From Tepiditoga spiralis (GTDB lineage Bacteria; Thermotogota; Thermotogae; Petrotogales; Petrotogaceae), in assembly GCF_014701195.1 (NCBI RefSeq), contig NZ_AP018712.1:310001-374000 (forward strand): DNA of 64,000 nucleotides, read 5' to 3'. The notes below the pieces were generated by a model that saw nothing but the letters and a program-made list of their open reading frames with translations, was not told the origin of the DNA and made no database searches. This document shows positions 1 through 64,000 of the stretch, piece after piece. Within the stretch, counting starts at the first letter, position 1. Each line of letters starts with the position of its first letter. The translations under genes were made by a program, and so were the position numbers.

Positions 1-60
1 AAAATGATAGCAGAAACAGAAAAAGCTATTTCAAATGAAGCATCCAGCATGAAAAAATAA
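1..60 (+). CDS. C-terminal end of an unknown protein (partial)
   Basis: An open frame enters from the left edge and ends at TAA 58-60, giving the last 19 residues (ending EASSMKK). It is followed 35 bases later by a strong hairpin terminator, which supports it being a real gene end. Too little is visible to name a family; the Ala/Glu/Ser-rich helical tail would fit a chemoreceptor or a coiled-coil protein, but that is only a guess. Confidence 0.55.
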   Translation, partial: KMIAETEKAISNEASSMKK

Positions 61-95
61 AGCAAGATAAGGAAGAAAAATTTAGATAAAAAAAT

Positions 96-120
96 GCCGG
101 GCAAAGCCCGGCTTTTGTTT
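96..120. terminator. Bidirectional intrinsic terminator
   Basis: A perfect 7-bp GC stem (GCCGGGC at 96-102, GCCCGGC at 106-112) with an AAA loop, followed by a T-rich run on the plus strand and preceded by an A-run that serves as a U-tract on the minus strand. It can end both the partial gene at 1-60 and the tRNA-Gln transcript. Confidence 0.85.
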
Positions 121-143
121 CTCAAAAAAAAGAGAATAAAAAA

Positions 144-219
144 TGGCTGGGACGGTAGGATTCGAACCTACGGAATAACGGAGTCAAAGTCCGTCGCCTT
201 ACCGCTTGGCCACGTCCCA
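144..219 (-). tRNA. tRNA-Gln (anticodon TTG)
   Basis: Read on the minus strand, the 76 bases fold as a cloverleaf. The acceptor TGGGACG pairs with CGTCCCA, the anticodon stem ACGGA/TCCGT encloses loop CTTTGAC with anticodon TTG, and the T arm is GTAGG-TTCGAAT-CCTAC. The discriminator is G and CCA is encoded. The leading U1 is typical of bacterial tRNA-Gln. It has its own consensus promoter just upstream (235-263) and a hairpin terminator downstream. Confidence 0.95.
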
Positions 220-234
220 GCGCATACGTAAGTA

Positions 235-263
235 ATTATAACATACAATATTCATTCTGTCAA
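235..263 (-). promoter_or_regulatory. Consensus sigma-70 promoter of tRNA-Gln
   Basis: On the minus strand a perfect -35 box TTGACA (258-263) is separated by exactly 17 bases from a perfect -10 box TATAAT (235-240). Transcription would start about 7-10 bases before the tRNA 5' end at 219. The promoter lies within the short leader of the divergent nucleoside kinase gene. Confidence 0.85.
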
Positions 264-283
264 TAGTTAAGGGGGTATAAAAC

Positions 284-1957
284 GTGAAAATAAAGTTAAG
301 AAATCTTGAAGAAAAAAAAGTATATGAAATTCCTGAAGGTAGTACATTTGGAGTACTTGCAAAAAAACACGAATTAGAAACAGGAAGAACTGTTTTTGCA
401 GTAAAATACAACAACAACATTAAGGAACTATTTAAAATTCCAAACGAAGATGGAATAATTGAGTTTTTGGATCTATCTACATCAGATGGAGTTAAAATTT
501 ATCAAAGAGGTCTTTTATTTTTACTAGAAATAGCTTTAAAAGAATTAAACAAAAATGAAAATCTTTATGTTCAATCATCTATTGGAAATGGACTATACTG
601 TGAATTTGAAACTAAAAATCCTAGTGAAGATTTCATAAATAAATTAAAAGAAAAAATGAATGAATTAATTGAACAAAACCTTCCATTCAAAAAAGAAAAC
701 ATAGAAAAATTTAAGGCTATAAAAATGTTTAAAGATGCTGGAAAAGATGATAAAGCACTTTTATTTAAGTTTAGAAAAAAATCAACAGTAAATATTTATA
801 GTATAAAAAAATACTTTAATTATTTTTATGGATACATGCCTGAATCTACAGGAACTTTAAAAAAATTTGACTTAATAAAACAAGGTAATGGAATTGTTTT
901 ATTGCAACCAAATCAAGAATCACCCGATGAAGTGCCAGAATATAGACATTTAGAAAAATTATCTTCTACATTTAAAGAATACACACAATGGCTAAAAATA
1001 ATGGAAATAAAAACAGTAGGGGAATTGAATGAATTAATATCACATGGAAAAGAATCTGCCGTTGAATTAATAAGAGTTGCCGATGCACTTCATGAAAAAA
1101 AATATGCAATGATAGCAGATGAAATAATTAAAAATGATAAAATAAAATTAATATTAATAGCTGGTCCATCTTCATCTGGAAAAACAACAAGTGCAAAAAG
1201 AATAGCCTTACAATTAAAAGTAAATGGAATAAAAACAATACCTATTTCACTCGATGATTACTTTGTAGAACGTGATAAAACACCAAGAGATGAAAATGGG
1301 GACTACGATTTTGAATCAATAAATGCTTTAGATTTGGAACTTTTTAATCAAAATATGATGGATTTATTTGAAGGAAAAGAAGTTACACTACCAAAATACA
1401 ACTTTGTAACTGGTAAAAGAGAATGGCATCAAAAAACACTAAAATTAGAAAAAGGACAAATTTTAATAGTAGAAGGAATTCACGGATTAAACGAAAAATT
1501 AACAAATAAAATTCCAAGAGAATGGAAGTTTAAAATTTATGTAAGTGCTTTAACTCAAATGAACCTTGATGATGTAAATAGAATTCCAACAACCGATACA
1601 AGATTGATAAGAAGAATAGTAAGAGATTTTAATTTTAGAGGTCATAGTGCACTTGATACATTGAAGATGTGGCCAAGTGTAAGAAAAGGTGAAGAAGAAA
1701 ATATTTTCCCTTATCAAGAAGAAGCAGATATTATGTTTAATTCACATCTCGCATATGAATTAGCTGTTTTAAAAATTTTTGCCGAACCACTACTATTACA
1801 AGTAGATAATACTGTACCAGAATACTCTGAAGCAAAAAGACTATTAAGATTTTTAGATTATTTCTTACCAATAACTGAACTTGAAGAAATACCTAAAAAA
1901 TCTGTAATAAGAGAATTTATAGGAAGATCAGAGTCTGTAAAGATTAGTGTGTATTAG
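284..1957 (+). CDS. Uridine kinase-like nucleoside kinase with N-terminal TGS/threonyl-tRNA-synthetase-like region
   Basis: The first ~60 residues resemble a TGS domain, followed by a ThrRS second-additional-domain-like region. A P-loop kinase domain of the uridine kinase/phosphoribulokinase family follows, with Walker A GPSSSGKTT at about residues 293-301 and LDDYFVERDKTPRDE downstream. The C-terminal part has TDTRLIRRIVRD and the phosphate-binding Arg cluster of this family. The same architecture is known in Thermotogales and Firmicutes and is annotated as uridine kinase or nucleoside kinase; the substrate cannot be told from sequence. The GTG start is preceded by GGGGGT at 271-276. The gene stands alone: tRNA-Gln diverges upstream and an IS256 element lies downstream. 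Confidence 0.85.
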   Translation: MKIKLRNLEEKKVYEIPEGSTFGVLAKKHELETGRTVFAVKYNNNIKELFKIPNEDGIIEFLDLSTSDGVKIYQRGLLFLLEIALKELNKNENLYVQSSIGNGLYCEFETKNPSEDFINKLKEKMNELIEQNLPFKKENIEKFKAIKMFKDAGKDDKALLFKFRKKSTVNIYSIKKYFNYFYGYMPESTGTLKKFDLIKQGNGIVLLQPNQESPDEVPEYRHLEKLSSTFKEYTQWLKIMEIKTVGELNELISHGKESAVELIRVADALHEKKYAMIADEIIKNDKIKLILIAGPSSSGKTTSAKRIALQLKVNGIKTIPISLDDYFVERDKTPRDENGDYDFESINALDLELFNQNMMDLFEGKEVTLPKYNFVTGKREWHQKTLKLEKGQILIVEGIHGLNEKLTNKIPREWKFKIYVSALTQMNLDDVNRIPTTDTRLIRRIVRDFNFRGHSALDTLKMWPSVRKGEEENIFPYQEEADIMFNSHLAYELAVLKIFAEPLLLQVDNTVPEYSEAKRLLRFLDYFLPITELEEIPKKSVIREFIGRSESVKISVY

Positions 1958-2133
1958 ATATATCTGGTAGCATATAAATATTGGAAAACAACGACAAAAA
2001 TCTTAAAAAAATGTAGTTATTAGAAAATGAAAAAAATGTTCCTGAATAGTATGAATTAAATAAGGCAAAATTGGTAAAACCAACCTTTTACAGTAAAAAA
2101 CTGCAATGACTGAAAGGGCGACAACCCATCTCC
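1958..2133. other. Non-coding spacer between kinase gene and IS256
   Basis: No open frame, clear terminator or RNA fold was recognised. The last 70 bases before the IS are richer in GC than the rest and include a small GGGCGACAACCC inverted motif. The stretch looks like decayed or rearranged DNA next to the element. Confidence 0.4.
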
Positions 2134-2154
2134 CGAGAGTGTAAAATATTAAGT
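2134..2154. repeat. IS256 terminal inverted repeat, left
   Basis: 21 bases that are the exact reverse complement of 3454-3474. Confidence 0.9.
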
Positions 2155-2176
2155 TTTTTAGGATTACAAGCTACTT

Positions 2177-3394
2177 TCAGAGGTAGTCTTTAAGACGTTC
2201 CTCGAAAAGGATGGCCAGTTCGGAAATAACAGCGTTCCAGTTGTGAAACCGTGCTGTCCATTTTTTTGTCACGTTTTTGGTAGTAAGGTATAAACTTTTA
2301 AGGACAGCATCGTCATTAGGGAATATTGATTTGGTCTTGGTAGCCTTCCTGAATTGCCTGTTAAGTGACTCTATGATGTTCGTGGTGTACATAATCTTCC
2401 TTACCCCGTCTGAGAACTGAAAGAAGGTGGATAATAGGTGCCAATTTTTCTCCCAGCTCCTCAATGAAGCGTAATACTTGTCTCCCCATTTGTTTATTAC
2501 ATTGGTTAGATTATCATAGCCTGTCTTTTCATCCAGTGCTGTATAGATTGTCTTTAAGTCCTTTGCGAACTCTTTCCTGTCCTTGTGAGGAACATATTTC
2601 AGGGTGTTTCTAATCTGGTGGATTATGCACCTTTGTATCATAGTTTGCGGGAAGGTTGCATTTATAGCCTGCTCGAATCCAGAAAGACCATCTATTGAAG
2701 CTACAAGTATGTCCTTAACTCCTCTGTTTTTGAGGTTGTTAAGTACTCCCATCCAAAACTTGGCACTTTCTACTTCACCAACATATATCCCGAGCACATC
2801 TTTAATTCCATCTATGTCAACACCTATTATTACATAAGCAGCCTTCTTTACTATCCTTCCGTCCTCTCTAACGTTGAAGTATATTGCATCCAAGAAAACG
2901 AAGGTGTATATTTCGTGTAATGGCCTTTCTTGCCAGTCTTTTATTAATGGCATAAGCTTATTTGTTATTTTGCTCACCAGTTCAGCTGATACTTCAAATC
3001 CGTACAAATCCATTATCTGATCAGATATATCCCTGGTGGTCATTCCTCTTGCGTACAAACTTATTATTTTTTCCTCTATCTCTGAAATATCATTCGAATA
3101 CTTTGGAACTATTTTGGGTTCATATTCTCCCTTTCTGTCTCGAGGTACCATTAATTCTATCATACCGCTACTACTCTTTAAATTCTTCTTCCTGTAGCCA
3201 TTTCTTGAATTTTCTGTATTTTTCTTTTCTCTGTCATACTTTCCATAGCCCAGCTCGTCTTCGAGTTCCGCTTCCAGTACTTCCTGGATCAGATTTCCTG
3301 TCAGTGATTTTGTTAATTCCTTTATATCCTTTATTGTTCGGATTTCTCCTTTTCTTACCATTTCCTTTATTATTTCCTGTAGTACATTTCCCAT
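2177..3394 (-). CDS. IS256-family transposase (mutator type)
   Basis: This 405-residue protein has the expected length and motifs of the family. An N-terminal region contains EAELEDELGY and NSRNGYRKK; the catalytic domain has the DDE first Asp in FLDAIYFNVRED, the second in SIDGLSGFEQA, and the C/H motif CIIHQIRNTLKYV. The final Glu is in TTNIIESLNRQFRKATK. It catalyses cut/copy-type transposition of the element at 2134-3474. The frame is intact, so the enzyme could be active. The ATG is preceded by a clear GAGGAGG in the plus-strand complement of 3400-3412. Confidence 0.95.
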   Translation of the reverse strand: MGNVLQEIIKEMVRKGEIRTIKDIKELTKSLTGNLIQEVLEAELEDELGYGKYDREKKNTENSRNGYRKKNLKSSSGMIELMVPRDRKGEYEPKIVPKYSNDISEIEEKIISLYARGMTTRDISDQIMDLYGFEVSAELVSKITNKLMPLIKDWQERPLHEIYTFVFLDAIYFNVREDGRIVKKAAYVIIGVDIDGIKDVLGIYVGEVESAKFWMGVLNNLKNRGVKDILVASIDGLSGFEQAINATFPQTMIQRCIIHQIRNTLKYVPHKDRKEFAKDLKTIYTALDEKTGYDNLTNVINKWGDKYYASLRSWEKNWHLLSTFFQFSDGVRKIMYTTNIIESLNRQFRKATKTKSIFPNDDAVLKSLYLTTKNVTKKWTARFHNWNAVISELAILFEERLKDYL

Positions 3395-3453
3395 TTTTCG
3401 TACCTCCTCTGGTTTTATTTTACCACCAGATCTGTATCTTTTTTTCCTTATAC

Positions 3454-3474
3454 ACTTAATATTTTACACTCTCG
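3454..3474. repeat. IS256 terminal inverted repeat, right
   Basis: 21 bases that are the exact reverse complement of 2134-2154. Confidence 0.9.
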
Positions 3475-3493
3475 AAGATCAACCTTTGAATAT

Positions 3494-3530
3494 TAATAAT
3501 ATAAAGGCAGTAACTGCCTTTATATTATTA
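3494..3530 (-). terminator. Terminator of the Fe-S protein gene
   Basis: A 17-bp perfect stem (3494-3510 with 3514-3530, loop TAA) overlaps the stop codon of the minus-strand gene at 3520. The IS256 right end lies only 19 bases beyond it, so the element sits just outside this transcription unit. Confidence 0.75.
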
Positions 3531-4572
3531 AATTATCTTTTTCTTTTAAATACATACGTCTTCCATTTGTTTTTTTATCCCATTCTAAAATTTTATCCAT
3601 ATCTTCTTTTGTTAAAATTTCATTTTTTAACAATTCATTAGGAACATTTTGACTAAATGGACAACTTGAAATACAAACACCACAATCTGTTCCCAATTTC
3701 TTCCACACTTTAAAGCAGTTTTCTTGAGAAAAGTTAAACTCTTTATCTTTTAAAGACTTATCAGATATAGCACGTCCCAAACAATTTTTTGAACACTTTT
3801 TACATAAATCACAAAACTCTTTTAATCCAAATAACTTTTTTTCATCTTCTAGAAGCTGCAAATCAGTAGTTACAACTCCCAATCTTATTCTACTTCCATA
3901 CTTTTTATTAGTTAAAAGTCCATTTCTTCCAACTTCACCCAATCCAGCATCTTCTGCAACTCTTGGTGCAATAATTAAATAATTACCATCCATATGATTT
4001 CTTGCAGGATAACCAAGCTCTCTTATATAATAGCTCAATTGCATACCAATAATTGCAGCTTTAACATAACCTTGAGTTACGGTTATAGCTTCTTCAACAT
4101 TTGGTGCTCTATTAATTAAATTTTTTTCCATTTCAACTGCAAAAACTATTCCATATTTATGTTTATGATACTCTTTTATTTTTTCACCATAATGCCCATT
4201 TCTCCCTCTGTAAGAATAATAATGATAATCTTCCATCTTTGTAATACCAATTTCAACAGCTCCAAAGTACTTACCTAATTTTTTTATTGCTTTTGTTATT
4301 TTTTCAGGCGAAACATTTACTTTTTCTTCTGAACACTTTCCATTCACTAAATGTTTTATATCTGCTAAAAATTTAAAATTAGAATTTCCTAAAGGAGTAA
4401 AAACCTCATCATAAGTTGTAGTTTCTTTTGAACCAAAATCTGGCATATTTCTAAATTCATCGTCTATTATCTTTTTATCTGGATTTCTAAAATAATAATC
4501 ATTATATTCCTTACCATTAAAATCATAACTCATTCTTGCAAACATAGTATCTCTTTCGTCAATTTTCTTCAT
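3520..4572 (-). CDS. Double [4Fe-4S] protein of the reductive dehalogenase/QueG-like superfamily
   Basis: The C-terminal part carries two ferredoxin-type clusters: Cys at about 254, 257, 260, 264 (CDLCKKCSKNC), one near 286, and 297, 300, 304 (CGVCISSCP). The central region (about 165-240, with GYPARNHMDGNYLIIAPRVA and DAGLGEVGRNGLL) is the corrinoid-binding-like core shared by reductive dehalogenases and epoxyqueuosine reductase. There is no Tat signal peptide, unlike respiratory dehalogenases, so a cytoplasmic role is more likely; the substrate is unknown. It follows the histidine kinase gene by 15 bases and is probably cotranscribed. The start follows GGAGGG. Confidence 0.7.
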   Translation of the reverse strand: MKKIDERDTMFARMSYDFNGKEYNDYYFRNPDKKIIDDEFRNMPDFGSKETTTYDEVFTPLGNSNFKFLADIKHLVNGKCSEEKVNVSPEKITKAIKKLGKYFGAVEIGITKMEDYHYYSYRGRNGHYGEKIKEYHKHKYGIVFAVEMEKNLINRAPNVEEAITVTQGYVKAAIIGMQLSYYIRELGYPARNHMDGNYLIIAPRVAEDAGLGEVGRNGLLTNKKYGSRIRLGVVTTDLQLLEDEKKLFGLKEFCDLCKKCSKNCLGRAISDKSLKDKEFNFSQENCFKVWKKLGTDCGVCISSCPFSQNVPNELLKNEILTKEDMDKILEWDKKTNGRRMYLKEKDNLII

Positions 4573-4587
4573 ATTCCCTCCTAAATA

Positions 4588-6738
4588 TCATTTATTATCC
4601 TTTAATGGGATATAAAATATTACAGTTGTTCCAGAACCATAAGTGCTTTTTATAGTTATTTCTCCATTTAAATAATTAACCATACTTTTACATAAATAAA
4701 GTCCTAATCCTGTTCCTGAATATTTTTTTGAAAAAGAATTATCAATTTGATTGAATCTTTTAAATAATAATTTTAAATTTTCTTCTTTTATTCCTATACC
4801 AGTATCTGAAACTTCAAAAAATAATTTTTTTTCTTTTTTATACAGTCTTAAAATTATTACACCTTTTTCAGTAAATTTTACTGCATTTCCAATTAAATTA
4901 ATTAAAATTCTTTCTATTTTCTTCATATCTGAAGTAATATATTGAGGTATGTTTTTTTCAGTAATTATGTTAAAAGATATTTTTTTCCCATTTAATAATC
5001 CTTTGGTTATTTTTTCAATTTTTAATAATAAGGTATTTAAATAAAAAAGGCTTTCTACTCTTTCCATCTTTCCAGCTTCCAGCTTTGATATGTCCAAAAT
5101 ATCATTTATCATTGAAAGTAAATGATTTCCACTTTCTCTTATTATTTCTATAAACTCCAAATCTTTTTTTGAAAGATTTTTATTTTTATTTTCTAGTAAA
5201 ATAGATGAAATTCCAAGTATTGCATTCATTGGTGTTCTAAATTCATGACTCATATTTGCAATAAACATACTCTTTGCTTTACTTGCATTTTCTGCATCTT
5301 TTTTTGCTTTTAATAATTTTTTTTCTATAATTTTCCTTTCATTTATATCTCTAATCAATGCTTGAATATAGTTTTGGTCATTTAAAGTTAGTTTATTTAA
5401 ACTAATTTCACAATAAAATTCACGTCCATTTGTATCTTTATGAACCCATTCAAAATAACAGCTTCCTTCATTTAAAGCTTTTGTTATATAATAAGCTCCT
5501 TTTTCAATAGAATTTTTTCCATCAGGTTGTTTTTCAGGTGAAAATTCCATAGGAGTTTTTCCATAAATTTTTTTTGACGTAGTTTTAAATAAGGTTAATA
5601 TCTTATCATTAAAATCTATTATTTTATTTTCTTTTAAAATTAAAATACCATCATTTGCGGTTTTAAATAAAGTCTTATATCTCTTTTCTGATTTTTTTAA
5701 TTCATTTTTTATATTAGATAAATCTTTTAAACTCCTTGCATAATATATATAACCTGTTTTTTCCTTATTCTCATTATATAAATCTGAAACAGACATCAAT
5801 ATTGGTATTTTTTTATTTGTAGAAGTTTTTAGTAAAAATTTTTCGGCTATTATTTTATAATTATTGTCAAATTTTGCATTTGCTTTTTCAAAAAAAATAT
5901 TTTTTATATTTGTATAAATAATATCTTTTCTTTTAAAACCAGTTTCTTTTATTAATTTATTATTTACTCTTTGTATTATATTATCATTATCCGTTATTAT
6001 CAAAAAATCTGTAAATGATTCCAAGATTTCAGAAGATGTTTTTTCATAACTAAAATAAAAAATATTGTACTTTAACATTCCATAAAGTATAAAACAATTT
6101 CCAATTATCATAAATAAAGAAAATAATTCAGGACTTTTTATATTAAAAGCAGGAAATAAAAAATCAGTTATTACACCTATTATCAAAGGTAAATTTAAAC
6201 CCAACAAAATATACTTTGAGTGTTTTTCATATTTTGTCTTTTTTTGTATTTTAAAAGTTTCTATTGAAAGATATGAAATAAAAAATATTAATATTAAAGC
6301 CCACAAAATCATTATTACATTAAAAACATTAAATTCTTTAAATATATATCTCCAACCCCATGAATATTTAATTGGATTTATTATTATAGATTCATTAAAA
6401 ATTCCATAAATAGAAAATATAAAGGCTGAAATATACGTAAAAATATAAATAAATTTCTTTTCTTTAAATATAATTCTCCCTGAATAAACTAAAGAAAAAT
6501 GTAATGAAAGAGCTATAATAAAAGGCCAAAAAGAAACAACTTTTAACATTGATTGAGCAGTATAATAATTATTAGTGCTTCGCATAATAAATTCCGTTAT
6601 ATTCCAAATACTCTCAAAAAAGCATGCTATTGCAAATAATATATTTAAAATATTTTTAGAATTTCTAAGATAAACTAGAAACCCTGTTATTGTAACTGTA
6701 AAAAATGATATTAAAGATATATAAGAAAAAACAAACAT
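4588..6738 (-). CDS. Membrane sensor histidine kinase with 7TM-type sensor and two PAS domains
   Basis: The first ~225 residues form several hydrophobic helices typical of the histidine-kinase 7TM sensor. Two PAS domains follow (about 235-345 and 350-475). The DHp domain has the H-box MSHEFRTPMNAILG with the phospho-His near residue 498. A complete HATPase_c domain has N-box NLIGNAVKFTEKG, DTGIGI and GTGLGL. No response regulator is encoded nearby, so it is an orphan kinase; its partner must be elsewhere. The only gene cotranscribed with it is the corrinoid-type Fe-S protein downstream. The ATG follows GAAGGAGA. Confidence 0.9.
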   Translation of the reverse strand: MFVFSYISLISFFTVTITGFLVYLRNSKNILNILFAIACFFESIWNITEFIMRSTNNYYTAQSMLKVVSFWPFIIALSLHFSLVYSGRIIFKEKKFIYIFTYISAFIFSIYGIFNESIIINPIKYSWGWRYIFKEFNVFNVIMILWALILIFFISYLSIETFKIQKKTKYEKHSKYILLGLNLPLIIGVITDFLFPAFNIKSPELFSLFMIIGNCFILYGMLKYNIFYFSYEKTSSEILESFTDFLIITDNDNIIQRVNNKLIKETGFKRKDIIYTNIKNIFFEKANAKFDNNYKIIAEKFLLKTSTNKKIPILMSVSDLYNENKEKTGYIYYARSLKDLSNIKNELKKSEKRYKTLFKTANDGILILKENKIIDFNDKILTLFKTTSKKIYGKTPMEFSPEKQPDGKNSIEKGAYYITKALNEGSCYFEWVHKDTNGREFYCEISLNKLTLNDQNYIQALIRDINERKIIEKKLLKAKKDAENASKAKSMFIANMSHEFRTPMNAILGISSILLENKNKNLSKKDLEFIEIIRESGNHLLSMINDILDISKLEAGKMERVESLFYLNTLLLKIEKITKGLLNGKKISFNIITEKNIPQYITSDMKKIERILINLIGNAVKFTEKGVIILRLYKKEKKLFFEVSDTGIGIKEENLKLLFKRFNQIDNSFSKKYSGTGLGLYLCKSMVNYLNGEITIKSTYGSGTTVIFYIPLKDNK

Positions 6739-6758
6739 TTTATCTCCTTCTTTGTAGT

Positions 6759-6785
6759 TTGATTTTAAAAAAAGTTTGTTATAAT
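6759..6785 (+). promoter_or_regulatory. Possible promoter of the gene at 6810
   Basis: TTGATT (6759-6764) and TATAAT (6780-6785) are separated by 15 bases, a little shorter than ideal, just upstream of an AGAAAGGTG ribosome site. It lies between the divergent kinase gene and the secreted protein gene. Confidence 0.4.
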
Positions 6786-6809
6786 TGAATTAGAAAGAAA
6801 GGTGAAAGA

Positions 6810-7745
6810 ATGAAAAAATTTCTAATTCTAAGTTTATTGATTTTAAGTATAGTAGCATACTCATTAACTAATGATGAAATTAGATATATTGCAACAGCCT
6901 ATAATAAAGGATTTTCAAGGAGTATTGAAGAAATAAAAAAATACTCGATGAAAGAAAATTATTTATACGACGATTTTATACTTAATTATTATAATTATTT
7001 TTTAGGAAAAATGGAATTAAAAGATGTATTAAAATCCAAAACAATAATTTCAGACAAACCTTTTATACCAACAAAAACATATTTAAAAAGATCTATTGAA
7101 TTTAAAACTTATTTAAATAATATAATAGATAAAAACAAAAACATTATCTATGAAAAAATTCCAATTCTTAATAAAAAAAGTAAAAAATTAAATCCAACAA
7201 TTATTAAAAAGTTTAAAAAAAGAGAAATATTAAAAGAAAGGGTTTATAAACTTTTAAAAGCTTATAAAATAAATATGAATGATTTAAATAATTATGCAGA
7301 AGCTATCGTTGATTATACTTATACTTATTTAAATTCAAATATAACATTTTATAGAAAATATAATATATCTTCTAATTTTTTTAAAGAAAAAATTGTAGTA
7401 AAAGATATACCTGTTGAGCTTTTATTGTCTTTCATGGTAGCAGAATCAAGATTAAGACCTTATAGCTATAGAATAGAAATAAAAAATGATAAAATTTATG
7501 CATTTTCAATAGGTTTTACACATATATTAGTTGATGCAGATTTTGCTTATATATCAAATGTTAATGATAAATTTGGAAATAATAAATTTGATATGTATAA
7601 CTTTAATTTATTATCTTCACTATATTTTGGAAATGAAAAAAACAAAGAAAACTATTTATCTGATATAGATTTAATAACTTTACGAGGTTCAATCTTATAT
7701 GCTTCTGTCCTTTTACAATTAATATATGAAAAAATTGTACTTTAA
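6810..7745 (+). CDS. Secreted protein, possible SLT/lysozyme-fold protein
   Basis: It has an N-terminal signal peptide (MKKFLILSLLILSIVAYSL) and no other membrane segment. Near residues 202-225 the run PVELLLSFMVAESRLRPYSY resembles the catalytic-Glu motif of soluble lytic transglycosylases (PPELLLAIAxxESxFNP). Downstream, AFSIGFTHILVDADFAY stands where the family usually has GLMQ. The match is distant and the GLMQ glycines are only partly kept, so a transglycosylase call is tentative. The middle (50-150) is Lys-rich and unrecognised. It is a single-gene unit ended by the hairpin at 7745-7790. Confidence 0.6.
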   Translation: MKKFLILSLLILSIVAYSLTNDEIRYIATAYNKGFSRSIEEIKKYSMKENYLYDDFILNYYNYFLGKMELKDVLKSKTIISDKPFIPTKTYLKRSIEFKTYLNNIIDKNKNIIYEKIPILNKKSKKLNPTIIKKFKKREILKERVYKLLKAYKINMNDLNNYAEAIVDYTYTYLNSNITFYRKYNISSNFFKEKIVVKDIPVELLLSFMVAESRLRPYSYRIEIKNDKIYAFSIGFTHILVDADFAYISNVNDKFGNNKFDMYNFNLLSSLYFGNEKNKENYLSDIDLITLRGSILYASVLLQLIYEKIVL

Positions 7746-7790
7746 TATAAAAATATTAGAAGAGTCTTTACCCTTCTAATATTTTTATAT
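7745..7790. terminator. Bidirectional terminator between convergent genes
   Basis: An 18-bp perfect stem (7745-7762 with 7773-7790) with a 10-base loop and A/T runs on both sides. It sits between the plus-strand gene ending at 7745 and the minus-strand yjbQ-like gene ending at 7768. Confidence 0.8.
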
Positions 7791-8166
7791 AAATTCTTCT
7801 ATTTCTTGGACCATCAAACTCACAAAAGTAAATACCTTGCCATATTCCAAGCAAAGGTTTTCCATCATTTATTATTATTTGTTGTGAACATCCAAATAAA
7901 GATGATTTTATATGTGCATCAGAATTTCCTTCTAAATGTTTAAATCCATGATTTAAAGGTATTTTTTCATTTAAAAACTTTATTATATCTGTCTTAACAT
8001 CCGGATCCGCATTCTCATTTATTGTAATTGCAGCAGTTGTATGTGTTGTAAAAACAATACATACACCATTCTTTACTCTAGATTTTATAATAGATTCATT
8101 TACCATATCTGTTATATTTATCAATTCTTCTCTTTTGTGAGTAATAACAGGATATTCATAAACCAT
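7768..8166 (-). CDS. YjbQ family protein (secondary thiamine-phosphate synthase-like)
   Basis: At 132 residues this is the standard length of the YjbQ/UPF0047 family. Conserved features are VFTTHTTAAITINENADPDV, a central HLEGNSDAHIKSSLFG and a C-terminal GIWQGIYFCEFDGPRNRR. Some members complement thiamine phosphate synthase mutants with weak activity; the true role is unknown. It is the last gene of the minD-minE operon and starts two bases after minE ends. Confidence 0.9.
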   Translation of the reverse strand: MVYEYPVITHKREELINITDMVNESIIKSRVKNGVCIVFTTHTTAAITINENADPDVKTDIIKFLNEKIPLNHGFKHLEGNSDAHIKSSLFGCSQQIIINDGKPLLGIWQGIYFCEFDGPRNRRIYIKILEG

Positions 8167-8168
8167 AA

Positions 8169-8426
8169 TTAATTTCGTCCTTCATAAAAAATATTTGCAA
8201 CTAAAGTAACTGAACTCCCATCTTTTGTTATATGAACCTTCACATCATTCTTTTCAACATTTAAATTTCTATAAGCATAATCTTTTATATATTCAACCAT
8301 ATAATTTATTTCATCACTTTTATTTTCCATAGTTCTTGTAGTACCTCTTGTAGTCCTTACAAAAGAATTTAATCTTTTAACAGCAACATCTCTACTTTTT
8401 TCTTTTCTTGAAAAAAATCCCATCAT
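8169..8426 (-). CDS. minE: Divergent MinE, division-site topological specificity factor
   Basis: This 85-residue protein sits immediately downstream of minD, as minE normally does. It keeps the MinE plan: an N-terminal FFSRKEKSRDVAVKRL amphipathic/anti-MinCD segment and a C-terminal domain (DEINYMVEYIKDYAYRNLNVEKNDVKVHI) matching the E. coli pattern of a helix followed by a Val-rich beta strand. Identity to characterised MinE is low, so the call leans on context. The second Met, three bases later, fits the GAAGGTGA ribosome site slightly better. No minC is nearby. Confidence 0.75.
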   Translation of the reverse strand: MMGFFSRKEKSRDVAVKRLNSFVRTTRGTTRTMENKSDEINYMVEYIKDYAYRNLNVEKNDVKVHITKDGSSVTLVANIFYEGRN

Positions 8427-8427
8427 T

Positions 8428-9249
8428 TCACCTTCTTCCTATCATTTTCTTGAGAAATGAAAAGAAGCCTTCTGTATCAACATTATTATTTTTTATATCT
8501 TCTTCAATTGGAACATCTTCTCCAGAGATTCTCAAAGCAATATTATTAAAGTTTATAGCTACTGATTTAGAAGAGTCTAATGCAATAGGTTTTCCTTCAT
8601 TAGTAGAAATAATTATTTCTTCACTATCTGGAATTATCCCTATTAAATTAATTGCAAGAGCTTCTTTAATATCATCTGGAGATAACATTTCCTTTTTTTC
8701 AACCATTTTAGGTTTTATTCTATTCACAATTAATGAAATATTGTTATCATTAAAGCCTTCATTTTCTAAAAGACCTATAACTCTATCAGCATCACTTATA
8801 GCAGTTAAATCTGGAGTTGTAACCACTATTGCATGTTGAGCTGCTTTTATTGAATTTGAAAACCCTCTTTCAATACCAGCAGGAGAATCTATAAGTATAT
8901 AATCAAACATTTTTGTTAATTCATCAACAATTTTAACCATATCTTCTGGTTCAACCATATTTTTATTTGCAACTTGAGAAGAAGCCAATAAATTTAAATT
9001 TTTTACTGTTTTATGTTTTACAAGAGTATCTTTTACTTTTTTATTTCCATTAACTATATCTATTATTGTATAGACAATTCTATTTTCAAGACCAAGAACT
9101 AAATCTAAGTTTTTTAATCCTATATCAGCATCAATAACACATACTTTAAATCCCTTTTGTGCAAGAGATACACCTATATTTGCTGTTGTAGTTGTTTTCC
9201 CCACACCGCCCTTACCGGAAGTAACAACTATAATTTTAGATTGTTTCAT
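8428..9249 (-). CDS. minD: Septum-site determining ATPase MinD
   Basis: ParA/MinD-family ATPase with deviant Walker A SGKGGVGKTTTTAN near residues 9-22, switch I VIDADIGLKNLDLVLGLENR and Walker B YILIDSPAG. The C-terminal GFFSFLKKMIGRR is the amphipathic membrane-targeting helix. The ATG at 9249 is chosen because GGGGGG lies 8 bases before it; an upstream in-frame start at 9303 would add 18 unrelated residues. It binds the membrane in its ATP form and is displaced by MinE, encoded next. Confidence 0.95.
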   Translation of the reverse strand: MKQSKIIVVTSGKGGVGKTTTTANIGVSLAQKGFKVCVIDADIGLKNLDLVLGLENRIVYTIIDIVNGNKKVKDTLVKHKTVKNLNLLASSQVANKNMVEPEDMVKIVDELTKMFDYILIDSPAGIERGFSNSIKAAQHAIVVTTPDLTAISDADRVIGLLENEGFNDNNISLIVNRIKPKMVEKKEMLSPDDIKEALAINLIGIIPDSEEIIISTNEGKPIALDSSKSVAINFNNIALRISGEDVPIEEDIKNNNVDTEGFFSFLKKMIGRR

Positions 9250-9348
9250 TTCATTCCCCCCAATTTTTGAGCTATCCTGTCTATCATAATAAATACTTCT
9301 CACACATATATAATATCACAAAAAGGTAATAATAAAGCATTAAAATAC

Positions 9349-9395
9349 AAAAACATTTGTTGATTTTAACATAAAATTAAAACCAACAAATATTT
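9349..9395 (-). terminator. Terminator of the ABC transporter operon
   Basis: Read on the minus strand, ATTTGTTG and CAACAAAT enclose a second stem GTTTTAA/TTAAAAT, followed by a T-run. It lies between the last permease gene (ends 9398) and minD. Confidence 0.6.
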
Positions 9396-9397
9396 TT

Positions 9398-10198
9398 TTA
9401 ATACTCTATTTCTTTATTTTTAAATATAATCATAGATACATACATTATAGTTAAAGAAATTAATATTATAATAAATGAATTTAATACAAAAACATGCCCT
9501 TTAGAAACAGTTTCATTTAAAGAAAAATATTTAAAAATTGTAAAATTTCTAATCCAACTCATACTATCAATTGCAAAACCAAGCATATCTGAAAAATACA
9601 TAAAAACAAATAAACCTATTGATATTGATTGAGTTAATATAGTTTTTTGAAATAAAACGGATAACAAAACAGCAATAGAACCAAAAAACATTTCTATTAC
9701 AAATAAATAAAGAGCAAATCCATTTATTATATTTATATTATATTCATAATGTACAAATGATTTAAATAATAAAAAATTTGCAATACCAAAGATAAAAAAA
9801 TAAACTAAATAAAAAAATATCAAAGAAAAAGATTTTATTAAAAATATTTTTAATCGAGAATAAGGTTTTATCAAAAGATACTCAATAGTCTTTTTTTGAT
9901 ATTCATATGCAAACATATTTGATGCAATTAAAACAGAAAATATTCCTGTTAATATGTAAGCCATAGTCATACCTTTAGTACTAAAAAATCCTTCTGGAGT
10001 AAAAAATGTATCTGTATTCGTTCCAAAAGATTTTAATAAAAACTTTGGCATACTATCCATAAATTTTTTTAAAGAATCAGAATCTTGTAAAATCCCATCT
10101 ATAAAAGGAACAAAAAGTAAAGAAAACATTATTAAAACAGAACCCCATATAAAAAAACTTTTTAAATTATACTTTAATTCTTTTTTAAATAAATTCAT
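9398..10198 (-). CDS. ABC-2 type transporter permease (copy 2)
   Basis: A 266-residue membrane protein with six hydrophobic segments, starting with MNLFKKELKYNLKSFFIWG and containing a conserved EYQKKTIEYLLIKPYSRLKIF cytoplasmic motif, as in the NatB/ABC-2 permease family. It is a tandem paralogue of the preceding gene: length, the start, the TPEGFFSTKGM loop and the KTIEYLLIKP motif are shared. The pair probably forms a heterodimer with the ATPase at 11028. The substrate is unknown; a TetR-controlled exporter of drugs, ions or lipids is likely. Confidence 0.85.
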   Translation of the reverse strand: MNLFKKELKYNLKSFFIWGSVLIMFSLLFVPFIDGILQDSDSLKKFMDSMPKFLLKSFGTNTDTFFTPEGFFSTKGMTMAYILTGIFSVLIASNMFAYEYQKKTIEYLLIKPYSRLKIFLIKSFSLIFFYLVYFFIFGIANFLLFKSFVHYEYNINIINGFALYLFVIEMFFGSIAVLLSVLFQKTILTQSISIGLFVFMYFSDMLGFAIDSMSWIRNFTIFKYFSLNETVSKGHVFVLNSFIIILISLTIMYVSMIIFKNKEIEY

Positions 10199-10213
10199 TA
10201 TTTTTCATCCCCT

Positions 10214-11014
10214 TTAAATTAAAATATTTTTCTTTTCAAAGATTTTTAATGATATGTACATTATTATAAAAGATATAAGTATTATCACAATAGAATTATT
10301 TAAATAAATTTTATGATTTTTAACTGTTTCAATTAATGGCATATAATGAAATATACTAAGTTTTGCAAGTGGTTCTATTGATTTAATTTCAGATACAGTT
10401 GTTTCTCCAAAATACATTATAAAAAGAATTCCCAAAGATAATGTTGTTGTTAAGTTTGACTTTTGAAATAAAATAGAAAATAAAACTCCAAGAGCACCAA
10501 AAAATAACTCTACGGTAAAAACATATAAACCAAAACCTAAAAGGATATTTTTATCATATTCACTACTAACAAAAACGCTAAAGAGATATAAAGTACTAAA
10601 ATTAAAAATAAGATTTAAAATTATTATATTAGAAATCAATACTAAATATTTTTGAATAAAAATTTTTACCCTTGAAAAAGGTTTTATAAGTAAATATTCG
10701 ATAGTTTTATTTTCAAATTCCTTTGCAAATAAACTTCCTGAAAGAGTAGCAGAAAATAAACCTGTTAATATAAAAATAAAGCTCATACCTTCAGAACCAA
10801 AAAAACCTTCTGGAGTACTGAAAGATTCTGTATCTATATTAAATGATTTTAAAAAAATTTTTGGAAGTTTATTCAACATTTTTACCATTTGACCACTATC
10901 TGATAGTATTTTTTCTGTAAAAGGTATATATAGTAATGAAAAAGAAAAAATTATTATTGACCATATTAAAAGACTTCTAAAATTATATTTAAAATCTTTT
11001 TTAAATAAATTCAT
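10214..11014 (-). CDS. ABC-2 type transporter permease (copy 1)
   Basis: This is the paralogue of the gene at 9398 (same 266-residue length; MNLFKKDFKYNFRSLLIWS, TPEGFFGSEGM and EFENKTIEYLLIKPFSRVKIF correspond). Six transmembrane helices are visible. It sits 13 bases after the ATPase gene and 15 bases before copy 2, in one operon with tetR. The tandem duplication suggests that a homodimeric permease has become a heterodimer. Confidence 0.85.
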   Translation of the reverse strand: MNLFKKDFKYNFRSLLIWSIIIFSFSLLYIPFTEKILSDSGQMVKMLNKLPKIFLKSFNIDTESFSTPEGFFGSEGMSFIFILTGLFSATLSGSLFAKEFENKTIEYLLIKPFSRVKIFIQKYLVLISNIIILNLIFNFSTLYLFSVFVSSEYDKNILLGFGLYVFTVELFFGALGVLFSILFQKSNLTTTLSLGILFIMYFGETTVSEIKSIEPLAKLSIFHYMPLIETVKNHKIYLNNSIVIILISFIIMYISLKIFEKKNILI

Positions 11015-11027
11015 TTAATTCACCACC

Positions 11028-11879
11028 TCACTTATAATATTTTAAAAATAATTCTTCAAGATCCGGTTTCTTTATTTCTATATCTTCAAAATTAAAGTTT
11101 GAAAGTTCTTTTATAAAAAAATGAATATCTTTTGTTTTCACTAAAAACTCTTTTGCATTATTTTTTTCTGTAAACTTAAAATTATTCAATGTATCATTTA
11201 AACCATAAACAGTTATTACTCTACTTGAAATATCTCTTAAATCATCTATTGCACCAGACTTTATTACCTTACCTTCTTTTATCATTGCAAAGTTATTACA
11301 AAGTTTTTCTATTTCAGAAAGTATATGTGATGAAAATAATATAGCACATCCCATTTTCTTATGATCTTTAATTAAACTATAAAATTTTTGTTGTACTAAA
11401 GGATCAAGACCACTTGTTGGTTCATCCAAAATCAAGTACTTTGGTTTATGTACAAGAGCTTGAAGAATAGCAACCTTTTTTTTATTTCCAAGTGAAAGTT
11501 CTTTAAACTTTTTATTTATATCTATACCCAATAATTCTATTATTTCTTTTTCATATTTAACATCCACATTATCATAAAAATTTCTATTGAATTTTAAAAA
11601 CTCCTTTATTTTCATATCCCCATAAAAATTAACCTCCCCTGGAATATACCCTATATCCTTTTTTACTTTATTTATATCTTCAGGCAATTTAAATCCATTT
11701 ATTTTTGCTTCACCAGCATCTTCACTTAAAAAACCTGTTAAAATTCTAATAGTTGTTGTTTTACCCGCACCATTAGGACCTATCAATCCAAAAATTTCAC
11801 CCTCTTTAATCTCAATTGAAACATCTTCTATTCCCCTATTTTTTCCATAATACTTTTTTAAATTACTAATTTTTATCAT
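11028..11879 (-). CDS. ABC transporter ATP-binding protein (NatA/CcmA type)
   Basis: It has Walker A GLIGPNGAGKTTTIRIL near residue 30-46, the Q-loop region GYIPGEVNFYGDM, signature LSLGNKKKVAILQALVHKPK, Walker B YLILDEPTSGLDP and the H-loop SSHILSEIE. It powers the two ABC-2 permeases encoded next. The gene overlaps the end of tetR by 14 bases, its ribosome site GGAGGG lying inside tetR, so it is translationally coupled to the regulator. Confidence 0.93.
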   Translation of the reverse strand: MIKISNLKKYYGKNRGIEDVSIEIKEGEIFGLIGPNGAGKTTTIRILTGFLSEDAGEAKINGFKLPEDINKVKKDIGYIPGEVNFYGDMKIKEFLKFNRNFYDNVDVKYEKEIIELLGIDINKKFKELSLGNKKKVAILQALVHKPKYLILDEPTSGLDPLVQQKFYSLIKDHKKMGCAILFSSHILSEIEKLCNNFAMIKEGKVIKSGAIDDLRDISSRVITVYGLNDTLNNFKFTEKNNAKEFLVKTKDIHFFIKELSNFNFEDIEIKKPDLEELFLKYYK

Positions 11880-12498
11880 TTTGCTCCCTCCTTCTTATTC
11901 CATTTTCAATCATATACATTATTTTATTTGTTAAATCTGCAATTTCATTAAAATCTTTTATATCTTTTTCTTTTGCATACTCAGAAACTGATGATAAAAC
12001 CTTGGAAATGAAGAAAATTAACAAATCAATATCTAAATTTTCATCAATTAATCCATCATTCACTGCATTTTTAATTGGAACACTTAAAAATTCATACATA
12101 TTTATTTTTAAATTATTAATTATCTTATTTATAAAATTAGTATCTTCATTCATCATTTTAAGACCTATTTCAGCATATTTTGGATATTCTGAAATCATTT
12201 TTAAAGAAGACTCAATAGATAATTGTATAATTTCAAATATATTTTTTTTAGAAAAATCATTTATATTATTTTGTATATATTTTATTTTTACCTTTCCTAT
12301 TTCTTCTATAATATAAATATATATATCTTCCTTATTCTCAAAATATTGATAAAAACTTCCTTTTGGTATTTTGGCAACTTGTATTATTCTATTTATACTT
12401 GAATTTGAAAAAGAATATTTAGAAAATTCTTCAATTGCAGCATTTTTTATTCTTTCTTGCTTTTCTAAAGATAAGTTAAAAAATGTTTGTTTTGGCAA
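11866..12498 (-). CDS. TetR family transcriptional regulator
   Basis: It has an N-terminal TetR helix-turn-helix (EKQERIKNAAIEEFSKY, then IAKIPKGSFYQYFENKEDIY-like motif) and a C-terminal all-helical ligand domain of about 150 residues. A TTG start at 12498 is chosen because AAGGGAG (12508-12514) is 9 bases upstream; the ATG 9 bases earlier would leave no room for that site. It heads the operon tetR-ATPase-permease-permease and lies directly downstream of a 30-bp palindrome, so it very likely represses its own operon until an effector binds. Confidence 0.88.
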   Translation of the reverse strand: MPKQTFFNLSLEKQERIKNAAIEEFSKYSFSNSSINRIIQVAKIPKGSFYQYFENKEDIYIYIIEEIGKVKIKYIQNNINDFSKKNIFEIIQLSIESSLKMISEYPKYAEIGLKMMNEDTNFINKIINNLKINMYEFLSVPIKNAVNDGLIDENLDIDLLIFFISKVLSSVSEYAKEKDIKDFNEIADLTNKIMYMIENGIRRREQNDKN

Positions 12499-12516
12499 AA
12501 TTATCATCTCCCTTAA

Positions 12517-12546
12517 TGACCAAAAAGTCATATGACTTTTTGGTCA
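12517..12546. promoter_or_regulatory. Perfect 30-bp palindromic operator for the TetR regulator
   Basis: The half-site TGACCAAAAAGTCAT (12517-12531) is followed without a gap by its exact reverse complement (12532-12546). Each half also contains the smaller inverted repeat TGACnnnnnGTCA, so two overlapping TetR dimers might bind. It lies just upstream of the tetR ribosome site and upstream of the divergent diguanylate cyclase gene. Confidence 0.85.
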
Positions 12547-12634
12547 TATAATAACTCTTTTGTATTTCTTAAATATTAACAAAATATTTGTTTTGTGATA
12601 AAATATAAATATAACAAAAATGGGAGGTCAATCT

Positions 12635-14167
12635 ATGTATAAAAAACAAATTAAAAAGAAAAGTTTAAAATTATTTTTTGAAATATTTATATTATCTTCA
12701 ATTATACTTTCATTTATAGTGTTTTTCACATACAAAGTTCGTATGAATAATTATATTAATATACTATTAGAAAATGAAAAAAATAAAATTTCACTTCAAA
12801 ATGAATTTATAAAAGTTTTTATGGAAGATTTAACAAAAGACTTAAATTTTTTATCTTATAGTGAAATTCCTTATAGAGCATCTTATCTCAATAAAAATAT
12901 TTCTTCTTTAAAAAATTCACAATTAGAAATCATTAATTTTTCAAAGTATAAAAAGGTTTATGATCAAATAAGATTTATCGATTTAAATGGAAACGAACAA
13001 ATGAGAGTTAATTATAATAATGGAAACATAAAAGTTTTAAAAAAAGATGAGCTACAAAACAAATCTCATAGATATTATTTTAAAGATATGAAATATATAA
13101 AAAAAGATGAAATTTATGTTTCTTATTTTGATTTGAATGTTGAAAAAAAAGAAATTGAAGTACCTTATAAACCAACAATAAGATTTTTACAACCATATTA
13201 TTATGATGGAGAAAAAATTGGTTACATAGTTTTAAACTATATTGGAAATAATTTTATAGAAGAATTTAAAAATATAAGAAAAAGAATGTATTTATTAGAT
13301 GAAGATGGATACTTTTTAATAACTCCAAATAAAGAAGATGAATGGGGATTTATGTTTGGAGAAAAAGATAAAACATTTAAAAACTATTATCCAGAAGTTT
13401 CAAAAGAAGTTTTTTCAAAAAAAAGTGGAACTATAAAATTTAAAAATATAATCTATGTATTTAATACAATAGATTTAAAATTATTTTCAAATATAAAAAA
13501 TAAAACAACATGGAAAGTTGTTTCATACATAAAAAATGATGATTATAAAAAAATAAGTAATAATTTATTTTTTAATACCTTAATATTATATATATTTATG
13601 ATAATAATAATACTTATTGTTTCATATATTATAACAAGGTATAATTATCAAAAATTATACAATGAAGAATTAATAAAAGAATATGCAACATATGATGAAC
13701 TTACTCATTTATACAATAGAAGAATTGTAATGAATTTTTTAAATGAATTAATAAAATTATCTAATAGAGAACATAATAAATTTTGTGTTTGTTTTGCCGA
13801 TGTTAATAATTTAAAAAAAGTAAATGATACTCTTGGTCATGATTATGGTGATGATTTAATAAAAACAGTTGCAAGAATACTTAAAGAAACTGTTCGTGAA
13901 GTAGATATAGTAGGAAGAATTGGTGGAGATGAATTTTTAATTTTATTTCCAAAATGTGATAAAGAAAATGCTGAAAAAATTTGGAATAGAATAAACAAAA
14001 AGTTTGAAGAAATAAATTCAACCAATGAAAAAAAATTTAAAGTTGTCGTTGCTCATGGTATAGAAGAATATCAAAATAAAATGAATATTAATGAATTAAT
14101 AAAAATAGCTGACCAAAAAATGTATGAAGATAAAAAAAGATTAAAAAGCAATCAAAATAAACTCTAA
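12635..14167 (+). CDS. Membrane-bound diguanylate cyclase with extracellular sensor (GGDEF)
   Basis: TM1 is near residues 10-32, a ~270-residue extracytoplasmic Cache-like region follows (IRFIDLNGNEQMRVNYNNG), TM2 is near 305-330 and a GGDEF domain runs from about 345 to the end. The active site GGDEF is intact near residue 429, and REVD five residues before it is an RxxD inhibitory site, so product feedback is expected. It makes cyclic di-GMP from GTP. The ATG at 12635 is used because GGGAGGT lies just upstream; an ATG 15 bases earlier overlaps that site. The gene diverges from tetR across the palindromic operator. Confidence 0.92.
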   Translation: MYKKQIKKKSLKLFFEIFILSSIILSFIVFFTYKVRMNNYINILLENEKNKISLQNEFIKVFMEDLTKDLNFLSYSEIPYRASYLNKNISSLKNSQLEIINFSKYKKVYDQIRFIDLNGNEQMRVNYNNGNIKVLKKDELQNKSHRYYFKDMKYIKKDEIYVSYFDLNVEKKEIEVPYKPTIRFLQPYYYDGEKIGYIVLNYIGNNFIEEFKNIRKRMYLLDEDGYFLITPNKEDEWGFMFGEKDKTFKNYYPEVSKEVFSKKSGTIKFKNIIYVFNTIDLKLFSNIKNKTTWKVVSYIKNDDYKKISNNLFFNTLILYIFMIIIILIVSYIITRYNYQKLYNEELIKEYATYDELTHLYNRRIVMNFLNELIKLSNREHNKFCVCFADVNNLKKVNDTLGHDYGDDLIKTVARILKETVREVDIVGRIGGDEFLILFPKCDKENAEKIWNRINKKFEEINSTNEKKFKVVVAHGIEEYQNKMNINELIKIADQKMYEDKKRLKSNQNKL

Positions 14168-14220
14168 TTATTTTTTATATATTCTTTTAAATATAAGCTT
14201 AAATTTATTTTTTGTGTAGT

Positions 14221-14257
14221 TTTTTCAAAAAAATAAAAATATTATTTTTTTGAAAAA
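14221..14257 (+). terminator. AT-rich hairpin after the diguanylate cyclase gene
   Basis: A 15-bp perfect stem (14221-14235 with 14243-14257) of A/T with one G-C pair and a 7-base loop. It is a probable weak terminator, although it lacks a clear T-run after the stem. Confidence 0.45.
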
Positions 14258-14295
14258 GCATAAAATCTTTTATTTAAAATAGTTTTATAAATTAA

Positions 14296-15783
14296 ATATC
14301 ATTATCTTTAAAAAATTTTGAAGTTTCAACTAAGTTAAATTCTTATGCTGGAAAAGATTGGATTAAAGGTGAATATGTTGTAAAATATAAAAATTCTTTT
14401 CCACAAACAAGAGGTTTAAATGTAGAAGTTTTAAAAACAAACAAATTAGACAACAGCTATAAACTCTCTGTTATAAAAGCAGATGAACAAACTGTAAAAA
14501 GCTTAAAAAATAATTCAAATATTGAATATATAGAACCAAACTATGTATATAAAGCTTTTTCAGTAACTCCAAATGATTCTTATTATACATATCAATGGCA
14601 TTACAACACAATAGATCTTCCAAAAGCATGGGAGATTTCAAAAGGTGAAAATGTCATAGTTGCAGTAGTAGATACTGGAGTTAGTTTAACACACCCTGAT
14701 CTTAAAGGAATATTTGTAACTGGTCATGATTTTGTTGATAATGACTCTGATCCTACTGATCCTGCAAAAGATGAAAGTCATGGTACTCATGTAACAGGTA
14801 CTATAGCAGCTCTTACAAACAATTCAAATGGTGTATCAGGTGTAGCTTGGGGTGGTTACGGAATAAAAATAATGCCTATAAGAGTTTTAGGTGCAGATGG
14901 TTCAGGTTCGCTTGACAATGTTGCTTTAGGTATTAGATATGCTGCAGATCATGGTGCAAACATAATAAATATGAGTCTTGGTGGAGGAGCTAACGCTCAA
15001 ACATTAGCAGATGCAGTTAAGTATGCTCATGATAAAGGTGTAACAATAGTTACTGCTTCAGGTAATGACAATGGATCAATTTCTTATCCAGCAAAATACC
15101 CTGAAACTATAGCTGTTGGTTCTGTAAGATATGATTTAAAAAGAGCATGGTATTCAAATTATGGACCAGAATTAGATGTTGTTGCTCCAGGTGGAGATAC
15201 ACAAGTTGATCAAAATAATGATGGCTATGCTGATGGTGTTTTAAGTACAACTTGGAAACCAGATACTGGAGACACATATGTTTTCATGCAAGGTACATCA
15301 ATGGCATCACCACACGTAGCTGGAGTAGCAGCTTTATTATACGCTCACGGTATAAAAAATCCAGAAGATATTAGAAATGTACTAAGAAATAGTGCAACTG
15401 ATTTAGGAGATACTGGATATGATAATTACTATGGCGCAGGTTTAATTAATGCTTATAATGCTCTTACATATAATGATAATGGAAATGGTGGAAATGGTGG
15501 AGGTAGCACACCACCAACAACAGCTAAATTAAAAGCTTTTGTTTTAGGTTATGATTATTGGCAAGGTGGTTATGTAGTAATAAGTGATACACAAGAAGTT
15601 GTAAACGGTCATTATCAATTAAATGAAGTTCAAACAGGTTATACATCTTATGTATGTGTATGGCAAGATAATAATAATAATGGAAAAATAGATTCAGGAG
15701 ATTATTGGGGATATGATGGAAGTTACAATTTCAAAGCAAACCAAAATTATAATGTTAATTTGACGGCAACTATAAAACCTTAA
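14296..15783 (+). CDS. Subtilisin-like S8 protease with intact catalytic triad but no start codon (5'-truncated?)
   Basis: The open frame runs from the stop at 14293 to TAA 15783 (495 codons). It has a propeptide-like region (about 14320-14560, ending IEYIEPNYVYK), then the S8 catalytic domain. The triad is Asp in VVDTGV at 14671, His in HGTHVTG at 14779 and Ser in GTSMASPHVAG at 15298. A ~85-residue C-terminal domain contains an Asp/Asn-rich calcium-like loop DNNNNGKIDSGD. In this frame there is no ATG, GTG or TTG before the internal ATG at 14872, which lies after both Asp and His, and no signal peptide. The gene therefore looks beheaded, or uses a rare start. It is still free of internal stops. 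Confidence 0.75.
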   Translation: MSLSLKNFEVSTKLNSYAGKDWIKGEYVVKYKNSFPQTRGLNVEVLKTNKLDNSYKLSVIKADEQTVKSLKNNSNIEYIEPNYVYKAFSVTPNDSYYTYQWHYNTIDLPKAWEISKGENVIVAVVDTGVSLTHPDLKGIFVTGHDFVDNDSDPTDPAKDESHGTHVTGTIAALTNNSNGVSGVAWGGYGIKIMPIRVLGADGSGSLDNVALGIRYAADHGANIINMSLGGGANAQTLADAVKYAHDKGVTIVTASGNDNGSISYPAKYPETIAVGSVRYDLKRAWYSNYGPELDVVAPGGDTQVDQNNDGYADGVLSTTWKPDTGDTYVFMQGTSMASPHVAGVAALLYAHGIKNPEDIRNVLRNSATDLGDTGYDNYYGAGLINAYNALTYNDNGNGGNGGGSTPPTTAKLKAFVLGYDYWQGGYVVISDTQEVVNGHYQLNEVQTGYTSYVCVWQDNNNNGKIDSGDYWGYDGSYNFKANQNYNVNLTATIKP

Positions 15784-15793
15784 AACTCCGGGA

Positions 15794-15825
15794 GACGTGA
15801 ATATTTTATATTCACGTCTTTTTTT
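15794..15825 (+). terminator. Intrinsic terminator of the subtilase gene
   Basis: A 10-bp perfect stem, GACGTGAATA (15794-15803) with TATTCACGTC (15809-15818), followed by seven T residues. Confidence 0.85.
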
Positions 15826-15878
15826 AAGTTTCTTTTAAGTTCCAAAGAGTATTATTTAAGTAACTTGGAGGTGATTAC

Positions 15879-15998
15879 ATGAAAAAAACTTTAATGTTTA
15901 TTATGGCACTTGCTATAATTGCTGGAGTTTCTAATGTAAAAGATTTAAACTTATCAAATAATGATATTCCAAAAACAGTTAATCAATTAGAACTATAA
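15879..15998 (+). CDS. Short 39-residue exported peptide
   Basis: The frame encodes a charged MKK start, a hydrophobic stretch TLMFIMALAIIAGVS and a polar 20-residue tail (KDLNLSNNDIPKTVNQLEL). A near-ideal ribosome site GGAGGTGA (15867-15874) sits four bases before the ATG. It is placed between its own upstream terminator (after the subtilase gene) and a downstream 19-bp hairpin. These features argue for real translation and export. The size and plan are those of a pre-pro signalling peptide of the Phr type or of a small lipoprotein-less exported peptide; no Cys or lipobox is present. The function is unknown. Confidence 0.7.
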   Translation: MKKTLMFIMALAIIAGVSNVKDLNLSNNDIPKTVNQLEL

Positions 15999-16040
15999 AA
16001 AATATATACCGATTACTTTTTTCATAAATATATACTCCCC

Positions 16041-16081
16041 AAAAAACAACCTTCAAACCAATGGTTTGAAGGTTGTTTTTT
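16041..16081. terminator. Strong bidirectional terminator
   Basis: A 19-bp perfect stem (16041-16059 with 16063-16081), loop AAT, with an A6 run on one side and T6 on the other. It ends the short peptide gene on the plus strand and the phosphoesterase gene on the minus strand, whose stop codon it overlaps. Confidence 0.9.
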
Positions 16082-18119
16082 ATTTTTTTATTTTAAATTC
16101 ATCCAATATTTTCCCCTCAACATTTTTATAAACAAGTTTATCAGCATCTAAAAGTTGAGATACGGCCTTTACAGTAAAACTTAATGTATTTGATGTAGCT
16201 TCAACTTGTACAAAATGAGTATAATCTATTATATCTTTTTTTATCCATGGTAAAGGTGTAGCAGTATGAATTGTATCTAAAGGAGCTCCTCCACCTCCAG
16301 TTGTAATAAACACTATTCCATCTTTTTCATATCTTTCATAAGCATGTATATGACCATTCATTACAGCATCAACCTCATATTGTTTAAATATTGGCATCCA
16401 ATACTTTATTAATTCATTTCCATCTTCTTTATTTTCTGCCATAGGTCCATATTGTTGAGACGTTGTCCAGAATGGGTGATGAAAAAATACAATTTTAAAA
16501 GTTTTATTTGTTGAATTCAAATCATTTTTCAACCAATTAATTTGAGCTTTAAAAGCCGTATCATTAGGTGAAATATTTGAATCAATCATGGTAAAATGAA
16601 CACTTCCATAATCAAATGAATACCATCTTCTATTATAATCTCCTCCACCATTTGGTAAATCAAATGCTCTATAATAAAAAATATTGTTATATTCATGATT
16701 TCCAAGAGTTGGATAATAAGCCGTATAAGGAGCTAAAGGTTCTAATGCCCAAAAAAACTTTATCCAATCTTTTTCATAATTACCTTTTTCAACTAAATCT
16801 CCAGTATTTATAACAAAATCCGGATTTGTTTTTGACATTGAAATAACAACTTCTTTATGTTTTTTTTCATAACTCCTAGTATCTCCATAAACATCAAAAA
16901 CAAATTTTTGTGGTTTTTCACTAAAAGTTTTAAAATAATAAATTGAACTTTCAAGAGGTTTTGTATATTTATTTCCAACAAATACCATATATTCATATTT
17001 TTTATTTGGTTTTAAACCAGTTATTCTTATATGATGCACATTTGTAGTATAATTTGTTTTATATCTTCCAACTTCTTTTTGATTATCATAAACAACTACA
17101 GTTGCAAGATCTGGATATAAAAGTTTGAAATTAACTATAACTCCATCTGTGTTTTTCGCAGTTAAAAATGGTTTATATAAAAATTCATTTTCTTTTTTTA
17201 TATTTATATTTAAAGATGTTTTTTCATTTAACGAAATCTTTTCAAAGTTTAAAGTTCCAAAAACTGGCATTACATAATAATTATCTTTAGGAAGATTAAA
17301 CGATACATCTCCATTTTCATTTGTATATCCAGTTGAAATTATATTCCCTTTAAAATCTACTACTTCTGTTAAAATATCTCTTGCAGGAATTGTATTCCTC
17401 AATTTTATACTGACTGTATAAGTTTTACTTTCATTCAATAATTCTTTTTGAAAATTTGATATACTTTTATCAATCTTAATAAATCTTGAAATTGTTGTTG
17501 TTTCATTTGGTTTTAGCTTTTGATATTTTGGAGTTATTGCAGTTGTATTTTTTATATTTATTATTTTAAATATCTTAGTTGAATTATAAGAATCATAATA
17601 TAAAGCAACATTATTCTCTTGAATCATAAAGTTATTTTTACCATTAAACTTTTTAGATACAAAGTAAGGCATAGAAGAAGTATAATCTAAAATATCTGTA
17701 AACTTTAAAAATTGTTGTTTTTTAGAAATATTTTTAATTTTAGAAACAACAAAAATTGTGTTTTTATTTAACGTATAAGTTGTTTCAATGGAATATTTTG
17801 AACCGAGTTGTGTTAAAGCAACTCCATTATTTATAAACTTTAAATCTGTATTTTTTAATGTTTCTCCAGATATAAAATATCTCATCACATCTAAAGTATC
17901 GTACTTATACTTTTGTGAAAATACATCAATAATTCTACCTGAATTTTTATTATTTAAACCGCCAACAATAAAACCAACTTCATCATTTTCTACAAGAATA
18001 TCACCTTTATTTGCGTCTGTTGATCCATATAACTTCAAATTTTTATCTACAACTTTTACCATTGAAAAAACATTAATGAATAATAACATCATTGTAAACA
18101 ATAAAAATATTTTTTTCAC
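16080..18119 (-). CDS. Secreted calcineurin-like metallophosphoesterase with N-terminal beta domains
   Basis: A signal peptide (MKKIFLLFTMMLLFINVFS) is followed by ~370 residues of beta-sandwich type, ending in a fibronectin-III/purple-acid-phosphatase N-domain (ITGLKPNKKYEYMVFVGN). The catalytic domain has all metal motifs in order: GDTR near 408, NTGDLVEKG, GNHEY near 470, FFHHPFW near 546 and NGHIHAYER near 590, plus GGGGAP. The likely role is extracellular or periplasmic phosphomonoester hydrolysis. The second GTG (18119) is chosen as start since AAAGGGG lies 8 bases before it; the GTG at 18128 abuts that site. Confidence 0.9.
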   Translation of the reverse strand: MKKIFLLFTMMLLFINVFSMVKVVDKNLKLYGSTDANKGDILVENDEVGFIVGGLNNKNSGRIIDVFSQKYKYDTLDVMRYFISGETLKNTDLKFINNGVALTQLGSKYSIETTYTLNKNTIFVVSKIKNISKKQQFLKFTDILDYTSSMPYFVSKKFNGKNNFMIQENNVALYYDSYNSTKIFKIINIKNTTAITPKYQKLKPNETTTISRFIKIDKSISNFQKELLNESKTYTVSIKLRNTIPARDILTEVVDFKGNIISTGYTNENGDVSFNLPKDNYYVMPVFGTLNFEKISLNEKTSLNINIKKENEFLYKPFLTAKNTDGVIVNFKLLYPDLATVVVYDNQKEVGRYKTNYTTNVHHIRITGLKPNKKYEYMVFVGNKYTKPLESSIYYFKTFSEKPQKFVFDVYGDTRSYEKKHKEVVISMSKTNPDFVINTGDLVEKGNYEKDWIKFFWALEPLAPYTAYYPTLGNHEYNNIFYYRAFDLPNGGGDYNRRWYSFDYGSVHFTMIDSNISPNDTAFKAQINWLKNDLNSTNKTFKIVFFHHPFWTTSQQYGPMAENKEDGNELIKYWMPIFKQYEVDAVMNGHIHAYERYEKDGIVFITTGGGGAPLDTIHTATPLPWIKKDIIDYTHFVQVEATSNTLSFTVKAVSQLLDADKLVYKNVEGKILDEFKIKK

Positions 18120-18180
18120 TTCAAACACCCCTTTCGAATTAATATATAATTATACTATATTTTAAAAAAAAATAAAAATT

Positions 18181-19728
18181 TTAATCAAACTTTTTTATAA
18201 TTCTTAAAAATTTTTTTTGATCATTTTCATTAAAACACCAAAAAGCTGTAATAGCAGTTTTCTTTTTTAATTTAAAAGTTTTACAAAATTCATCTAAATA
18301 TTTATTTGTTTCAATACTAAAAGAATTTTTTAAATATCTTGAATAATTCCTAATAAAAATATCCATTATTTTTTTATCTTTTTCTTTTAATTCTAAATAA
18401 TTATTTATAAATTTTTTTAATTTATCATCTTTTAAAGAATAGAGAAATATTTTTGCTAACTTTTTTCTTCCTTCATATATACAATGAGAGTTTTCTATAG
18501 ACTCTATTATAAATAATTTTAATTTTAGATTTTCTTGAATTAATTCAATATTATTATTTAAAATGTCATTTATTATATTTTTTATATTTTTACTTATAAA
18601 AGGATAATTTTTCTTTCTATTTTCCTTTGACATATAATTTGATAATACTTTTATAATAAAAGTATTATCAAAATTTAATTTTAACTTATAATTCTTTATA
18701 TTTAATTTCTTTAATTCATTTATAATTTCAAATGGAAGATTATTATTATATTTTATATTTAAACTCAAAATTAATTTTTGTAATGTTTTTGAATTTATTT
18801 TTTCTGTTTTATTATCCAGTATAGAATAAAAAGTTTTATTTGAAATTCCTGTTTTTTTATAAGCATTATGTATATTTTTTATATTATTTTTAATAAAATT
18901 TTTTAAAGTACTATTATTTTTATAAGACGATGTATTTAAAGAATAATAATTTTCATTAATATATTTTTTATAAAAAACTTCATCTATTTCATAAACAAAT
19001 GAAGTTAAATAAAAAAATTTATTTTCATTATTGTGTTTTAAAACATGAATATACGTATCTATATACATTTCTATATCTTTAAAACTTTCAATATAATATC
19101 CTATATAATACATTAAATAATTTACAAACTTATACGAAATTTTGGGATGATCATAAGCTAAATACCATGAAACATTATTCAAAATTATTAAAATTGCACT
19201 AACATGTGGAATTTTAACAGATGTTTTTAACATCTTTAAATATGTAGATATTGCTTTTTTTATTTTATTTTCAGAAGTTAATTTTCTAGCTCTTCCTATA
19301 TTTATAAAAATATAAGAAGATTCATCTAAAGTATAACTTTTACCCCATAATCTAATAGTTTTTGAAGTTTCAATAGATGCCTCAAAACTAAAAAAACCTC
19401 CAACCAAAGTATTCCTTGAAAGTGGAGGTATTTTATGCATTTCAGACTTTAATCTTTGATATAATATAGAAGCTTTTTTAACATTTACTTTTTTTAAATA
19501 AAATAAATACTCTCCCAACAATAAATATTTAACATTCTTATCATTACATAAATCTAAAGCTTTTATAATAAAATTTTTAAACTCATCATCATTTTTTAAT
19601 TCTAAAGCTCTTATATAAAATAAAATATTCTCATTTTTTGTCGTTTTTTTAGTATAATTTATTAATGGTTTTGAATAAGAACCATACTTTGATACCATTT
19701 CCAAAAATCTATAATCTCTTTTTTCCAT
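18181..19728 (-). CDS. Unrecognised helical-repeat protein with an internal XRE-like helix-turn-helix
   Basis: This is a 515-residue soluble, Lys/Asn/Ile-rich protein predicted to be almost all helical. Residues 1-270 have a TPR-like periodicity (KASILYQRLKSEM, KIKKAISTYLKMLKTS). At about 285-325 the run YKKTGISNKTFYSILDNK followed by SKTLQKLILSLNI has the spacing of a Cro/XRE helix-turn-helix and its trailing helix. The rest (330-515) is again helical. TPR plus HTH recalls RRNPP peptide receptors, but there the HTH is N-terminal, so this is not a normal member. It starts 10 bases after the TylF-type methyltransferase gene and is probably cotranscribed. Its base composition is even more AT-rich than its neighbours. 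Confidence 0.6.
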   Translation of the reverse strand: MEKRDYRFLEMVSKYGSYSKPLINYTKKTTKNENILFYIRALELKNDDEFKNFIIKALDLCNDKNVKYLLLGEYLFYLKKVNVKKASILYQRLKSEMHKIPPLSRNTLVGGFFSFEASIETSKTIRLWGKSYTLDESSYIFINIGRARKLTSENKIKKAISTYLKMLKTSVKIPHVSAILIILNNVSWYLAYDHPKISYKFVNYLMYYIGYYIESFKDIEMYIDTYIHVLKHNNENKFFYLTSFVYEIDEVFYKKYINENYYSLNTSSYKNNSTLKNFIKNNIKNIHNAYKKTGISNKTFYSILDNKTEKINSKTLQKLILSLNIKYNNNLPFEIINELKKLNIKNYKLKLNFDNTFIIKVLSNYMSKENRKKNYPFISKNIKNIINDILNNNIELIQENLKLKLFIIESIENSHCIYEGRKKLAKIFLYSLKDDKLKKFINNYLELKEKDKKIMDIFIRNYSRYLKNSFSIETNKYLDEFCKTFKLKKKTAITAFWCFNENDQKKFLRIIKKFD

Positions 19729-19738
19729 TTTTTCTCCT

Positions 19739-20452
19739 TTACAAAATTACATAAGATAATTTAGGTTCAAAATCAAATTTTTGTACCTTTAAATTATTAA
19801 ATGAGCCAAACTTTTCCATTATTGCAACAGTTTCACCTGGCCATAAATTATTATTTGTTTCATCAAAAACAACTATCCCACCCTTTACTACTCTTGGAAA
19901 CAAATATTCTAACGCTATCTTTGTTGGTTCATATAAATCAAAATCAAGGTACAATAAAGAAATAACTAAATGTTTATTATTCTCAACATACTCTGGTATA
20001 GTTTTTATTGCATCACCTTTAATTAATTCAACCTTTGGAAAGTTACTTAAATATCTATTCATATTATAAAGTTCCATTAATTCATTCATTTCTTCATAAA
20101 CATCATAATTCGGCTTTAATCCCTTGGGTTTTAAATTTTTATTTTTTATATCTTCTCTAACTTTATCATTTTCATGAATACTTGGAAATCCTTCAAAAGT
20201 ATCAAATCCAATTACCTTTCTATACAATGCATATGGTTCAAAAATAGTAGAAAATTTTGCCCAACTCATTACTCCACCACCATGATAAACACCACATTCC
20301 ACTATATTACCTTTTACATTTTGAATTTTTTTAAACAATTCATATCTTGCAAGAAAACGTGCTAAAGTTTGTCTTCTTGTATACTTAGGAAAGTTATCAA
20401 ATTTTTTAGTTATATTTGCTTTATACTTAAAAAAAAGATCATCTAAAGTCAT
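19739..20452 (-). CDS. TylF/MycF family O-methyltransferase-like protein
   Basis: At 237 residues it fits the macrocin O-methyltransferase (TylF) family. Motifs seen are NIVECGVYHGGGVMSWAKF (SAM-binding), VIGFDTFEGFPSI, LYLDFDLYEPTKIALEYLFP (metal/catalytic Asp region) and GGIVVFDETN. Family members methylate sugar hydroxyls on macrolides or glycans using SAM and Mg. Its substrate here could be a surface glycan, because a polysaccharide locus lies elsewhere in the window, but it is not in that cluster. It precedes the helical-repeat/HTH gene by 10 bases. Confidence 0.85.
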   Translation of the reverse strand: MTLDDLFFKYKANITKKFDNFPKYTRRQTLARFLARYELFKKIQNVKGNIVECGVYHGGGVMSWAKFSTIFEPYALYRKVIGFDTFEGFPSIHENDKVREDIKNKNLKPKGLKPNYDVYEEMNELMELYNMNRYLSNFPKVELIKGDAIKTIPEYVENNKHLVISLLYLDFDLYEPTKIALEYLFPRVVKGGIVVFDETNNNLWPGETVAIMEKFGSFNNLKVQKFDFEPKLSYVIL

Positions 20453-20502
20453 AATTCACCTACTCAACAATATTTTATTTTTTATTAATTTAATTTTATA
20501 TT

Positions 20503-22305
20503 TTATAAATTTTCTATTTCTTCCATTGACAAACCAGTCACTTGAATTATTTGTTCTTTTGTTAATCCCATTTCTTTTAATTTTTTTGCTGTTTCTATAG
20601 ATTTTAACTTTAATTCATACTCTAAATCTTTTCTTTCATTATTTTCTTCTTTATCTAAATTACTAACAATTTCAACTTCTTTTTTATCAAAAGCTATTGA
20701 AACTTTTATTATGTCATTTATTCCATAACTTTTTATCTCTTCTTCATATTTCTTTTCATTTATCTGTTTTAATCCATTTTGAGCACTATTTAATAGTGTT
20801 TTTTCATTTTTATAGAACTTTTTAAACTCTATTATTATTCCTTTATCTGTTTTATCTTTTGGTATTAAAACAACATCTGCTCTTCCAAGTCCTGTTTCTC
20901 TATTACTCTTTATTATATACTTTTCTTTCAAACCAACGCTCATTCCAAGTATCAGTCCATGATAGAACCTTTCTGGTTCTTCTCCGCTAACATCAAAGTA
21001 ACTCAATGTGTTCATAGTTAGTTTTTGAAAGTCTTCTTTAAACTCTTCTATATGTCCATTTATTAAGTTTATTAGTATGTTATCTAATTGTATATTTCCT
21101 TCTTCAAGCATTAATAATACTGTATCTTCATAAAACATTCTTACTTCTTTATTTGGAATAGCAAGTGTGTATCTTCTATAACCTTCTTTTGTTTCTTTAA
21201 TCCATTTTAAGTAACCACTAAATAAAAATAATGTCCATATTGATTCATTTGAATTTAAGTATAAATCACCATAAACCATAGTTTCATTTATTTTACTTTC
21301 AATTTCTTCACCATTTATTAATTTTTCTATTTTATCTTTTAATTCAGCACTTCCTTCTTTTATTAACTTTCTTATTAAATAATTTCCACTCGTATTCATC
21401 CAATACAGACCTATCTTTTTTTCATCTACTAAATTTATTATAGAAAAAGGATTGTAAATTTCAACACCGCCAAAGTTATAACCATTGTACCAATCTATAA
21501 CTTCTTTTTCTTCATATTCAAGCTCATAATACTTAAGTGTTTCTTCAACTTCTTCTTTTGTAAATCCATACTTATCATTTAATAAATTACTCAGTACGAT
21601 TGAAACTTCAATATTATTTAATCCAGAAAATATACTTCCTTTTGTTACACCAGTTATACCTGTTAACACTGCTTTTTCAAGGTATACGTTATCTTTTAAC
21701 GCAGAGGAAAATAAGTTTCCAATTAAAGGAGTTATTTCATCATAGTATCCATACAAATATGCTTGTTTTATAGGAATATCACATTCATCTATTAATATTA
21801 TTACCTTTTTACCATAGTATCTTTCCATGTACTTTGATAAGTTTCTTATAGAGTTTTCATAATCTGCATCTAAAGCTTCTCTATCCATTATTTTATCATA
21901 TATAATTTTTTCTTCATTATCTAAAACATCTAAAACATACTTATGATCAATGTACAAAGTTGAAAGTTCAGAAATTAATAAATCATGCATCTTTTTTAAG
22001 TTGTTAGATTTTAAATCTTTAAAGGTGATGTATATAACAGGATGTTTGTTCAAATGTTTTTCTATTATGTTCTTTTCTTTGTATATCTTTAAGTTTTTAA
22101 AGAGGTAATCGTTATTTTGAGTAATATCAAAAAAGTACTTCATCATAGATTGACTGAGAGTTTTCCCAAACCTTCTTGGTCTTGTTATTAATAAAACATT
22201 CCCACTTTCAATAACTTCTTTGATTAACAAACTTTTATCTACAAAATACATATCTTCTTCTATTATAGTTTTAAAATCACTTTGTCCTATTGGCAATCGT
22301 TTCAT
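20503..22305 (-). CDS. AAA-ATPase-like / PD-(D/E)XK nuclease family protein (DUF1703 type)
   Basis: The N-terminal AAA_lid-like ATPase region has the family hallmark FKTIIEEDMYFVDKS and a P-loop variant RPRRFGKTLSQS near residues 39-50, with Walker B VIILIDECDIP near 165-175. The C-terminal part carries a PD-(D/E)XK-type motif, GRADVVLIPKDKTDKGIIIEFK. The tail has KEMGLTKEQIIQVTGLSMEE, a small HTH-like element found on many homologues. These proteins are widespread in large paralogous families in anaerobes; their function is unknown and a link with mobile elements or defence has been suggested. It is a stand-alone gene with GGAGATG as ribosome site. Confidence 0.88.
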   Translation of the reverse strand: MKRLPIGQSDFKTIIEEDMYFVDKSLLIKEVIESGNVLLITRPRRFGKTLSQSMMKYFFDITQNNDYLFKNLKIYKEKNIIEKHLNKHPVIYITFKDLKSNNLKKMHDLLISELSTLYIDHKYVLDVLDNEEKIIYDKIMDREALDADYENSIRNLSKYMERYYGKKVIILIDECDIPIKQAYLYGYYDEITPLIGNLFSSALKDNVYLEKAVLTGITGVTKGSIFSGLNNIEVSIVLSNLLNDKYGFTKEEVEETLKYYELEYEEKEVIDWYNGYNFGGVEIYNPFSIINLVDEKKIGLYWMNTSGNYLIRKLIKEGSAELKDKIEKLINGEEIESKINETMVYGDLYLNSNESIWTLFLFSGYLKWIKETKEGYRRYTLAIPNKEVRMFYEDTVLLMLEEGNIQLDNILINLINGHIEEFKEDFQKLTMNTLSYFDVSGEEPERFYHGLILGMSVGLKEKYIIKSNRETGLGRADVVLIPKDKTDKGIIIEFKKFYKNEKTLLNSAQNGLKQINEKKYEEEIKSYGINDIIKVSIAFDKKEVEIVSNLDKEENNERKDLEYELKLKSIETAKKLKEMGLTKEQIIQVTGLSMEEIENL

Positions 22306-22366
22306 AGAATCATCTCCTCAATTCTAATTCTTTATATTTTATTATATCAAAATTACTTTAAAATAT

Positions 22367-22395
22367 AAAAAACAGGATTTCATCCTGTTTTTTTT
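22367..22395 (-). terminator. Terminator of the RNA methyltransferase operon
   Basis: A 12-bp stem (22367-22378 with 22382-22393, loop TTC) around ACAGGAT/ATCCTGT, with an A-run that acts as a U-tract on the minus strand. It lies downstream of the m5U methyltransferase gene and upstream of the AAA/nuclease gene. Confidence 0.75.
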
Positions 22396-22417
22396 AGAAT
22401 TTATTATATTTTTTTAT

Positions 22418-23566
22418 TTATTTCTTCACCAACAAACAAACTGATTCCACATGAGGAGTGTGTGGAAACATGTCTACTATGTGTAAATCTTCTATTGAAT
22501 AAAAATTTTCTAAAGCTTTTAAATCTTGTGCTAAGGTTTCTGGATTACAAGATACATATATTATTTTTTTAAACGATTGTCTTTTTATAAATGAAATAAC
22601 CTTTGGATTGAGTCCTGCACGTGGTGGATCAAAAACAACAAAATCTGGTTTTGGAAGTTCTTTTATTTTGTCTTTAACATCTCCACATAAAAACTCAACA
22701 TTGTTTATATTATTCATTTCAGCATTTAATTTTGCCATTTTAACTGCTTCTTCAACTAATTCAACTGCATACACTTTTTTTACATACTTTGATAATAATG
22801 AAGCTATTGTTCCCGTTCCAGAATACAAGTCATAAGCAACATCTGCATTTTCAACGTATTTCATAGCTGTTGAATACAATACTTCAGCCCCATGCGTATT
22901 CGTTTGAAAGAATGAAAATGGTCCAACCTTAAAACTTAAATCAAGAACCTTTTCATGAAAAAACATATCTCCAAAGATTACTTCAAGTTTATCAGCTTTT
23001 AAAACATTTCCTTTTGAGGTTGTTTTACTGTGCAAAATGGATACTATCTTTCCATTTAATTTTAAATTTTTTAATTCTTCTGCCCATAATTGTATATCGC
23101 CATCATTTTCATCGGTAAAATCAGTTGCTATATTTATCAATATTTCATTTGTATTTATACCTTTTCTTACAGATAAATGCCTTAAATATCCTGTATGTTT
23201 TCTATAATTTCTGAAAGTATAATCTCTTGAAGAAAAAAATTCTTTTGTACAAACAACTATCTTATTAAAGTCATCATCAACAAGTTTACAATCTGGTGTA
23301 TAAAAAACATCGAACTTTTTTTTCCTACCTCTAAAACCAACAATAAGTGGTGCATCCTTTGCTTCATTTCCAAAAGTATACTCCATTTTATTCCTATAAG
23401 CATATATTTCTGGAGAACCAATTATTCCATGGTATCTTTTTGGAGATAGCTTTAAATTTTCAAATATTTTTAATACTTTATCCTCTTTTTCCTTTAATTG
23501 ATTTTCATAATCTATATCAAGTTTTGAACAAGCACCACATCTTCCATATGCTGAACATAAATCCAT
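22418..23566 (-). CDS. RNA (uracil-5-)-methyltransferase, RlmD/RlmCD/TrmA family
   Basis: A 382-residue member of the RNA m5U methyltransferase family. It carries a [4Fe-4S] motif at the extreme N-terminus, C4-x5-C10-x2-C13, with the fourth ligand probably in YTPDCKLV. It has the SAM-binding YDLYSGTGTIASLL, motif IV FDPPRAGLNPKV and the catalytic-Cys segment IYVSCNPETLAQDL. It methylates U in rRNA or tRNA with SAM. The usual N-terminal TRAM domain is absent; the protein starts directly at the Fe-S motif. It overlaps the end of the large secreted-protein gene by one base (TAATG), so it ends the 29.9-22.4 kb operon. Confidence 0.9.
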   Translation of the reverse strand: MDLCSAYGRCGACSKLDIDYENQLKEKEDKVLKIFENLKLSPKRYHGIIGSPEIYAYRNKMEYTFGNEAKDAPLIVGFRGRKKKFDVFYTPDCKLVDDDFNKIVVCTKEFFSSRDYTFRNYRKHTGYLRHLSVRKGINTNEILINIATDFTDENDGDIQLWAEELKNLKLNGKIVSILHSKTTSKGNVLKADKLEVIFGDMFFHEKVLDLSFKVGPFSFFQTNTHGAEVLYSTAMKYVENADVAYDLYSGTGTIASLLSKYVKKVYAVELVEEAVKMAKLNAEMNNINNVEFLCGDVKDKIKELPKPDFVVFDPPRAGLNPKVISFIKRQSFKKIIYVSCNPETLAQDLKALENFYSIEDLHIVDMFPHTPHVESVCLLVKK

Positions 23567-26442
23567 TAATTATCCACCTCATCTTTTATAGTATTAACTT
23601 TAAGTATTTTTAAATTCATTGAATTATTTTTTAAAGTATTTCCACTTATATAAAAAGAAGTATTCATTTTTGATAAACTTGTTATTTCAAAATTTTCGTA
23701 TTTTTTTACCAAAGATAAGGTACCTTCATTTACGTTAAGCGTATAAATTATACCGTTTTTCATATTATTTTCTTCTCTATACCCATATAAATATATAGTT
23801 CCATCTATATTTTTTATACCGTTTATCTTTTCATTATAATTTGATTTTATTCTTACAGAACTTCCAAATCCATTTTTTGAACTTATTTTTACATAACAAT
23901 GATTTACTGTATCAGAATAATTTTCATAAAAAATATATATTGTATTTTTATACTTGAAAAATCCAACTGGTTTATCATCATTTGAATCTCCGTAAGTATT
24001 AGACCATACTTCTTTTCCATAATAATTCAATTTTATTCCATAAACATCATATCCACCATATCCAAATGATTTCGTCATTCCTACTACTAAAAATCCGTTA
24101 TCTTTAGTTGGAAGGACATCAGTTAATATTTCTATACTCTTTCCTCCAAAAGTGTTTATCCAAATTCTTGTACCTTCATTTGTATATTTGGTTAAGAAAA
24201 TATCTGATAATCTATTATTTACAAAAATATTTCCTCCCATAATATAATTATTTTCATCTATATTTTTTACAATAATTCCACTATCTCTTCCGATATCTCC
24301 ATAATTTGTTTCATAATTTACAGTACCATCTGTTGTAGTATTTACCATATAAGCATTTCCATTTAATCCAACTGATGTTGTATCTCCAACCAATATTATA
24401 TTTGTTGATACAGTAGAATCGTGAGTTATAATTGCATCTTTAAAAAATTCTGTTTTTGGACCACCAAAAGTCATTTCTTTTTTAGGTTCTAAATATTTAT
24501 TAAATATCCATAACTTTGCATTCCAATCATTTTTTTCTTCATATCCATACATATAAAAATTATCATTATCAGCAATTGCTCCATAAGAATATTGATCATA
24601 TGGTTTTATAAATTCTTTTACAATGTTAAAAAAAGTTGTTTTAAAGGTTTTAACATAAATAAATTTTTTATACTTTAAAGGTTTTAACTTTAAGGTATAA
24701 GTTTTTTCTTCATCTAAATTAAGGGTTGTAGTTGTTCCCACAATTGTTGTTAAAGAAGAATCTTTTGTTTCTAACAACATTACAAACTTTTTTATCTTTG
24801 ATGAGTTTATTTCTAAATTAAATTTTCTTGTGTTTATGTTTTCTTTTAAATTTGTTTGTATCTTTATTTTATTATTTTCAAATAAAGATTTTAATAGTTT
24901 ATTTGCATAAATTATTGTTTTATTTATTTCTTTATTATTCTTTAAAGTGTTAATTACTTTGTTTATCGTTTGAGTTGATAATTCTGATGTTTTTATAGTA
25001 TCTGTTGAAATGTTAGTGATTGAACTATTTAATGTAATTTTAGTTGAAACATTTGTATTTGAACTATTTTTTGTGGTATCTGTTGAAATATTAGTAGTTG
25101 AGCTATTTAATGTAATTTTAGTTGAAACATTTGTATTTGAACTATTTTTTGTGGTATCTGTTGGAATGCTGATTTTTAAATCACTATCTACATCTTTTAT
25201 GTAGTCAAAGAAATCATAAAATTCAATGTACTTTGTTACATAATCTTTTATACCAACAAGAACAGAATTTTTATAAACTCTTGGTTTTGATACTATTTTT
25301 AAAGAATTAATAGATCCATAGTACCAAAGTGTTTTTCCAGATATATCATAAGACTTTATACTTTCACCAAACACTATATACTCTTTTTTATTTATTGGAA
25401 CAAAGTAATCTATTTTTTGATTTAAAGTTTTAGAACTTTGTATTTGCAAATTAGAATCAAAAAATATCAATGTTCTATCTCCAGATATTATTACTGAAGT
25501 TCCTAAAAAATCAAAAATTTTTCTTTTTAAAGAATCATATTTAATTTGAAAATCATATTTAGAAATTATTTCAAAGTTTGGATTATATAAAGTCAATCCA
25601 TTATTCGTCATTACCAATATATTATTATTTTGAAATAATTTTAAAGAATCTACATATTTGCCATTTAAATTATAAACATTTTTTTTAATGTTATTTTTTA
25701 AAAGATAACAGTAATTTTCTGTAAATACATATATTTTATCTTTTACCTTTATAATTTTTTTTGCATTTAAATCAGATATTTTTTCAATGTTATCATCATA
25801 TATTTGATATATTCCATTTTTAGATAAAATAAAATTATCTTGAATTTTTATAAAAGTATCATTGAATTTTTTTAATAATTCTTCATTTAATTTAAAATCT
25901 AATATAGAAAAAGTATTATTGAATAGTACATATATTTTATCTTTTATTGAAACATCAATAATTTTATCTTTATATTTTTTTGTAAAAATTACATTTTTAT
26001 CTTTTATTATATCAATTGAAGTCTCTTTAATTCCTATAAACATGTCTTTTATTTTAAAAACATTTTTATAATTTCCAAAAAAAATCCAAGAAATATCTCC
26101 TTTTTTCAAGTTTCTTGTTTTAAACTTAAAAATATTACTTTCAATTTTATTATCTTCATAGTAACCAATTACTTTCCAATAATATGTTGTATTAGGTTCT
26201 AAAACATCTCCTGCATAAAAGTTAGAATAAGTCTTTTCAAGCTTAATGTTTTTATTTAAATCAGAAATATCTTTTGATAAAAATAAATCGTACTTGATAT
26301 CTAATTTTTCATCTATATTCCATCTAAATATACTTTTTATATCAACATTTTTATCATTATTTTTTGGAGAAATTACTTGTATAGATACTCCATATATAAA
26401 GGTAGAAAACAATACAAAAAGTATTAACCCTAACTTTTTCAT
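23566..26442 (-). CDS. Large secreted repeat protein (Fn3-like domain plus propeller-like repeats)
   Basis: A 958-residue exported protein: signal peptide MKKLGLILFVLFSTFIYGVS, then a fibronectin-III-like domain at about 20-110 (EPNTTYYWKVIGYYEDNK), and a long stretch of short beta repeats that looks like a propeller. A Ser/Thr/Asn-rich linker (about 425-490) is made of two copies of a 26-residue unit. A second repeat domain follows, with motifs such as TRIWINTFGG, KDNGFLVVGMTKSFGYGGYD and EVWSNTYGDSNDD, each blade ending in an aromatic/Gly turn. A role in the toga or periplasm is likely, with no enzyme motif visible. The ATG at 26442 follows AGGAG at 8 bases. Confidence 0.75.
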   Translation of the reverse strand: MKKLGLILFVLFSTFIYGVSIQVISPKNNDKNVDIKSIFRWNIDEKLDIKYDLFLSKDISDLNKNIKLEKTYSNFYAGDVLEPNTTYYWKVIGYYEDNKIESNIFKFKTRNLKKGDISWIFFGNYKNVFKIKDMFIGIKETSIDIIKDKNVIFTKKYKDKIIDVSIKDKIYVLFNNTFSILDFKLNEELLKKFNDTFIKIQDNFILSKNGIYQIYDDNIEKISDLNAKKIIKVKDKIYVFTENYCYLLKNNIKKNVYNLNGKYVDSLKLFQNNNILVMTNNGLTLYNPNFEIISKYDFQIKYDSLKRKIFDFLGTSVIISGDRTLIFFDSNLQIQSSKTLNQKIDYFVPINKKEYIVFGESIKSYDISGKTLWYYGSINSLKIVSKPRVYKNSVLVGIKDYVTKYIEFYDFFDYIKDVDSDLKISIPTDTTKNSSNTNVSTKITLNSSTTNISTDTTKNSSNTNVSTKITLNSSITNISTDTIKTSELSTQTINKVINTLKNNKEINKTIIYANKLLKSLFENNKIKIQTNLKENINTRKFNLEINSSKIKKFVMLLETKDSSLTTIVGTTTTLNLDEEKTYTLKLKPLKYKKFIYVKTFKTTFFNIVKEFIKPYDQYSYGAIADNDNFYMYGYEEKNDWNAKLWIFNKYLEPKKEMTFGGPKTEFFKDAIITHDSTVSTNIILVGDTTSVGLNGNAYMVNTTTDGTVNYETNYGDIGRDSGIIVKNIDENNYIMGGNIFVNNRLSDIFLTKYTNEGTRIWINTFGGKSIEILTDVLPTKDNGFLVVGMTKSFGYGGYDVYGIKLNYYGKEVWSNTYGDSNDDKPVGFFKYKNTIYIFYENYSDTVNHCYVKISSKNGFGSSVRIKSNYNEKINGIKNIDGTIYLYGYREENNMKNGIIYTLNVNEGTLSLVKKYENFEITSLSKMNTSFYISGNTLKNNSMNLKILKVNTIKDEVDN
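25001..25156 (-). repeat. Two tandem copies of a 78-bp in-frame repeat
   Basis: Units 25001-25078 and 25079-25156 differ at only a few bases. They encode the Ser/Thr/Asn linker of the secreted protein and keep the frame (26 codons each). A partial third copy follows at 25157-25170 in diverged form. Confidence 0.9.
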
Positions 26443-26453
26443 ATAAAACACTC

Positions 26454-28208
26454 CTAAAAGTCTATTACGACTAAAAATCTAAGTAATTCTTTTATTTTAT
26501 CATCATTAAATTCAGAGTCTAATATTTCTTGTAAGCTCAAATTCAATGTCATACCAGAAATTAAAACCTTTAAAGCATCTTCAAAACTTTTAATTTTTAT
26601 TTCTAATAAAGTATCAAAGTCCATAAAATAACTTTCGTATTCAGAAAGTACTTTAGCAAATTTAAAGCTTAAGTCTTTAATTTCTTCAATAGTATTTTGA
26701 ACAAAAACTTCAACAGTAGAATTTTCTCCAAATATTCTATCTTGATAAATTCTCAACAAAATTCTTCCAAAAGCAATTCCAAGTCCATCCTTCCATAAAT
26801 ATTTAGACAATACAGTTGAAATTCTTTCAGATAATCCATAGTTAAATCCCGATAAAAGCAATGAGTTTGTTATTATTTCTAAACCATTTGGCATCATTTT
26901 TGAATCAGTATTTTTTTCTTTTAACCATCCTATATGTGTTCCATTAAATTTATTTTCTTTTAGTTTTTCTGCTAAAAGTTCTGGTATTAATATACCTTCT
27001 TCATTGAAGCTTTCAAATATAGATTTTTCAATATCTTTATTTACATTTTTTTCTAACTTTTCTACAAATTGTTCTATATTTTGTAATCTATAAGGTAAAG
27101 ATAAAAATAAACCTTCTGTATTTAAAAATGATAAATCTTTTATTGCCTCTTCAATATTTCCAGAAGAAAGTTCAAAAATCATTTTAAATGTTTTATAATT
27201 ATTTTTCAAATCTTCATTTTCATTATAGAGTTTAAAAAATAATTCTTCATCTTCCATTATAGTTGATAACTTTAATAATGTAATCCTTATTAATTCTTTG
27301 TTTTTATCAGTTGCAAGTTCAAAAGCTTTCTTTTCGGTTTCAAAAGCTAAAATATATTCACCAATATTTTTATATTCTAAAGATAATTCATGAAATATAT
27401 AATCTTTTTTATTTAACTCAGCAGCTTTTTCAAGGGCTTTAATAGCATCTCTATGTCTTCCCAATTTTGAAAGTGCATAAGCATAATTATAATATAGTTC
27501 AAAGTTTTTTGAATCTAATTTAAGAGCTTTTTCATGAAAATTCACAGAATCAATAAATCTTTGTATTTGATTAAAAATAACCCCAATTCTTTGATAAGCT
27601 GGTATAAAATTCTTATCCATATCTAAGCATTTTTTTAAATATTCAAGCGCTTCAGTAAATCTACCATTTTCGGCATAAACATCCGCTATCTTCAAATTAG
27701 GTAGAACAAATTCTCTATTCACATCTATTGCTTTTTGATAATATTCAAACGCTTCATCGTAAATTTTTCTTTCAAACATTAAATTGCCAAGTTCATAGTA
27801 AGAATAAGCAAAGTTACCATTCATTGAAATTGATTGTTTAAATTCAAATTCAGAAAGTTCAACTTCCTTTATTTTTTTCAAATACAAAGCGTTATAAAAA
27901 TGATATCTATAATCATAAGAAGTTTCTTTTGCTTTTTCAAGATATTTTTTTGCCAAAGTTAAATCTTTTTCAAGATTCATTTTAAAAGCTTCAAAATAAT
28001 AAAAAACTAAATATGATCTATAATAATCATCTTTTGAAACTTCGTTTGCAGCCTCAAGTCCCCTTAATATTATATCTAAAGGTAGTTTGTTTGTTTTACT
28101 TGCTTTTTGAAAATCTTCAAGTAAAACTGGTAATTTTATTGGTAAATTATGTAATTTAGCATAATCTGGTTTTAAATCTATATATATTATTGAATATTTT
28201 GGTTTCAT
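26454..28208 (-). CDS. TPR repeat protein
   Basis: A 584-residue cytoplasmic protein with a run of tetratricopeptide motifs between about residues 95 and 300 (for example AYSYYELGNLMFERKIYDEA, AYQRIGVIFNQIQRF and ELYYNYAYALSKLGRHRDA). The C-terminal half is helical without clear repeats. There is no signal peptide or membrane segment. It is a likely scaffold protein for the envelope operon in which it sits, between the beta-barrel gene and the secreted repeat protein. The ATG at 28208 follows GGAGGTG at 5 bases; the ATG 12 bases earlier overlaps that ribosome site. Confidence 0.85.
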   Translation of the reverse strand: MKPKYSIIYIDLKPDYAKLHNLPIKLPVLLEDFQKASKTNKLPLDIILRGLEAANEVSKDDYYRSYLVFYYFEAFKMNLEKDLTLAKKYLEKAKETSYDYRYHFYNALYLKKIKEVELSEFEFKQSISMNGNFAYSYYELGNLMFERKIYDEAFEYYQKAIDVNREFVLPNLKIADVYAENGRFTEALEYLKKCLDMDKNFIPAYQRIGVIFNQIQRFIDSVNFHEKALKLDSKNFELYYNYAYALSKLGRHRDAIKALEKAAELNKKDYIFHELSLEYKNIGEYILAFETEKKAFELATDKNKELIRITLLKLSTIMEDEELFFKLYNENEDLKNNYKTFKMIFELSSGNIEEAIKDLSFLNTEGLFLSLPYRLQNIEQFVEKLEKNVNKDIEKSIFESFNEEGILIPELLAEKLKENKFNGTHIGWLKEKNTDSKMMPNGLEIITNSLLLSGFNYGLSERISTVLSKYLWKDGLGIAFGRILLRIYQDRIFGENSTVEVFVQNTIEEIKDLSFKFAKVLSEYESYFMDFDTLLEIKIKSFEDALKVLISGMTLNLSLQEILDSEFNDDKIKELLRFLVVIDF

Positions 28209-28219
28209 GTGCACCTCCA

Positions 28220-29548
28220 TTAAAATGAATATTCATAATTTAGATTAAATTTCAAATCTTGTTTTTCTTCTTTTATTGTCCATCCATCCCATACAGAATT
28301 ATAGGTTGTTGTTCCTATACCGCCTTTAAAAATTCCAAAGTTTGTTTTTAATTCACCATACAATTTAAACTGAAGTTTTATATCCTTATAATAGTACACT
28401 TGTAAAAGCGGATAAATTCTTAAATTATCTAAATAAAAATTATAAGCAATATTAGAAAAACCCCATAGCTCATCTGCATAATTTATATAAGCATATATTT
28501 CTGGAATCCAATTTATTGTAAAGTATAAAGTTAATCCTTTTTTTAAAAAATCCACATTAAAATAATAGTAATAAGTATTCATTCCTTCTTTAACTATAGA
28601 CTTTGTTGCAAGATAATATGGCTCTGAATAATTATAATATCCAAAATTTAAAGACAAATCATTATTTCCTGCATAAAAGATTAATAGTGGAGATTTTTTT
28701 TCTTTTTCAGGACAAAGATAATTTAAATCTGCCTGTTTAGAAGATGACCAAAGCATTCCAACTTTAAAATCATTACCCACAACAGTATATAAGGAACCAA
28801 CGTTTAATGGATTGTCATAAGCACGATATTCTATATCAAACAAACCATCATAATTAAAAAAATAAACTGGAATAATCTCATAATTTTCTTTTGAAACTTT
28901 ATCAGCACCAGAATAATCTCTTATTGAAAAAAAATACTTTTTTTCAAAAAAATTCGTATAATACTTTAAATAATACCCTCTCCCAGTCATTAATGTATTT
29001 TTATAACCAAGATTTAAAGTTTCATTTCCAAGAAAACCCATAAAACTCATATAAGCATATGGAGTTTTTGAATATCCAAAATCATAATTAGATTTAAAAG
29101 TAAAATATGGAGATATTAAGTTTATATTTCCAAAAATTGATGTATCATAAAAATAATCTAAATCATTTTTTTCAACATAAGCAGTTATTTTATTAGTATT
29201 TTCAAGAACATAATATGTATTTGCAAAGCTATTTGGGTTACTGATTTTTCCATTGATGATATAAATTATATTTTTATTGTTTTTTTGAAATATAGTTTTT
29301 TCTAAAATTTTATTATTTTTTTTCAAATAATAAAACGAATATATTCCATCTTTTGGAAGTGGAATATAACACTTTAATTTTCCATTTATATAAAAAAAAT
29401 CATAATTTTTATCTTCAAAGACCAATTGAATATTTTCTGAAGTATCTCTTCCTGTTATAACAAAATTTAAATATCCATTTTTTATATAAACACTTGAGAA
29501 TGATAAACAAATTATTAATATGAATATAAAGACCAATACTTTTTTCAT
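28220..29548 (-). CDS. Predicted outer-membrane (toga) beta-barrel protein
   Basis: A signal peptide (MKKVLVFIFILIICLSFSS) is followed by ~420 residues of alternating aromatic and polar residues typical of amphipathic strands (for example YYLKYYTNFFEKKYFFSIRD). It ends in an aromatic C-terminus, NYEYSF, the signature that Bam machinery recognises. A family cannot be assigned. It overlaps the VanZ-like gene upstream by four bases (ATGA) and is in one operon with the TPR and repeat proteins, so those partners may share its location or assembly. Confidence 0.7.
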   Translation of the reverse strand: MKKVLVFIFILIICLSFSSVYIKNGYLNFVITGRDTSENIQLVFEDKNYDFFYINGKLKCYIPLPKDGIYSFYYLKKNNKILEKTIFQKNNKNIIYIINGKISNPNSFANTYYVLENTNKITAYVEKNDLDYFYDTSIFGNINLISPYFTFKSNYDFGYSKTPYAYMSFMGFLGNETLNLGYKNTLMTGRGYYLKYYTNFFEKKYFFSIRDYSGADKVSKENYEIIPVYFFNYDGLFDIEYRAYDNPLNVGSLYTVVGNDFKVGMLWSSSKQADLNYLCPEKEKKSPLLIFYAGNNDLSLNFGYYNYSEPYYLATKSIVKEGMNTYYYYFNVDFLKKGLTLYFTINWIPEIYAYINYADELWGFSNIAYNFYLDNLRIYPLLQVYYYKDIKLQFKLYGELKTNFGIFKGGIGTTTYNSVWDGWTIKEEKQDLKFNLNYEYSF

Positions 29549-29916
29549 TTTACCACATCCTTAAAGGCTATCTTTTTAGATAAAAAATAAAAAAATCCAA
29601 TGCACATACCTAAAAAGCCAGCATACATATCTTTTATATCAAAAACATGATACTTTGAAAAAGATTGTAAGTATTCTGTAATTATAGGCAATGATAAATA
29701 ACTAAGTGTAGTAAGTATTTTTAAATAAAATTTTTTAAGTTCACTAACAGCCATGAAAGTTAAATCAGCACCTATAAAATAAGCTATAAAATGTATTATT
29801 TTATCTTCACCTTTAAAATCAGAGTAATTTACTATAGGTTTTGAAACAGATAAATATATTATTAAAGCAATATATATTAATGTGGAAAAAATCCAAAAGT
29901 ACTTTTCTTTTTTCAA
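29545..29916 (-). CDS. VanZ-like small membrane protein
   Basis: A 123-residue protein with four hydrophobic segments and the VanZ-family pattern of an early Ser/Pro turn (YLSVSKP), DKIIHFIAYFIGA and a late ITEYLQSF...FDIKDMYAGFLG. Related proteins affect sensitivity to lipid-targeting antibiotics, but most have no known role. The TTG at 29916 is the preferred start because GAGGTGAT lies just upstream; an in-frame ATG 33 bases earlier has no ribosome site. First gene of the envelope operon. Confidence 0.8.
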   Translation of the reverse strand: MKKEKYFWIFSTLIYIALIIYLSVSKPIVNYSDFKGEDKIIHFIAYFIGADLTFMAVSELKKFYLKILTTLSYLSLPIITEYLQSFSKYHVFDIKDMYAGFLGMCIGFFYFLSKKIAFKDVVK

Positions 29917-29940
29917 TAGAATCACCTCAAGTTTTAACTT

Positions 29941-29968
29941 AAAAGGCACATCAAAGATGTGCCTTTTT
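29941..29968 (-). terminator. Terminator after the 115-residue protein gene
   Basis: The stem AGGCACATC/GATGTGCCT with an AAA (TTT on the minus strand) loop and an adjoining T-run on the minus strand. It separates the tgt operon from the envelope operon. Confidence 0.75.
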
Positions 29969-30314
29969 AAATTTTTCTATAAGTTTCTGTTTTATCATTA
30001 TCTTTTTTTAAATGAATTATTCTATCATAAGTTTCTTTAGCCATCTTTTCAATTAAGACTTTTAAATCACTATTATTCCAATCTTCTTTTATTATTTCTA
30101 AAAGTTCATCAGAAATAATAAAATGTTTTTCTGAACTTTCATCAAAATAAATATCAGTTAAAATGTTTTTTGATAAATCCGAATAAATACTTTTTAAAAG
30201 TATCGATACATGTTTATTAAAAAGTTTTGGGATCTCATAAATGTTTTTTTGTAAGTTTAAATCATTATGAAAAGCTCCATGTAAATCATTAAAATACTTA
30301 ACAAAAGACTTCAT
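29967..30314 (-). CDS. Conserved hypothetical protein, 115 residues
   Basis: A soluble, helical, acidic/basic-mixed protein with no signal peptide, membrane helix or recognised motif. It follows tgt by 19 bases and ends at the terminator 29941-29968, so it is the second gene of a tgt operon. Its start follows GGAGGGA. No function can be assigned. Confidence 0.7.
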   Translation of the reverse strand: MKSFVKYFNDLHGAFHNDLNLQKNIYEIPKLFNKHVSILLKSIYSDLSKNILTDIYFDESSEKHFIISDELLEIIKEDWNNSDLKVLIEKMAKETYDRIIHLKKDNDKTETYRKI

Positions 30315-30333
30315 AAAAATCCCTCCTTAAAAT

Positions 30334-31458
30334 TTAATTTTTCAAAGGATATGTTGATGTTTTAAAAAATTCTTCTTTAAATTCTCTAAACCTATCTTCT
30401 TCTATAGCTTTTCTCATAGCTTTTACAAATGAAATATTAAAATGAAGATTGTGAATACTAATTAATGTTTTTGCAAGTAATTCATCTCTTTTGTATAGAT
30501 GTTTTATATAACCTCTAGAATGATTTTGACAAGCATAACATGTACAACCTTCTTCAATAGGTTTATCATCAAATGTCATCTTTGAATTTTTTAAATTTAG
30601 TTTGCCTTTCCAAGTTAAAGCAGTTCCATGCCTTCCCATTCTTGTAGGCAATACACAATCAAACATATCCATTCCATTTTCCACAGACAAAAGCATCATT
30701 GTTGGAGATCCTATTCCCATTATATATCTTGGTTTATCTTGTGGAAGCTTATTTGCAAACTCTTTTAAAACTTTTTCAGATTCTTGATAAGGTTCTCCAA
30801 CAGCTAAACCACCAAGAGCATAACCATCAAAAGGTATGGAAATTATTTGTTCTAAACTTCTTTGTCTCAAATCTGAATAAAGTCCCCCTTGCACTATTCC
30901 AAATAATGCTTGATCATCTCTATTATGAGCTTCATAAGAACGTTTAGCCCATCTAAATGTTCTATCTACAGATTCTTTAAAATAATTATAATCAGTAATT
31001 TTGGTATCAACACATTCATCAAATGCCATTGCTATATCAGAACCTATTGTTTGTTGTATTTCCATTGACTTTTCTGGACTAATCATTATTGTTGAACCAT
31101 CTAATGGAGATTTAAAGGTTACACCTTCTTCTGTTATTTTTCTCCCTTTCAATGAAAAAACTTGAAATCCACCAGAATCAGTTAAAAGAGGTTTTTTCCA
31201 ATTCATAAAGTTATGAATTCCATTAAAATGATTTAAAACTTCAAGACCGGGTCTTAAAAACAAATGAAATGCATTTGCCAATATTATTTCTGATCCAACT
31301 TCTTCAATCATTCTTCCAGTTAAACCTTTTACCGTTGCATTAGTTCCAACAGGCATAAAAACTGGTGTTTCAATAATTCCTCTTTTAGTATGTATACGAC
31401 CGCGTCTAGCTCCAGTATACTTATCTACGTGTAATAATTCATATCTTATTTTATTCAT
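30334..31458 (-). CDS. tgt: Queuine tRNA-ribosyltransferase (tRNA-guanine transglycosylase)
   Basis: At 374 residues it is full length. Conserved features are TPVFMPVGTNATVKG, the active-site Asp in LLTDSGGFQVFSL, FDECVD, GGLAVGEP and the zinc site CTCYACQNHSRGYIKHL with a later His. It exchanges G34 for preQ1 in GUN anticodon tRNAs. A QueG-like relative is encoded at 3520, but that protein is not a standard QueG. The start follows GGAGG. Confidence 0.96.
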   Translation of the reverse strand: MNKIRYELLHVDKYTGARRGRIHTKRGIIETPVFMPVGTNATVKGLTGRMIEEVGSEIILANAFHLFLRPGLEVLNHFNGIHNFMNWKKPLLTDSGGFQVFSLKGRKITEEGVTFKSPLDGSTIMISPEKSMEIQQTIGSDIAMAFDECVDTKITDYNYFKESVDRTFRWAKRSYEAHNRDDQALFGIVQGGLYSDLRQRSLEQIISIPFDGYALGGLAVGEPYQESEKVLKEFANKLPQDKPRYIMGIGSPTMMLLSVENGMDMFDCVLPTRMGRHGTALTWKGKLNLKNSKMTFDDKPIEEGCTCYACQNHSRGYIKHLYKRDELLAKTLISIHNLHFNISFVKAMRKAIEEDRFREFKEEFFKTSTYPLKN

Positions 31459-31650
31459 TTAATTCCTCCAAATAAATTTTGCCAATACTATTTATTAATT
31501 ATAACATAATCAAGTTATATATTTGTGAAATTTTCAAAAAAATACGTATGAATTTATTAGAAAAGATGGAGTACTTTTAATTAAAAAATTAAAGTATTTT
31601 TTAATGTTATTAAAATGTTGTATAATATTTATAGTGGAGGTGAAACAAAA

Positions 31651-33852
31651 TTGAAAATAAAAAATAAAATATTATTATCAATAATCTTAATTGTTTTATT
31701 TATATCCATTGCTTATGAAACAATATTTTATATAAATGAAAAAAAAGATACAAATAATGAATTCATTAAAAACTCAGAATTAAGCATTAAATTAATTGAT
31801 AATGCAATAAACTTTTTTATTGAAGGAAAAAAAGCAGATGTTTCATCTTTATCTTCCATAATTAAAGAAACAAAAGTATCATCGACAACAATGAATTTAT
31901 TTAAAAATTATGTTAATAATCATAAAAATACAACTTTTGCTTTTTTTGGAAGCTCAAATGGTGAATATTTAGAGTATCCAATACCCAAATTAAGTAAAGA
32001 TTATGATCCAAGAGTAAGGCCATGGTACTTAAAAGCTATAAATAGCAGTGATGTTGAAATAATAGATCCTTACTTAACCTTAGCAAGTAAAGAATTAATG
32101 GTTAGTATAGTAAAAAATGTTAATAATTTAGGCGTTGTGGGAATAGGAGTTAGTTTAAAAAATTTTTATTTATTATTAAAAACCATTAATACTTTTAAAG
32201 ATACTTACTTAATATTATTAGATGAAAAAAATAGAATTTTAATAAACACTTACAATAATTCTAACATACTCAAAGATGTTTCTACCCTTTCAAAAGATCT
32301 TAATTTAAAAAAAGAATCTGCTCTTATAGATAATAATGAATATTTAGTTCTTAAAAAAAATTCTCAATTCTTAAATTGGAAATATATTATCTTTAGTAAT
32401 AAAAGTATAATATACAAAAAAATATTAAACTTTAATAAAAATCTTTTAATTATGTTTACTTTATTTTTTATAATTTCAATATATTACGCTGAAATAACAA
32501 GTAAAAGTATAACAAAACCTTTGGAGAATTTATCAAAAAAAATAAAATTGATAAAAAATAATAATTTTGATATTACTTTTGATATTAATAGTGAAGGTGA
32601 AATTGGTACAATAGAAAGATCATTGGGAATGATGACTATTTCAATAAAAAAATTATTAAACGAAGTTGAACAAAAAAATGAAAAACTTGAAAAGTTAAAT
32701 CAAGAAATCTTAAATTCAAATGAAGAGCTCTCAGATTTAAATACAGAATTAGAAAGTATGTATATAAAAACCGAAGAGTTAAATACTATATTTGAAAAAC
32801 TAATTTCTATAATTTCTCAAATAAATTCAAACGTTCATGAAGAAGAAATTTTTTCAGATTTATTAACACTTGCAATAGATATAATTCCAAATGCAGATAC
32901 AGGAAGTATAGCTCTTTTAACAGATAAGTTTGAATTTGTTGCAGCTGTTGGACACAACTTAAAAGAATTACAAAAGATTGAATTAAAAAAAGAATACATG
33001 ATAAAAGTTAAGGATATTACTATAATAAAAGATGTAAACTATAAAAATATAAATATTATGCCAAAAGAAGTATTTGAAAAGTTTAAAAAAGCCACAAAGG
33101 AAATAAGTGAATCCTTAATTTCTCCAATTTATGTTGGAGAAACTTATATAGGAAACTTATCTGTAGATATTTTAAAAGGAAGTAATAAACACTTTGGAAA
33201 TGATTCGAAAAGAATTATGAAAGCATTATCTACTATTTCTTCTTCCATTTTAACAGTTAAAAATTACAGTAAAATACAAGGAAAATTACATTCTCAAATA
33301 ATATATTCATTAATAAAAATACTTGAAATATATGATCCTTATACAAAAGGACACTCTGAATTTGTTGCAAAATATTCATTTGAAGTTGCTAAAAAACTCA
33401 ACTTAAATATGGAAAAATGTAAAAAAATATATTGGGCTGGACTTTTACACGATATAGGAAAGATATTTGTTCCAAGTACTATTTTAAATAAAACTTCAAA
33501 ATTAACCAATGAAGAGTTTGAAGAAATTAAAAAACATCCAATATCTGGATATGAAATTTTAAAAACTTCAGAAGAACTTGAAGAAATAGCAAAAATAGTT
33601 CTTCATCATCATGAAAGATATGACGGTAAGGGATATCCATATGGATTATTGGAAAAAGATATTCCAATAGAATCAAGAATAATAACGGTTGTTGATACTT
33701 GGAATGCAATGACAAGTAATAGACCTTATAGAGAGGCCTTAAATATTGAATATGCTATAAAAGAATTGCAAAAAAATAGAGGAACACAGTTTGATGCAAA
33801 TTTAGTTGATGTTTTTTTAGATATAATTTTAAATAATGAACAATTTGAGTAA
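31651..33852 (+). CDS. Membrane HD-GYP cyclic di-GMP phosphodiesterase with Cache, HAMP and GAF domains
   Basis: TM1 near residues 5-27, a Cache-type extracellular sensor (about 30-270; DYDPRVRPWYLKAI, DPYLTLASKELMVSIVK), TM2 near 275-293, HAMP near 295-345, coiled coil, GAF at about 385-540, and HD-GYP at about 550-733. The catalytic motifs HDIGKIFVP and HHERYDGKGYPYGL are intact, so hydrolysis of c-di-GMP is likely. It is the natural counterpart of the diguanylate cyclase at 12635. The TTG start at 31651 is set by GGAGGTGA seven bases upstream; the ATG 36 bases earlier overlaps the promoter region. Confidence 0.92.
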   Translation: MKIKNKILLSIILIVLFISIAYETIFYINEKKDTNNEFIKNSELSIKLIDNAINFFIEGKKADVSSLSSIIKETKVSSTTMNLFKNYVNNHKNTTFAFFGSSNGEYLEYPIPKLSKDYDPRVRPWYLKAINSSDVEIIDPYLTLASKELMVSIVKNVNNLGVVGIGVSLKNFYLLLKTINTFKDTYLILLDEKNRILINTYNNSNILKDVSTLSKDLNLKKESALIDNNEYLVLKKNSQFLNWKYIIFSNKSIIYKKILNFNKNLLIMFTLFFIISIYYAEITSKSITKPLENLSKKIKLIKNNNFDITFDINSEGEIGTIERSLGMMTISIKKLLNEVEQKNEKLEKLNQEILNSNEELSDLNTELESMYIKTEELNTIFEKLISIISQINSNVHEEEIFSDLLTLAIDIIPNADTGSIALLTDKFEFVAAVGHNLKELQKIELKKEYMIKVKDITIIKDVNYKNINIMPKEVFEKFKKATKEISESLISPIYVGETYIGNLSVDILKGSNKHFGNDSKRIMKALSTISSSILTVKNYSKIQGKLHSQIIYSLIKILEIYDPYTKGHSEFVAKYSFEVAKKLNLNMEKCKKIYWAGLLHDIGKIFVPSTILNKTSKLTNEEFEEIKKHPISGYEILKTSEELEEIAKIVLHHHERYDGKGYPYGLLEKDIPIESRIITVVDTWNAMTSNRPYREALNIEYAIKELQKNRGTQFDANLVDVFLDIILNNEQFE

Positions 33853-33901
33853 ATTGTTACTATTAAATTTTTAAATTCTTTGTTTTTTTTTACTTAACTT
33901 G

Positions 33902-33912
33902 TATGATATAAT
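33902..33912 (+). promoter_or_regulatory. Extended -10 element of the chemoreceptor gene
   Basis: TATGATATAAT lies 33 bases before the chemoreceptor ATG and is a TGn-type extended -10. The same 11-base word precedes another chemoreceptor gene at 56723-56733. No good -35 box is visible. Confidence 0.5.
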
Positions 33913-33944
33913 TATTTTGTATGTTAATACAAGGGGGTATTGGG

Positions 33945-36131
33945 ATGAATTTAAGGGGAAAATTTTCACTTTTGATGATAACAATGATATTTTTTTCATT
34001 GTTAATTATCACATTTTTTGTAGTAAGAATAAGTAGTAATTCATTAACTTCCAGTTATGCAGATAAAATGACAGCAGTAGTTTCCAAAACACATGATACT
34101 CTTCATGGTTTTTTTGAAAGTTTAGAATCAGAATTAAAATTATATTCAGAACTTGAAAATATTAAGCAAGCAATTTTTGATTTTGAAGACTCTTATGTAA
34201 CTATAGTTGATACTTATGGAAAAGATGGGTTAGTTGAAAAATTTAAAAGAGCCTATATTACAAAGAATCCATTTAAACCTAAAAACAAACTTGATACTAT
34301 AGATGATTCTAAAATAACAGATGATGAAAGAGATCAATTATTACTTTACGATATTAATCATAGTACATATCAACCTTTCTTGAGAAAAGTAATAAATAAA
34401 ATGGGGTATGGAGATATTCTGCTTTTAAACAAAGAAGGCGTAATACTATATACAGTAAATAAAAATACAGACTTAATAAAAAGTGTTACCAATGAATTAA
34501 AAAATACTAACTTGGCAAAACTATACAATATATTAAAAAAGTCTAATGATAATAATGTACACATGGTTGATTATGAAACATATTCACCAACGGGTAATCC
34601 TGAAATGTTTGCTGGTATATCTTTAAAAAATGACGATGGAGAATTACAAGGATACTTAATAATTGAAGAACATATAGAAAAGATAAACAATATTTTAACA
34701 AGTACTATAGGACTTGGGGAAACAGGAGAAACTTATATAGTTGGTACTGACAAATTAATGAGAAGTAATTCGAGATTTTCAAAAGAACCAACAATATTAA
34801 AAACAAAGATAGAAACTGAACCTATTGAAAAAGCCTTTAATAAGCAAGAAGGTTGGATGATAACCAAAAATTATAGAAATGAAAAAGTAATAAGCAGTTA
34901 TAAAAACTTTAAACACTTTGAAATTAATTGGGCATTAATTGGTGAAGTTACCTTAAAAGAAGCAAATAAAGGAAGTTCTAATATAATAAGATTGACAGTA
35001 ATTATTTTAATAATAGAATTAATTATAGCATTTATTTTATCTTACTTTTTTACTAGAAAAATGACAAAACCACTCGAAGAATTAGTTAAAAATATAGATG
35101 ATTTTGGTGAAGGAGATCTTACAATAATACCAAAAGTTAAAACAAAAGATGAAATAGGTAAAATGGCAAATTCAATAAAAAATATGTCTGAAAACTTAAG
35201 AGAAGCTCTATTGAAAATAAAAGAATCATCTTTAAAACTTCAAAAAAATTCACAAGTACTATCTGATGTATCATTAGAATCGGCAGAAATGGGTAAAAAA
35301 CTTGCAGAACAAAGTAAAATAATAGAAAACAACTCTGAAAATGTTGCAGCAAATGTTCAAGAAGTAAGTGCGGGTGTAAATGAAGTTTCAATGGCAGCAC
35401 AAAATGTTTCTGAATCTGCAAGAGAGCTTTCTGAATTGGCAGGAGAAACTAATGAAGATGCTGAAAATGGCTATACATCATTAACAAATGTTGTAAATGT
35501 GGTTAATGAAGCTATTGAACAAACAAATTCTGCAAAAACAACGGTAAATGAACTTGTAGAAAATGCAAAAAATATTGGAGAAGTCGTTGATGCAATAAAT
35601 ACCATAACAGAACAAACAAATTTATTGGCATTAAACGCTGCTATTGAAGCAGCAAGAGCTGGAGAAGCTGGTAAAGGATTTGCTGTTGTTGCAGACGAAA
35701 TAAGAAAACTTGCTGAAGAATCTAAAAAAGCTACAGAAAAAATAAGTGTTATATTAGAAGATACTAAAAAAATGTCGCTTAACGTAAATAATGTAACTTC
35801 AAAAACATCTGATATGATGAACAAAGCTGGAATAGATATAGAAAGTGTAGTAACAAAGTTTGAAAAGATTAAAAATAGTGTAGATCAAATGGGAATGATG
35901 ATAGAAACATTAACTGCAAATTCTGAAGAACAAAGTGCAAGTTCTGAAGAAATGGGCGCTGCAATGAGCAAAGTTAGCGATATTATTATGGATATAAACA
36001 ATCAAATAAAAAGCTCAGGTGATTTAATAGATCTTCAATCTGATGGTGCAGAAAAAGTTAATGAAAATGCCAAAGAACTTTCAAATCTTTCTGAAGAATT
36101 AATGGAAAACATAAAAAAATTCAAACTATAA
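33945..36131 (+). CDS. Methyl-accepting chemotaxis protein with large Cache sensor
   Basis: A transmembrane receptor: TM1 near 8-30, ~320 residues of extracellular dCache ([36 protein letters not shown]), TM2 near 345-365, HAMP, and a cytoplasmic four-helix signalling domain with the conserved hairpin tip [20 protein letters not shown]. It transmits ligand state to CheA/CheW. The ATG at 33945 follows AAGGGGGT; the upstream ATG at 33921 precedes that site. No che genes are in the window. Confidence 0.95.
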
Positions 36132-36166
36132 AATAAAAACACCGCTTAGCGGTGTTTTTATTTTAT
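36128..36166. terminator. Bidirectional terminator between the chemoreceptor gene and rsmA
   Basis: An 18-bp stem (36128-36145 with 36149-36166) centred on ACCGC-TTA-GCGGT, with A- and T-runs on both sides. It overlaps both stop codons. Confidence 0.9.
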
Positions 36167-36952
36167 ATACTCTTTATACATATTCAAATATTGTTCAACA
36201 GAAATAGTTTCAGGTCTTGATTTTGAATCAATTCCACAGCTCTCTAAAAAATATTCTACATCATCTATTATTGACTTTAAATTATTTCTTATAGTTTTTC
36301 TTCTTTGCGAAAAACAAATATGAATAAATTTAAAAAAATCTTTTGAATCTACATTATACTTATTGTGCTTAGTTAATTTCAAAACAACTGAATCTATCTT
36401 TGGATTTGGAATAAAAGCCGACTTAGGAACATCTAAAAGTTTTTTTACATCACAAAAATATTGAACAAAAACACTCAATGGACTATAATTTTTTCCAGAA
36501 GTTGCAATTATTCTTTCTCCAAATTCTTTTTGAACCATTAAAGAAGCTTGAACAAAATTTGGGGTTTCTATAAAAATCTTTTCAAGAATTGGTGAAGAAA
36601 TATTGTAAGGAATATTTGCAATATAAGCTATTTTTTTATCTTTGTATGGTGTTAAATCAGCTTTTAAAAAATCACCAAAAATTATTTCAACATTTTTATT
36701 TTTAAAACGTTCTTCTAATAAAGATTTTAAAGTTGTATCTATTTCATATGCAATAACTTTTAAACCTGTTTTTTCTAATTCTTCTGTTAATGTTCCAGCA
36801 CCTGGACCTATTTCAATTATATAATCTACATCTTTTATTTCTGATTTTTTGACTATTTTTTTTGTATATAAATCAGAAGATAAAAAATTTTGACCATACT
36901 TCTTTTTTAAAATTATTTGATACTCTTTTAACCATTCAGATGTTTTTTTCAA
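36158..36952 (-). CDS. rsmA: 16S rRNA (adenine1518/1519-N6)-dimethyltransferase
   Basis: At 264 residues this is full-length KsgA/RsmA. It has GQNFLSSDLYTKKIV, the SAM-binding IEIGPGAGTLTEELEK and the catalytic NIPYNISSPIL, with LMVQKEFGERI and the C-terminal FIPNPKIDSVVL and FSQRRKTIRNNL. It dimethylates two adenines at the 3' end of 16S rRNA during small-subunit maturation. It is a monocistronic gene. Confidence 0.96.
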   Translation of the reverse strand: MKKTSEWLKEYQIILKKKYGQNFLSSDLYTKKIVKKSEIKDVDYIIEIGPGAGTLTEELEKTGLKVIAYEIDTTLKSLLEERFKNKNVEIIFGDFLKADLTPYKDKKIAYIANIPYNISSPILEKIFIETPNFVQASLMVQKEFGERIIATSGKNYSPLSVFVQYFCDVKKLLDVPKSAFIPNPKIDSVVLKLTKHNKYNVDSKDFFKFIHICFSQRRKTIRNNLKSIIDDVEYFLESCGIDSKSRPETISVEQYLNMYKEYIK

Positions 36953-37134
36953 TTTTTTCCTCCGTTGTTTTAAACTTTAAAATTTTTTTTATTTTATTTA
37001 TAATTTTTTAATACTAAAATAAAAAAATTAATGTTACTTTTAATTAATAATTAATAAAGTCAATTAGTTGTATAATTAAAATAACTATTTTTATTATATA
37101 TTGTAGCAAAATTTTATTACTGGAGGTTTAAAAA

Positions 37135-38244
37135 ATGAAAGATATATTAATAATTGGATATATGCATCCAAAATATGATAAAAGAACATATAGAACTGTG
37201 AGTACATTATCTCAAGAGTACAAAATATATTATCAATATTGGACAAATGATGAAAAAGAAATAGAATATGAAGAAAATAATATTGTTTATATACCAGTAT
37301 ATTATAAGAAAAATATTCAAGCTCATCCATTTATTAAATTAAAAAATAGAAAAAACATAGATTTAAAAATAATAGAAATAATGAAAAGAAAAAAGTATGA
37401 CACCATATATTTTCATCATTTTTTAGCTAGATTTCCAGTCAAATCATTTAAAATAGCAAAAAAACAATGTAATCAAATAGTATATGATTTACATGAATAT
37501 CATCCAGAAAATTTTTTATCAGCAATGAAAGGAATAAAAAGAAAAATGAAAATATCAATAATGACAAAAATTTTCAAAAAACAATTAAATATAGTAGATA
37601 AGGTAATATATGTTTCTCAAGGAATAAAAGATTATATGGATAATAATAATTATGATTTAAAACATCCGTATATAATAGTTCCAAATTATGCAATTTCATC
37701 ATTAAAAGTCAAAAAAATAGAAGAAAGAGATAAAAGAATAGCTTTTTTAGGAAAAGTACCAAGAGATTTAGATGAAGAAAAAGAAATATTAAAAAGATTG
37801 AATAATTTAGGATATGAAATAGCATTAATAGGTATTGACGAAATAAAAGATAAAGCTTTATCTTTTATAAAACCTATGGGATTTTTGCCTTATGAAAAAA
37901 TGCTGGAAGAAACATCAAAATGCATGTTTACATTTTTATCATTTGGTATAGTACAACCAGTAAATCATATATACTGCATGCCAAATAAATATTTTGATTC
38001 AATAGGAGCAGGAGTTCCAATAATTTTAGCTGATAAATTTATTACTATGCAAAATATGACAAAAAAATACAAAAACGGAATAATAATAAACATAAATAAT
38101 CCAGATGAATCAATAGAAAAAATAAAAAAATTAAGTACAAAAGAAAACTACAATGAACTATTGAAAAATATAGAAAAATATCAAAATGAATTTATTTGGA
38201 ATCAAAAACAAAAACAAAAATTAATAGATTTTATAAAAAAATAA
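37135..38244 (+). CDS. Glycosyltransferase, GT4-like
   Basis: A 369-residue GT-B enzyme. The N-terminal domain begins IIGYMHPKYDKRTYRTVSTL; the C-terminal nucleotide-sugar domain has the family pattern of KRIAFLGKVPRDLDEEKEI, then a late TSKCMFTFLSFG and NKYFDSIGAGVPIILAD. It is likely cytoplasmic and active on a lipid-linked or surface glycan. It is the only plus-strand gene of the polysaccharide region and lies next to the IS-damaged end of the cluster. The ATG follows GGAGG at seven bases. Confidence 0.8.
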   Translation: MKDILIIGYMHPKYDKRTYRTVSTLSQEYKIYYQYWTNDEKEIEYEENNIVYIPVYYKKNIQAHPFIKLKNRKNIDLKIIEIMKRKKYDTIYFHHFLARFPVKSFKIAKKQCNQIVYDLHEYHPENFLSAMKGIKRKMKISIMTKIFKKQLNIVDKVIYVSQGIKDYMDNNNYDLKHPYIIVPNYAISSLKVKKIEERDKRIAFLGKVPRDLDEEKEILKRLNNLGYEIALIGIDEIKDKALSFIKPMGFLPYEKMLEETSKCMFTFLSFGIVQPVNHIYCMPNKYFDSIGAGVPIILADKFITMQNMTKKYKNGIIININNPDESIEKIKKLSTKENYNELLKNIEKYQNEFIWNQKQKQKLIDFIKK

Positions 38245-38348
38245 CAACTCTTTGAGTATAGGTAGCATAAGTAGAATGTAATTTGGTAGCATGTAAAATT
38301 TTGTGTAAATAAAAAAAACAAAACCATCCTTTACAAATAATTATATTT
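38245..38348. other. Non-coding spacer after the glycosyltransferase gene
   Basis: No gene seen. Two copies of a GGTAGCAT word occur (near 38262 and 38286), similar to the sequence just after the kinase gene near 1967; they may be insertion-element ends, but the match is short. Confidence 0.35.
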
Positions 38349-38505
38349 TAAATATTATTAAATTTTAAGATATCTAAATAAATATTATAAATTTTATTAG
38401 ATAGAATATTCCAATCAAAATTTAAGGATCTTTCTAAAATTTTATTAATTTTTATTTCATTTAAATTTATATTTAAAATTTCTTTAGAAAAATCATAAAT
38501 TAGAG
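38349..38505 (-). pseudogene. C-terminal remnant of a glycosyltransferase
   Basis: Read on the minus strand the frame gives IYDFSKEILNINLNEIKINK and then ERSLNFDWNILSNKIYNIYL before a stop. Such a pattern (IxxILxxS-x-FDW...iY.ii.) is typical of the last helices of GT4 glycosyltransferases. Upstream the frame is broken at the IS3 remnant (38500). It is therefore the stump of a gene that once followed wecB in the polysaccharide operon. Confidence 0.65.
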
Positions 38506-38745
38506 AATTTGTTTAATGTAATTGATAGAACTATGTATTCTTTTTCTATTATAAAATGATTCTATGTATTCAAATATTTTTATTTTTGCTTTTTCAAAGT
38601 TTTTATAGTTATATATATATAAATATATATATTTCTTCTTTTTTGATTATTAAATGAAATGATTCTATTTTTGTATTGTTATATTGTGTTCCTAAATCAC
38701 TATGGAATATTATTCTTTGTGTTTTGCGTAAAAATTTATTTTGGT
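38500..38745 (-). pseudogene. Decayed IS3-family orfB (transposase C-terminal part)
   Basis: The minus strand shows the rve-type DDE core and tail in pieces: IFHSDLGTQYNN, then KIESFHLIIKKEEIY, and then IFEYIESFYNRKRIHSSINY in another frame before a stop. The order is that of IS3-family OrfB, but frameshifts, an in-frame stop and a deletion after the NTKIESF part destroy it. The fragment runs directly into the glycosyltransferase stump at its downstream side. Confidence 0.8.
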
Positions 38746-39018
38746 CAAAAAAAGAAAAATAAATGTTGATGAAGAATTGTAATTTTTAGTAAAATTGCAA
38801 ACGAAAAAATTTCTTTTTGAGAAAATTATGGTTTTTGGTTTTTATCTTTTAAAATCAAAATCAAAAACAAACATCCCTCCGACAAACCCTCGTCCCCTCA
38901 AGGGGACATTTATAAATATGTTCTTTATCTCTCCTACACTTCATCGGTCCTTCTATGGAACATTTGTAAAGAAAATTCATCATAATTCTGATTCGTTAGT
39001 TTTTTCAAAGGAATACTT
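38746..39018. other. Non-coding stretch with a GC-rich hairpin
   Basis: No frame could be read as a protein. The only structure is the GC-rich segment at about 38870-38960, including the hairpin at 38892-38907. It lies between the IS3 fragment and the stop codon of wecB. Confidence 0.4.
38892..38907. repeat. GC-rich inverted repeat
   Basis: GTCCCCT (38892-38898) and AGGGGAC (38901-38907) pair perfectly with a CA loop. It stands out in DNA that is otherwise strongly AT-rich. There is no T-run, so it is not a standard terminator. Confidence 0.55.
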
Positions 39019-40077
39019 TTAGTTATTATTAAGCAATAAATCAACAATTTTTTTACCTGCATCGGCATTTCCATATACATTCTTTGGATAGACTTCTTTG
39101 AAGTTTAAAAATGTTTTTTCATATAAATTATTTTCATTTGCCAAAACATTCCATTTTACTTCTATTAATTCTCTCCATCCAGTGTCTGGCATTACTACAA
39201 TTGCTCTTTTTTTTGCAAAGTATGCTTCTTTTTGCAGTCCTCCTGAATCTGTTATTACTTTCCAAGAATTTTTTACAAGACCCATTAAATTTAAATAATC
39301 AATTGGTTCAATTACTACAACTTCTTTTAAATATTTTTTTAGTTTAAATTCTTTTATTCTTGCTTTTGTTCTTGGATGAATAGTGAATACTATCTTTTTT
39401 TCTTCACTTATTTTTTCTACTTGTTTTAAGATTTTTTCTAATTTTTCTTTTTTATCTACATTAAAATCTCTGTGCATTGTCATTAATATATACTCATCTT
39501 TTTTTAAATTCAATTCATTGAATTTATCATATTTAAAGTCTTTTTCCATCATTTTGTACAAGTCATACATAACATCTCCTACAAAGTGTACTCCATTTTT
39601 TATATTTTCTTTTTTTAAGTTTTCTACACTTTGTTTTGATGCACAAAAAAGCATATTTGATATTCTATCTGTAAGAACTCTATTTATTTCTTCTGGCATA
39701 TCTTTTGGTTCTTGTCTTATTCCAGCTTCTACATGAACTACAGGGATTTTCATTTTACTTGCTACTATTGCTCCTGCAAGTGTAGTATTTGTATCTCCAT
39801 AAACTAATATCATATCTGGCTTTTCTTTTTCAACTATTTTTTCAAACTCTATCATTATTTTCCCTGTCATTTCTCCATGTTTTCCAGATCCTATATTCAT
39901 ATTGTAGTCTGGTTGAGTTATTCCAAGTGTTTGAAAAAATATATCAGACATATTTTTATCATAGTGTTGTCCTGAATGTACTATGATTTCTTGTATGTTT
40001 GTTTTTTTTATTTCTTTGTTTATTATTGCTTCTTTTATAAATTGTGGCCTTGCTCCTATTAAGCTTATTATTTTCAT
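39019..40077 (-). CDS. wecB: UDP-N-acetylglucosamine 2-epimerase (non-hydrolysing)
   Basis: At 352 residues it is full length, starting MKIISLIGARPQFIKEA. Key motifs are HSGQHYDKNMSDIFFQ, YGDTNTTLAGAIVASKM, VHVEAGIRQEPKDMPEE and TDSGGLQKEAYFAKK. It converts UDP-GlcNAc to UDP-ManNAc, a precursor for surface glycans. The enzyme lies at the far end of the polysaccharide operon, between two decayed IS3 fragments. Its ATG overlaps the TGA of an upstream gene stump (AAATGA), as in an old coupled operon. Ribosome site: GAGG seven bases before the ATG. Confidence 0.93.
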   Translation of the reverse strand: MKIISLIGARPQFIKEAIINKEIKKTNIQEIIVHSGQHYDKNMSDIFFQTLGITQPDYNMNIGSGKHGEMTGKIMIEFEKIVEKEKPDMILVYGDTNTTLAGAIVASKMKIPVVHVEAGIRQEPKDMPEEINRVLTDRISNMLFCASKQSVENLKKENIKNGVHFVGDVMYDLYKMMEKDFKYDKFNELNLKKDEYILMTMHRDFNVDKKEKLEKILKQVEKISEEKKIVFTIHPRTKARIKEFKLKKYLKEVVVIEPIDYLNLMGLVKNSWKVITDSGGLQKEAYFAKKRAIVVMPDTGWRELIEVKWNVLANENNLYEKTFLNFKEVYPKNVYGNADAGKKIVDLLLNNN

Positions 40078-40170
40078 TTTTTTACCTCTTCATAAAAATT
40101 TTTTATAATAATTCCATTGACCAATATCAGTCATTTTATTATTACTCTTATAAACAGATATCTTCATTTC
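40078..40170 (-). pseudogene. C-terminal stump of a lost gene fused to IS3 debris
   Basis: On the minus strand the frame reads KISVYKSNNKMTDIGQWNYY then KKFYEEVKK and ends in a TGA that overlaps the wecB start. The upstream side runs, in frame, out of a transposase fragment. The peptide is probably the end of a former neighbour of wecB. Its family cannot be named. Confidence 0.5.
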
Positions 40171-40740
40171 TTCTTCAAAGTTTTTATAGATATATATATT
40201 TCTTCTTTTTTGATTATTAAACGAAGTGATTTTGTTTTTGTATTGTCATGCAGTATTCCTTTTTTACTGTATTTAGTCCTTTATCCATTTTTTAACATAA
40301 ATATTCTATTATTTTATTTTTGTACATATCTATTACACTCGCCAAATACATACTCCTTGAAAATTTTAATATTTTACATATCATTTTTATTGAGTAATAT
40401 TTTTTATATTTTTCTATGAATTTTACTATTTCACTTGTTGTTTTCGTACAAATATGGCTGTAACTTTTTTAATATTTCATTTTTTCATATTTTTTTTACT
40501 AAATGTACTTTCTGATACAGGTTTTATTTCTTTTATCCCATTGTATATTGTTATTGCACTTATGTCATATTCGTTGCTTAATCCATACACTTTTTTCCAA
40601 TTTTATGTAATTTTACTATTTGTTCTTTAAATTCATCACTATATCTTTTTCCATTTCTACTCATTTGGGTCACCTTCTTTATATTTTTATTATACTATTT
40701 TTTGTTAACTTTTTGGTGCCCACTTTTTTTGGTTAGATCC
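40171..40740 (-). pseudogene. Decayed IS3-family element (orfA and orfB pieces)
   Basis: From the ATG at 40664 the minus strand gives orfA (MSRNGKRYSDEFKEQIVKLH, then ISAITIYNGIKEIKPVSEST after a frameshift), the usual IS3 helix-turn-helix protein. OrfB pieces follow: TTSEIVKFIEKYKKYYS, ICKILKFSRSMYLA and then VIDMYKNKIIEY joined by a deletion, and IIKKEEIYIYKNFEE at the end. Upstream of orfA, 40690-40735 (TGGGCACCAAAAAGT on the minus strand) may be the outer IS end. It is not functional. Together with 38500-38745 it brackets wecB. Confidence 0.8.
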
Positions 40741-40753
40741 AATCCATTTATTA

Positions 40754-42181
40754 TCATTTAAGTAATTTTTTATTTAATTTTATTGTAATAAAAATATACA
40801 TAAAGAAATAAAAACATCCTTCGATTATGGAAAACAAAAGATTTGGATTAAAGAACAATCTCACTATAAAAAAACTAACTGTGCTTATCCCTAAAAAAAT
40901 TAGAGGTATTGTATAATTAATTTTATTAATTAAAATATATTTTAATTTAAAAATTCTAGATTTATAGGCTAAATAAAATAGAAGTATAAAATTAGACAAT
41001 GTTGTGGTAAAAGCTGCGGCATAATAACCGAATTTTGGAATGAAAATAAAGTTTAAAATTATATTAATAATAGTAGCAAAAATATAACCTCTTAGTACAT
41101 ACTTTATGTTAGTAAACTTTAATTTTACTTCAAAAAAAGTATTTATTCCCATAAAAAATGTACCAAATACTACAAATGGAATTATAGTATAACCAATTCT
41201 GAATTTTTCTCCCAGCAATATAAAAGCAACTTCTTTTGAATATAACGAGACAAATAAGACTATTGGAAAAATAAATAAAATATACTTTGGAATTAGATTT
41301 TCATAATGTTTATCAATGTTTTTTATATCATTTTCTAACTTGTCATATATAAAAGGATTAAAAGTATTAAAAAATACTCCTATTAATAAGAATACACTTC
41401 TATTGCTTATATTATAAACTCTATCGTATATACCAAGTTCTGATAAATCTCTAAATATTTTTAATATATATCTGTCTCCACTTGATAACAAATATTGGGT
41501 TATTATAGTTAAACCACTTGCAATTCCAAATAAAAACATTTCTTTTAGTATTTTCTTCTCATTCAATAGAATTTTAAATGGTTTTATTTCAGTTGTATTT
41601 TTTCCTATGTATAATAAAAAGGTTAAAAAGAATGGAAAATTTGATAATATTTGTGAAAAATAAAAAGCTTCTATTCTCCAAGAAAACTTAAAAGTCAATA
41701 ATAACATAATAACGAAATTTATATATGCAACACTTGAACTAAAGAAAACATATTTAAAAGCTTTACCTTCTAATCTTAATATAATTAAATAATATCCAAC
41801 AAAACCACCAGTTAATAAAGCTATATTTTTCAATAGTAATAAAATCATATATTCATTTAAAGAAGGTATTAAATAAGTTATTAAAAATCCAGAAATTATT
41901 AGAATAAAACAATTTATAAAGAATATTGATATTATTATATTTAATAGTTTTGATAATTCATTTTTATTTTTAAATTTATTATAATATCTCCACAAACAGC
42001 TTGATATCCAAGATATAAAAAAAACATTTATATAACTATAAGTTATATTTATTAATCCTAAAATACCATATTCATCAGGCGTAAAATATCTTGTAAAAAT
42101 AGGAGAAGATAAAAAACCTATAAACATAGGAAATAATGAACCAATAAAATATGTCATTATATCTTTTACATTTTTTTTCAC
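40754..42181 (-). CDS. wzx: Polysaccharide flippase (Wzx/MATE-like, polysaccharide biosynthesis family)
   Basis: A ~475-residue integral membrane protein with 12-14 predicted helices and the family start (IMTYFIGSLFPMFIGFLSSPIFTR...). It should flip undecaprenyl-linked repeat units across the inner membrane for the cluster. A GTG start at 42181 is chosen because AGGAGGA lies just before it; an ATG 45 bases earlier falls inside the CapA-like gene. The pair with the polymerase-like gene at 49465 makes a Wzx/Wzy-type pathway likely. Confidence 0.85.
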   Translation of the reverse strand: MKKNVKDIMTYFIGSLFPMFIGFLSSPIFTRYFTPDEYGILGLINITYSYINVFFISWISSCLWRYYNKFKNKNELSKLLNIIISIFFINCFILIISGFLITYLIPSLNEYMILLLLKNIALLTGGFVGYYLIILRLEGKAFKYVFFSSSVAYINFVIMLLLTFKFSWRIEAFYFSQILSNFPFFLTFLLYIGKNTTEIKPFKILLNEKKILKEMFLFGIASGLTIITQYLLSSGDRYILKIFRDLSELGIYDRVYNISNRSVFLLIGVFFNTFNPFIYDKLENDIKNIDKHYENLIPKYILFIFPIVLFVSLYSKEVAFILLGEKFRIGYTIIPFVVFGTFFMGINTFFEVKLKFTNIKYVLRGYIFATIINIILNFIFIPKFGYYAAAFTTTLSNFILLFYLAYKSRIFKLKYILINKINYTIPLIFLGISTVSFFIVRLFFNPNLLFSIIEGCFYFFMYIFITIKLNKKLLK

Positions 42182-42191
42182 TTTATTCCTC

Positions 42192-43301
42192 CTAAAATTT
42201 ATAAGATAAATAACAATCTTTTTCATTTAATAAAAGTTTAGTTTTACAATATTTTTTAGAATCTTTTTTTATTCTGGTTAAAAGTTTAATACCTTCACTA
42301 TTATTTAAAATTATGGGTGAAAATATATACTCTTTTTTAGATAATATTGGATAAATTTTTATTTCAGAAATTTTATTTTTATTTAATTCAATAGTTGAAA
42401 CTAAATTATTTCCCCAATTTTTTGAGTTATATCCAAAAATAAAATTACCTAAAGAATAAATTATAGGTTTATTATTATATATTTCAAATCCTTTTGGTAC
42501 ATGAGAATGACCACCTATTAATACATCAGCCCCATAATCTATAATTTTTCTAGCTATTTTTTGTTCTTCTTTATGAATTAAAGTTTTATTTTCTAATACA
42601 AAATGCAAATACACAAAAACATAATCTGAGATTTTTTTAGCTCTATTTATATCTTTTTTTATTAATTTTGAATATAAAGGTAAAATACCAGAATTATTTT
42701 CCCTTGCTAAACCATAAAAATTCCTATTACAATGATCGGTATAAGCTAAAAAAGTTATTTTTATACCTTTTTTTTCAATTGTTTTTAAAGTTCTAGCATT
42801 GGATAAATTCCATCCACCACCAATATATCTGATATTATTATTTTCTAAATTTTTTAAAGTTTCTTCAAATCCTATTTCTCCATTGTCAAACATATGATTG
42901 TTTGCAATTGAAACTAAACTAATATCTAAATCTTTTATATAATTCAAATATTTTATCTCACTATTAAAATCTCCAACATGTCTACCTTTATTTGAAATGG
43001 GGGTTTCTAAATTGAAAAAAGAGATATCTGCTTCTTTAAAAAATTGTTTCATATGTTCAAAAGGATTAATGTCTCTTATTTGTATATTAGTATTATACAA
43101 AATCTGTTCATTAGAATATTCTTTTAATTTTATATCTTTAAACATATAATTGTAATATAATTTATAATTTATATTGAGTTTATTTAAAATTTTAGATAAA
43201 AAAATTTTAAATAATTTTTCTTCTTTTTCTCTTATCATAAAATTTTTTGCTTCACCTTTTAATAAAGAAAAAGAAACATCTCCAGCTAAATTAATTTTCA
43301 T
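42192..43301 (-). CDS. CapA-family metallophosphatase-like protein (poly-gamma-glutamate synthesis type)
   Basis: The calcineurin-like CapA fold is indicated by INLAGDVSFSLLKG at the start, FFNLETPISNKG, SIANNHMFDNGEIGFEETL, FVYLHFVLEN and GGHSHVPKGFEIYNNKPI with SLGNFIFG. CapA relatives are found in capsule loci and in polysaccharide gene clusters; their reaction is not settled. No signal peptide is seen, unlike B. anthracis CapA, so it may act in the cytoplasm. It sits between the amidoligase-like gene and the flippase gene, with 1- and 10-base spacings. Confidence 0.85.
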   Translation of the reverse strand: MKINLAGDVSFSLLKGEAKNFMIREKEEKLFKIFLSKILNKLNINYKLYYNYMFKDIKLKEYSNEQILYNTNIQIRDINPFEHMKQFFKEADISFFNLETPISNKGRHVGDFNSEIKYLNYIKDLDISLVSIANNHMFDNGEIGFEETLKNLENNNIRYIGGGWNLSNARTLKTIEKKGIKITFLAYTDHCNRNFYGLARENNSGILPLYSKLIKKDINRAKKISDYVFVYLHFVLENKTLIHKEEQKIARKIIDYGADVLIGGHSHVPKGFEIYNNKPIIYSLGNFIFGYNSKNWGNNLVSTIELNKNKISEIKIYPILSKKEYIFSPIILNNSEGIKLLTRIKKDSKKYCKTKLLLNEKDCYLSYKF

Positions 43302-43302
43302 A

Positions 43303-45000
43303 TTATAACTCCTTTATATAATTCATAAAAGCTTCTAAACTCATTAAAACGGATAGATCATATAAATAAAATTTTCTTTTTTGATTAAACAAATTTTCTA
43401 ATAAATAATTTTTATTAATAATATTCTCATTATTAATAATATTTTTAGTTTTGCCATAAATTAATTTTTTATTCTTTTTTATTAAATTAAAAGGATAAGT
43501 GTTATATTGAGATTTTAAGTTATATTTATTGGCAAAGCCATTACAAATAAATCTTTTTTTATTATAAAATTTAGAATTAAAAATATAATTATTATTTTTA
43601 TCTAATTTTATATTGCCTCTTTGATCTACTAAAATTTTAGATAAATCTTTTAATTCATCAATAAATAAATACTTATACATGGAATTAATATAAACCATTT
43701 GATTTTTGAATAATTTTTTATTTAAACTAAACATTAATTCAAAAAATTCATTTTCATAATTAGGGTATAAGGGAATTGAATGTAGAGAATAAAAATTATA
43801 GTTTCTAGTGGCATAATTCCTTTCTCTATTCAATATAGACCACTTAACGTATTCAGAAGCTAAATCATTATTTTTATCCAATTGTTCATATATTCTATCA
43901 AATAATTTTTTATTTAAAGCATCATTAAATTCTATTTTAGTATATTTTTCTATATCTTCATTAGATAAAATAGTAGAAGTAGATTTTATTAAATAGTTAG
44001 TTAATTTTTCAAAAGAGTTTAATTTTTCTAATTCATCTTTATATAATAATCCCAATATAAAACCATTATCTCCAGTAAGTAAATAATCTATACTTTCTTT
44101 ATTATGAAGATTAGAAATTTTAGAAAAACCAAATCCTTGAAAGTAATAAGTTTTAAATCCGATTTTTTCAATTATTTTTGAAATTTCTTCTTCGTTATAA
44201 TAATCATTTATAAAGTTATCATCTAAATAATAATAACTATTTTTCAATTTATACTTTTTGTTTATAGTGTTTGCTATTTTCATATCTTCACAATACTTTG
44301 TTCCAAAAGTAAAGTTTATCAAATTATTTGCATTATTATTTTTTAAAAGCATACCTAAAATATATCTTGAGTCTAATCCACCCGTTAAATTTAAACCTAT
44401 TTTTTTATTTTTAAAAATTTTATCATATCTTTTAAATATTTTTTCCATAGAATTAAATATTTCTTTTTCAGCAAACTCTTTATCATTTATTTTTTCTTTA
44501 ATTTTATAATCATACCATATTTCTTCATCTATAATATTATTTTGTATTTTGTAAATTCTTCCAGGTTGAACTTCAAATATATTTTTTAATAGAGTGTACT
44601 TTCCACTTACAAAACGATATTTTAAAAATTCAACAATACTTATATCATCAAATTCTTTAATATTCAAATAATTTCTAAGTTTCCAAAAGTCTTCTGAAAT
44701 ATAAATATTTGATTCTATTTTATAATAAAAAAGTTGTGGAAAACTTATTTTATCATTAAATATAATTATATTTTTATTAACTTTATCTAGAGTTAAACAC
44801 AAAAAAACACCGTTTAACTCTCTGATTAAATTTTCTATATTTTCTATATTTTTAACTAAAAAATTAGCAGCTTCATTTTTTATATAAAAGTCATCATTAT
44901 AAAAAAAGTATCCTTCAAAGTAGATAAAATATTTATCTGTTTCTATTAATTTATTTTTATCTATAATATCAAAATTATTTTTTTCTAATTTTATAAGCAT
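43303..45000 (-). CDS. Asparagine synthase-like amidoligase lacking the N-terminal nucleophile Cys
   Basis: A 565-residue protein with an N-terminal Ntn-type glutaminase-like region (NGVFLCLTLDKVNKNIIIFND, YISEDFWKLRNYLNI) and a C-terminal PP-loop synthetase domain with LNLTGGLDSRYILGML near residue 200 and LTGDNGFILGLLY. The mature nucleophile Cys of class II amidotransferases would be residue 2; here the sequence starts MLIKLEK, so it cannot use glutamine in the usual way. Such genes are common in polysaccharide and exosortase-linked loci, where they may amidate uronic acids or sugars. It precedes the CapA-like gene. Confidence 0.8.
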   Translation of the reverse strand: MLIKLEKNNFDIIDKNKLIETDKYFIYFEGYFFYNDDFYIKNEAANFLVKNIENIENLIRELNGVFLCLTLDKVNKNIIIFNDKISFPQLFYYKIESNIYISEDFWKLRNYLNIKEFDDISIVEFLKYRFVSGKYTLLKNIFEVQPGRIYKIQNNIIDEEIWYDYKIKEKINDKEFAEKEIFNSMEKIFKRYDKIFKNKKIGLNLTGGLDSRYILGMLLKNNNANNLINFTFGTKYCEDMKIANTINKKYKLKNSYYYLDDNFINDYYNEEEISKIIEKIGFKTYYFQGFGFSKISNLHNKESIDYLLTGDNGFILGLLYKDELEKLNSFEKLTNYLIKSTSTILSNEDIEKYTKIEFNDALNKKLFDRIYEQLDKNNDLASEYVKWSILNRERNYATRNYNFYSLHSIPLYPNYENEFFELMFSLNKKLFKNQMVYINSMYKYLFIDELKDLSKILVDQRGNIKLDKNNNYIFNSKFYNKKRFICNGFANKYNLKSQYNTYPFNLIKKNKKLIYGKTKNIINNENIINKNYLLENLFNQKRKFYLYDLSVLMSLEAFMNYIKEL

Positions 45001-45004
45001 TATA

Positions 45005-46123
45005 TTACTCCTTTATATTATCAATATAAGCTTTAGCCATTAATTCCTGAGTATAATTATTAATTGTATCATATGAATTTAATAAAATTTTATTTATTTC
45101 ATTAAAACCACTTTCAAATAAACTGTTTAAAACATTAATCATTTCTTGTGTATTTCTAGGTTTTACTAAAAAACCATTATAATTATTTTTAATAATACCA
45201 TCAATACCCCAACCTTTAGCTCCAATGATAATATTAGCTTTAGCCATAGCTTCTAAAAAAGCAAGCCCAAAAGTTTCTGGAGCAGATGCCATTATAAACA
45301 CATCTGATTTTTTCATATATTCAAGACCTACAAATCTATCCTTCATACCTAAAAATTTAACTTTATCTTTTAAATTTAATTCATCAACTAAATTTTCAAG
45401 ATATTCCCTTTCTTCACCATCCCCAATTATAGTATAATTCCAATTTTTATATTTTAAATTAGCTAAAGCCTTTAAATTAATATCTATATTTTTTAATTTT
45501 TGTAATAAAGATACAGTTATAAAATTTATTTTATCTTTATTTTTCCAAAAATCTATTTTATTATAAAAAAAATCTTTCGATTCAATTTCATTTTTATCTA
45601 TACCAGAATTTGCTATAAAAGTTTTATTTTTAAATTGAGGGTATTTTTCTATAAGTCTATTCTGTATAGATTTAGATCGGCAAGCTATTTTTTTTGCTTT
45701 AGTGAATATTTCGATATATTTTTTATTGTATTCTTTTAAGTCACTATTATGAATTCCTACTATAAAATCAGCATTAAATCTATCAGCTATCTTATAACCC
45801 CAAGAAAATGCAGGAGATAAATGACATATGACTTTATCAGGATTAAATTTAATATTCTCTAATTTTTTTATAATATTTTTAGTGAAAAATATTCCTAATT
45901 TAGGTATTCTATATACAGGAACATTATAAATAGTTATGTTATCTATAATAACTTTTTTTTCATAATGTACTTTTTTTCTTGCTGGAATAAAATAAGGCCT
46001 AAAAACAATTACTTCATTATTTTTATTCCATTCTGTAATAAAGTTATGTAAAGCATAACTTATTTCTTTAATAGAATGATTTTTGTATGCCGGGTACAAA
46101 CTTGTTATCATAAGTATTTTCAT
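45005..46123 (-). CDS. Glycosyltransferase, GT4 family
   Basis: A 372-residue GT-B enzyme: N-terminal MKILMITSLYPAYKNHSIKE, and C-terminal donor-site motifs YTIIGDGEEREYLENLVDEL, FLGMKDRFVGLEYMKKSDVF and EXFGLAFLEAMAKAN (as PETFGLAFLEAMAKAN). The EX7E-type pattern is that of retaining GT4 enzymes. It adds a sugar to the lipid-linked repeat unit; the sugar is unknown. Same-strand genes overlap or abut on both sides. Confidence 0.9.
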   Translation of the reverse strand: MKILMITSLYPAYKNHSIKEISYALHNFITEWNKNNEVIVFRPYFIPARKKVHYEKKVIIDNITIYNVPVYRIPKLGIFFTKNIIKKLENIKFNPDKVICHLSPAFSWGYKIADRFNADFIVGIHNSDLKEYNKKYIEIFTKAKKIACRSKSIQNRLIEKYPQFKNKTFIANSGIDKNEIESKDFFYNKIDFWKNKDKINFITVSLLQKLKNIDINLKALANLKYKNWNYTIIGDGEEREYLENLVDELNLKDKVKFLGMKDRFVGLEYMKKSDVFIMASAPETFGLAFLEAMAKANIIIGAKGWGIDGIIKNNYNGFLVKPRNTQEMINVLNSLFESGFNEINKILLNSYDTINNYTQELMAKAYIDNIKE

Positions 46124-46124
46124 A

Positions 46125-47090
46125 TCAAGACCTACCTAATATGTATTTTATTAATGATTTTAAATAATAATTAAAATCAGCAGTATAAATACTAAAATAT
46201 TGCTTTTGAATAGTACCAAACTTTCTAAAATTAGATTCAATACTTTCAATCATAGATCCTTCAAAATCAAAGTATCTTACTTTACTGCTGTAATATTTAA
46301 TAGCTTCCCATTGAAGTAAATTTTGAGAACTATACTTTCTAAATTTAGGATCAGAACCACTCATTAAATAATATACAGCTTTATTATCTTGAATATAAAA
46401 GTTCATGGCATGAATGTTTCCTTTTTCATCAATAGTTTTAAAAATTTTAATATTATTTTTTAAATTAGTATAAATTTTTTCTACATATTCAAAAGAATAA
46501 GGAATATTCATACTTTGCCTACTAAAAGTCATTTTATTAAATTTATAAAATTCTTTAATATCAAAAGATTCAACTACTTTAATATTATTTTTTTTAGCTT
46601 TTTTTATAGTATTTCTAGTATTTTGATCTAATTCTTTCCAAATATTGTCAATTCCTTTTTCAAAATCAATTACATAAGTATATCTAGTAGTTTGTTTAAA
46701 TCCTTGCCAATAAAATGGCAACCAATTATCAAAATGCCAATCAAAATTCATATAGAAAGATTTATATTTTCCTTTTATCTCATTTAAAAATTCATATATT
46801 ATCTTTTTTTCCTTTTCTAATCTTTTATTATATTTCATATTTTCAAAATTATCAAATAAAACGCCTAATTTTTGAGTTAATTTAGGCATTTTAATATTTT
46901 TGCTATTAATAAAAGGTAAGGGGAGTCCAGCTATTACATTTCTATTTTCTTCATATGTAAGTATTTTAAAATCATTATTAGTTACCGTTTTTATCCATTC
47001 ATAAGAGCAAAATATACTTCCTTGATTGGAATTTTGAACAAAATTATTCCATTTGTTTTTTTCAGATTCTTTTAATAACCTTACCATCAT
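46125..47090 (-). CDS. FemAB/GNAT-like acyltransferase
   Basis: A 321-residue protein with the two-domain GNAT fold of the FemAB and BioF2-like group. It has GSIFCSYEWIKTVTNN near the start, WKELDQNTRNTIKKAKKNN in the middle and HAMNFYIQDNKAVYYLMSG with DPKFRKYSSQNLLQWEAIKY and FDFEGSMIESI towards the end. Relatives transfer amino acids from tRNA to peptidoglycan or acyl groups to sugars; in polysaccharide loci they are often linked with a deacetylase and an asparagine-synthase-like protein, as here. The exact reaction is unknown. Confidence 0.8.
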   Translation of the reverse strand: MMVRLLKESEKNKWNNFVQNSNQGSIFCSYEWIKTVTNNDFKILTYEENRNVIAGLPLPFINSKNIKMPKLTQKLGVLFDNFENMKYNKRLEKEKKIIYEFLNEIKGKYKSFYMNFDWHFDNWLPFYWQGFKQTTRYTYVIDFEKGIDNIWKELDQNTRNTIKKAKKNNIKVVESFDIKEFYKFNKMTFSRQSMNIPYSFEYVEKIYTNLKNNIKIFKTIDEKGNIHAMNFYIQDNKAVYYLMSGSDPKFRKYSSQNLLQWEAIKYYSSKVRYFDFEGSMIESIESNFRKFGTIQKQYFSIYTADFNYYLKSLIKYILGRS

Positions 47091-48331
47091 TAATTGTTTT
47101 CTCCTTTTACCAAATTATCTGCAGAAATACATTTTAATTCTTTTTTTATAGAATATTTTATGGTTTCTTCATATACCCATTCCCAATCTTTCCAGGTTAT
47201 ATTGTAAAATGATGTGTTATGCCATAAAAATGTAAATACTCCATTATATTTTTTTATTTTGTTTATAATTTCTTTTATTTTCTCAAAGCCTTCTTTAGAT
47301 GTTAAATTCATGTATTTTTGGCTTTGTAAAGTTCCTTCCATTATTATCAAAGGTATTTCAATTATATTATATTCTTTTCCTTTATCAAAATTAAATGGTT
47401 TAAAGGGTTTACATGTTCCAAATCGAAATCCTACCCTATCTGCATAACCACCTGTACTATCTAATTTTATTCCTGCTTTTTCATATATATCAAAACTTTT
47501 TTTTATATCAAACATTAAATAATGAGATCGACCTTTATCAATTTTTGAATTAAAAATATTTTTCAATTTTTCTATATCTTTTTCCATTCTATTTTTATTT
47601 AAATATTCAGCATCATAATGTATACCTACATTTCCGTTTATTTTATTTATTTCTTTTTCTAATTTTTTTAAATATTTTTTCTTTTTTGTTGGATCATAAC
47701 CACCACCAAATTTTTTTCCTTGAATATCTGGTATAAAGAAAAATGTTCCTGTTGTACCATATTTTTTATGAATAGATATTAAGTTTTCTACTGAACAAGG
47801 GTCACTATTTATAATTTTTTTTATTAATTTATCAAAAAATAACTTTATATCTTTTCTTTTTAATATATCCCCTCCCAAATTTTTAATAAAATTAAATCCT
47901 TTAAGTAATCCTAAAAAATCTATATCATGAGTAATAAAAATTTTTGTATTATTTTGTTTATAATTTAAATTCAATTCTTTTCTAATTTTTTCTACTATAA
48001 TTTCCACAACTGGTTCTTCTAAAATTTCTTTTTTAAATTGAAAACTTTCAATTGCAGGAAATCTTCCAATTTTATCCTTTAATTCTGAATGTGTGTATTC
48101 CCAATATCCTGATAAAAAGAAAAATATCGTACTTATATAATCATTTTTAAAAGAAAAATTATTAAAATCATTTAATAATTCTTCATCATTTTTATTCCAA
48201 AATTCATAAATATTAAATTTCAATTCATTATTTAAAATATATGAATTTTTCAAGATACTAATATTTATATTTTCAACAAAAATTTCATTTAAATAATTTT
48301 CTATATATGATTTTATATCAACTTTATTCAA
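47090..48331 (-). CDS. Polysaccharide deacetylase-like protein with unusual N-terminal extension
   Basis: The C-terminal NodB-type domain shows the metal-binding Asp/His motif IFITHDIDFLGLLKG, FFFIPD, GNVGIHYDAEYLN, a GGYADRVGFRFG stretch and the terminal TFLWHNTSF. The N-terminal ~120 residues (SGYWEYTHSELKDKIGRFP) match the region typical of deacetylases from capsule loci. It probably removes an acetyl from a cluster sugar. A TTG start at 48331 is preferred (AAGGTGA nine bases ahead); a GTG nine bases earlier lies inside that site. It overlaps the preceding glycosyltransferase gene slightly. Confidence 0.8.
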   Translation of the reverse strand: MNKVDIKSYIENYLNEIFVENINISILKNSYILNNELKFNIYEFWNKNDEELLNDFNNFSFKNDYISTIFFFLSGYWEYTHSELKDKIGRFPAIESFQFKKEILEEPVVEIIVEKIRKELNLNYKQNNTKIFITHDIDFLGLLKGFNFIKNLGGDILKRKDIKLFFDKLIKKIINSDPCSVENLISIHKKYGTTGTFFFIPDIQGKKFGGGYDPTKKKKYLKKLEKEINKINGNVGIHYDAEYLNKNRMEKDIEKLKNIFNSKIDKGRSHYLMFDIKKSFDIYEKAGIKLDSTGGYADRVGFRFGTCKPFKPFNFDKGKEYNIIEIPLIIMEGTLQSQKYMNLTSKEGFEKIKEIINKIKKYNGVFTFLWHNTSFYNITWKDWEWVYEETIKYSIKKELKCISADNLVKGENN

Positions 48332-49445
48332 ATAAATCACCTTTTATAATATTTATTATTGGTTTCATTTTTACATTCCAAGATAAATTATTTTTTGCAT
48401 ATTCTCTCATTTCTTCGGGATAGTTTTTATTTTTTATAGATTCATAAAAGTTTAAAATATCTTTTATATTGACAGGTTTTTCAGTTTTTGAAATTTTATA
48501 AGTATATTTGAAATTTTTTGAAAAATCATCATCATCTGAAGCTATAATAAAAGGTATTCCACGAGCACAATATTCTCTATTTTTTAAAGCACTATCTTTT
48601 TTTAATCCCTTTCTATGATTTGCTAAACTTCCTATTCCTATATCTGCTTTTTCAAATATTTCATCTAATTCTTTTCCAATTTTTATTTCATGAAATTTTA
48701 TATATTTTTTTAAAGCTAACTTTTCAACCAAATTCTTTAAGTTTAAAAATTCATTTCCCATACCAACTATGTGGAAGTAAACTTCTTTTTGTGGTTTTGT
48801 TTTGTAGTATTCGTATAATCCTGTTATTATTCTATCATATCCATGCCATTTGGAGATATTTGCAACACCTATTAAATTTATTTTATTTATATTTTTTGTT
48901 TTTTGATGCAAAGGTAGCTTTTCTATATCTATTCCATTGTTTATATTTATACATGGAATACCCTTTATTTTTTTATGATTAGAAAAAGTCACTATATAAT
49001 CAACATATTTTTTTAAATTAAAGTTATTCAATGATTCTATTGATTTAATTACAAATGCTTTTAATGATTTATCTTCATTTTTAAATGGATATGTTGGCAG
49101 TTCTAAAAAAACTTTCCTATTTTCTTTTTTTTGTTTTTTTAAAAAACTTATAAAATTAGGATCAGTAGATGGATATCTTATATATAAAATATCAATATTA
49201 TGGTTCATTGTGTAATTATTTAATATTTTATACATTTTCATTCTTTTTTCCACATTGTTTTTAAATGTAGAAAGCACTGTTTTTTTCTCTTCATTTAAAA
49301 GCATCATTTTAAAATCTTCAAAATAAACTAAAGATGTTTTTATTTTATTTTTTTTAAAAACTTTAATTTGTGATTGTATTTTATTTTTTACGCCTTTAAA
49401 CTCATTGTTATTTAAATTATAATGTGTAAAATAAAGTAAATTCAT
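48324..49445 (-). CDS. Glycosyltransferase, GT4-like
   Basis: A ~373-residue GT-B protein. N-terminal MNLLYFTHYNLNNNEFKGVK; the C-terminal half contains INLIGVANISKWHGYDRIITG, VYFHIVGMGNEFLNLKNLVE and a donor-site region with ADIGIGSLANHRKGL and ALKNREYCARGIPFIIAS. The EX7E second Glu is within NREYCARGIPF. It takes part in the cluster's repeat-unit assembly. The ATG at 49445 follows GGAGGT at three bases; an upstream TTG would overlap that site. Confidence 0.85.
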   Translation of the reverse strand: MNLLYFTHYNLNNNEFKGVKNKIQSQIKVFKKNKIKTSLVYFEDFKMMLLNEEKKTVLSTFKNNVEKRMKMYKILNNYTMNHNIDILYIRYPSTDPNFISFLKKQKKENRKVFLELPTYPFKNEDKSLKAFVIKSIESLNNFNLKKYVDYIVTFSNHKKIKGIPCININNGIDIEKLPLHQKTKNINKINLIGVANISKWHGYDRIITGLYEYYKTKPQKEVYFHIVGMGNEFLNLKNLVEKLALKKYIKFHEIKIGKELDEIFEKADIGIGSLANHRKGLKKDSALKNREYCARGIPFIIASDDDDFSKNFKYTYKISKTEKPVNIKDILNFYESIKNKNYPEEMREYAKNNLSWNVKMKPIINIIKGDLFE

Positions 49446-49464
49446 AATACCTCCAACCAATACT

Positions 49465-50610
49465 CTATACTGATATTACCATCAAAATCATTTCAAATAA
49501 AAATATAAAGAAATATGAATATTTATACTTTAATATAAAGTCAAATGAAAGAGTATTTTCTTTTATTATAAATATGGTTAAAAATAAGAGTATTATAGCT
49601 CTTTGTCTTATATCCGCACTTCCATAAATCAATAAATAAACTAAAAATGTTCCTAAACTCATTCCTAAACTGTACAATGATTCTGATTTCAAAGCACTTA
49701 TGTTTAAATATTCTTTTATATTTATAAAAAACATTATTATTAAATATGGTAGTATGAGATAGTAAATTAAATGTAGTACAAAAAATATTATGTTGTGTTC
49801 TTTTAAAAATGGTTGTACAAAAAAATTTTGTGAGTATAAATATCTAAGTGGTGTTGGTCCAAAAATTATTTTTATTGGTGATAAAATACTAAATCCAGTT
49901 GTTCCTGTGGAAGATGTAGCATTCCATGTAGATAAAACAGCCATTATATACTTAAAGTTTAAAAGAAAAATTAATCCAGCAAGACTCAACATCAAACCTA
50001 TAATAATAAAATTCTTTTTTTTGCTGTTTTGTTTCAAATGAACAAATGGGATAATCGATAAAAATATAAAGAATTTATAAAATGGTCTTATATCTTTCAT
50101 AATTAAAATACTAAAAGCTATTATTATTGCTTGCATTATTTTATTTTTTATATTTTGAATTAAAAATATAGTTAATAGAATTACTATTATTAAGTAGTTG
50201 TCTTTTAAAAAGTTTATATTTGTAAAAAATAGTGTGTGATTAAAGTAAATTGTAAAAAAGAAGATATTATTTAAGTCTTTAAATATCAAAATAAGCAACA
50301 AAAAAATAATGTTGCTTTGAGTAATTAAGGCTAAAACAGCATCTTTAAATGGATATATTAAATATCTTAAGAACATTGGATATTGATAAAAAGTTTTATT
50401 TGTCATATCTTCAAAAGGAAGATTAAACGTACTAAAGTATAATTTAGTATCAGAAGTTTTAAAGGCTATTTGAAAAAGTGCTTCATACGAATTTATATTC
50501 ATTAAGTAAATCATTATTACTATTAGTAAATTAAAAAGTATAAAATGGTTTAATTTATTGTATTTGATAGATACAATAAAAGAAAGAGTTATTAATAAAA
50601 TACCAAACAT
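49465..50610 (-). CDS. Polytopic membrane protein, candidate Wzy-type polysaccharide polymerase
   Basis: A 381-residue protein with about ten hydrophobic helices and a large external loop near residues 215-270 (STWNATSSTGTTGFSILSPI). Size, topology and position within glycosyltransferase genes suggest an O-antigen-polymerase- or EpsG-like protein, although there is no diagnostic motif. It would join repeat units on the outer face of the inner membrane after Wzx flipping. Confidence 0.65.
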   Translation of the reverse strand: MFGILLITLSFIVSIKYNKLNHFILFNLLIVIMIYLMNINSYEALFQIAFKTSDTKLYFSTFNLPFEDMTNKTFYQYPMFLRYLIYPFKDAVLALITQSNIIFLLLILIFKDLNNIFFFTIYFNHTLFFTNINFLKDNYLIIVILLTIFLIQNIKNKIMQAIIIAFSILIMKDIRPFYKFFIFLSIIPFVHLKQNSKKKNFIIIGLMLSLAGLIFLLNFKYIMAVLSTWNATSSTGTTGFSILSPIKIIFGPTPLRYLYSQNFFVQPFLKEHNIIFFVLHLIYYLILPYLIIMFFINIKEYLNISALKSESLYSLGMSLGTFLVYLLIYGSADIRQRAIILLFLTIFIIKENTLSFDFILKYKYSYFFIFLFEMILMVISV

Positions 50611-50686
50611 TTTTTTAGCTCCACTTTTTTAATGTAGTAAAACAAATATAATGTTAATTTAAAACTTTTTCAAGTTGTATTCTCTT

Positions 50687-51658
50687 CTAAATATTCAATA
50701 GTTCTTTCATTTTTCTTATTCCATAATCAAAGTTATATTTTGTTTTGTATTCAAAGTAGTTAATTTTATTTTTATATAGTTCTTTTATTTTTTGGTTCAT
50801 TTCTTCTTTATTTTTACAGAGCTGAATTTTATTTAATAAATATTTGTTAACTTCTATATTATAGGCTAAACAAGCTTTATTATAGTTTATAGCTTCTATT
50901 AAAGCCATTGGCATCATTTCTTTTCCTGATGTAAAGAGGTATAAATCACTTGCTATTAAATATTTTTCAACATCTTCAACTCTTCCGAGCCAAATAATAT
51001 TATTTGTTTTGTTTTTTAATATAGATCTTTCTTCACCATCACCTAAAATTAAAAATTTTATCTTGGGATTTTTTTCTGCAAAATACAGTATGTGAGACAA
51101 ATTTTTTCCTTTTTTGAATGTTCCAGAAAACATGGCTATATAATCATCATCTTTTAAGTTCAATTCTTTTCTAATTTTATTTTTTATTTTTTCATATTCT
51201 TCTTTTTTATATCTGTTTATATTGAAATTTTGAAAAAAAATCACTGGTATTTTTATGTATTTATTTATTAAATTTTCTGTAATTGGAGTTATTTGTATAA
51301 ATCCATTGCAAATATAGTTTATTATTTTTGACAGTCTTTTAAATTTTTTTTCATCATATTCTAAATGTTGTAAGTAATATATTTTTGGTTTATTTATTTT
51401 AAAAAAGTATTTTATAAATATTTTAATTAGGTTTCTATTTGTGTGTATAATTAAAACATCATTTTTATTTATTTTATTCAGTTTAGTTTTATAATTTATT
51501 TTATAATTTTTTAGTTTATTTATAAAGTTATTATCTTGATTTTTTGCAATTAAATAATTTTCTATGTTGAGTTTATTTAAAATTCTTGCATAGTTGAAGG
51601 CAACATTTTCTCCGCCACCAAATCTAAACTTATCCAGTAGTTGATAAACTTTACTCAT
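50687..51658 (-). CDS. Glycosyltransferase, GT4-like (short)
   Basis: A 323-residue GT-B protein: N-terminal VYQLLDKFRFGGGENVAFNY, with FSGTFKKGKNLSHILYFAEK, KIKFLILGDGEERSILKNK, IIWLGRVEDVEKYLIASDLY and SGKEMMPMALIEAINYNKAC. The donor Glu pair is in EMMPMALIEAI. It is shorter than most family members, mainly in the N-terminal domain. It directly follows the next glycosyltransferase gene (one-base gap). Confidence 0.87.
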   Translation of the reverse strand: MSKVYQLLDKFRFGGGENVAFNYARILNKLNIENYLIAKNQDNNFINKLKNYKINYKTKLNKINKNDVLIIHTNRNLIKIFIKYFFKINKPKIYYLQHLEYDEKKFKRLSKIINYICNGFIQITPITENLINKYIKIPVIFFQNFNINRYKKEEYEKIKNKIRKELNLKDDDYIAMFSGTFKKGKNLSHILYFAEKNPKIKFLILGDGEERSILKNKTNNIIWLGRVEDVEKYLIASDLYLFTSGKEMMPMALIEAINYNKACLAYNIEVNKYLLNKIQLCKNKEEMNQKIKELYKNKINYFEYKTKYNFDYGIRKMKELLNI

Positions 51659-52762
51659 TTAAAGCTCCTTCAATATTTCTAAAATTGTACGATTAAAAAC
51701 ATCTAAAGAAAATTCTTGGCGTACTTTTTGATATCCATTTATTCCATATTCATTTTTATTTTTTATACAAATTTTAACAGCTTCAGCAATAGCTTTTGAT
51801 GATTTTGGTTCAATAACTTTTCCGTTAAATCCATCAACGTTATAAAATGAAGTTCCTGTACCGAGTTCTGTTGTTATTATTGGCAATTTGTTTGCCATAG
51901 CTTCAAGCGAAACTATTCCATATGCTTCTGATTTTAGTATTGATGGAAGAACAAAAACATCAGATGAATTGTATACACTTTTTAATTCTCCATTAGAAAG
52001 ATTTTCCAGCATTAGAACTCTTTCCTTTAAATCATTTTCTTTTATTTGTTCTTTTATTTTATTTTTTAATTTTCCACTTCCAACAATTATTAATCCATAG
52101 CTTTTATCTAAATACTTTAAAGAGTCTATTAAATAATTAATTCCTTTGTATTTGACAAATCTTCCAACAAATAAAATTTTATTTTTAAAGTTAAAATTTT
52201 TAAAGTCATAAAGTTTATCTGTTTCAAATTCACCATGATTAACACAAAGTGGGAGTATTTTAGTTTTATCTTCATATTTTTTTAAATTTTTAGATGATTT
52301 TACATAATTTGGCGATGTTCCTATTATTACATCAGCTTTATTTAATACTTTATCAGTCATTTTGTTATAAATTTTTGTTATTAACCCATTGTACCCAATT
52401 AAATCACTATGATAAAATATTATAATTTTTGCATTCCCTTTATATTTTAAAAGAGCATATTCTGCTATTGGATTTGGATAATGAAAAATTAAAACATCTG
52501 AATCTTTACACAAATTATTAAATATTTTTAAAAACTTTATAGAAATTGGAGCAGGTCCAATCTTTAATTCCTTAAATCTAATAATATCAACATTATTTAT
52601 AATACCAGATTTATGTTTTTTTCCATCAAAAGATATAACCTTTGATACATAGCCATCTTTTGCAAGTACTTCAGCTATATCTTTGGTTACTTTTTCTATT
52701 CCACCTTTTGTTGGATAATAATATTTTCCTATGGAGGTTATTACTTTTTTAGTATTTTCCAT
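51659..52762 (-). CDS. Glycosyltransferase, GT4 family
   Basis: A 367-residue enzyme with the GT4 acceptor motif YYPTKGGIEKVTKDIAEVL at the start, and the donor-side motifs KILFVGRFVKYKGINYLIDS, YGLIIVGSGKLKNKI, VFVLPSILKSEAYGIVSLEA and MANKLPIITTELG. The start is set at MENTKK, which is just after the end of the Wzz-like gene and overlaps it slightly. It probably adds the second sugar after the initiating transferase. Confidence 0.9.
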   Translation of the reverse strand: MENTKKVITSIGKYYYPTKGGIEKVTKDIAEVLAKDGYVSKVISFDGKKHKSGIINNVDIIRFKELKIGPAPISIKFLKIFNNLCKDSDVLIFHYPNPIAEYALLKYKGNAKIIIFYHSDLIGYNGLITKIYNKMTDKVLNKADVIIGTSPNYVKSSKNLKKYEDKTKILPLCVNHGEFETDKLYDFKNFNFKNKILFVGRFVKYKGINYLIDSLKYLDKSYGLIIVGSGKLKNKIKEQIKENDLKERVLMLENLSNGELKSVYNSSDVFVLPSILKSEAYGIVSLEAMANKLPIITTELGTGTSFYNVDGFNGKVIEPKSSKAIAEAVKICIKNKNEYGINGYQKVRQEFSLDVFNRTILEILKEL

Positions 52763-54554
52763 TCTTTTTATCCTTCCAAAACACAATTAAATGTTTTTTG
52801 TTTACTTGATTTTCAAAAAAATCTTTATTCATTTCATTTGCAATTACTAATATTTTATCAAATTCATCTTTTAATAAATTATAGTCATTATTAAAATTAT
52901 CAAAAATAATGAAAACTTTATTTTTTTTGCTAATAAATTCTCTATATTTTTCTAATTTTATTGCATAAGAATCTTCTTTTTGTATTGTAAATAAGTTAAA
53001 TTTATTTTTTATCATTTCTTCTTTAAACATATTTTTTAACTCTGAATTTTTTATAACACATCCAATAGAAATATAATCCTTTGAAATAATTTCACTCACA
53101 AGTTTATCTACACTGTTGTTTAAAATTATATAATCTTCGTTATACAATTCTTCTAAAGTTGATGTATATTTTATTTTTTTAGAAAATGAGTCTTTCAAAT
53201 ATATTATTAAGTATGCAAAAAACACAGAAATAAAGATACTCAAAATTAAAGTTCTTTTTTTACTTGGATATACTGAATAAGGAGGTATGAATGCTTCATT
53301 GACAATTACAAATTTACTTTCTTTTATATTTTTATTTAATTTATATTTTTCAATAGTTTCCAAGTATGCATTGTATTTGTATTGTAAAAAATTTTTTTGT
53401 TTTAATAATTCAAAATACTCAATGTACAAAGGCGTTCTTTTTTGTATTTTTTCATTTATTACTTTCAATAAGTTTTGATTTACTTCTTTTAAAATATCTA
53501 CATTTTCTAAGAAAGTGAGGTCTTCTACATATTGATTATATTTATTTTTATCTATTACTGCCAACAAATTGATTTTATTTTTTGTTATTGTACTTATTTT
53601 GTTTTTTAAATTATTTTCATATACATTTATTGATGTTTCCAATTCATTTATTTTAGGAGAGTTTGGACTATTTATTTTCAATATTTCTAATTCTAATTTT
53701 TGTTTAGTTATAGTTGATTTTAAATCTTTTATTCCACTAAAATTAGAGTTATAAAGCATTACATTTTGTAATTCTGGATTCATATTTTTGATGTTTTTTT
53801 CAATATTATTTTTTTCTAATTGTTTTTCGATTTTTGTTTTTTCAATTTCAAAGAGTTTTGAATAAACTTCAAAGTATTGTTTAGTGAGGTTATCTTTTTC
53901 AAATGTATCTAAAATCTTATTATCTACTTGAAATTTTATAATCTTTTGATTTATGCTTTCAAAATCAATAGATATTTTATTAAATTCTTCTTCCATTTTT
54001 TTTATTTTATTTTCCATTTTTTTATCTTCTAAAATAATAGAATATTCATTGTAGTATTTGTACAAATCCTTTACTATTTTATAAGCATAAACATCATTAA
54101 AAAATCTGACTTTTATTTCAAAATAATTGACTGTATTTGGGATTTTAGCTGCTTCTATTATTCCTCTTATATATTCTATTGTGTTTCTTTCTTTATATTC
54201 AACTCCCTTTAATTTTTCTATGAAAGTCCTATTGTCGTTTAAATACTTTATTAGTTTTAAGTCTTCTATAGTTTTTTTTATTACATAGTCAGATTTTATT
54301 ATATTAGCTTCATCATCTATTGCAGAATTTCCTTCACCAAGCCCCAGTAAAGATAATGATGAATTATTACTTAAATCAACTTCATTATTTTTTAAAACCA
54401 TAGTTTGTGAAGCTTCCCAAAATTTTCTTGTGTTTTTATAGTATAAAAACATAAAAGCATAAAAACTTAAAAATAATATTAGAAATAACTTATAATTTCT
54501 TTTGAAAATATTAAAGTATTTATTAAAAAATTTTTTTAATGAATTATCTTCCAT
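52749..54554 (-). CDS. Wzz/GumC-type polysaccharide co-polymerase with degenerate C-terminal domain
   Basis: A 601-residue protein: TM1 near 17-37, ~400 residues of mostly coiled-coil extracytoplasmic helix, the typical proline motif AFIPPYSVYPSKKR and TM2 near 440-458. The ~140-residue cytoplasmic tail ends NKKHLIVFWKDKKNGKY. In Gram-negative or Firmicute bifunctional co-polymerases that tail is a BY-kinase; here its place is filled by a region with hydrophobic strands (KVFIIFDNFNNDYNLL) but no Walker A. Chain-length control by oligomerisation is likely. The ATG at 54554 follows GGAGGA; the frame overlaps the preceding gene's stop. Confidence 0.85.
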   Translation of the reverse strand: MEDNSLKKFFNKYFNIFKRNYKLFLILFLSFYAFMFLYYKNTRKFWEASQTMVLKNNEVDLSNNSSLSLLGLGEGNSAIDDEANIIKSDYVIKKTIEDLKLIKYLNDNRTFIEKLKGVEYKERNTIEYIRGIIEAAKIPNTVNYFEIKVRFFNDVYAYKIVKDLYKYYNEYSIILEDKKMENKIKKMEEEFNKISIDFESINQKIIKFQVDNKILDTFEKDNLTKQYFEVYSKLFEIEKTKIEKQLEKNNIEKNIKNMNPELQNVMLYNSNFSGIKDLKSTITKQKLELEILKINSPNSPKINELETSINVYENNLKNKISTITKNKINLLAVIDKNKYNQYVEDLTFLENVDILKEVNQNLLKVINEKIQKRTPLYIEYFELLKQKNFLQYKYNAYLETIEKYKLNKNIKESKFVIVNEAFIPPYSVYPSKKRTLILSIFISVFFAYLIIYLKDSFSKKIKYTSTLEELYNEDYIILNNSVDKLVSEIISKDYISIGCVIKNSELKNMFKEEMIKNKFNLFTIQKEDSYAIKLEKYREFISKKNKVFIIFDNFNNDYNLLKDEFDKILVIANEMNKDFFENQVNKKHLIVFWKDKKNGKY

Positions 54555-54565
54555 GTTTTCCTCCA

Positions 54566-55744
54566 TCATCTTGCACCTTTCATACCAATCATTGTTTCAA
54601 ATGTTTTCAACATTATTTGAAGGTCCAACATTAAATTTCTATTTTTAATATAATATAAATCATACTCTGTTTTTTTTATATAATCTTTAATTGTTGATGT
54701 ATGTTTATAGTTTATTTGTGCCCATCCTGTTATTCCAGGTTTTAACTTTAAACGTTTTGAATAAAATGGAATCTTACCATTCATTTTCAAATGAAATTCT
54801 TCCATTTCAGGCCTTGAACCAACTATAGACATATCACCTTTTAAAACATTTATAAACTGTAAAGATTCATCTAATCTTGTAAATCTTATAAACTTTCCTA
54901 TCTTCAAAACTCTCTTTTCAATTTCACCATTTGGATTATTTTTATCTATTTTTGCCTCTTTTAATGACCTAAACTTTATCATTTTAAAGGATTTTTCATC
55001 TTTTCCTATACGTTTTTGTTCAAAAATAATTGGTAAACCATCTTCAATTAATATAAAAAAAGATATTATTAACATAAACGGCGAAAAAAGTATCATTAAT
55101 ACAACACTTATTATTATATCTATAATTCTTTTAGAAGGAGATTCAAGAGGATTATTGAGTGTAACTTCATAATATTCTGAAAATTTACTTAAAACTTCAA
55201 TTGGTATTCTTTTTAAATAATATTCACAAAGATTTGGAAGGTATTCAACGTTTTCTCCATTTCTTTTTATTTTAGGGTCAACTATTAGAAGATTATCATA
55301 ATCTTCAGTATCAACAAATTTTATTTTATTCATTGTTTTTTTTTCTATTTCACTTAAAATATTTTCAATTCCTTTTGAATCTCCAAGAATTAAAAATTTT
55401 TTTATATTTGCATGTTTAGTATAAATTTTATACTCTATTAAGTGTAAAAGAGATAAAGCAAATGTATTAAAAATAAATAAATATATAAGCATGTATCTGT
55501 TTATAAAGTTTTCTAATGCAAAATAAAATATCAGTGTACCAACATATCCTATTATGGTTCCAATGGCATTTCTAATTAAATTAGAGTTGTAATTGATCAT
55601 ATTTTCATTGTCATAAACTCTAAATGCATAAAATCCTAAAAATACAATAAACGCAACGAAAAATGCCACTGTAAATGGCACTTTTAATAAGATTAAAAAA
55701 ATAGTTATAATCAAAATATCTATTATTTTTATATACTTTCTCAT
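54566..55744 (-). CDS. Initiating polyprenyl-phosphate sugar phosphotransferase (WbaP/WcaJ type)
   Basis: About four N-terminal hydrophobic helices (residues 5-120), a soluble linker, a TM helix near 207-230 (IDIIISVVLMILFSPFMLI), and the catalytic PF02397 domain. Motifs include KSFKMIKFRSL, FTRLDESLQFINVLKGDMS, VGSRPEMEEFHLK and LKPGITGWAQINY. It transfers a sugar-1-phosphate to undecaprenyl phosphate and starts the repeat unit. It is first in the polysaccharide operon. The ATG at 55744 follows AAGGAG; an earlier start 27 bases upstream lacks one. Confidence 0.93.
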   Translation of the reverse strand: MRKYIKIIDILIITIFLILLKVPFTVAFFVAFIVFLGFYAFRVYDNENMINYNSNLIRNAIGTIIGYVGTLIFYFALENFINRYMLIYLFIFNTFALSLLHLIEYKIYTKHANIKKFLILGDSKGIENILSEIEKKTMNKIKFVDTEDYDNLLIVDPKIKRNGENVEYLPNLCEYYLKRIPIEVLSKFSEYYEVTLNNPLESPSKRIIDIIISVVLMILFSPFMLIISFFILIEDGLPIIFEQKRIGKDEKSFKMIKFRSLKEAKIDKNNPNGEIEKRVLKIGKFIRFTRLDESLQFINVLKGDMSIVGSRPEMEEFHLKMNGKIPFYSKRLKLKPGITGWAQINYKHTSTIKDYIKKTEYDLYYIKNRNLMLDLQIMLKTFETMIGMKGAR

Positions 55745-55872
55745 GATTTTCTCCTTTTTAAAAGAAATCATACAACCTTTTATACAAAAACTATTTTATC
55801 AGAAAAGTATTAAATAATATTTAATTGTATGATAATATGCAATAATTTAAATACTAACTGTACAATTTACAC
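55745..55872 (-). promoter_or_regulatory. AT-rich leader of the polysaccharide operon
   Basis: The 128 bases upstream of the initiating transferase are very AT-rich. TGTATAAAAG (minus strand, near 55775) may be a -10 region, but no clear -35 box or attenuator-like hairpin was seen. All genes from here to wecB lie on this strand with short or no gaps, so this is the most likely promoter of the operon. Confidence 0.4.
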
Positions 55873-55926
55873 TTTGAAATAAAAGAAAAGGAATGAGTTA
55901 ACTCATTCCTTTTCTTTTATTTCAAA
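55873..55926. repeat. Perfect 54-bp palindrome (terminator-like)
   Basis: 27 bases from 55873 (TTTGAAATAAAAGAAAAGGA...) are followed without a spacer by their exact reverse complement to 55926. The central part is GAATGAGTTAACTCATTC. It overlaps the last seven codons and the stop of the DUF1292 gene on the minus strand. It could act as a terminator, but the arm is much longer than usual and there is no loop. Confidence 0.85.
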
Positions 55927-56214
55927 ATCAGCATCTTCATCAATTTCAATTTCTTTTTCAGCTTCTTCCCATGCCTTTGAAACAGCTTCATACTCTTTTT
56001 CGTCTTCTATCGAATCTAAGAAAAAATCTTCTCCATCTTGAATAACCTTAAAAGCAACGCTATCTCCAAGAACAATTTCTTCAGCATTTTCTTCAGGAAA
56101 AGCTTCATCACAAATCCAATACTTTGTTCCATTTAACTCAATTTCGTCAACATACATAAAGTGATATTCATTTCCATCTTCACCTGTTAAAGTAAAAAAT
56201 TCTATATTTTCCAT
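55903..56214 (-). CDS. DUF1292 family protein
   Basis: This acidic, ~103-residue protein (FTLTGEDGNEYHFMYVDEIE, DEAFPEENAEEIVLGDSVAF, EKEYEAVSKAWEEAEKE) matches the small DUF1292/YrzB-like family found near RNA and ribosome genes in Firmicutes and Thermotogae. Function unknown. The ATG at 56214 follows GGAGGT at six bases; an upstream ATG overlaps that site. The 3' end of the coding region is part of the 54-bp palindrome, so the palindrome dictates the last residues (KEKE). Confidence 0.85.
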   Translation of the reverse strand: MENIEFFTLTGEDGNEYHFMYVDEIELNGTKYWICDEAFPEENAEEIVLGDSVAFKVIQDGEDFFLDSIEDEKEYEAVSKAWEEAEKEIEIDEDADFEIKEKE

Positions 56215-56281
56215 TATACTACCTCCAGTCATATTTTAACCATTATCTCATTTTTAAATTTAATTTTTATTTCAATACAGT

Positions 56282-56307
56282 AAAAAAAAGGAGGCATTAG
56301 CCTCCAA
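56282..56307 (-). terminator. Terminator of the HU gene
   Basis: Stem GGAGGC/GCCTCC (56290-56305, loop ATTA) followed on the minus strand by eight T residues. Confidence 0.85.
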
Positions 56308-56309
56308 TT

Positions 56310-56582
56310 TTACATTACTCTATTTTTTAATTCTGTACCAGCCTTAAACTTAGGTACTTTTTTAGCTGGAATTATAATAGTTTCTTTAGTTTGAGGATTA
56401 ATACCTTTTCTTTCTTCTCTTTTAACAACTTCAAAAGTTCCAAAACCAACTAATTTTACACTTTCTCCTTTTTCGAGACTTTCAGAAACAATATCAACAA
56501 AATCATTCAAAAATTTTTCTGCATCCTTTTTTGAAACATTTAATTTTTCAGAAATAGCAGAAACAAGACTCTTTTTGTTCAT
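56310..56582 (-). CDS. hup: DNA-binding protein HU
   Basis: A 90-residue HU/IHF protein: MNKKSLVSAISEKLNVSKKD, the core VKLVGFGTFEVVKREERKG, then the DNA arm INPQTKETIIIPAKKVPKF and KAGTELKNRVM. It bends and wraps DNA non-specifically. A GGGGGGT ribosome site and strong terminator suggest abundant, monocistronic expression. Confidence 0.96.
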   Translation of the reverse strand: MNKKSLVSAISEKLNVSKKDAEKFLNDFVDIVSESLEKGESVKLVGFGTFEVVKREERKGINPQTKETIIIPAKKVPKFKAGTELKNRVM

Positions 56583-56722
56583 ATATACACCCCCCTATGA
56601 AATGTTATCATATTCTCTTAATTTTACCATAAAATCTTTTGTTAATCAAGTTTTTATATAACCATTATTTTTATTCAAAAATTTTTTATTAATGAGCTAT
56701 TGATTCTTAAACTTATCAAAAT

Positions 56723-56733
56723 TATGATATAAT
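56723..56733 (+). promoter_or_regulatory. Extended -10 element of the PilJ-type receptor gene
   Basis: TATGATATAAT is identical to the 11 bases at 33902-33912 ahead of the other plus-strand chemoreceptor. It lies about 40 bases before the ATG; no good -35 box is visible. Confidence 0.5.
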
Positions 56734-56773
56734 ATTAATACAAAAATATTATATAAAAAAAGGGGGAATCAAT

Positions 56774-58432
56774 ATGAAAAAAGATAGTTTGTATATTAAA
56801 CTTGGAATTCCAATTATTTTATTTGTTTTATTAGCTTTAACTACATATTTGTCAACACTGTACATTACAAAAATGCAGTCTGCAGATGGTTTAGTTATTA
56901 ACCTTGCAGGAAGGCAAAGAATGTTATCTCAAAGAATGACAAAAGAAGCTTTAACCTTTTCAAAATTTAAAAAAGAAGAAGATAAAACAGATTTATTAAA
57001 TACATTAAAAGTATTTGATACAACATTAACTTCACTAAAAGATGGCGGAGAGGCACCATTTGATTTAGCTTGGAAAAAAATGGTAAACTTACCAAAAGCT
57101 CCAGAAAAAGTAAAACTTCAACTTGAAACTGTTAAAAATATTTGGGATAATTTTTATAATAAAATGCATGATTTTTTAGACAAAGACTCTGAAGAAAGTT
57201 TAGTCTATTTAATAAATAATAACTTAAGTTTACTAATAGAGATGAATAAGGCAGTTACTTTATTTCAAGAAGAATCTGAAAAAAAGGTTGTTTTAATGAA
57301 AAGTATGCAATTAATAATTTTTATAATAAGCTTACTATTAGGTACCTATGCAATTTATATGTTGAGAAAATCTTTATCTCCTTTAAAAAGTCTTGAAAAA
57401 ATTGCCGAAGGAGATTTAACTGTAAAATCAAGCATAGAGACTAATGATGAAATAGGTATTATAGCACAAAAAATGTATATGTTAGTTGGAGAAAAACTAA
57501 GACCAACCTTTGAATTTATAAAAGAAAATTTAGAAAAAATTAAAGTTCACTCTGATGAAGTTTCTAGTAGTGCACAAGAGTCTAATGCTATAACCGAAGA
57601 GTTTAAAGCAGCATTTGATATGATGTCAGAAGAAGCAGAAGTAATGAAAAATGAAACGGATAACACTAATGATGCTGTAAGTGAAATATCTCGTTCAACA
57701 GATGAAGTTGCAAATTCAGCAATTGAATTAGCAAATGTTGCAGGAACATTAGAAGATGCAACAAACAATGGAAAAGAAGTTATGGCTAACTTAGAAAGTG
57801 CTGTTAATAATGCAAAAAATGAAACATTAAAAACTATAGATGAAGTTAAAGAATTAGAAAAATATGCAAGTAACATAACAGAAGTAATTGAACAGGTTTC
57901 AAATATAGCAGATCAAACAAACTTATTAGCTTTAAATGCTGCTATAGAAGCAGCAAGAGCTGGAGAAGCTGGAAAAGGATTTGCTGTTGTTGCAGATGAA
58001 ATAAGAAAACTTGCTGAAGAAACAAGAAATGCAACAGAAGAAATTTCTGAAATATTGGGATCTATAAAATCAAATGTAGACAAATCAACAGATCAAATCT
58101 TTACAGTAAAAGAAACCGTAGAAAAAGTAACGGATCATTCAAAAACATTAGAAAAAGAATTAAACAACATATTAAATCAAACATCTGTTGTTTCTGAAAA
58201 ATCGCAAACATTGGCAGCATCTGCTGAAGAACAAAACGCTTCATCGCAAGCTATATCTCAATCATTTGAAAATGTAAATGATTCATTAAATAAATACTTT
58301 GACAATGTAAGAAATATGAGAGAATCAAGCAATGATATACAAAACACGGCAGATAACTTAGCAAATATAGCTTCTGACTTGCAATTAAGTGTAGATAATT
58401 TAAATGATTCTATTTCAAAATTTAAATTTTAA
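56774..58432 (+). CDS. Methyl-accepting chemotaxis protein with PilJ-type sensor
   Basis: TM1 near 8-30, then a short extracellular type IV pili methyl-accepting N-domain with the family's [20 protein letters not shown] (residues 40-59), TM2 near 175-195, HAMP-like [17 protein letters not shown], and a full cytoplasmic signalling domain. Its conserved tip contains [18 protein letters not shown] and [19 protein letters not shown]. The sensor class is shared with nitrate/nitrite-type receptors and PilJ. No pilus genes are in this window. GGGGG seven bases before the ATG. Confidence 0.94.
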
Positions 58433-58433
58433 A

Positions 58434-58467
58434 AATTAAAAAAGTCGCTTAAGCGACTTTTTTAATT
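58434..58467. terminator. Bidirectional terminator (34-bp perfect palindrome)
   Basis: A 17-bp arm centred on GTCGCTTAAGCGAC with six T residues on each side. It ends the chemoreceptor gene and the convergent AIM24-family gene. Confidence 0.85.
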
Positions 58468-59226
58468 ATCTCCACCAAAAAAACTACCAAGTATATTTTT
58501 TCCAATTCCATCTATACCCTTTGTTTCTCCTTTATTAGATCTTACTCCAGCACTAATTCTATCTGCAAGTCTTGAAAAAGGTAAACTTTGTAAATAAACA
58601 GCACCTGGTCCAGTTAACCTTGCTAAAAACACACCTTCTCCACCAAATAAAGCGTTAGTAAAACCACCAACAAATTGTATATCATACTTTACATTTCTTT
58701 CAAACCCAACTATACAACCTGTATCAACTCTCAAACTTTCTCCAGGATGAAGTATTTTTTTTATAATAGTTCCACCAGCATGAATAAATGCCAAACCATC
58801 TCCTTCAAGTCTTTGAAGAATAAACCCTTCTCCGCCAAATAAACCAGCACCTATCTTCTTTGTAAATTCAACACCTATTTCAATACCTTTAGCTGCACAT
58901 AAAAAACTATCTTTTTGACAAATAAATTGTCCATTAAATTTACTCAAATCTATTGGAATTATCTTACCTGGATAAGGTGCACCAAAAGCCACATGTCCTT
59001 TTCCATTACCTTTATAGTAAAAATTTGTTATAAAAAAACTTTCACCAGTAACCATTCTTTTTAATCCACTGAATATTCCTCCGCCAGTATTAGTTTGCAT
59101 TTCAATACCATCTTCCATATACATCATGGCACCAGCTTCAGCCCTAACACCTTCACCATAATCTAACTCAATTTCTACAAGTTGCATATCATCACCATAA
59201 ATCTTATAATCAATAACATCAGCCAT
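58462..59226 (-). CDS. AIM24/TIGR00266 family protein
   Basis: A 254-residue protein with the family's Gly-rich triple-stranded beta-helix plan: EIELDYGEGVRAEAGAMMYM, GGIFSGLKRMVTGESFFITN, FKKIGAGLFGGEGFILQRLEGDG-like and GGFTNALFGGEGVFLARLTG. Members share an unknown function, in yeast linked with mitochondrial inner-membrane biogenesis. Monocistronic; the ribosome site GGAGGG precedes the ATG. Confidence 0.93.
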   Translation of the reverse strand: MADVIDYKIYGDDMQLVEIELDYGEGVRAEAGAMMYMEDGIEMQTNTGGGIFSGLKRMVTGESFFITNFYYKGNGKGHVAFGAPYPGKIIPIDLSKFNGQFICQKDSFLCAAKGIEIGVEFTKKIGAGLFGGEGFILQRLEGDGLAFIHAGGTIIKKILHPGESLRVDTGCIVGFERNVKYDIQFVGGFTNALFGGEGVFLARLTGPGAVYLQSLPFSRLADRISAGVRSNKGETKGIDGIGKNILGSFFGGDN

Positions 59227-59270
59227 ATTTTCCCCTCCTTTTTTAGTTTAATTCTACCATAAACAAAATA

Positions 59271-59304
59271 AAAAAAGCAAAGAATAAATATTCTTTGCTT
59301 TTTT
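59271..59304 (-). terminator. Terminator of the small beta-barrel gene
   Basis: A 16-bp stem (59271-59286 with 59289-59304, loop AA) around AAAGCAAAGAATA with A/T runs on both flanks. Confidence 0.8.
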
Positions 59305-59315
59305 TTTATTATAAC

Positions 59316-59909
59316 TTAATTTAATTCAACTTCTACGCCTAACATAAAAGGCCATGGGAAAAAATGAGGCGTAATTTTAATATCTGTTTTTTCCGTAGAT
59401 TCAAATATGAAAGTAAAACCAAAAATAGGATTTAAATAAAGGTCTCCAAGTAAATTAATACCAAAGCCAGCTTTTTGAGCAGCAGTTAATGCTTTAGTAT
59501 CATAAAAATAATAATTTGCACTTAATCCTGTTTCGAATGCAGGAATAACGTCATAACCAAAAAAATTAAGTTTTAAAAATGTTGTACCAATTGCGGCCTT
59601 TGCTTCTCCACTCAAATAATAAGAACCAAAACTAAGATTAGTATCATCAAGTAAAACTGAGCCATCAAAACCTACATAATTTATTCCACCATCAAAAATA
59701 TATTGTATATCAGTAAGAGGCAAGTTTAATTTTGTATATTCTTCTCCAAGAATACTATCTAAAGATAAATATTCTTTAACTCCGCCATAAGCATTCCATC
59801 CTTCAAACCCAAAAAAAATGTCACTCCAACCATTTCCTCCAACTATTAAATTAGAAAAGCTTGTTAAAGATAAAATGGCAACAAATAAAACTAATAAGTA
59901 TTTCTTCAT
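59316..59909 (-). CDS. Small exported beta-barrel-like protein
   Basis: A signal peptide MKKYLLVLFVAILSLTSFS is followed by ~178 residues rich in Gly, Tyr and Phe with alternating strands (FDGSVLLDDTNLSFGSYYLS, TTFLKLNFFGYDVIPAFETG, PIFGFTFIFESTEK). It ends GVEVELN, without the aromatic C-terminus. A small outer-membrane or toga-associated barrel is plausible; the family is not recognised. Single gene with GGAGTGG ribosome site. Confidence 0.65.
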   Translation of the reverse strand: MKKYLLVLFVAILSLTSFSNLIVGGNGWSDIFFGFEGWNAYGGVKEYLSLDSILGEEYTKLNLPLTDIQYIFDGGINYVGFDGSVLLDDTNLSFGSYYLSGEAKAAIGTTFLKLNFFGYDVIPAFETGLSANYYFYDTKALTAAQKAGFGINLLGDLYLNPIFGFTFIFESTEKTDIKITPHFFPWPFMLGVEVELN

Positions 59910-60021
59910 AAAACCACTCCTTTGTCAAATAAATATAAGTTTTTATTAATAAAATACAACTTACTTAAAGAATACCATACACACGTATACAAAAAGTAAA
60001 CGTTTTCTTAACAATATAATA

Positions 60022-60061
60022 AAAAAATAGTTGACTTAATTATTTAAGTCAACTATTTTTT
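60022..60061 (-). terminator. Terminator of the tandem-Cache chemoreceptor gene
   Basis: An 18-bp perfect stem (60022-60039 with 60044-60061, loop TTAT) containing TAGTTGACTTAA, with a T-run on the minus strand. Confidence 0.85.
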
Positions 60062-60070
60062 ATAAGTTTT

Positions 60071-62239
60071 TTATACTTTAAATTTTTCTACTAAACTATC
60101 TAATTCATTTGAAATTTGAGATAATTCTTCAGCCATACCTACTATTTCAACACTAGAATCAGCAACAGCCTTAATTTCTTCTTTTGTATTTTTAATACTA
60201 GAACTAACTGTAGAAACATTATCGCTTGCTTGATTCATTGCTGCGGCCATTTCTTCAGCTGCTGCACTTTGTTCTTCTGCACTAGCTGCAAGATTAGTAA
60301 CCATAGAACTCATTTCTTTCATAGAATTTTTTATATTTTCAAAACCAATTGCAACTTCATTAGATTGATTTCCAACCTTTTCAATTATATCCTTTAATCC
60401 AAGAGATTTTTCTCCTACAACCTTTGTATCATTTTTTATGTTGCCCAAAAGTTCTGAAATGCTTTCAGTTGCTGTTTTAGTTTCTTCAGCAAGTTTTCTT
60501 ATTTCATCAGCAACAACAGCAAAACCTTTTCCTGCTTCTCCTGCTCTTGCTGCTTCTATAGCTGCATTTAAAGCTAATAAGTTTGTTTGCTCTGCAATAG
60601 TAACTATTGCATCAACTATTCCTTCAATATTTGCTGATTCATCTTGTAATTTTTTAACTGTACTATAATTATCTTCGGCGTTATCTACTGCATTTTTTGC
60701 AATATCTTTAATTTCTCTTATTTTTTTCTCACCAGTTTCTATGTTGTTTTCAACTTCATCATTTTTATCTGCAAGTGAAGTAGCTGCAGAACTAACAACT
60801 TGTGCAGAAGTTGCAACTTCATCAACAGATGCAGTAGTTTCTTCAATAGCAGCTGCCGTATTTTCAGCAGCTTCAGTTACCTTTTCTGAATCTGCAAAAG
60901 CTTCTTCAGTTGTTGCATTTAATTCTTCAGACAATGCTGCCATATTAGCAGAATTTTTTTCTGTTTTTTGAGATTTTTCTTTTATTTCGATAACTATCTT
61001 GTGTAAATTTTTTCTCATACTTTCAAGTGATTCTTGCAATATTCCCATTTCATCATTCTTATCTTTTTTTAATTCTTTATTTAAAACACCATTTGAAATT
61101 TCCTTTGAAAATTCAACAATAGTATTTAAAGGTTTCTTTATCATATTTCTAAACAAGAAATAAATAATTAATGAAACAATAATTATTGAGAATATAGAAA
61201 TCCAAATAGTTATAGAAATACTCTTTCTAACAGCCGCATACATTTCATCTTCATATGCAGCAAGAACAACATAATAATCTCCAATATTTTTTACATAAGC
61301 AATTTTTTTAACTGGTTTTGTTTGTCCAGGTTTTGGATAATAGTAAGAAAAAAATCCATTTTTAACATCTTTTACTATATCAAACACTTTTTTTCCAGTT
61401 TTATCATCAACTGCAGAACTTTTTTTACCAATACTTTCTTTTTTATAATACATTACAAATTTACCATCTTTATCATAAACAATTGGATAAGAACTGTTAC
61501 CTAAGGTTGGATTTGAATAAAGCATTTTATAAAGCTGATCATCTGATTCTTTTTTTAATTGAGCCATATTTTTATCTATATTATCAATATAAACACCTGT
61601 TCCAATATACCAATTCCATTCAGGAACATATAAACCAACACTCAATTTTGGAAAAACTTGATCATCTGGCATACCAGGTTTTGGCCAATAATAAACACTT
61701 GATCCATCACCAATTCCATTAAACTTATCTTTTGCAGCTTTTACAATATTTCTTATAACATAATTTCCATTTTTGTCTTTTAAATCATACAAACTCTTAC
61801 CTTCAAGAGATGGTTTTGCCGCATGAAATACAGTCACACTTTTTTCTGTAAAACCAAAAAGATAACCTTCTCCATTATCATATTTTAAAAGCTTAACATC
61901 ATTTTTAGCTGCTTCTTGAGCTTCTTTTCTTGTCATTTTTCCAGATTTTTCAAGTTGTATATACTTTTCAATAATATCTTTTGCCATTTCATCAATACTC
62001 GTTAATCTTAAAACTTGATCTTTTATAGCTTCTTCTCTTAATTTTGCTATTTTAGAATCATTTGTTAAAATTATGTTTGTAATTTTATCAACAGATTTTT
62101 CCATTATTTTATTTTTTATTAAGTCATTGGAAAGATTTGTTATCTCCCTTGCAGAAAAAAATCCAATTACTGAAAACGAAACTATCAACACCAAAGACAT
62201 CAGTAATATAAACTTAAAACTCAAACTTTTAAATCTCAT
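60071..62239 (-). CDS. Methyl-accepting chemotaxis protein with tandem Cache_2 sensor
   Basis: TM1 near 8-30, an extracellular region of two related Cache_2 modules, TM2 near 345-365, HAMP, and the signalling domain with [20 protein letters not shown]. Each Cache module has its own PKPG loop ([11 protein letters not shown] near 197 and [12 protein letters not shown] near 305) followed by an aromatic strand. Ligands of such sensors are often small carboxylates, but none can be predicted. It follows the MFS gene by 37 bases; TGTATAAT in that gap (minus strand) may be its own promoter. Confidence 0.95.
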
Positions 62240-62276
62240 AAATAACTCCTCCTTTTATTAATCATAATTAAATATA

Positions 62277-63392
62277 TTATACACTATTTAATAATCGTTT
62301 TAGTAAAATTAACGTAAATAAAATAAACATAGGTAAAACGTAAGAATATAATATATTTATGCTTCCTATTAAGGCCATTGAATTAACTATTATTAATTGA
62401 CCTATACCAGTTGAACCATAAACTAAACCGCTAAAGAGACCAACTTCTCTATTAGATAATTTTGAATTAGAAAACTTTTGTACTGATGGAAAAATTGGTC
62501 CTAAAAATATTCCAGTGGAAATAAAAAACAAATAGTTATGTGTAAATAATAATAAAATAATACTCAATGCAGAAAAGAAAGAGAAAATAGAAATAGTTTT
62601 TAACAAACCAATTTTTTTATTAATTTTTTCTGTTAAAATTCTTGCAAAAGTAAAGACAATCCAAAAACCACTCAAAATTAATGAAGCATTTTCCTTGGTA
62701 ATATTAAACTTATTAAATAATGTACCACTCCAAGTTACATATCCAATTTCAACACCAGCATACAATACAAAAATAATTAAAGAAATATAAACAAATTTTC
62801 TTGACAATATTTTTAAAGCTTCTCGAAATCTTATAGCTTCATATTTTGTATTTTTCATAGTATTAGTTAATAAAACATAAAAAAACAGAACAATTAAAAG
62901 AACAGAATAAACAGCATAAATAGTTCTAAAATCTATATTATACTTTAATAAAAAAGCTATAAAAACAGGAGCTAAAATACCTCCAAATCCAAAGCAAGCA
63001 TGAAAAAAACCATAATTTTGATATTTTTCATCTAAATGAGCAAAAAAAGAGGTTAATGTTGTAAAAGCCGTACCCATAGAAACTCCAATAAAAAATATTC
63101 CAAATAAAATCATCAAAAAAGAAGAAGAAATTGCAAAAATACTAGTTCCAATAACTCCAAAAATAATGGTTATTAAAAGAGAAGATTTCAAACCAAGTTG
63201 TGCAATAATCATAGCTCCAATAAAATTAGAAAGCATACTTCCAACAGTACTTAAAGTTGGAACAAAAGACAGCTCAATAATAGAAACATTAAAGGTACTT
63301 TTAATAGAAGTCATAATTGGAGCAAGTGTATTTACTAATATAGAAAATAATAATAAAGATAAAAAAACAAAGTTTCTTTTTTTCAATTCCAT
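62277..63392 (-). CDS. Major facilitator superfamily transporter
   Basis: A 371-residue protein with 11-12 hydrophobic helices, an N-terminal MELKKRNFVFLSLLLF and an MFS-type cytoplasmic loop between TM2 and TM3 (NFIGAMIIAQLGLKSSLLIT), where the usual GxxxDRxGRR is degenerate. FGFGGILAPVFIAFLL is a further helix with packed Gly. The FucP/GsgP-like group of sugar transporters shares this overall pattern, but the substrate is uncertain. Ribosome site GGAGGT. Confidence 0.88.
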   Translation of the reverse strand: MELKKRNFVFLSLLLFSILVNTLAPIMTSIKSTFNVSIIELSFVPTLSTVGSMLSNFIGAMIIAQLGLKSSLLITIIFGVIGTSIFAISSSFLMILFGIFFIGVSMGTAFTTLTSFFAHLDEKYQNYGFFHACFGFGGILAPVFIAFLLKYNIDFRTIYAVYSVLLIVLFFYVLLTNTMKNTKYEAIRFREALKILSRKFVYISLIIFVLYAGVEIGYVTWSGTLFNKFNITKENASLILSGFWIVFTFARILTEKINKKIGLLKTISIFSFFSALSIILLLFTHNYLFFISTGIFLGPIFPSVQKFSNSKLSNREVGLFSGLVYGSTGIGQLIIVNSMALIGSINILYSYVLPMFILFTLILLKRLLNSV

Positions 63393-63435
63393 AAAAATAC
63401 CTCCATTTTTATTAATTGGAAATTATTTAATAAAA

Positions 63436-63456
63436 AAAATCCCGGCTTTGCCGGGA
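63436..63456 (-). terminator. Terminator upstream of the MFS gene
   Basis: Stem CCCGGC/GCCGGG (63441-63446 with 63450-63455, loop TTT) followed on the minus strand by eight T residues. It ends the endonuclease/exonuclease/phosphatase-family gene to its right. Confidence 0.85.
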
Positions 63457-63505
63457 ACTGTATTAATTATAACATGATAATTAATTTTTGTAAAGATATT
63501 TTTAG

Positions 63506-64000
63506 TTAATTTAATTTAACTTTTATCATAACTGGATTATGATCAGTATATACAAAGTTCAAATTATAACCATTTATACTCTCAACTACTATATTGGGTG
63601 AAGTTAAAAAACTATCAATTATTGTAGTATAATTTTTTCCAGGAGTATAAGGTATATCATCATTTCGTATTGAAGGTGTTTTTATATCATAATTCCATTT
63701 CCAGCCTTTGTCTGGCCAATCTTTTGATATTTCAATAATCCAAGAAGGAATTTTTTGTTCGCTTTTAAAGTTATTTAAAGGTACTCCTGGTGGAACCATA
63801 TTCCAATCTCCACCTATGATTACATAATTCCCTTTTTTATACTCACTCAATAATTTATCTTTTAAGAATCCCATTTGAGTTTTTCTCAAACTTCCATCAT
63901 CAAAAGCAGAGTTATGAGTATTAATTATTACTAACTCTTTATCTTTATAAGGAAATCTCCATTCCTGTATACATCTATCAAGTTGAACCAATTTTATAGG
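63506..64000 (-). CDS. Endonuclease/exonuclease/phosphatase family protein (partial)
   Basis: The frame stays open to the right edge, so the N-terminus lies beyond the window; the TTG at 63991 is internal, not a start. The visible C-terminal part has the EEP motifs VIINTHNSAFDD, VIIGGDWNMVPPG, TIIDSFLTSPNI and the final YTDHNPVMIKV (catalytic Asp-His). Family members cut nucleic acids or phosphoesters; a secreted or lipid phosphatase is possible. The terminator at 63436-63456 follows. Confidence 0.9.
   Translation of the reverse strand, partial: PIKLVQLDRCIQEWRFPYKDKELVIINTHNSAFDDGSLRKTQMGFLKDKLLSEYKKGNYVIIGGDWNMVPPGVPLNNFKSEQKIPSWIIEISKDWPDKGWKWNYDIKTPSIRNDDIPYTPGKNYTTIIDSFLTSPNIVVESINGYNLNFVYTDHNPVMIKVKLN

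Follow-up and report, generated by a model that had tools for sequence, protein, structure and literature searches.

A 39-codon gene in the 64-kb stretch of Tepiditoga spiralis DNA analyzed here (the window) is best explained as encoding an exported peptide that is controlled by envelope stress and is probably a signal of the peptide/TPR kind. We assign this overall reading a probability of roughly 0.5. It draws on the translation signals of the gene, on its promoter, which resembles the CiaR promoter of streptococci, and on a family of peptide and TPR genes found in the order.

The micro-gene and its neighborhood

The micro-gene lies between a truncated subtilase gene and a convergent phosphoesterase gene (Table 1). 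Its reading frame was the only intergenic ORF in the 64-kb window that passed a fixed filter, which called for 25 to 70 amino acids, a Shine-Dalgarno sequence, a lysine or arginine near the N-terminus, a hydrophobic core, and no overlap with a long ORF. When the 296-bp intergenic stretch was shuffled with its dinucleotides preserved, 0.9% of the shuffles yielded any ORF passing a loose filter, and none of 3000 did so once GGAGG was required. The predicted peptide consists of the n-region MKKT, the h-region LMFIMALAIIAGV, and a polar tail of ∼21 amino acids (SNVKDLNLSNNDIPKTVNQLEL). It contains no Cys and lacks a strong AxA cleavage site, the likeliest cut being after Ser18. The Shine-Dalgarno sequence of htrA in the same genome is GGAGGTGATATTTATG. 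Only 42 bases separate the stop codon of the micro-gene from the downstream terminator. When the organism's own genome was searched at the DNA level, this terminator additionally gave a match on the minus strand.

Table 1. Features in and around the micro-gene (positions in the window)
Feature	Position	Strand	Remarks
S8 subtilase gene (Peptidase_S8), 5′-truncated	14299..15783	+	without start codon or signal peptide
Terminator between subtilase gene and micro-gene	15790..15822	+	ends subtilase transcript
CiaR-like direct repeat TTTAAG-N5-TTTAAG (predicted response-regulator site)	15823..15839	+	exact, G positions intact
−10 element TATTAT	15850..15855	+	10 bp past second half-site
Shine-Dalgarno sequence GGAGGTGA of micro-gene	15867..15874	+	GGAGG-to-ATG gap of 7 nt
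39-codon ORF, predicted exported micro-peptide	15879..15998	+	frame MKKTLMFIMALAIIAGVSNVKDLNLSNNDIPKTVNQLEL; filter and shuffle statistics
Terminator, bidirectional and symmetrical, common to micro-gene and convergent phosphoesterase gene	16041..16081	both	
Exported calcineurin-like phosphoesterase gene, between micro-gene and TPR gene	16080..18128	−	
515-aa member of a TPR protein family with internal Cro/CI-type HTH, candidate intracellular peptide receptor/regulator	18181..19728	−	

The first-pass annotation had described this frame as an exported micro-peptide gene with a well-placed ribosome site, a signal-peptide-like N-terminus followed by a polar tail, and terminators on both sides. 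All of these elements were found again, and together with the filter and shuffle results they support the description well. We are therefore highly confident, as far as can be predicted from sequence, that the ORF is a real, expressed gene, and we expect its product to be exported. Conservation of the frame in related Thermotogota, which had been proposed as a check, was not found: no homologue of the 39-aa peptide was detected in 40 relatives (best E value of 0.15, chance level), a negative that is not decisive as all of these belong to other genera, and phage records contained no credible match.

The subtilase gene is probably 5′-decayed. Within the family it has a single close relative, 62% identical, in genome G017 of the Marinitoga group; this orthologue is intact and carries a lipoprotein-like signal. 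Directly 3′ of the G017 subtilase gene lies a 42-aa exported ORF, MKKILFVIISILVFSTVMLGEDEKGKTNTTRITSDHQITVRY, with AGGAGGGG, which is followed by a terminator and then by a convergent TPR gene of the same family as the one in the window. From this layout, the order of subtilase, micropeptide, and convergent TPR gene is shared by the two genomes, the phosphoesterase gene having been inserted here. The two TPR proteins are 29% identical, so that they are family members without evident orthology. A contig search with the phosphoesterase as query did not find relatives. No CiaR-like box is present upstream of the syntenic G017 peptide gene.

A CiaR-like promoter and its candidate regulator

The strongest clue to when the micro-gene is on is its promoter, which was absent from the first-pass annotation. 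Searching the genome's DNA for the region upstream of the micro-gene gave a second match in front of htrA. The exact repeat TTTAAG-N5-TTTAAG occurs four times in this 2.5-Mb genome, and three of these copies are followed by a −10 element at 10–11 bp, compared with none in reversed controls. The three targets are htrA (Trypsin_2 and PDZ domains), a gene for a SurA/PrsA-like PPIC foldase, and the micro-gene. Across the order, 17 of 38 genomes, all of one family, contain the box with its −10 element, with 33 occurrences in total and again none in reversed controls. It precedes htrA in five genera (g1, g2, g3, g7, g8); other genes downstream of it encode a Zn-metallopeptidase (PF04298), a TolC-like protein, and exported or membrane proteins. 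Chance may explain some of the matches, for instance those that fall within coding sequence or precede unclear genes. A looser definition of the box gave 35 matches versus 0 in controls; the genes gained in this way encode exported proteins and have as many as four half-sites in register. Boxes with one mismatch lie in this genome upstream of a TolC-like/efflux operon and upstream of bacA and a DUF368-like gene.

Several further loci behind such boxes were observed. The gene bacA, for undecaprenyl pyrophosphate phosphatase, forms a single operon with the DUF368-like gene under the one-mismatch box (C1:1310.2-1311.4 kb, L158). Exported proteins of 170–230 aa are encoded behind tandem half-sites at L115, L107, L108 and in relatives (g2, g3); the one tested gave no Pfam hit. 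An ORF-less RNA of ∼57 nt (G000 C1:783528-783620; L044, L166) combines a CiaR-like box of four half-sites in register with TATAAT, CCCCC ... TCCCCA, and a terminator, and a similar ORF-less RNA stands upstream of a DUF368-like gene in six g2 genomes (L160-L165). These ORF-less box-driven RNAs look like candidate small RNAs, csRNA-like but outside the streptococci.

The CiaR promoter of streptococci consists of TTTAAG-N5-TTTAAG, a spacer of 10 nt, and TATAAT, and small RNAs (csRNAs) are among its targets (PMC3091779, PMC8317062). The gene htrA is regulated by CiaR (PMC10197876). The promoters described here agree with the CiaRH regulon in their identical direct repeat, in the same −10 spacing, in htrA as a main target, and in including small transcripts that end in terminators. 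They differ in that they belong to another phylum, the literature descriptions that we found being from streptococci; that the regulator is a candidate by operon linkage, not an established CiaR orthologue; and that the targets additionally include the foldase, the Zn-metallopeptidase, a TolC-like efflux gene, and the mRNA of an exported micro-peptide. We regard CiaR-like envelope-stress control of the micro-gene as likely.

Three genomes of the Marinitoga group have the box at the head of an operon that encodes a histidine kinase and a response regulator of the OmpR type. The response regulator of these operons is 66–68% identical to one of the six response regulators encoded here (L081, C1:509.7-510.4 kb), but shares no more than 40% identity with any of the other five. 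Since the upstream region of this gene carries no box of its own in this genome, the assignment rests on orthology, by which we infer that the response regulator of C1:509.7-510.4 kb is the likely candidate regulator of the micro-gene. Genomes of g6 are called the Marinitoga group here; this is supported by Marinitoga lauensis, one peptide of which is identical to one from a g6 genome. A further two-component system (L085), next to an exported-protein gene, was considered as the regulator and rejected, as it has no box and differs from the response regulator of the box-headed operons. This system (C1:1113.0-1117.5 kb; L085, L154) follows a gene that encodes an exported protein of 200 aa, likewise without a box, and is possibly a second envelope-stress system.

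Peptide/TPR gene pairs in the Petrotogales

The TPR gene of the window belongs to a multi-copy family, with up to nine matches per genome, that was found in 25 of 38 genomes. Its members combine TPR signatures with those of a Cro/CI-type HTH in the middle of the protein, the HTH being absent from some short ones. Pfam searches returned TPR_12 (1.6e-8) and HTH_3 (2.3e-5) in family members and no hit for the window copy. Within 600 bp, a divergent exported micropeptide ORF accompanies 28 of 47 TPR genes (the distinct ones having sufficient upstream sequence), but only 3 of 263 other genes, and these three represent a single locus adjoining tRNA genes. Rgg-SHP pairs are frequently divergent too. 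The motif TTG-N3-RYCATRT-N9/10-TANNNT is located upstream of 24 of the 33 peptide genes, against a background of 0.008 per 300 nt over the fetched sequence as a whole; this count is descriptive and no independent test, because the motif was derived from these same promoters. In these TTGAAA-CATATG promoters, the CATATG sits between −35 and −10 and may plausibly serve as an operator. A search with the family alignment returned only Marinitoga lauensis and no viral match. The structure model of the TPR protein reached a pLDDT of 56, and a fold search with it returned generic TPR folds only. We conclude that the TPR proteins with an internal HTH are an unannotated, undescribed multi-copy family whose genes are usually divergent from an exported micropeptide gene, and that these pairs could be cell-to-cell signals and their receptors in thermophilic bacteria.

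Two complete pairs are present in this genome, at C1:229.9 kb and C1:941.8 kb. Behind the cassette of the former (C1:228.4-232.9 kb, L209) lie genes for PqqD and a radical-SAM/SPASM protein, which suggests that this pair controls, or belongs to, a RiPP cluster. Other cassettes adjoin radical-SAM genes, ABC genes, and Cys-rich small ORFs. Small ORFs at L226:3838-4169 and L228:2863-2970, some of them Cys-rich, resemble RiPP or bacteriocin precursors, and an ABC transporter gene adjoins those in L228.

The pairs are reminiscent of the RNPP systems (Rap-Phr, PlcR-PapR, Rgg-SHP; PMC3601965, PMC3150281), in which an exported pre-peptide of ∼40–53 aa is likewise combined with a TPR protein. The occurrence of several paralogous pairs per genome is also shared with them and so, apparently, is the Cro/CI HTH, signatures of which were seen in many copies of the family. 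In contrast to RNPP proteins, the family carries its HTH mid-protein rather than N-terminally, and a PDB search with the TPR protein found no match to solved RNPP receptors. The window differs further in that the micro-ORF sits 3′ of its own TPR gene instead of divergent from it. For Thermotoga maritima, a small secreted peptide that acts in a density-dependent manner has been proposed as a signal, according to a survey of thermophiles (PMC6022435). It is likened to the present peptide by description only, as a small secreted peptide from the same phylum. Apart from this reported peptide signal, the survey describes no complete peptide quorum-sensing system, and it suggests that as yet unknown proteins might take part (PMC6022435). 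In the open-access literature, our search for RRNPP receptors in Thermotogota yielded no paper, which is weak evidence of absence.

The micro-peptide itself is connected to this family by position. Against the peptide-family profile it scored 5.4 bits, whereas unrelated signal peptides reach 6–12; the 42-aa peptide of G017 scored 23.5 bits, compared with at most 12.2 for unrelated signal peptides. No CATATG operator was found in the region upstream of the micro-gene. Because both the profile match and the operator are missing, the ORF was not filed as a family member, although it is syntenic with a recognized family peptide in G017. The micro-gene is convergent with the TPR gene, not divergent from it, and the phosphoesterase gene lies in between. 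The TPR gene of the window has no divergent peptide, as is also the case in G017, so that by position the micro-peptide would be the leftover partner. The idea that it signals through a TPR protein, for which the link is positional only, is accordingly held tentatively and with some doubt. The earlier proposal that the peptide is a signalling molecule thus gained real but indirect support from the syntenic G017 peptide and the peptide/TPR pairs of the order, but it did not gain a match to the family profile.

Weighing the function of the micro-peptide

If the overall reading is correct, the micro-gene would be transcribed, from a predicted start near 15862, as a monocistron of ∼220 nt that the OmpR-type regulator of C1:509.7-510.4 kb would switch on upon envelope damage. 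The peptide would be exported via Sec and then trimmed to its tail of ∼21 residues, so that NVKDLNLSNNDIPKTVNQLEL or shorter C-terminal pieces would be expected in the medium or the membrane fraction. The neighboring subtilase, now decayed, may have been the original processing protease. In the least secure step, the tail would be re-imported and read by the TPR-HTH protein 18181-19728 or a paralogue. A more specific version holds that the peptide is an envelope-stress alarm pheromone, in which a CiaR-like two-component system took over a secreted-peptide gene and the TPR-HTH receptor family senses the product; we consider this version rather unlikely as it stands.

A promoter common to htrA and the foldase fits equally well with a peptide that acts locally on envelope stress, e.g., a membrane peptide tuning HtrA, the sensor kinase, or Sec, with no intercellular signal and no receptor required. 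The weak cleavage site would allow such a peptide to remain membrane-anchored, and its sequence does not match the TPR-linked peptide family. The synteny with the subtilase-linked peptide of G017, which scores 23.5 bits in the family profile and has no such promoter, speaks against this reading, and we regard a local effector as possible but on the unlikely side. The transcript could also be a CiaR-dependent small RNA, its ORF being incidental or secondary. The published search rule for csRNAs, a CiaR promoter in an intergenic region with a terminator within 250 nt (PMC3091779), is matched by the box, −10 element, and terminator found here; C-rich, sRNA-like transcripts without an ORF do occur behind the box elsewhere in the family; and, in the predicted fold, CUCCCC at 16034-16040, immediately 5′ of the terminator, is able to pair with the Shine-Dalgarno sequence of the micro-gene itself, which lends weak support. 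Such an RNA appears improbable given the strong Shine-Dalgarno sequence joined to a signal-peptide-like frame, a combination never obtained in the 3000 shuffles. Moreover, without its terminator the RNA is no more structured than shuffled sequences (z of −0.8), and TCCCCA is not enriched within the window.

Since the adjacent subtilase gene has lost its 5′ end, including start codon and signal peptide, the ORF might itself be a remnant, i.e., the promoter, ribosome-binding site, and signal peptide of a larger exported protein in a decaying locus, and the lack of conservation in the peptide tail would agree with this. However, the counterpart in G017 is equally small and is followed by a terminator, and the short distance from stop codon to terminator leaves insufficient space for a lost domain, which makes decay quite improbable. 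A precursor of a modified antimicrobial (RiPP or bacteriocin) would be in keeping with the PqqD and radical-SAM/SPASM genes behind another peptide/TPR cassette of this genome and with the radical-SAM, ABC, and Cys-rich small ORFs next to further cassettes. The micro-gene has no maturation enzyme gene among its identified neighbors, and its Cys-free product carries a Sec-type signal instead of a leader, so we give this explanation very little credence.

With regard to the biology of the order, the CiaR box appears to mark an envelope-stress regulon, centered on htrA, in a phylum different from that of the streptococci, and the peptide/TPR-HTH pairs provide concrete candidates for the signals and receptors of peptide signalling in thermophiles. 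If the alarm-pheromone version were true, the Thermotogota would possess multi-channel peptide signalling of the RNPP kind. Through the pairs and the CiaR-like regulon, stress-linked peptide signalling in this phylum becomes testable.
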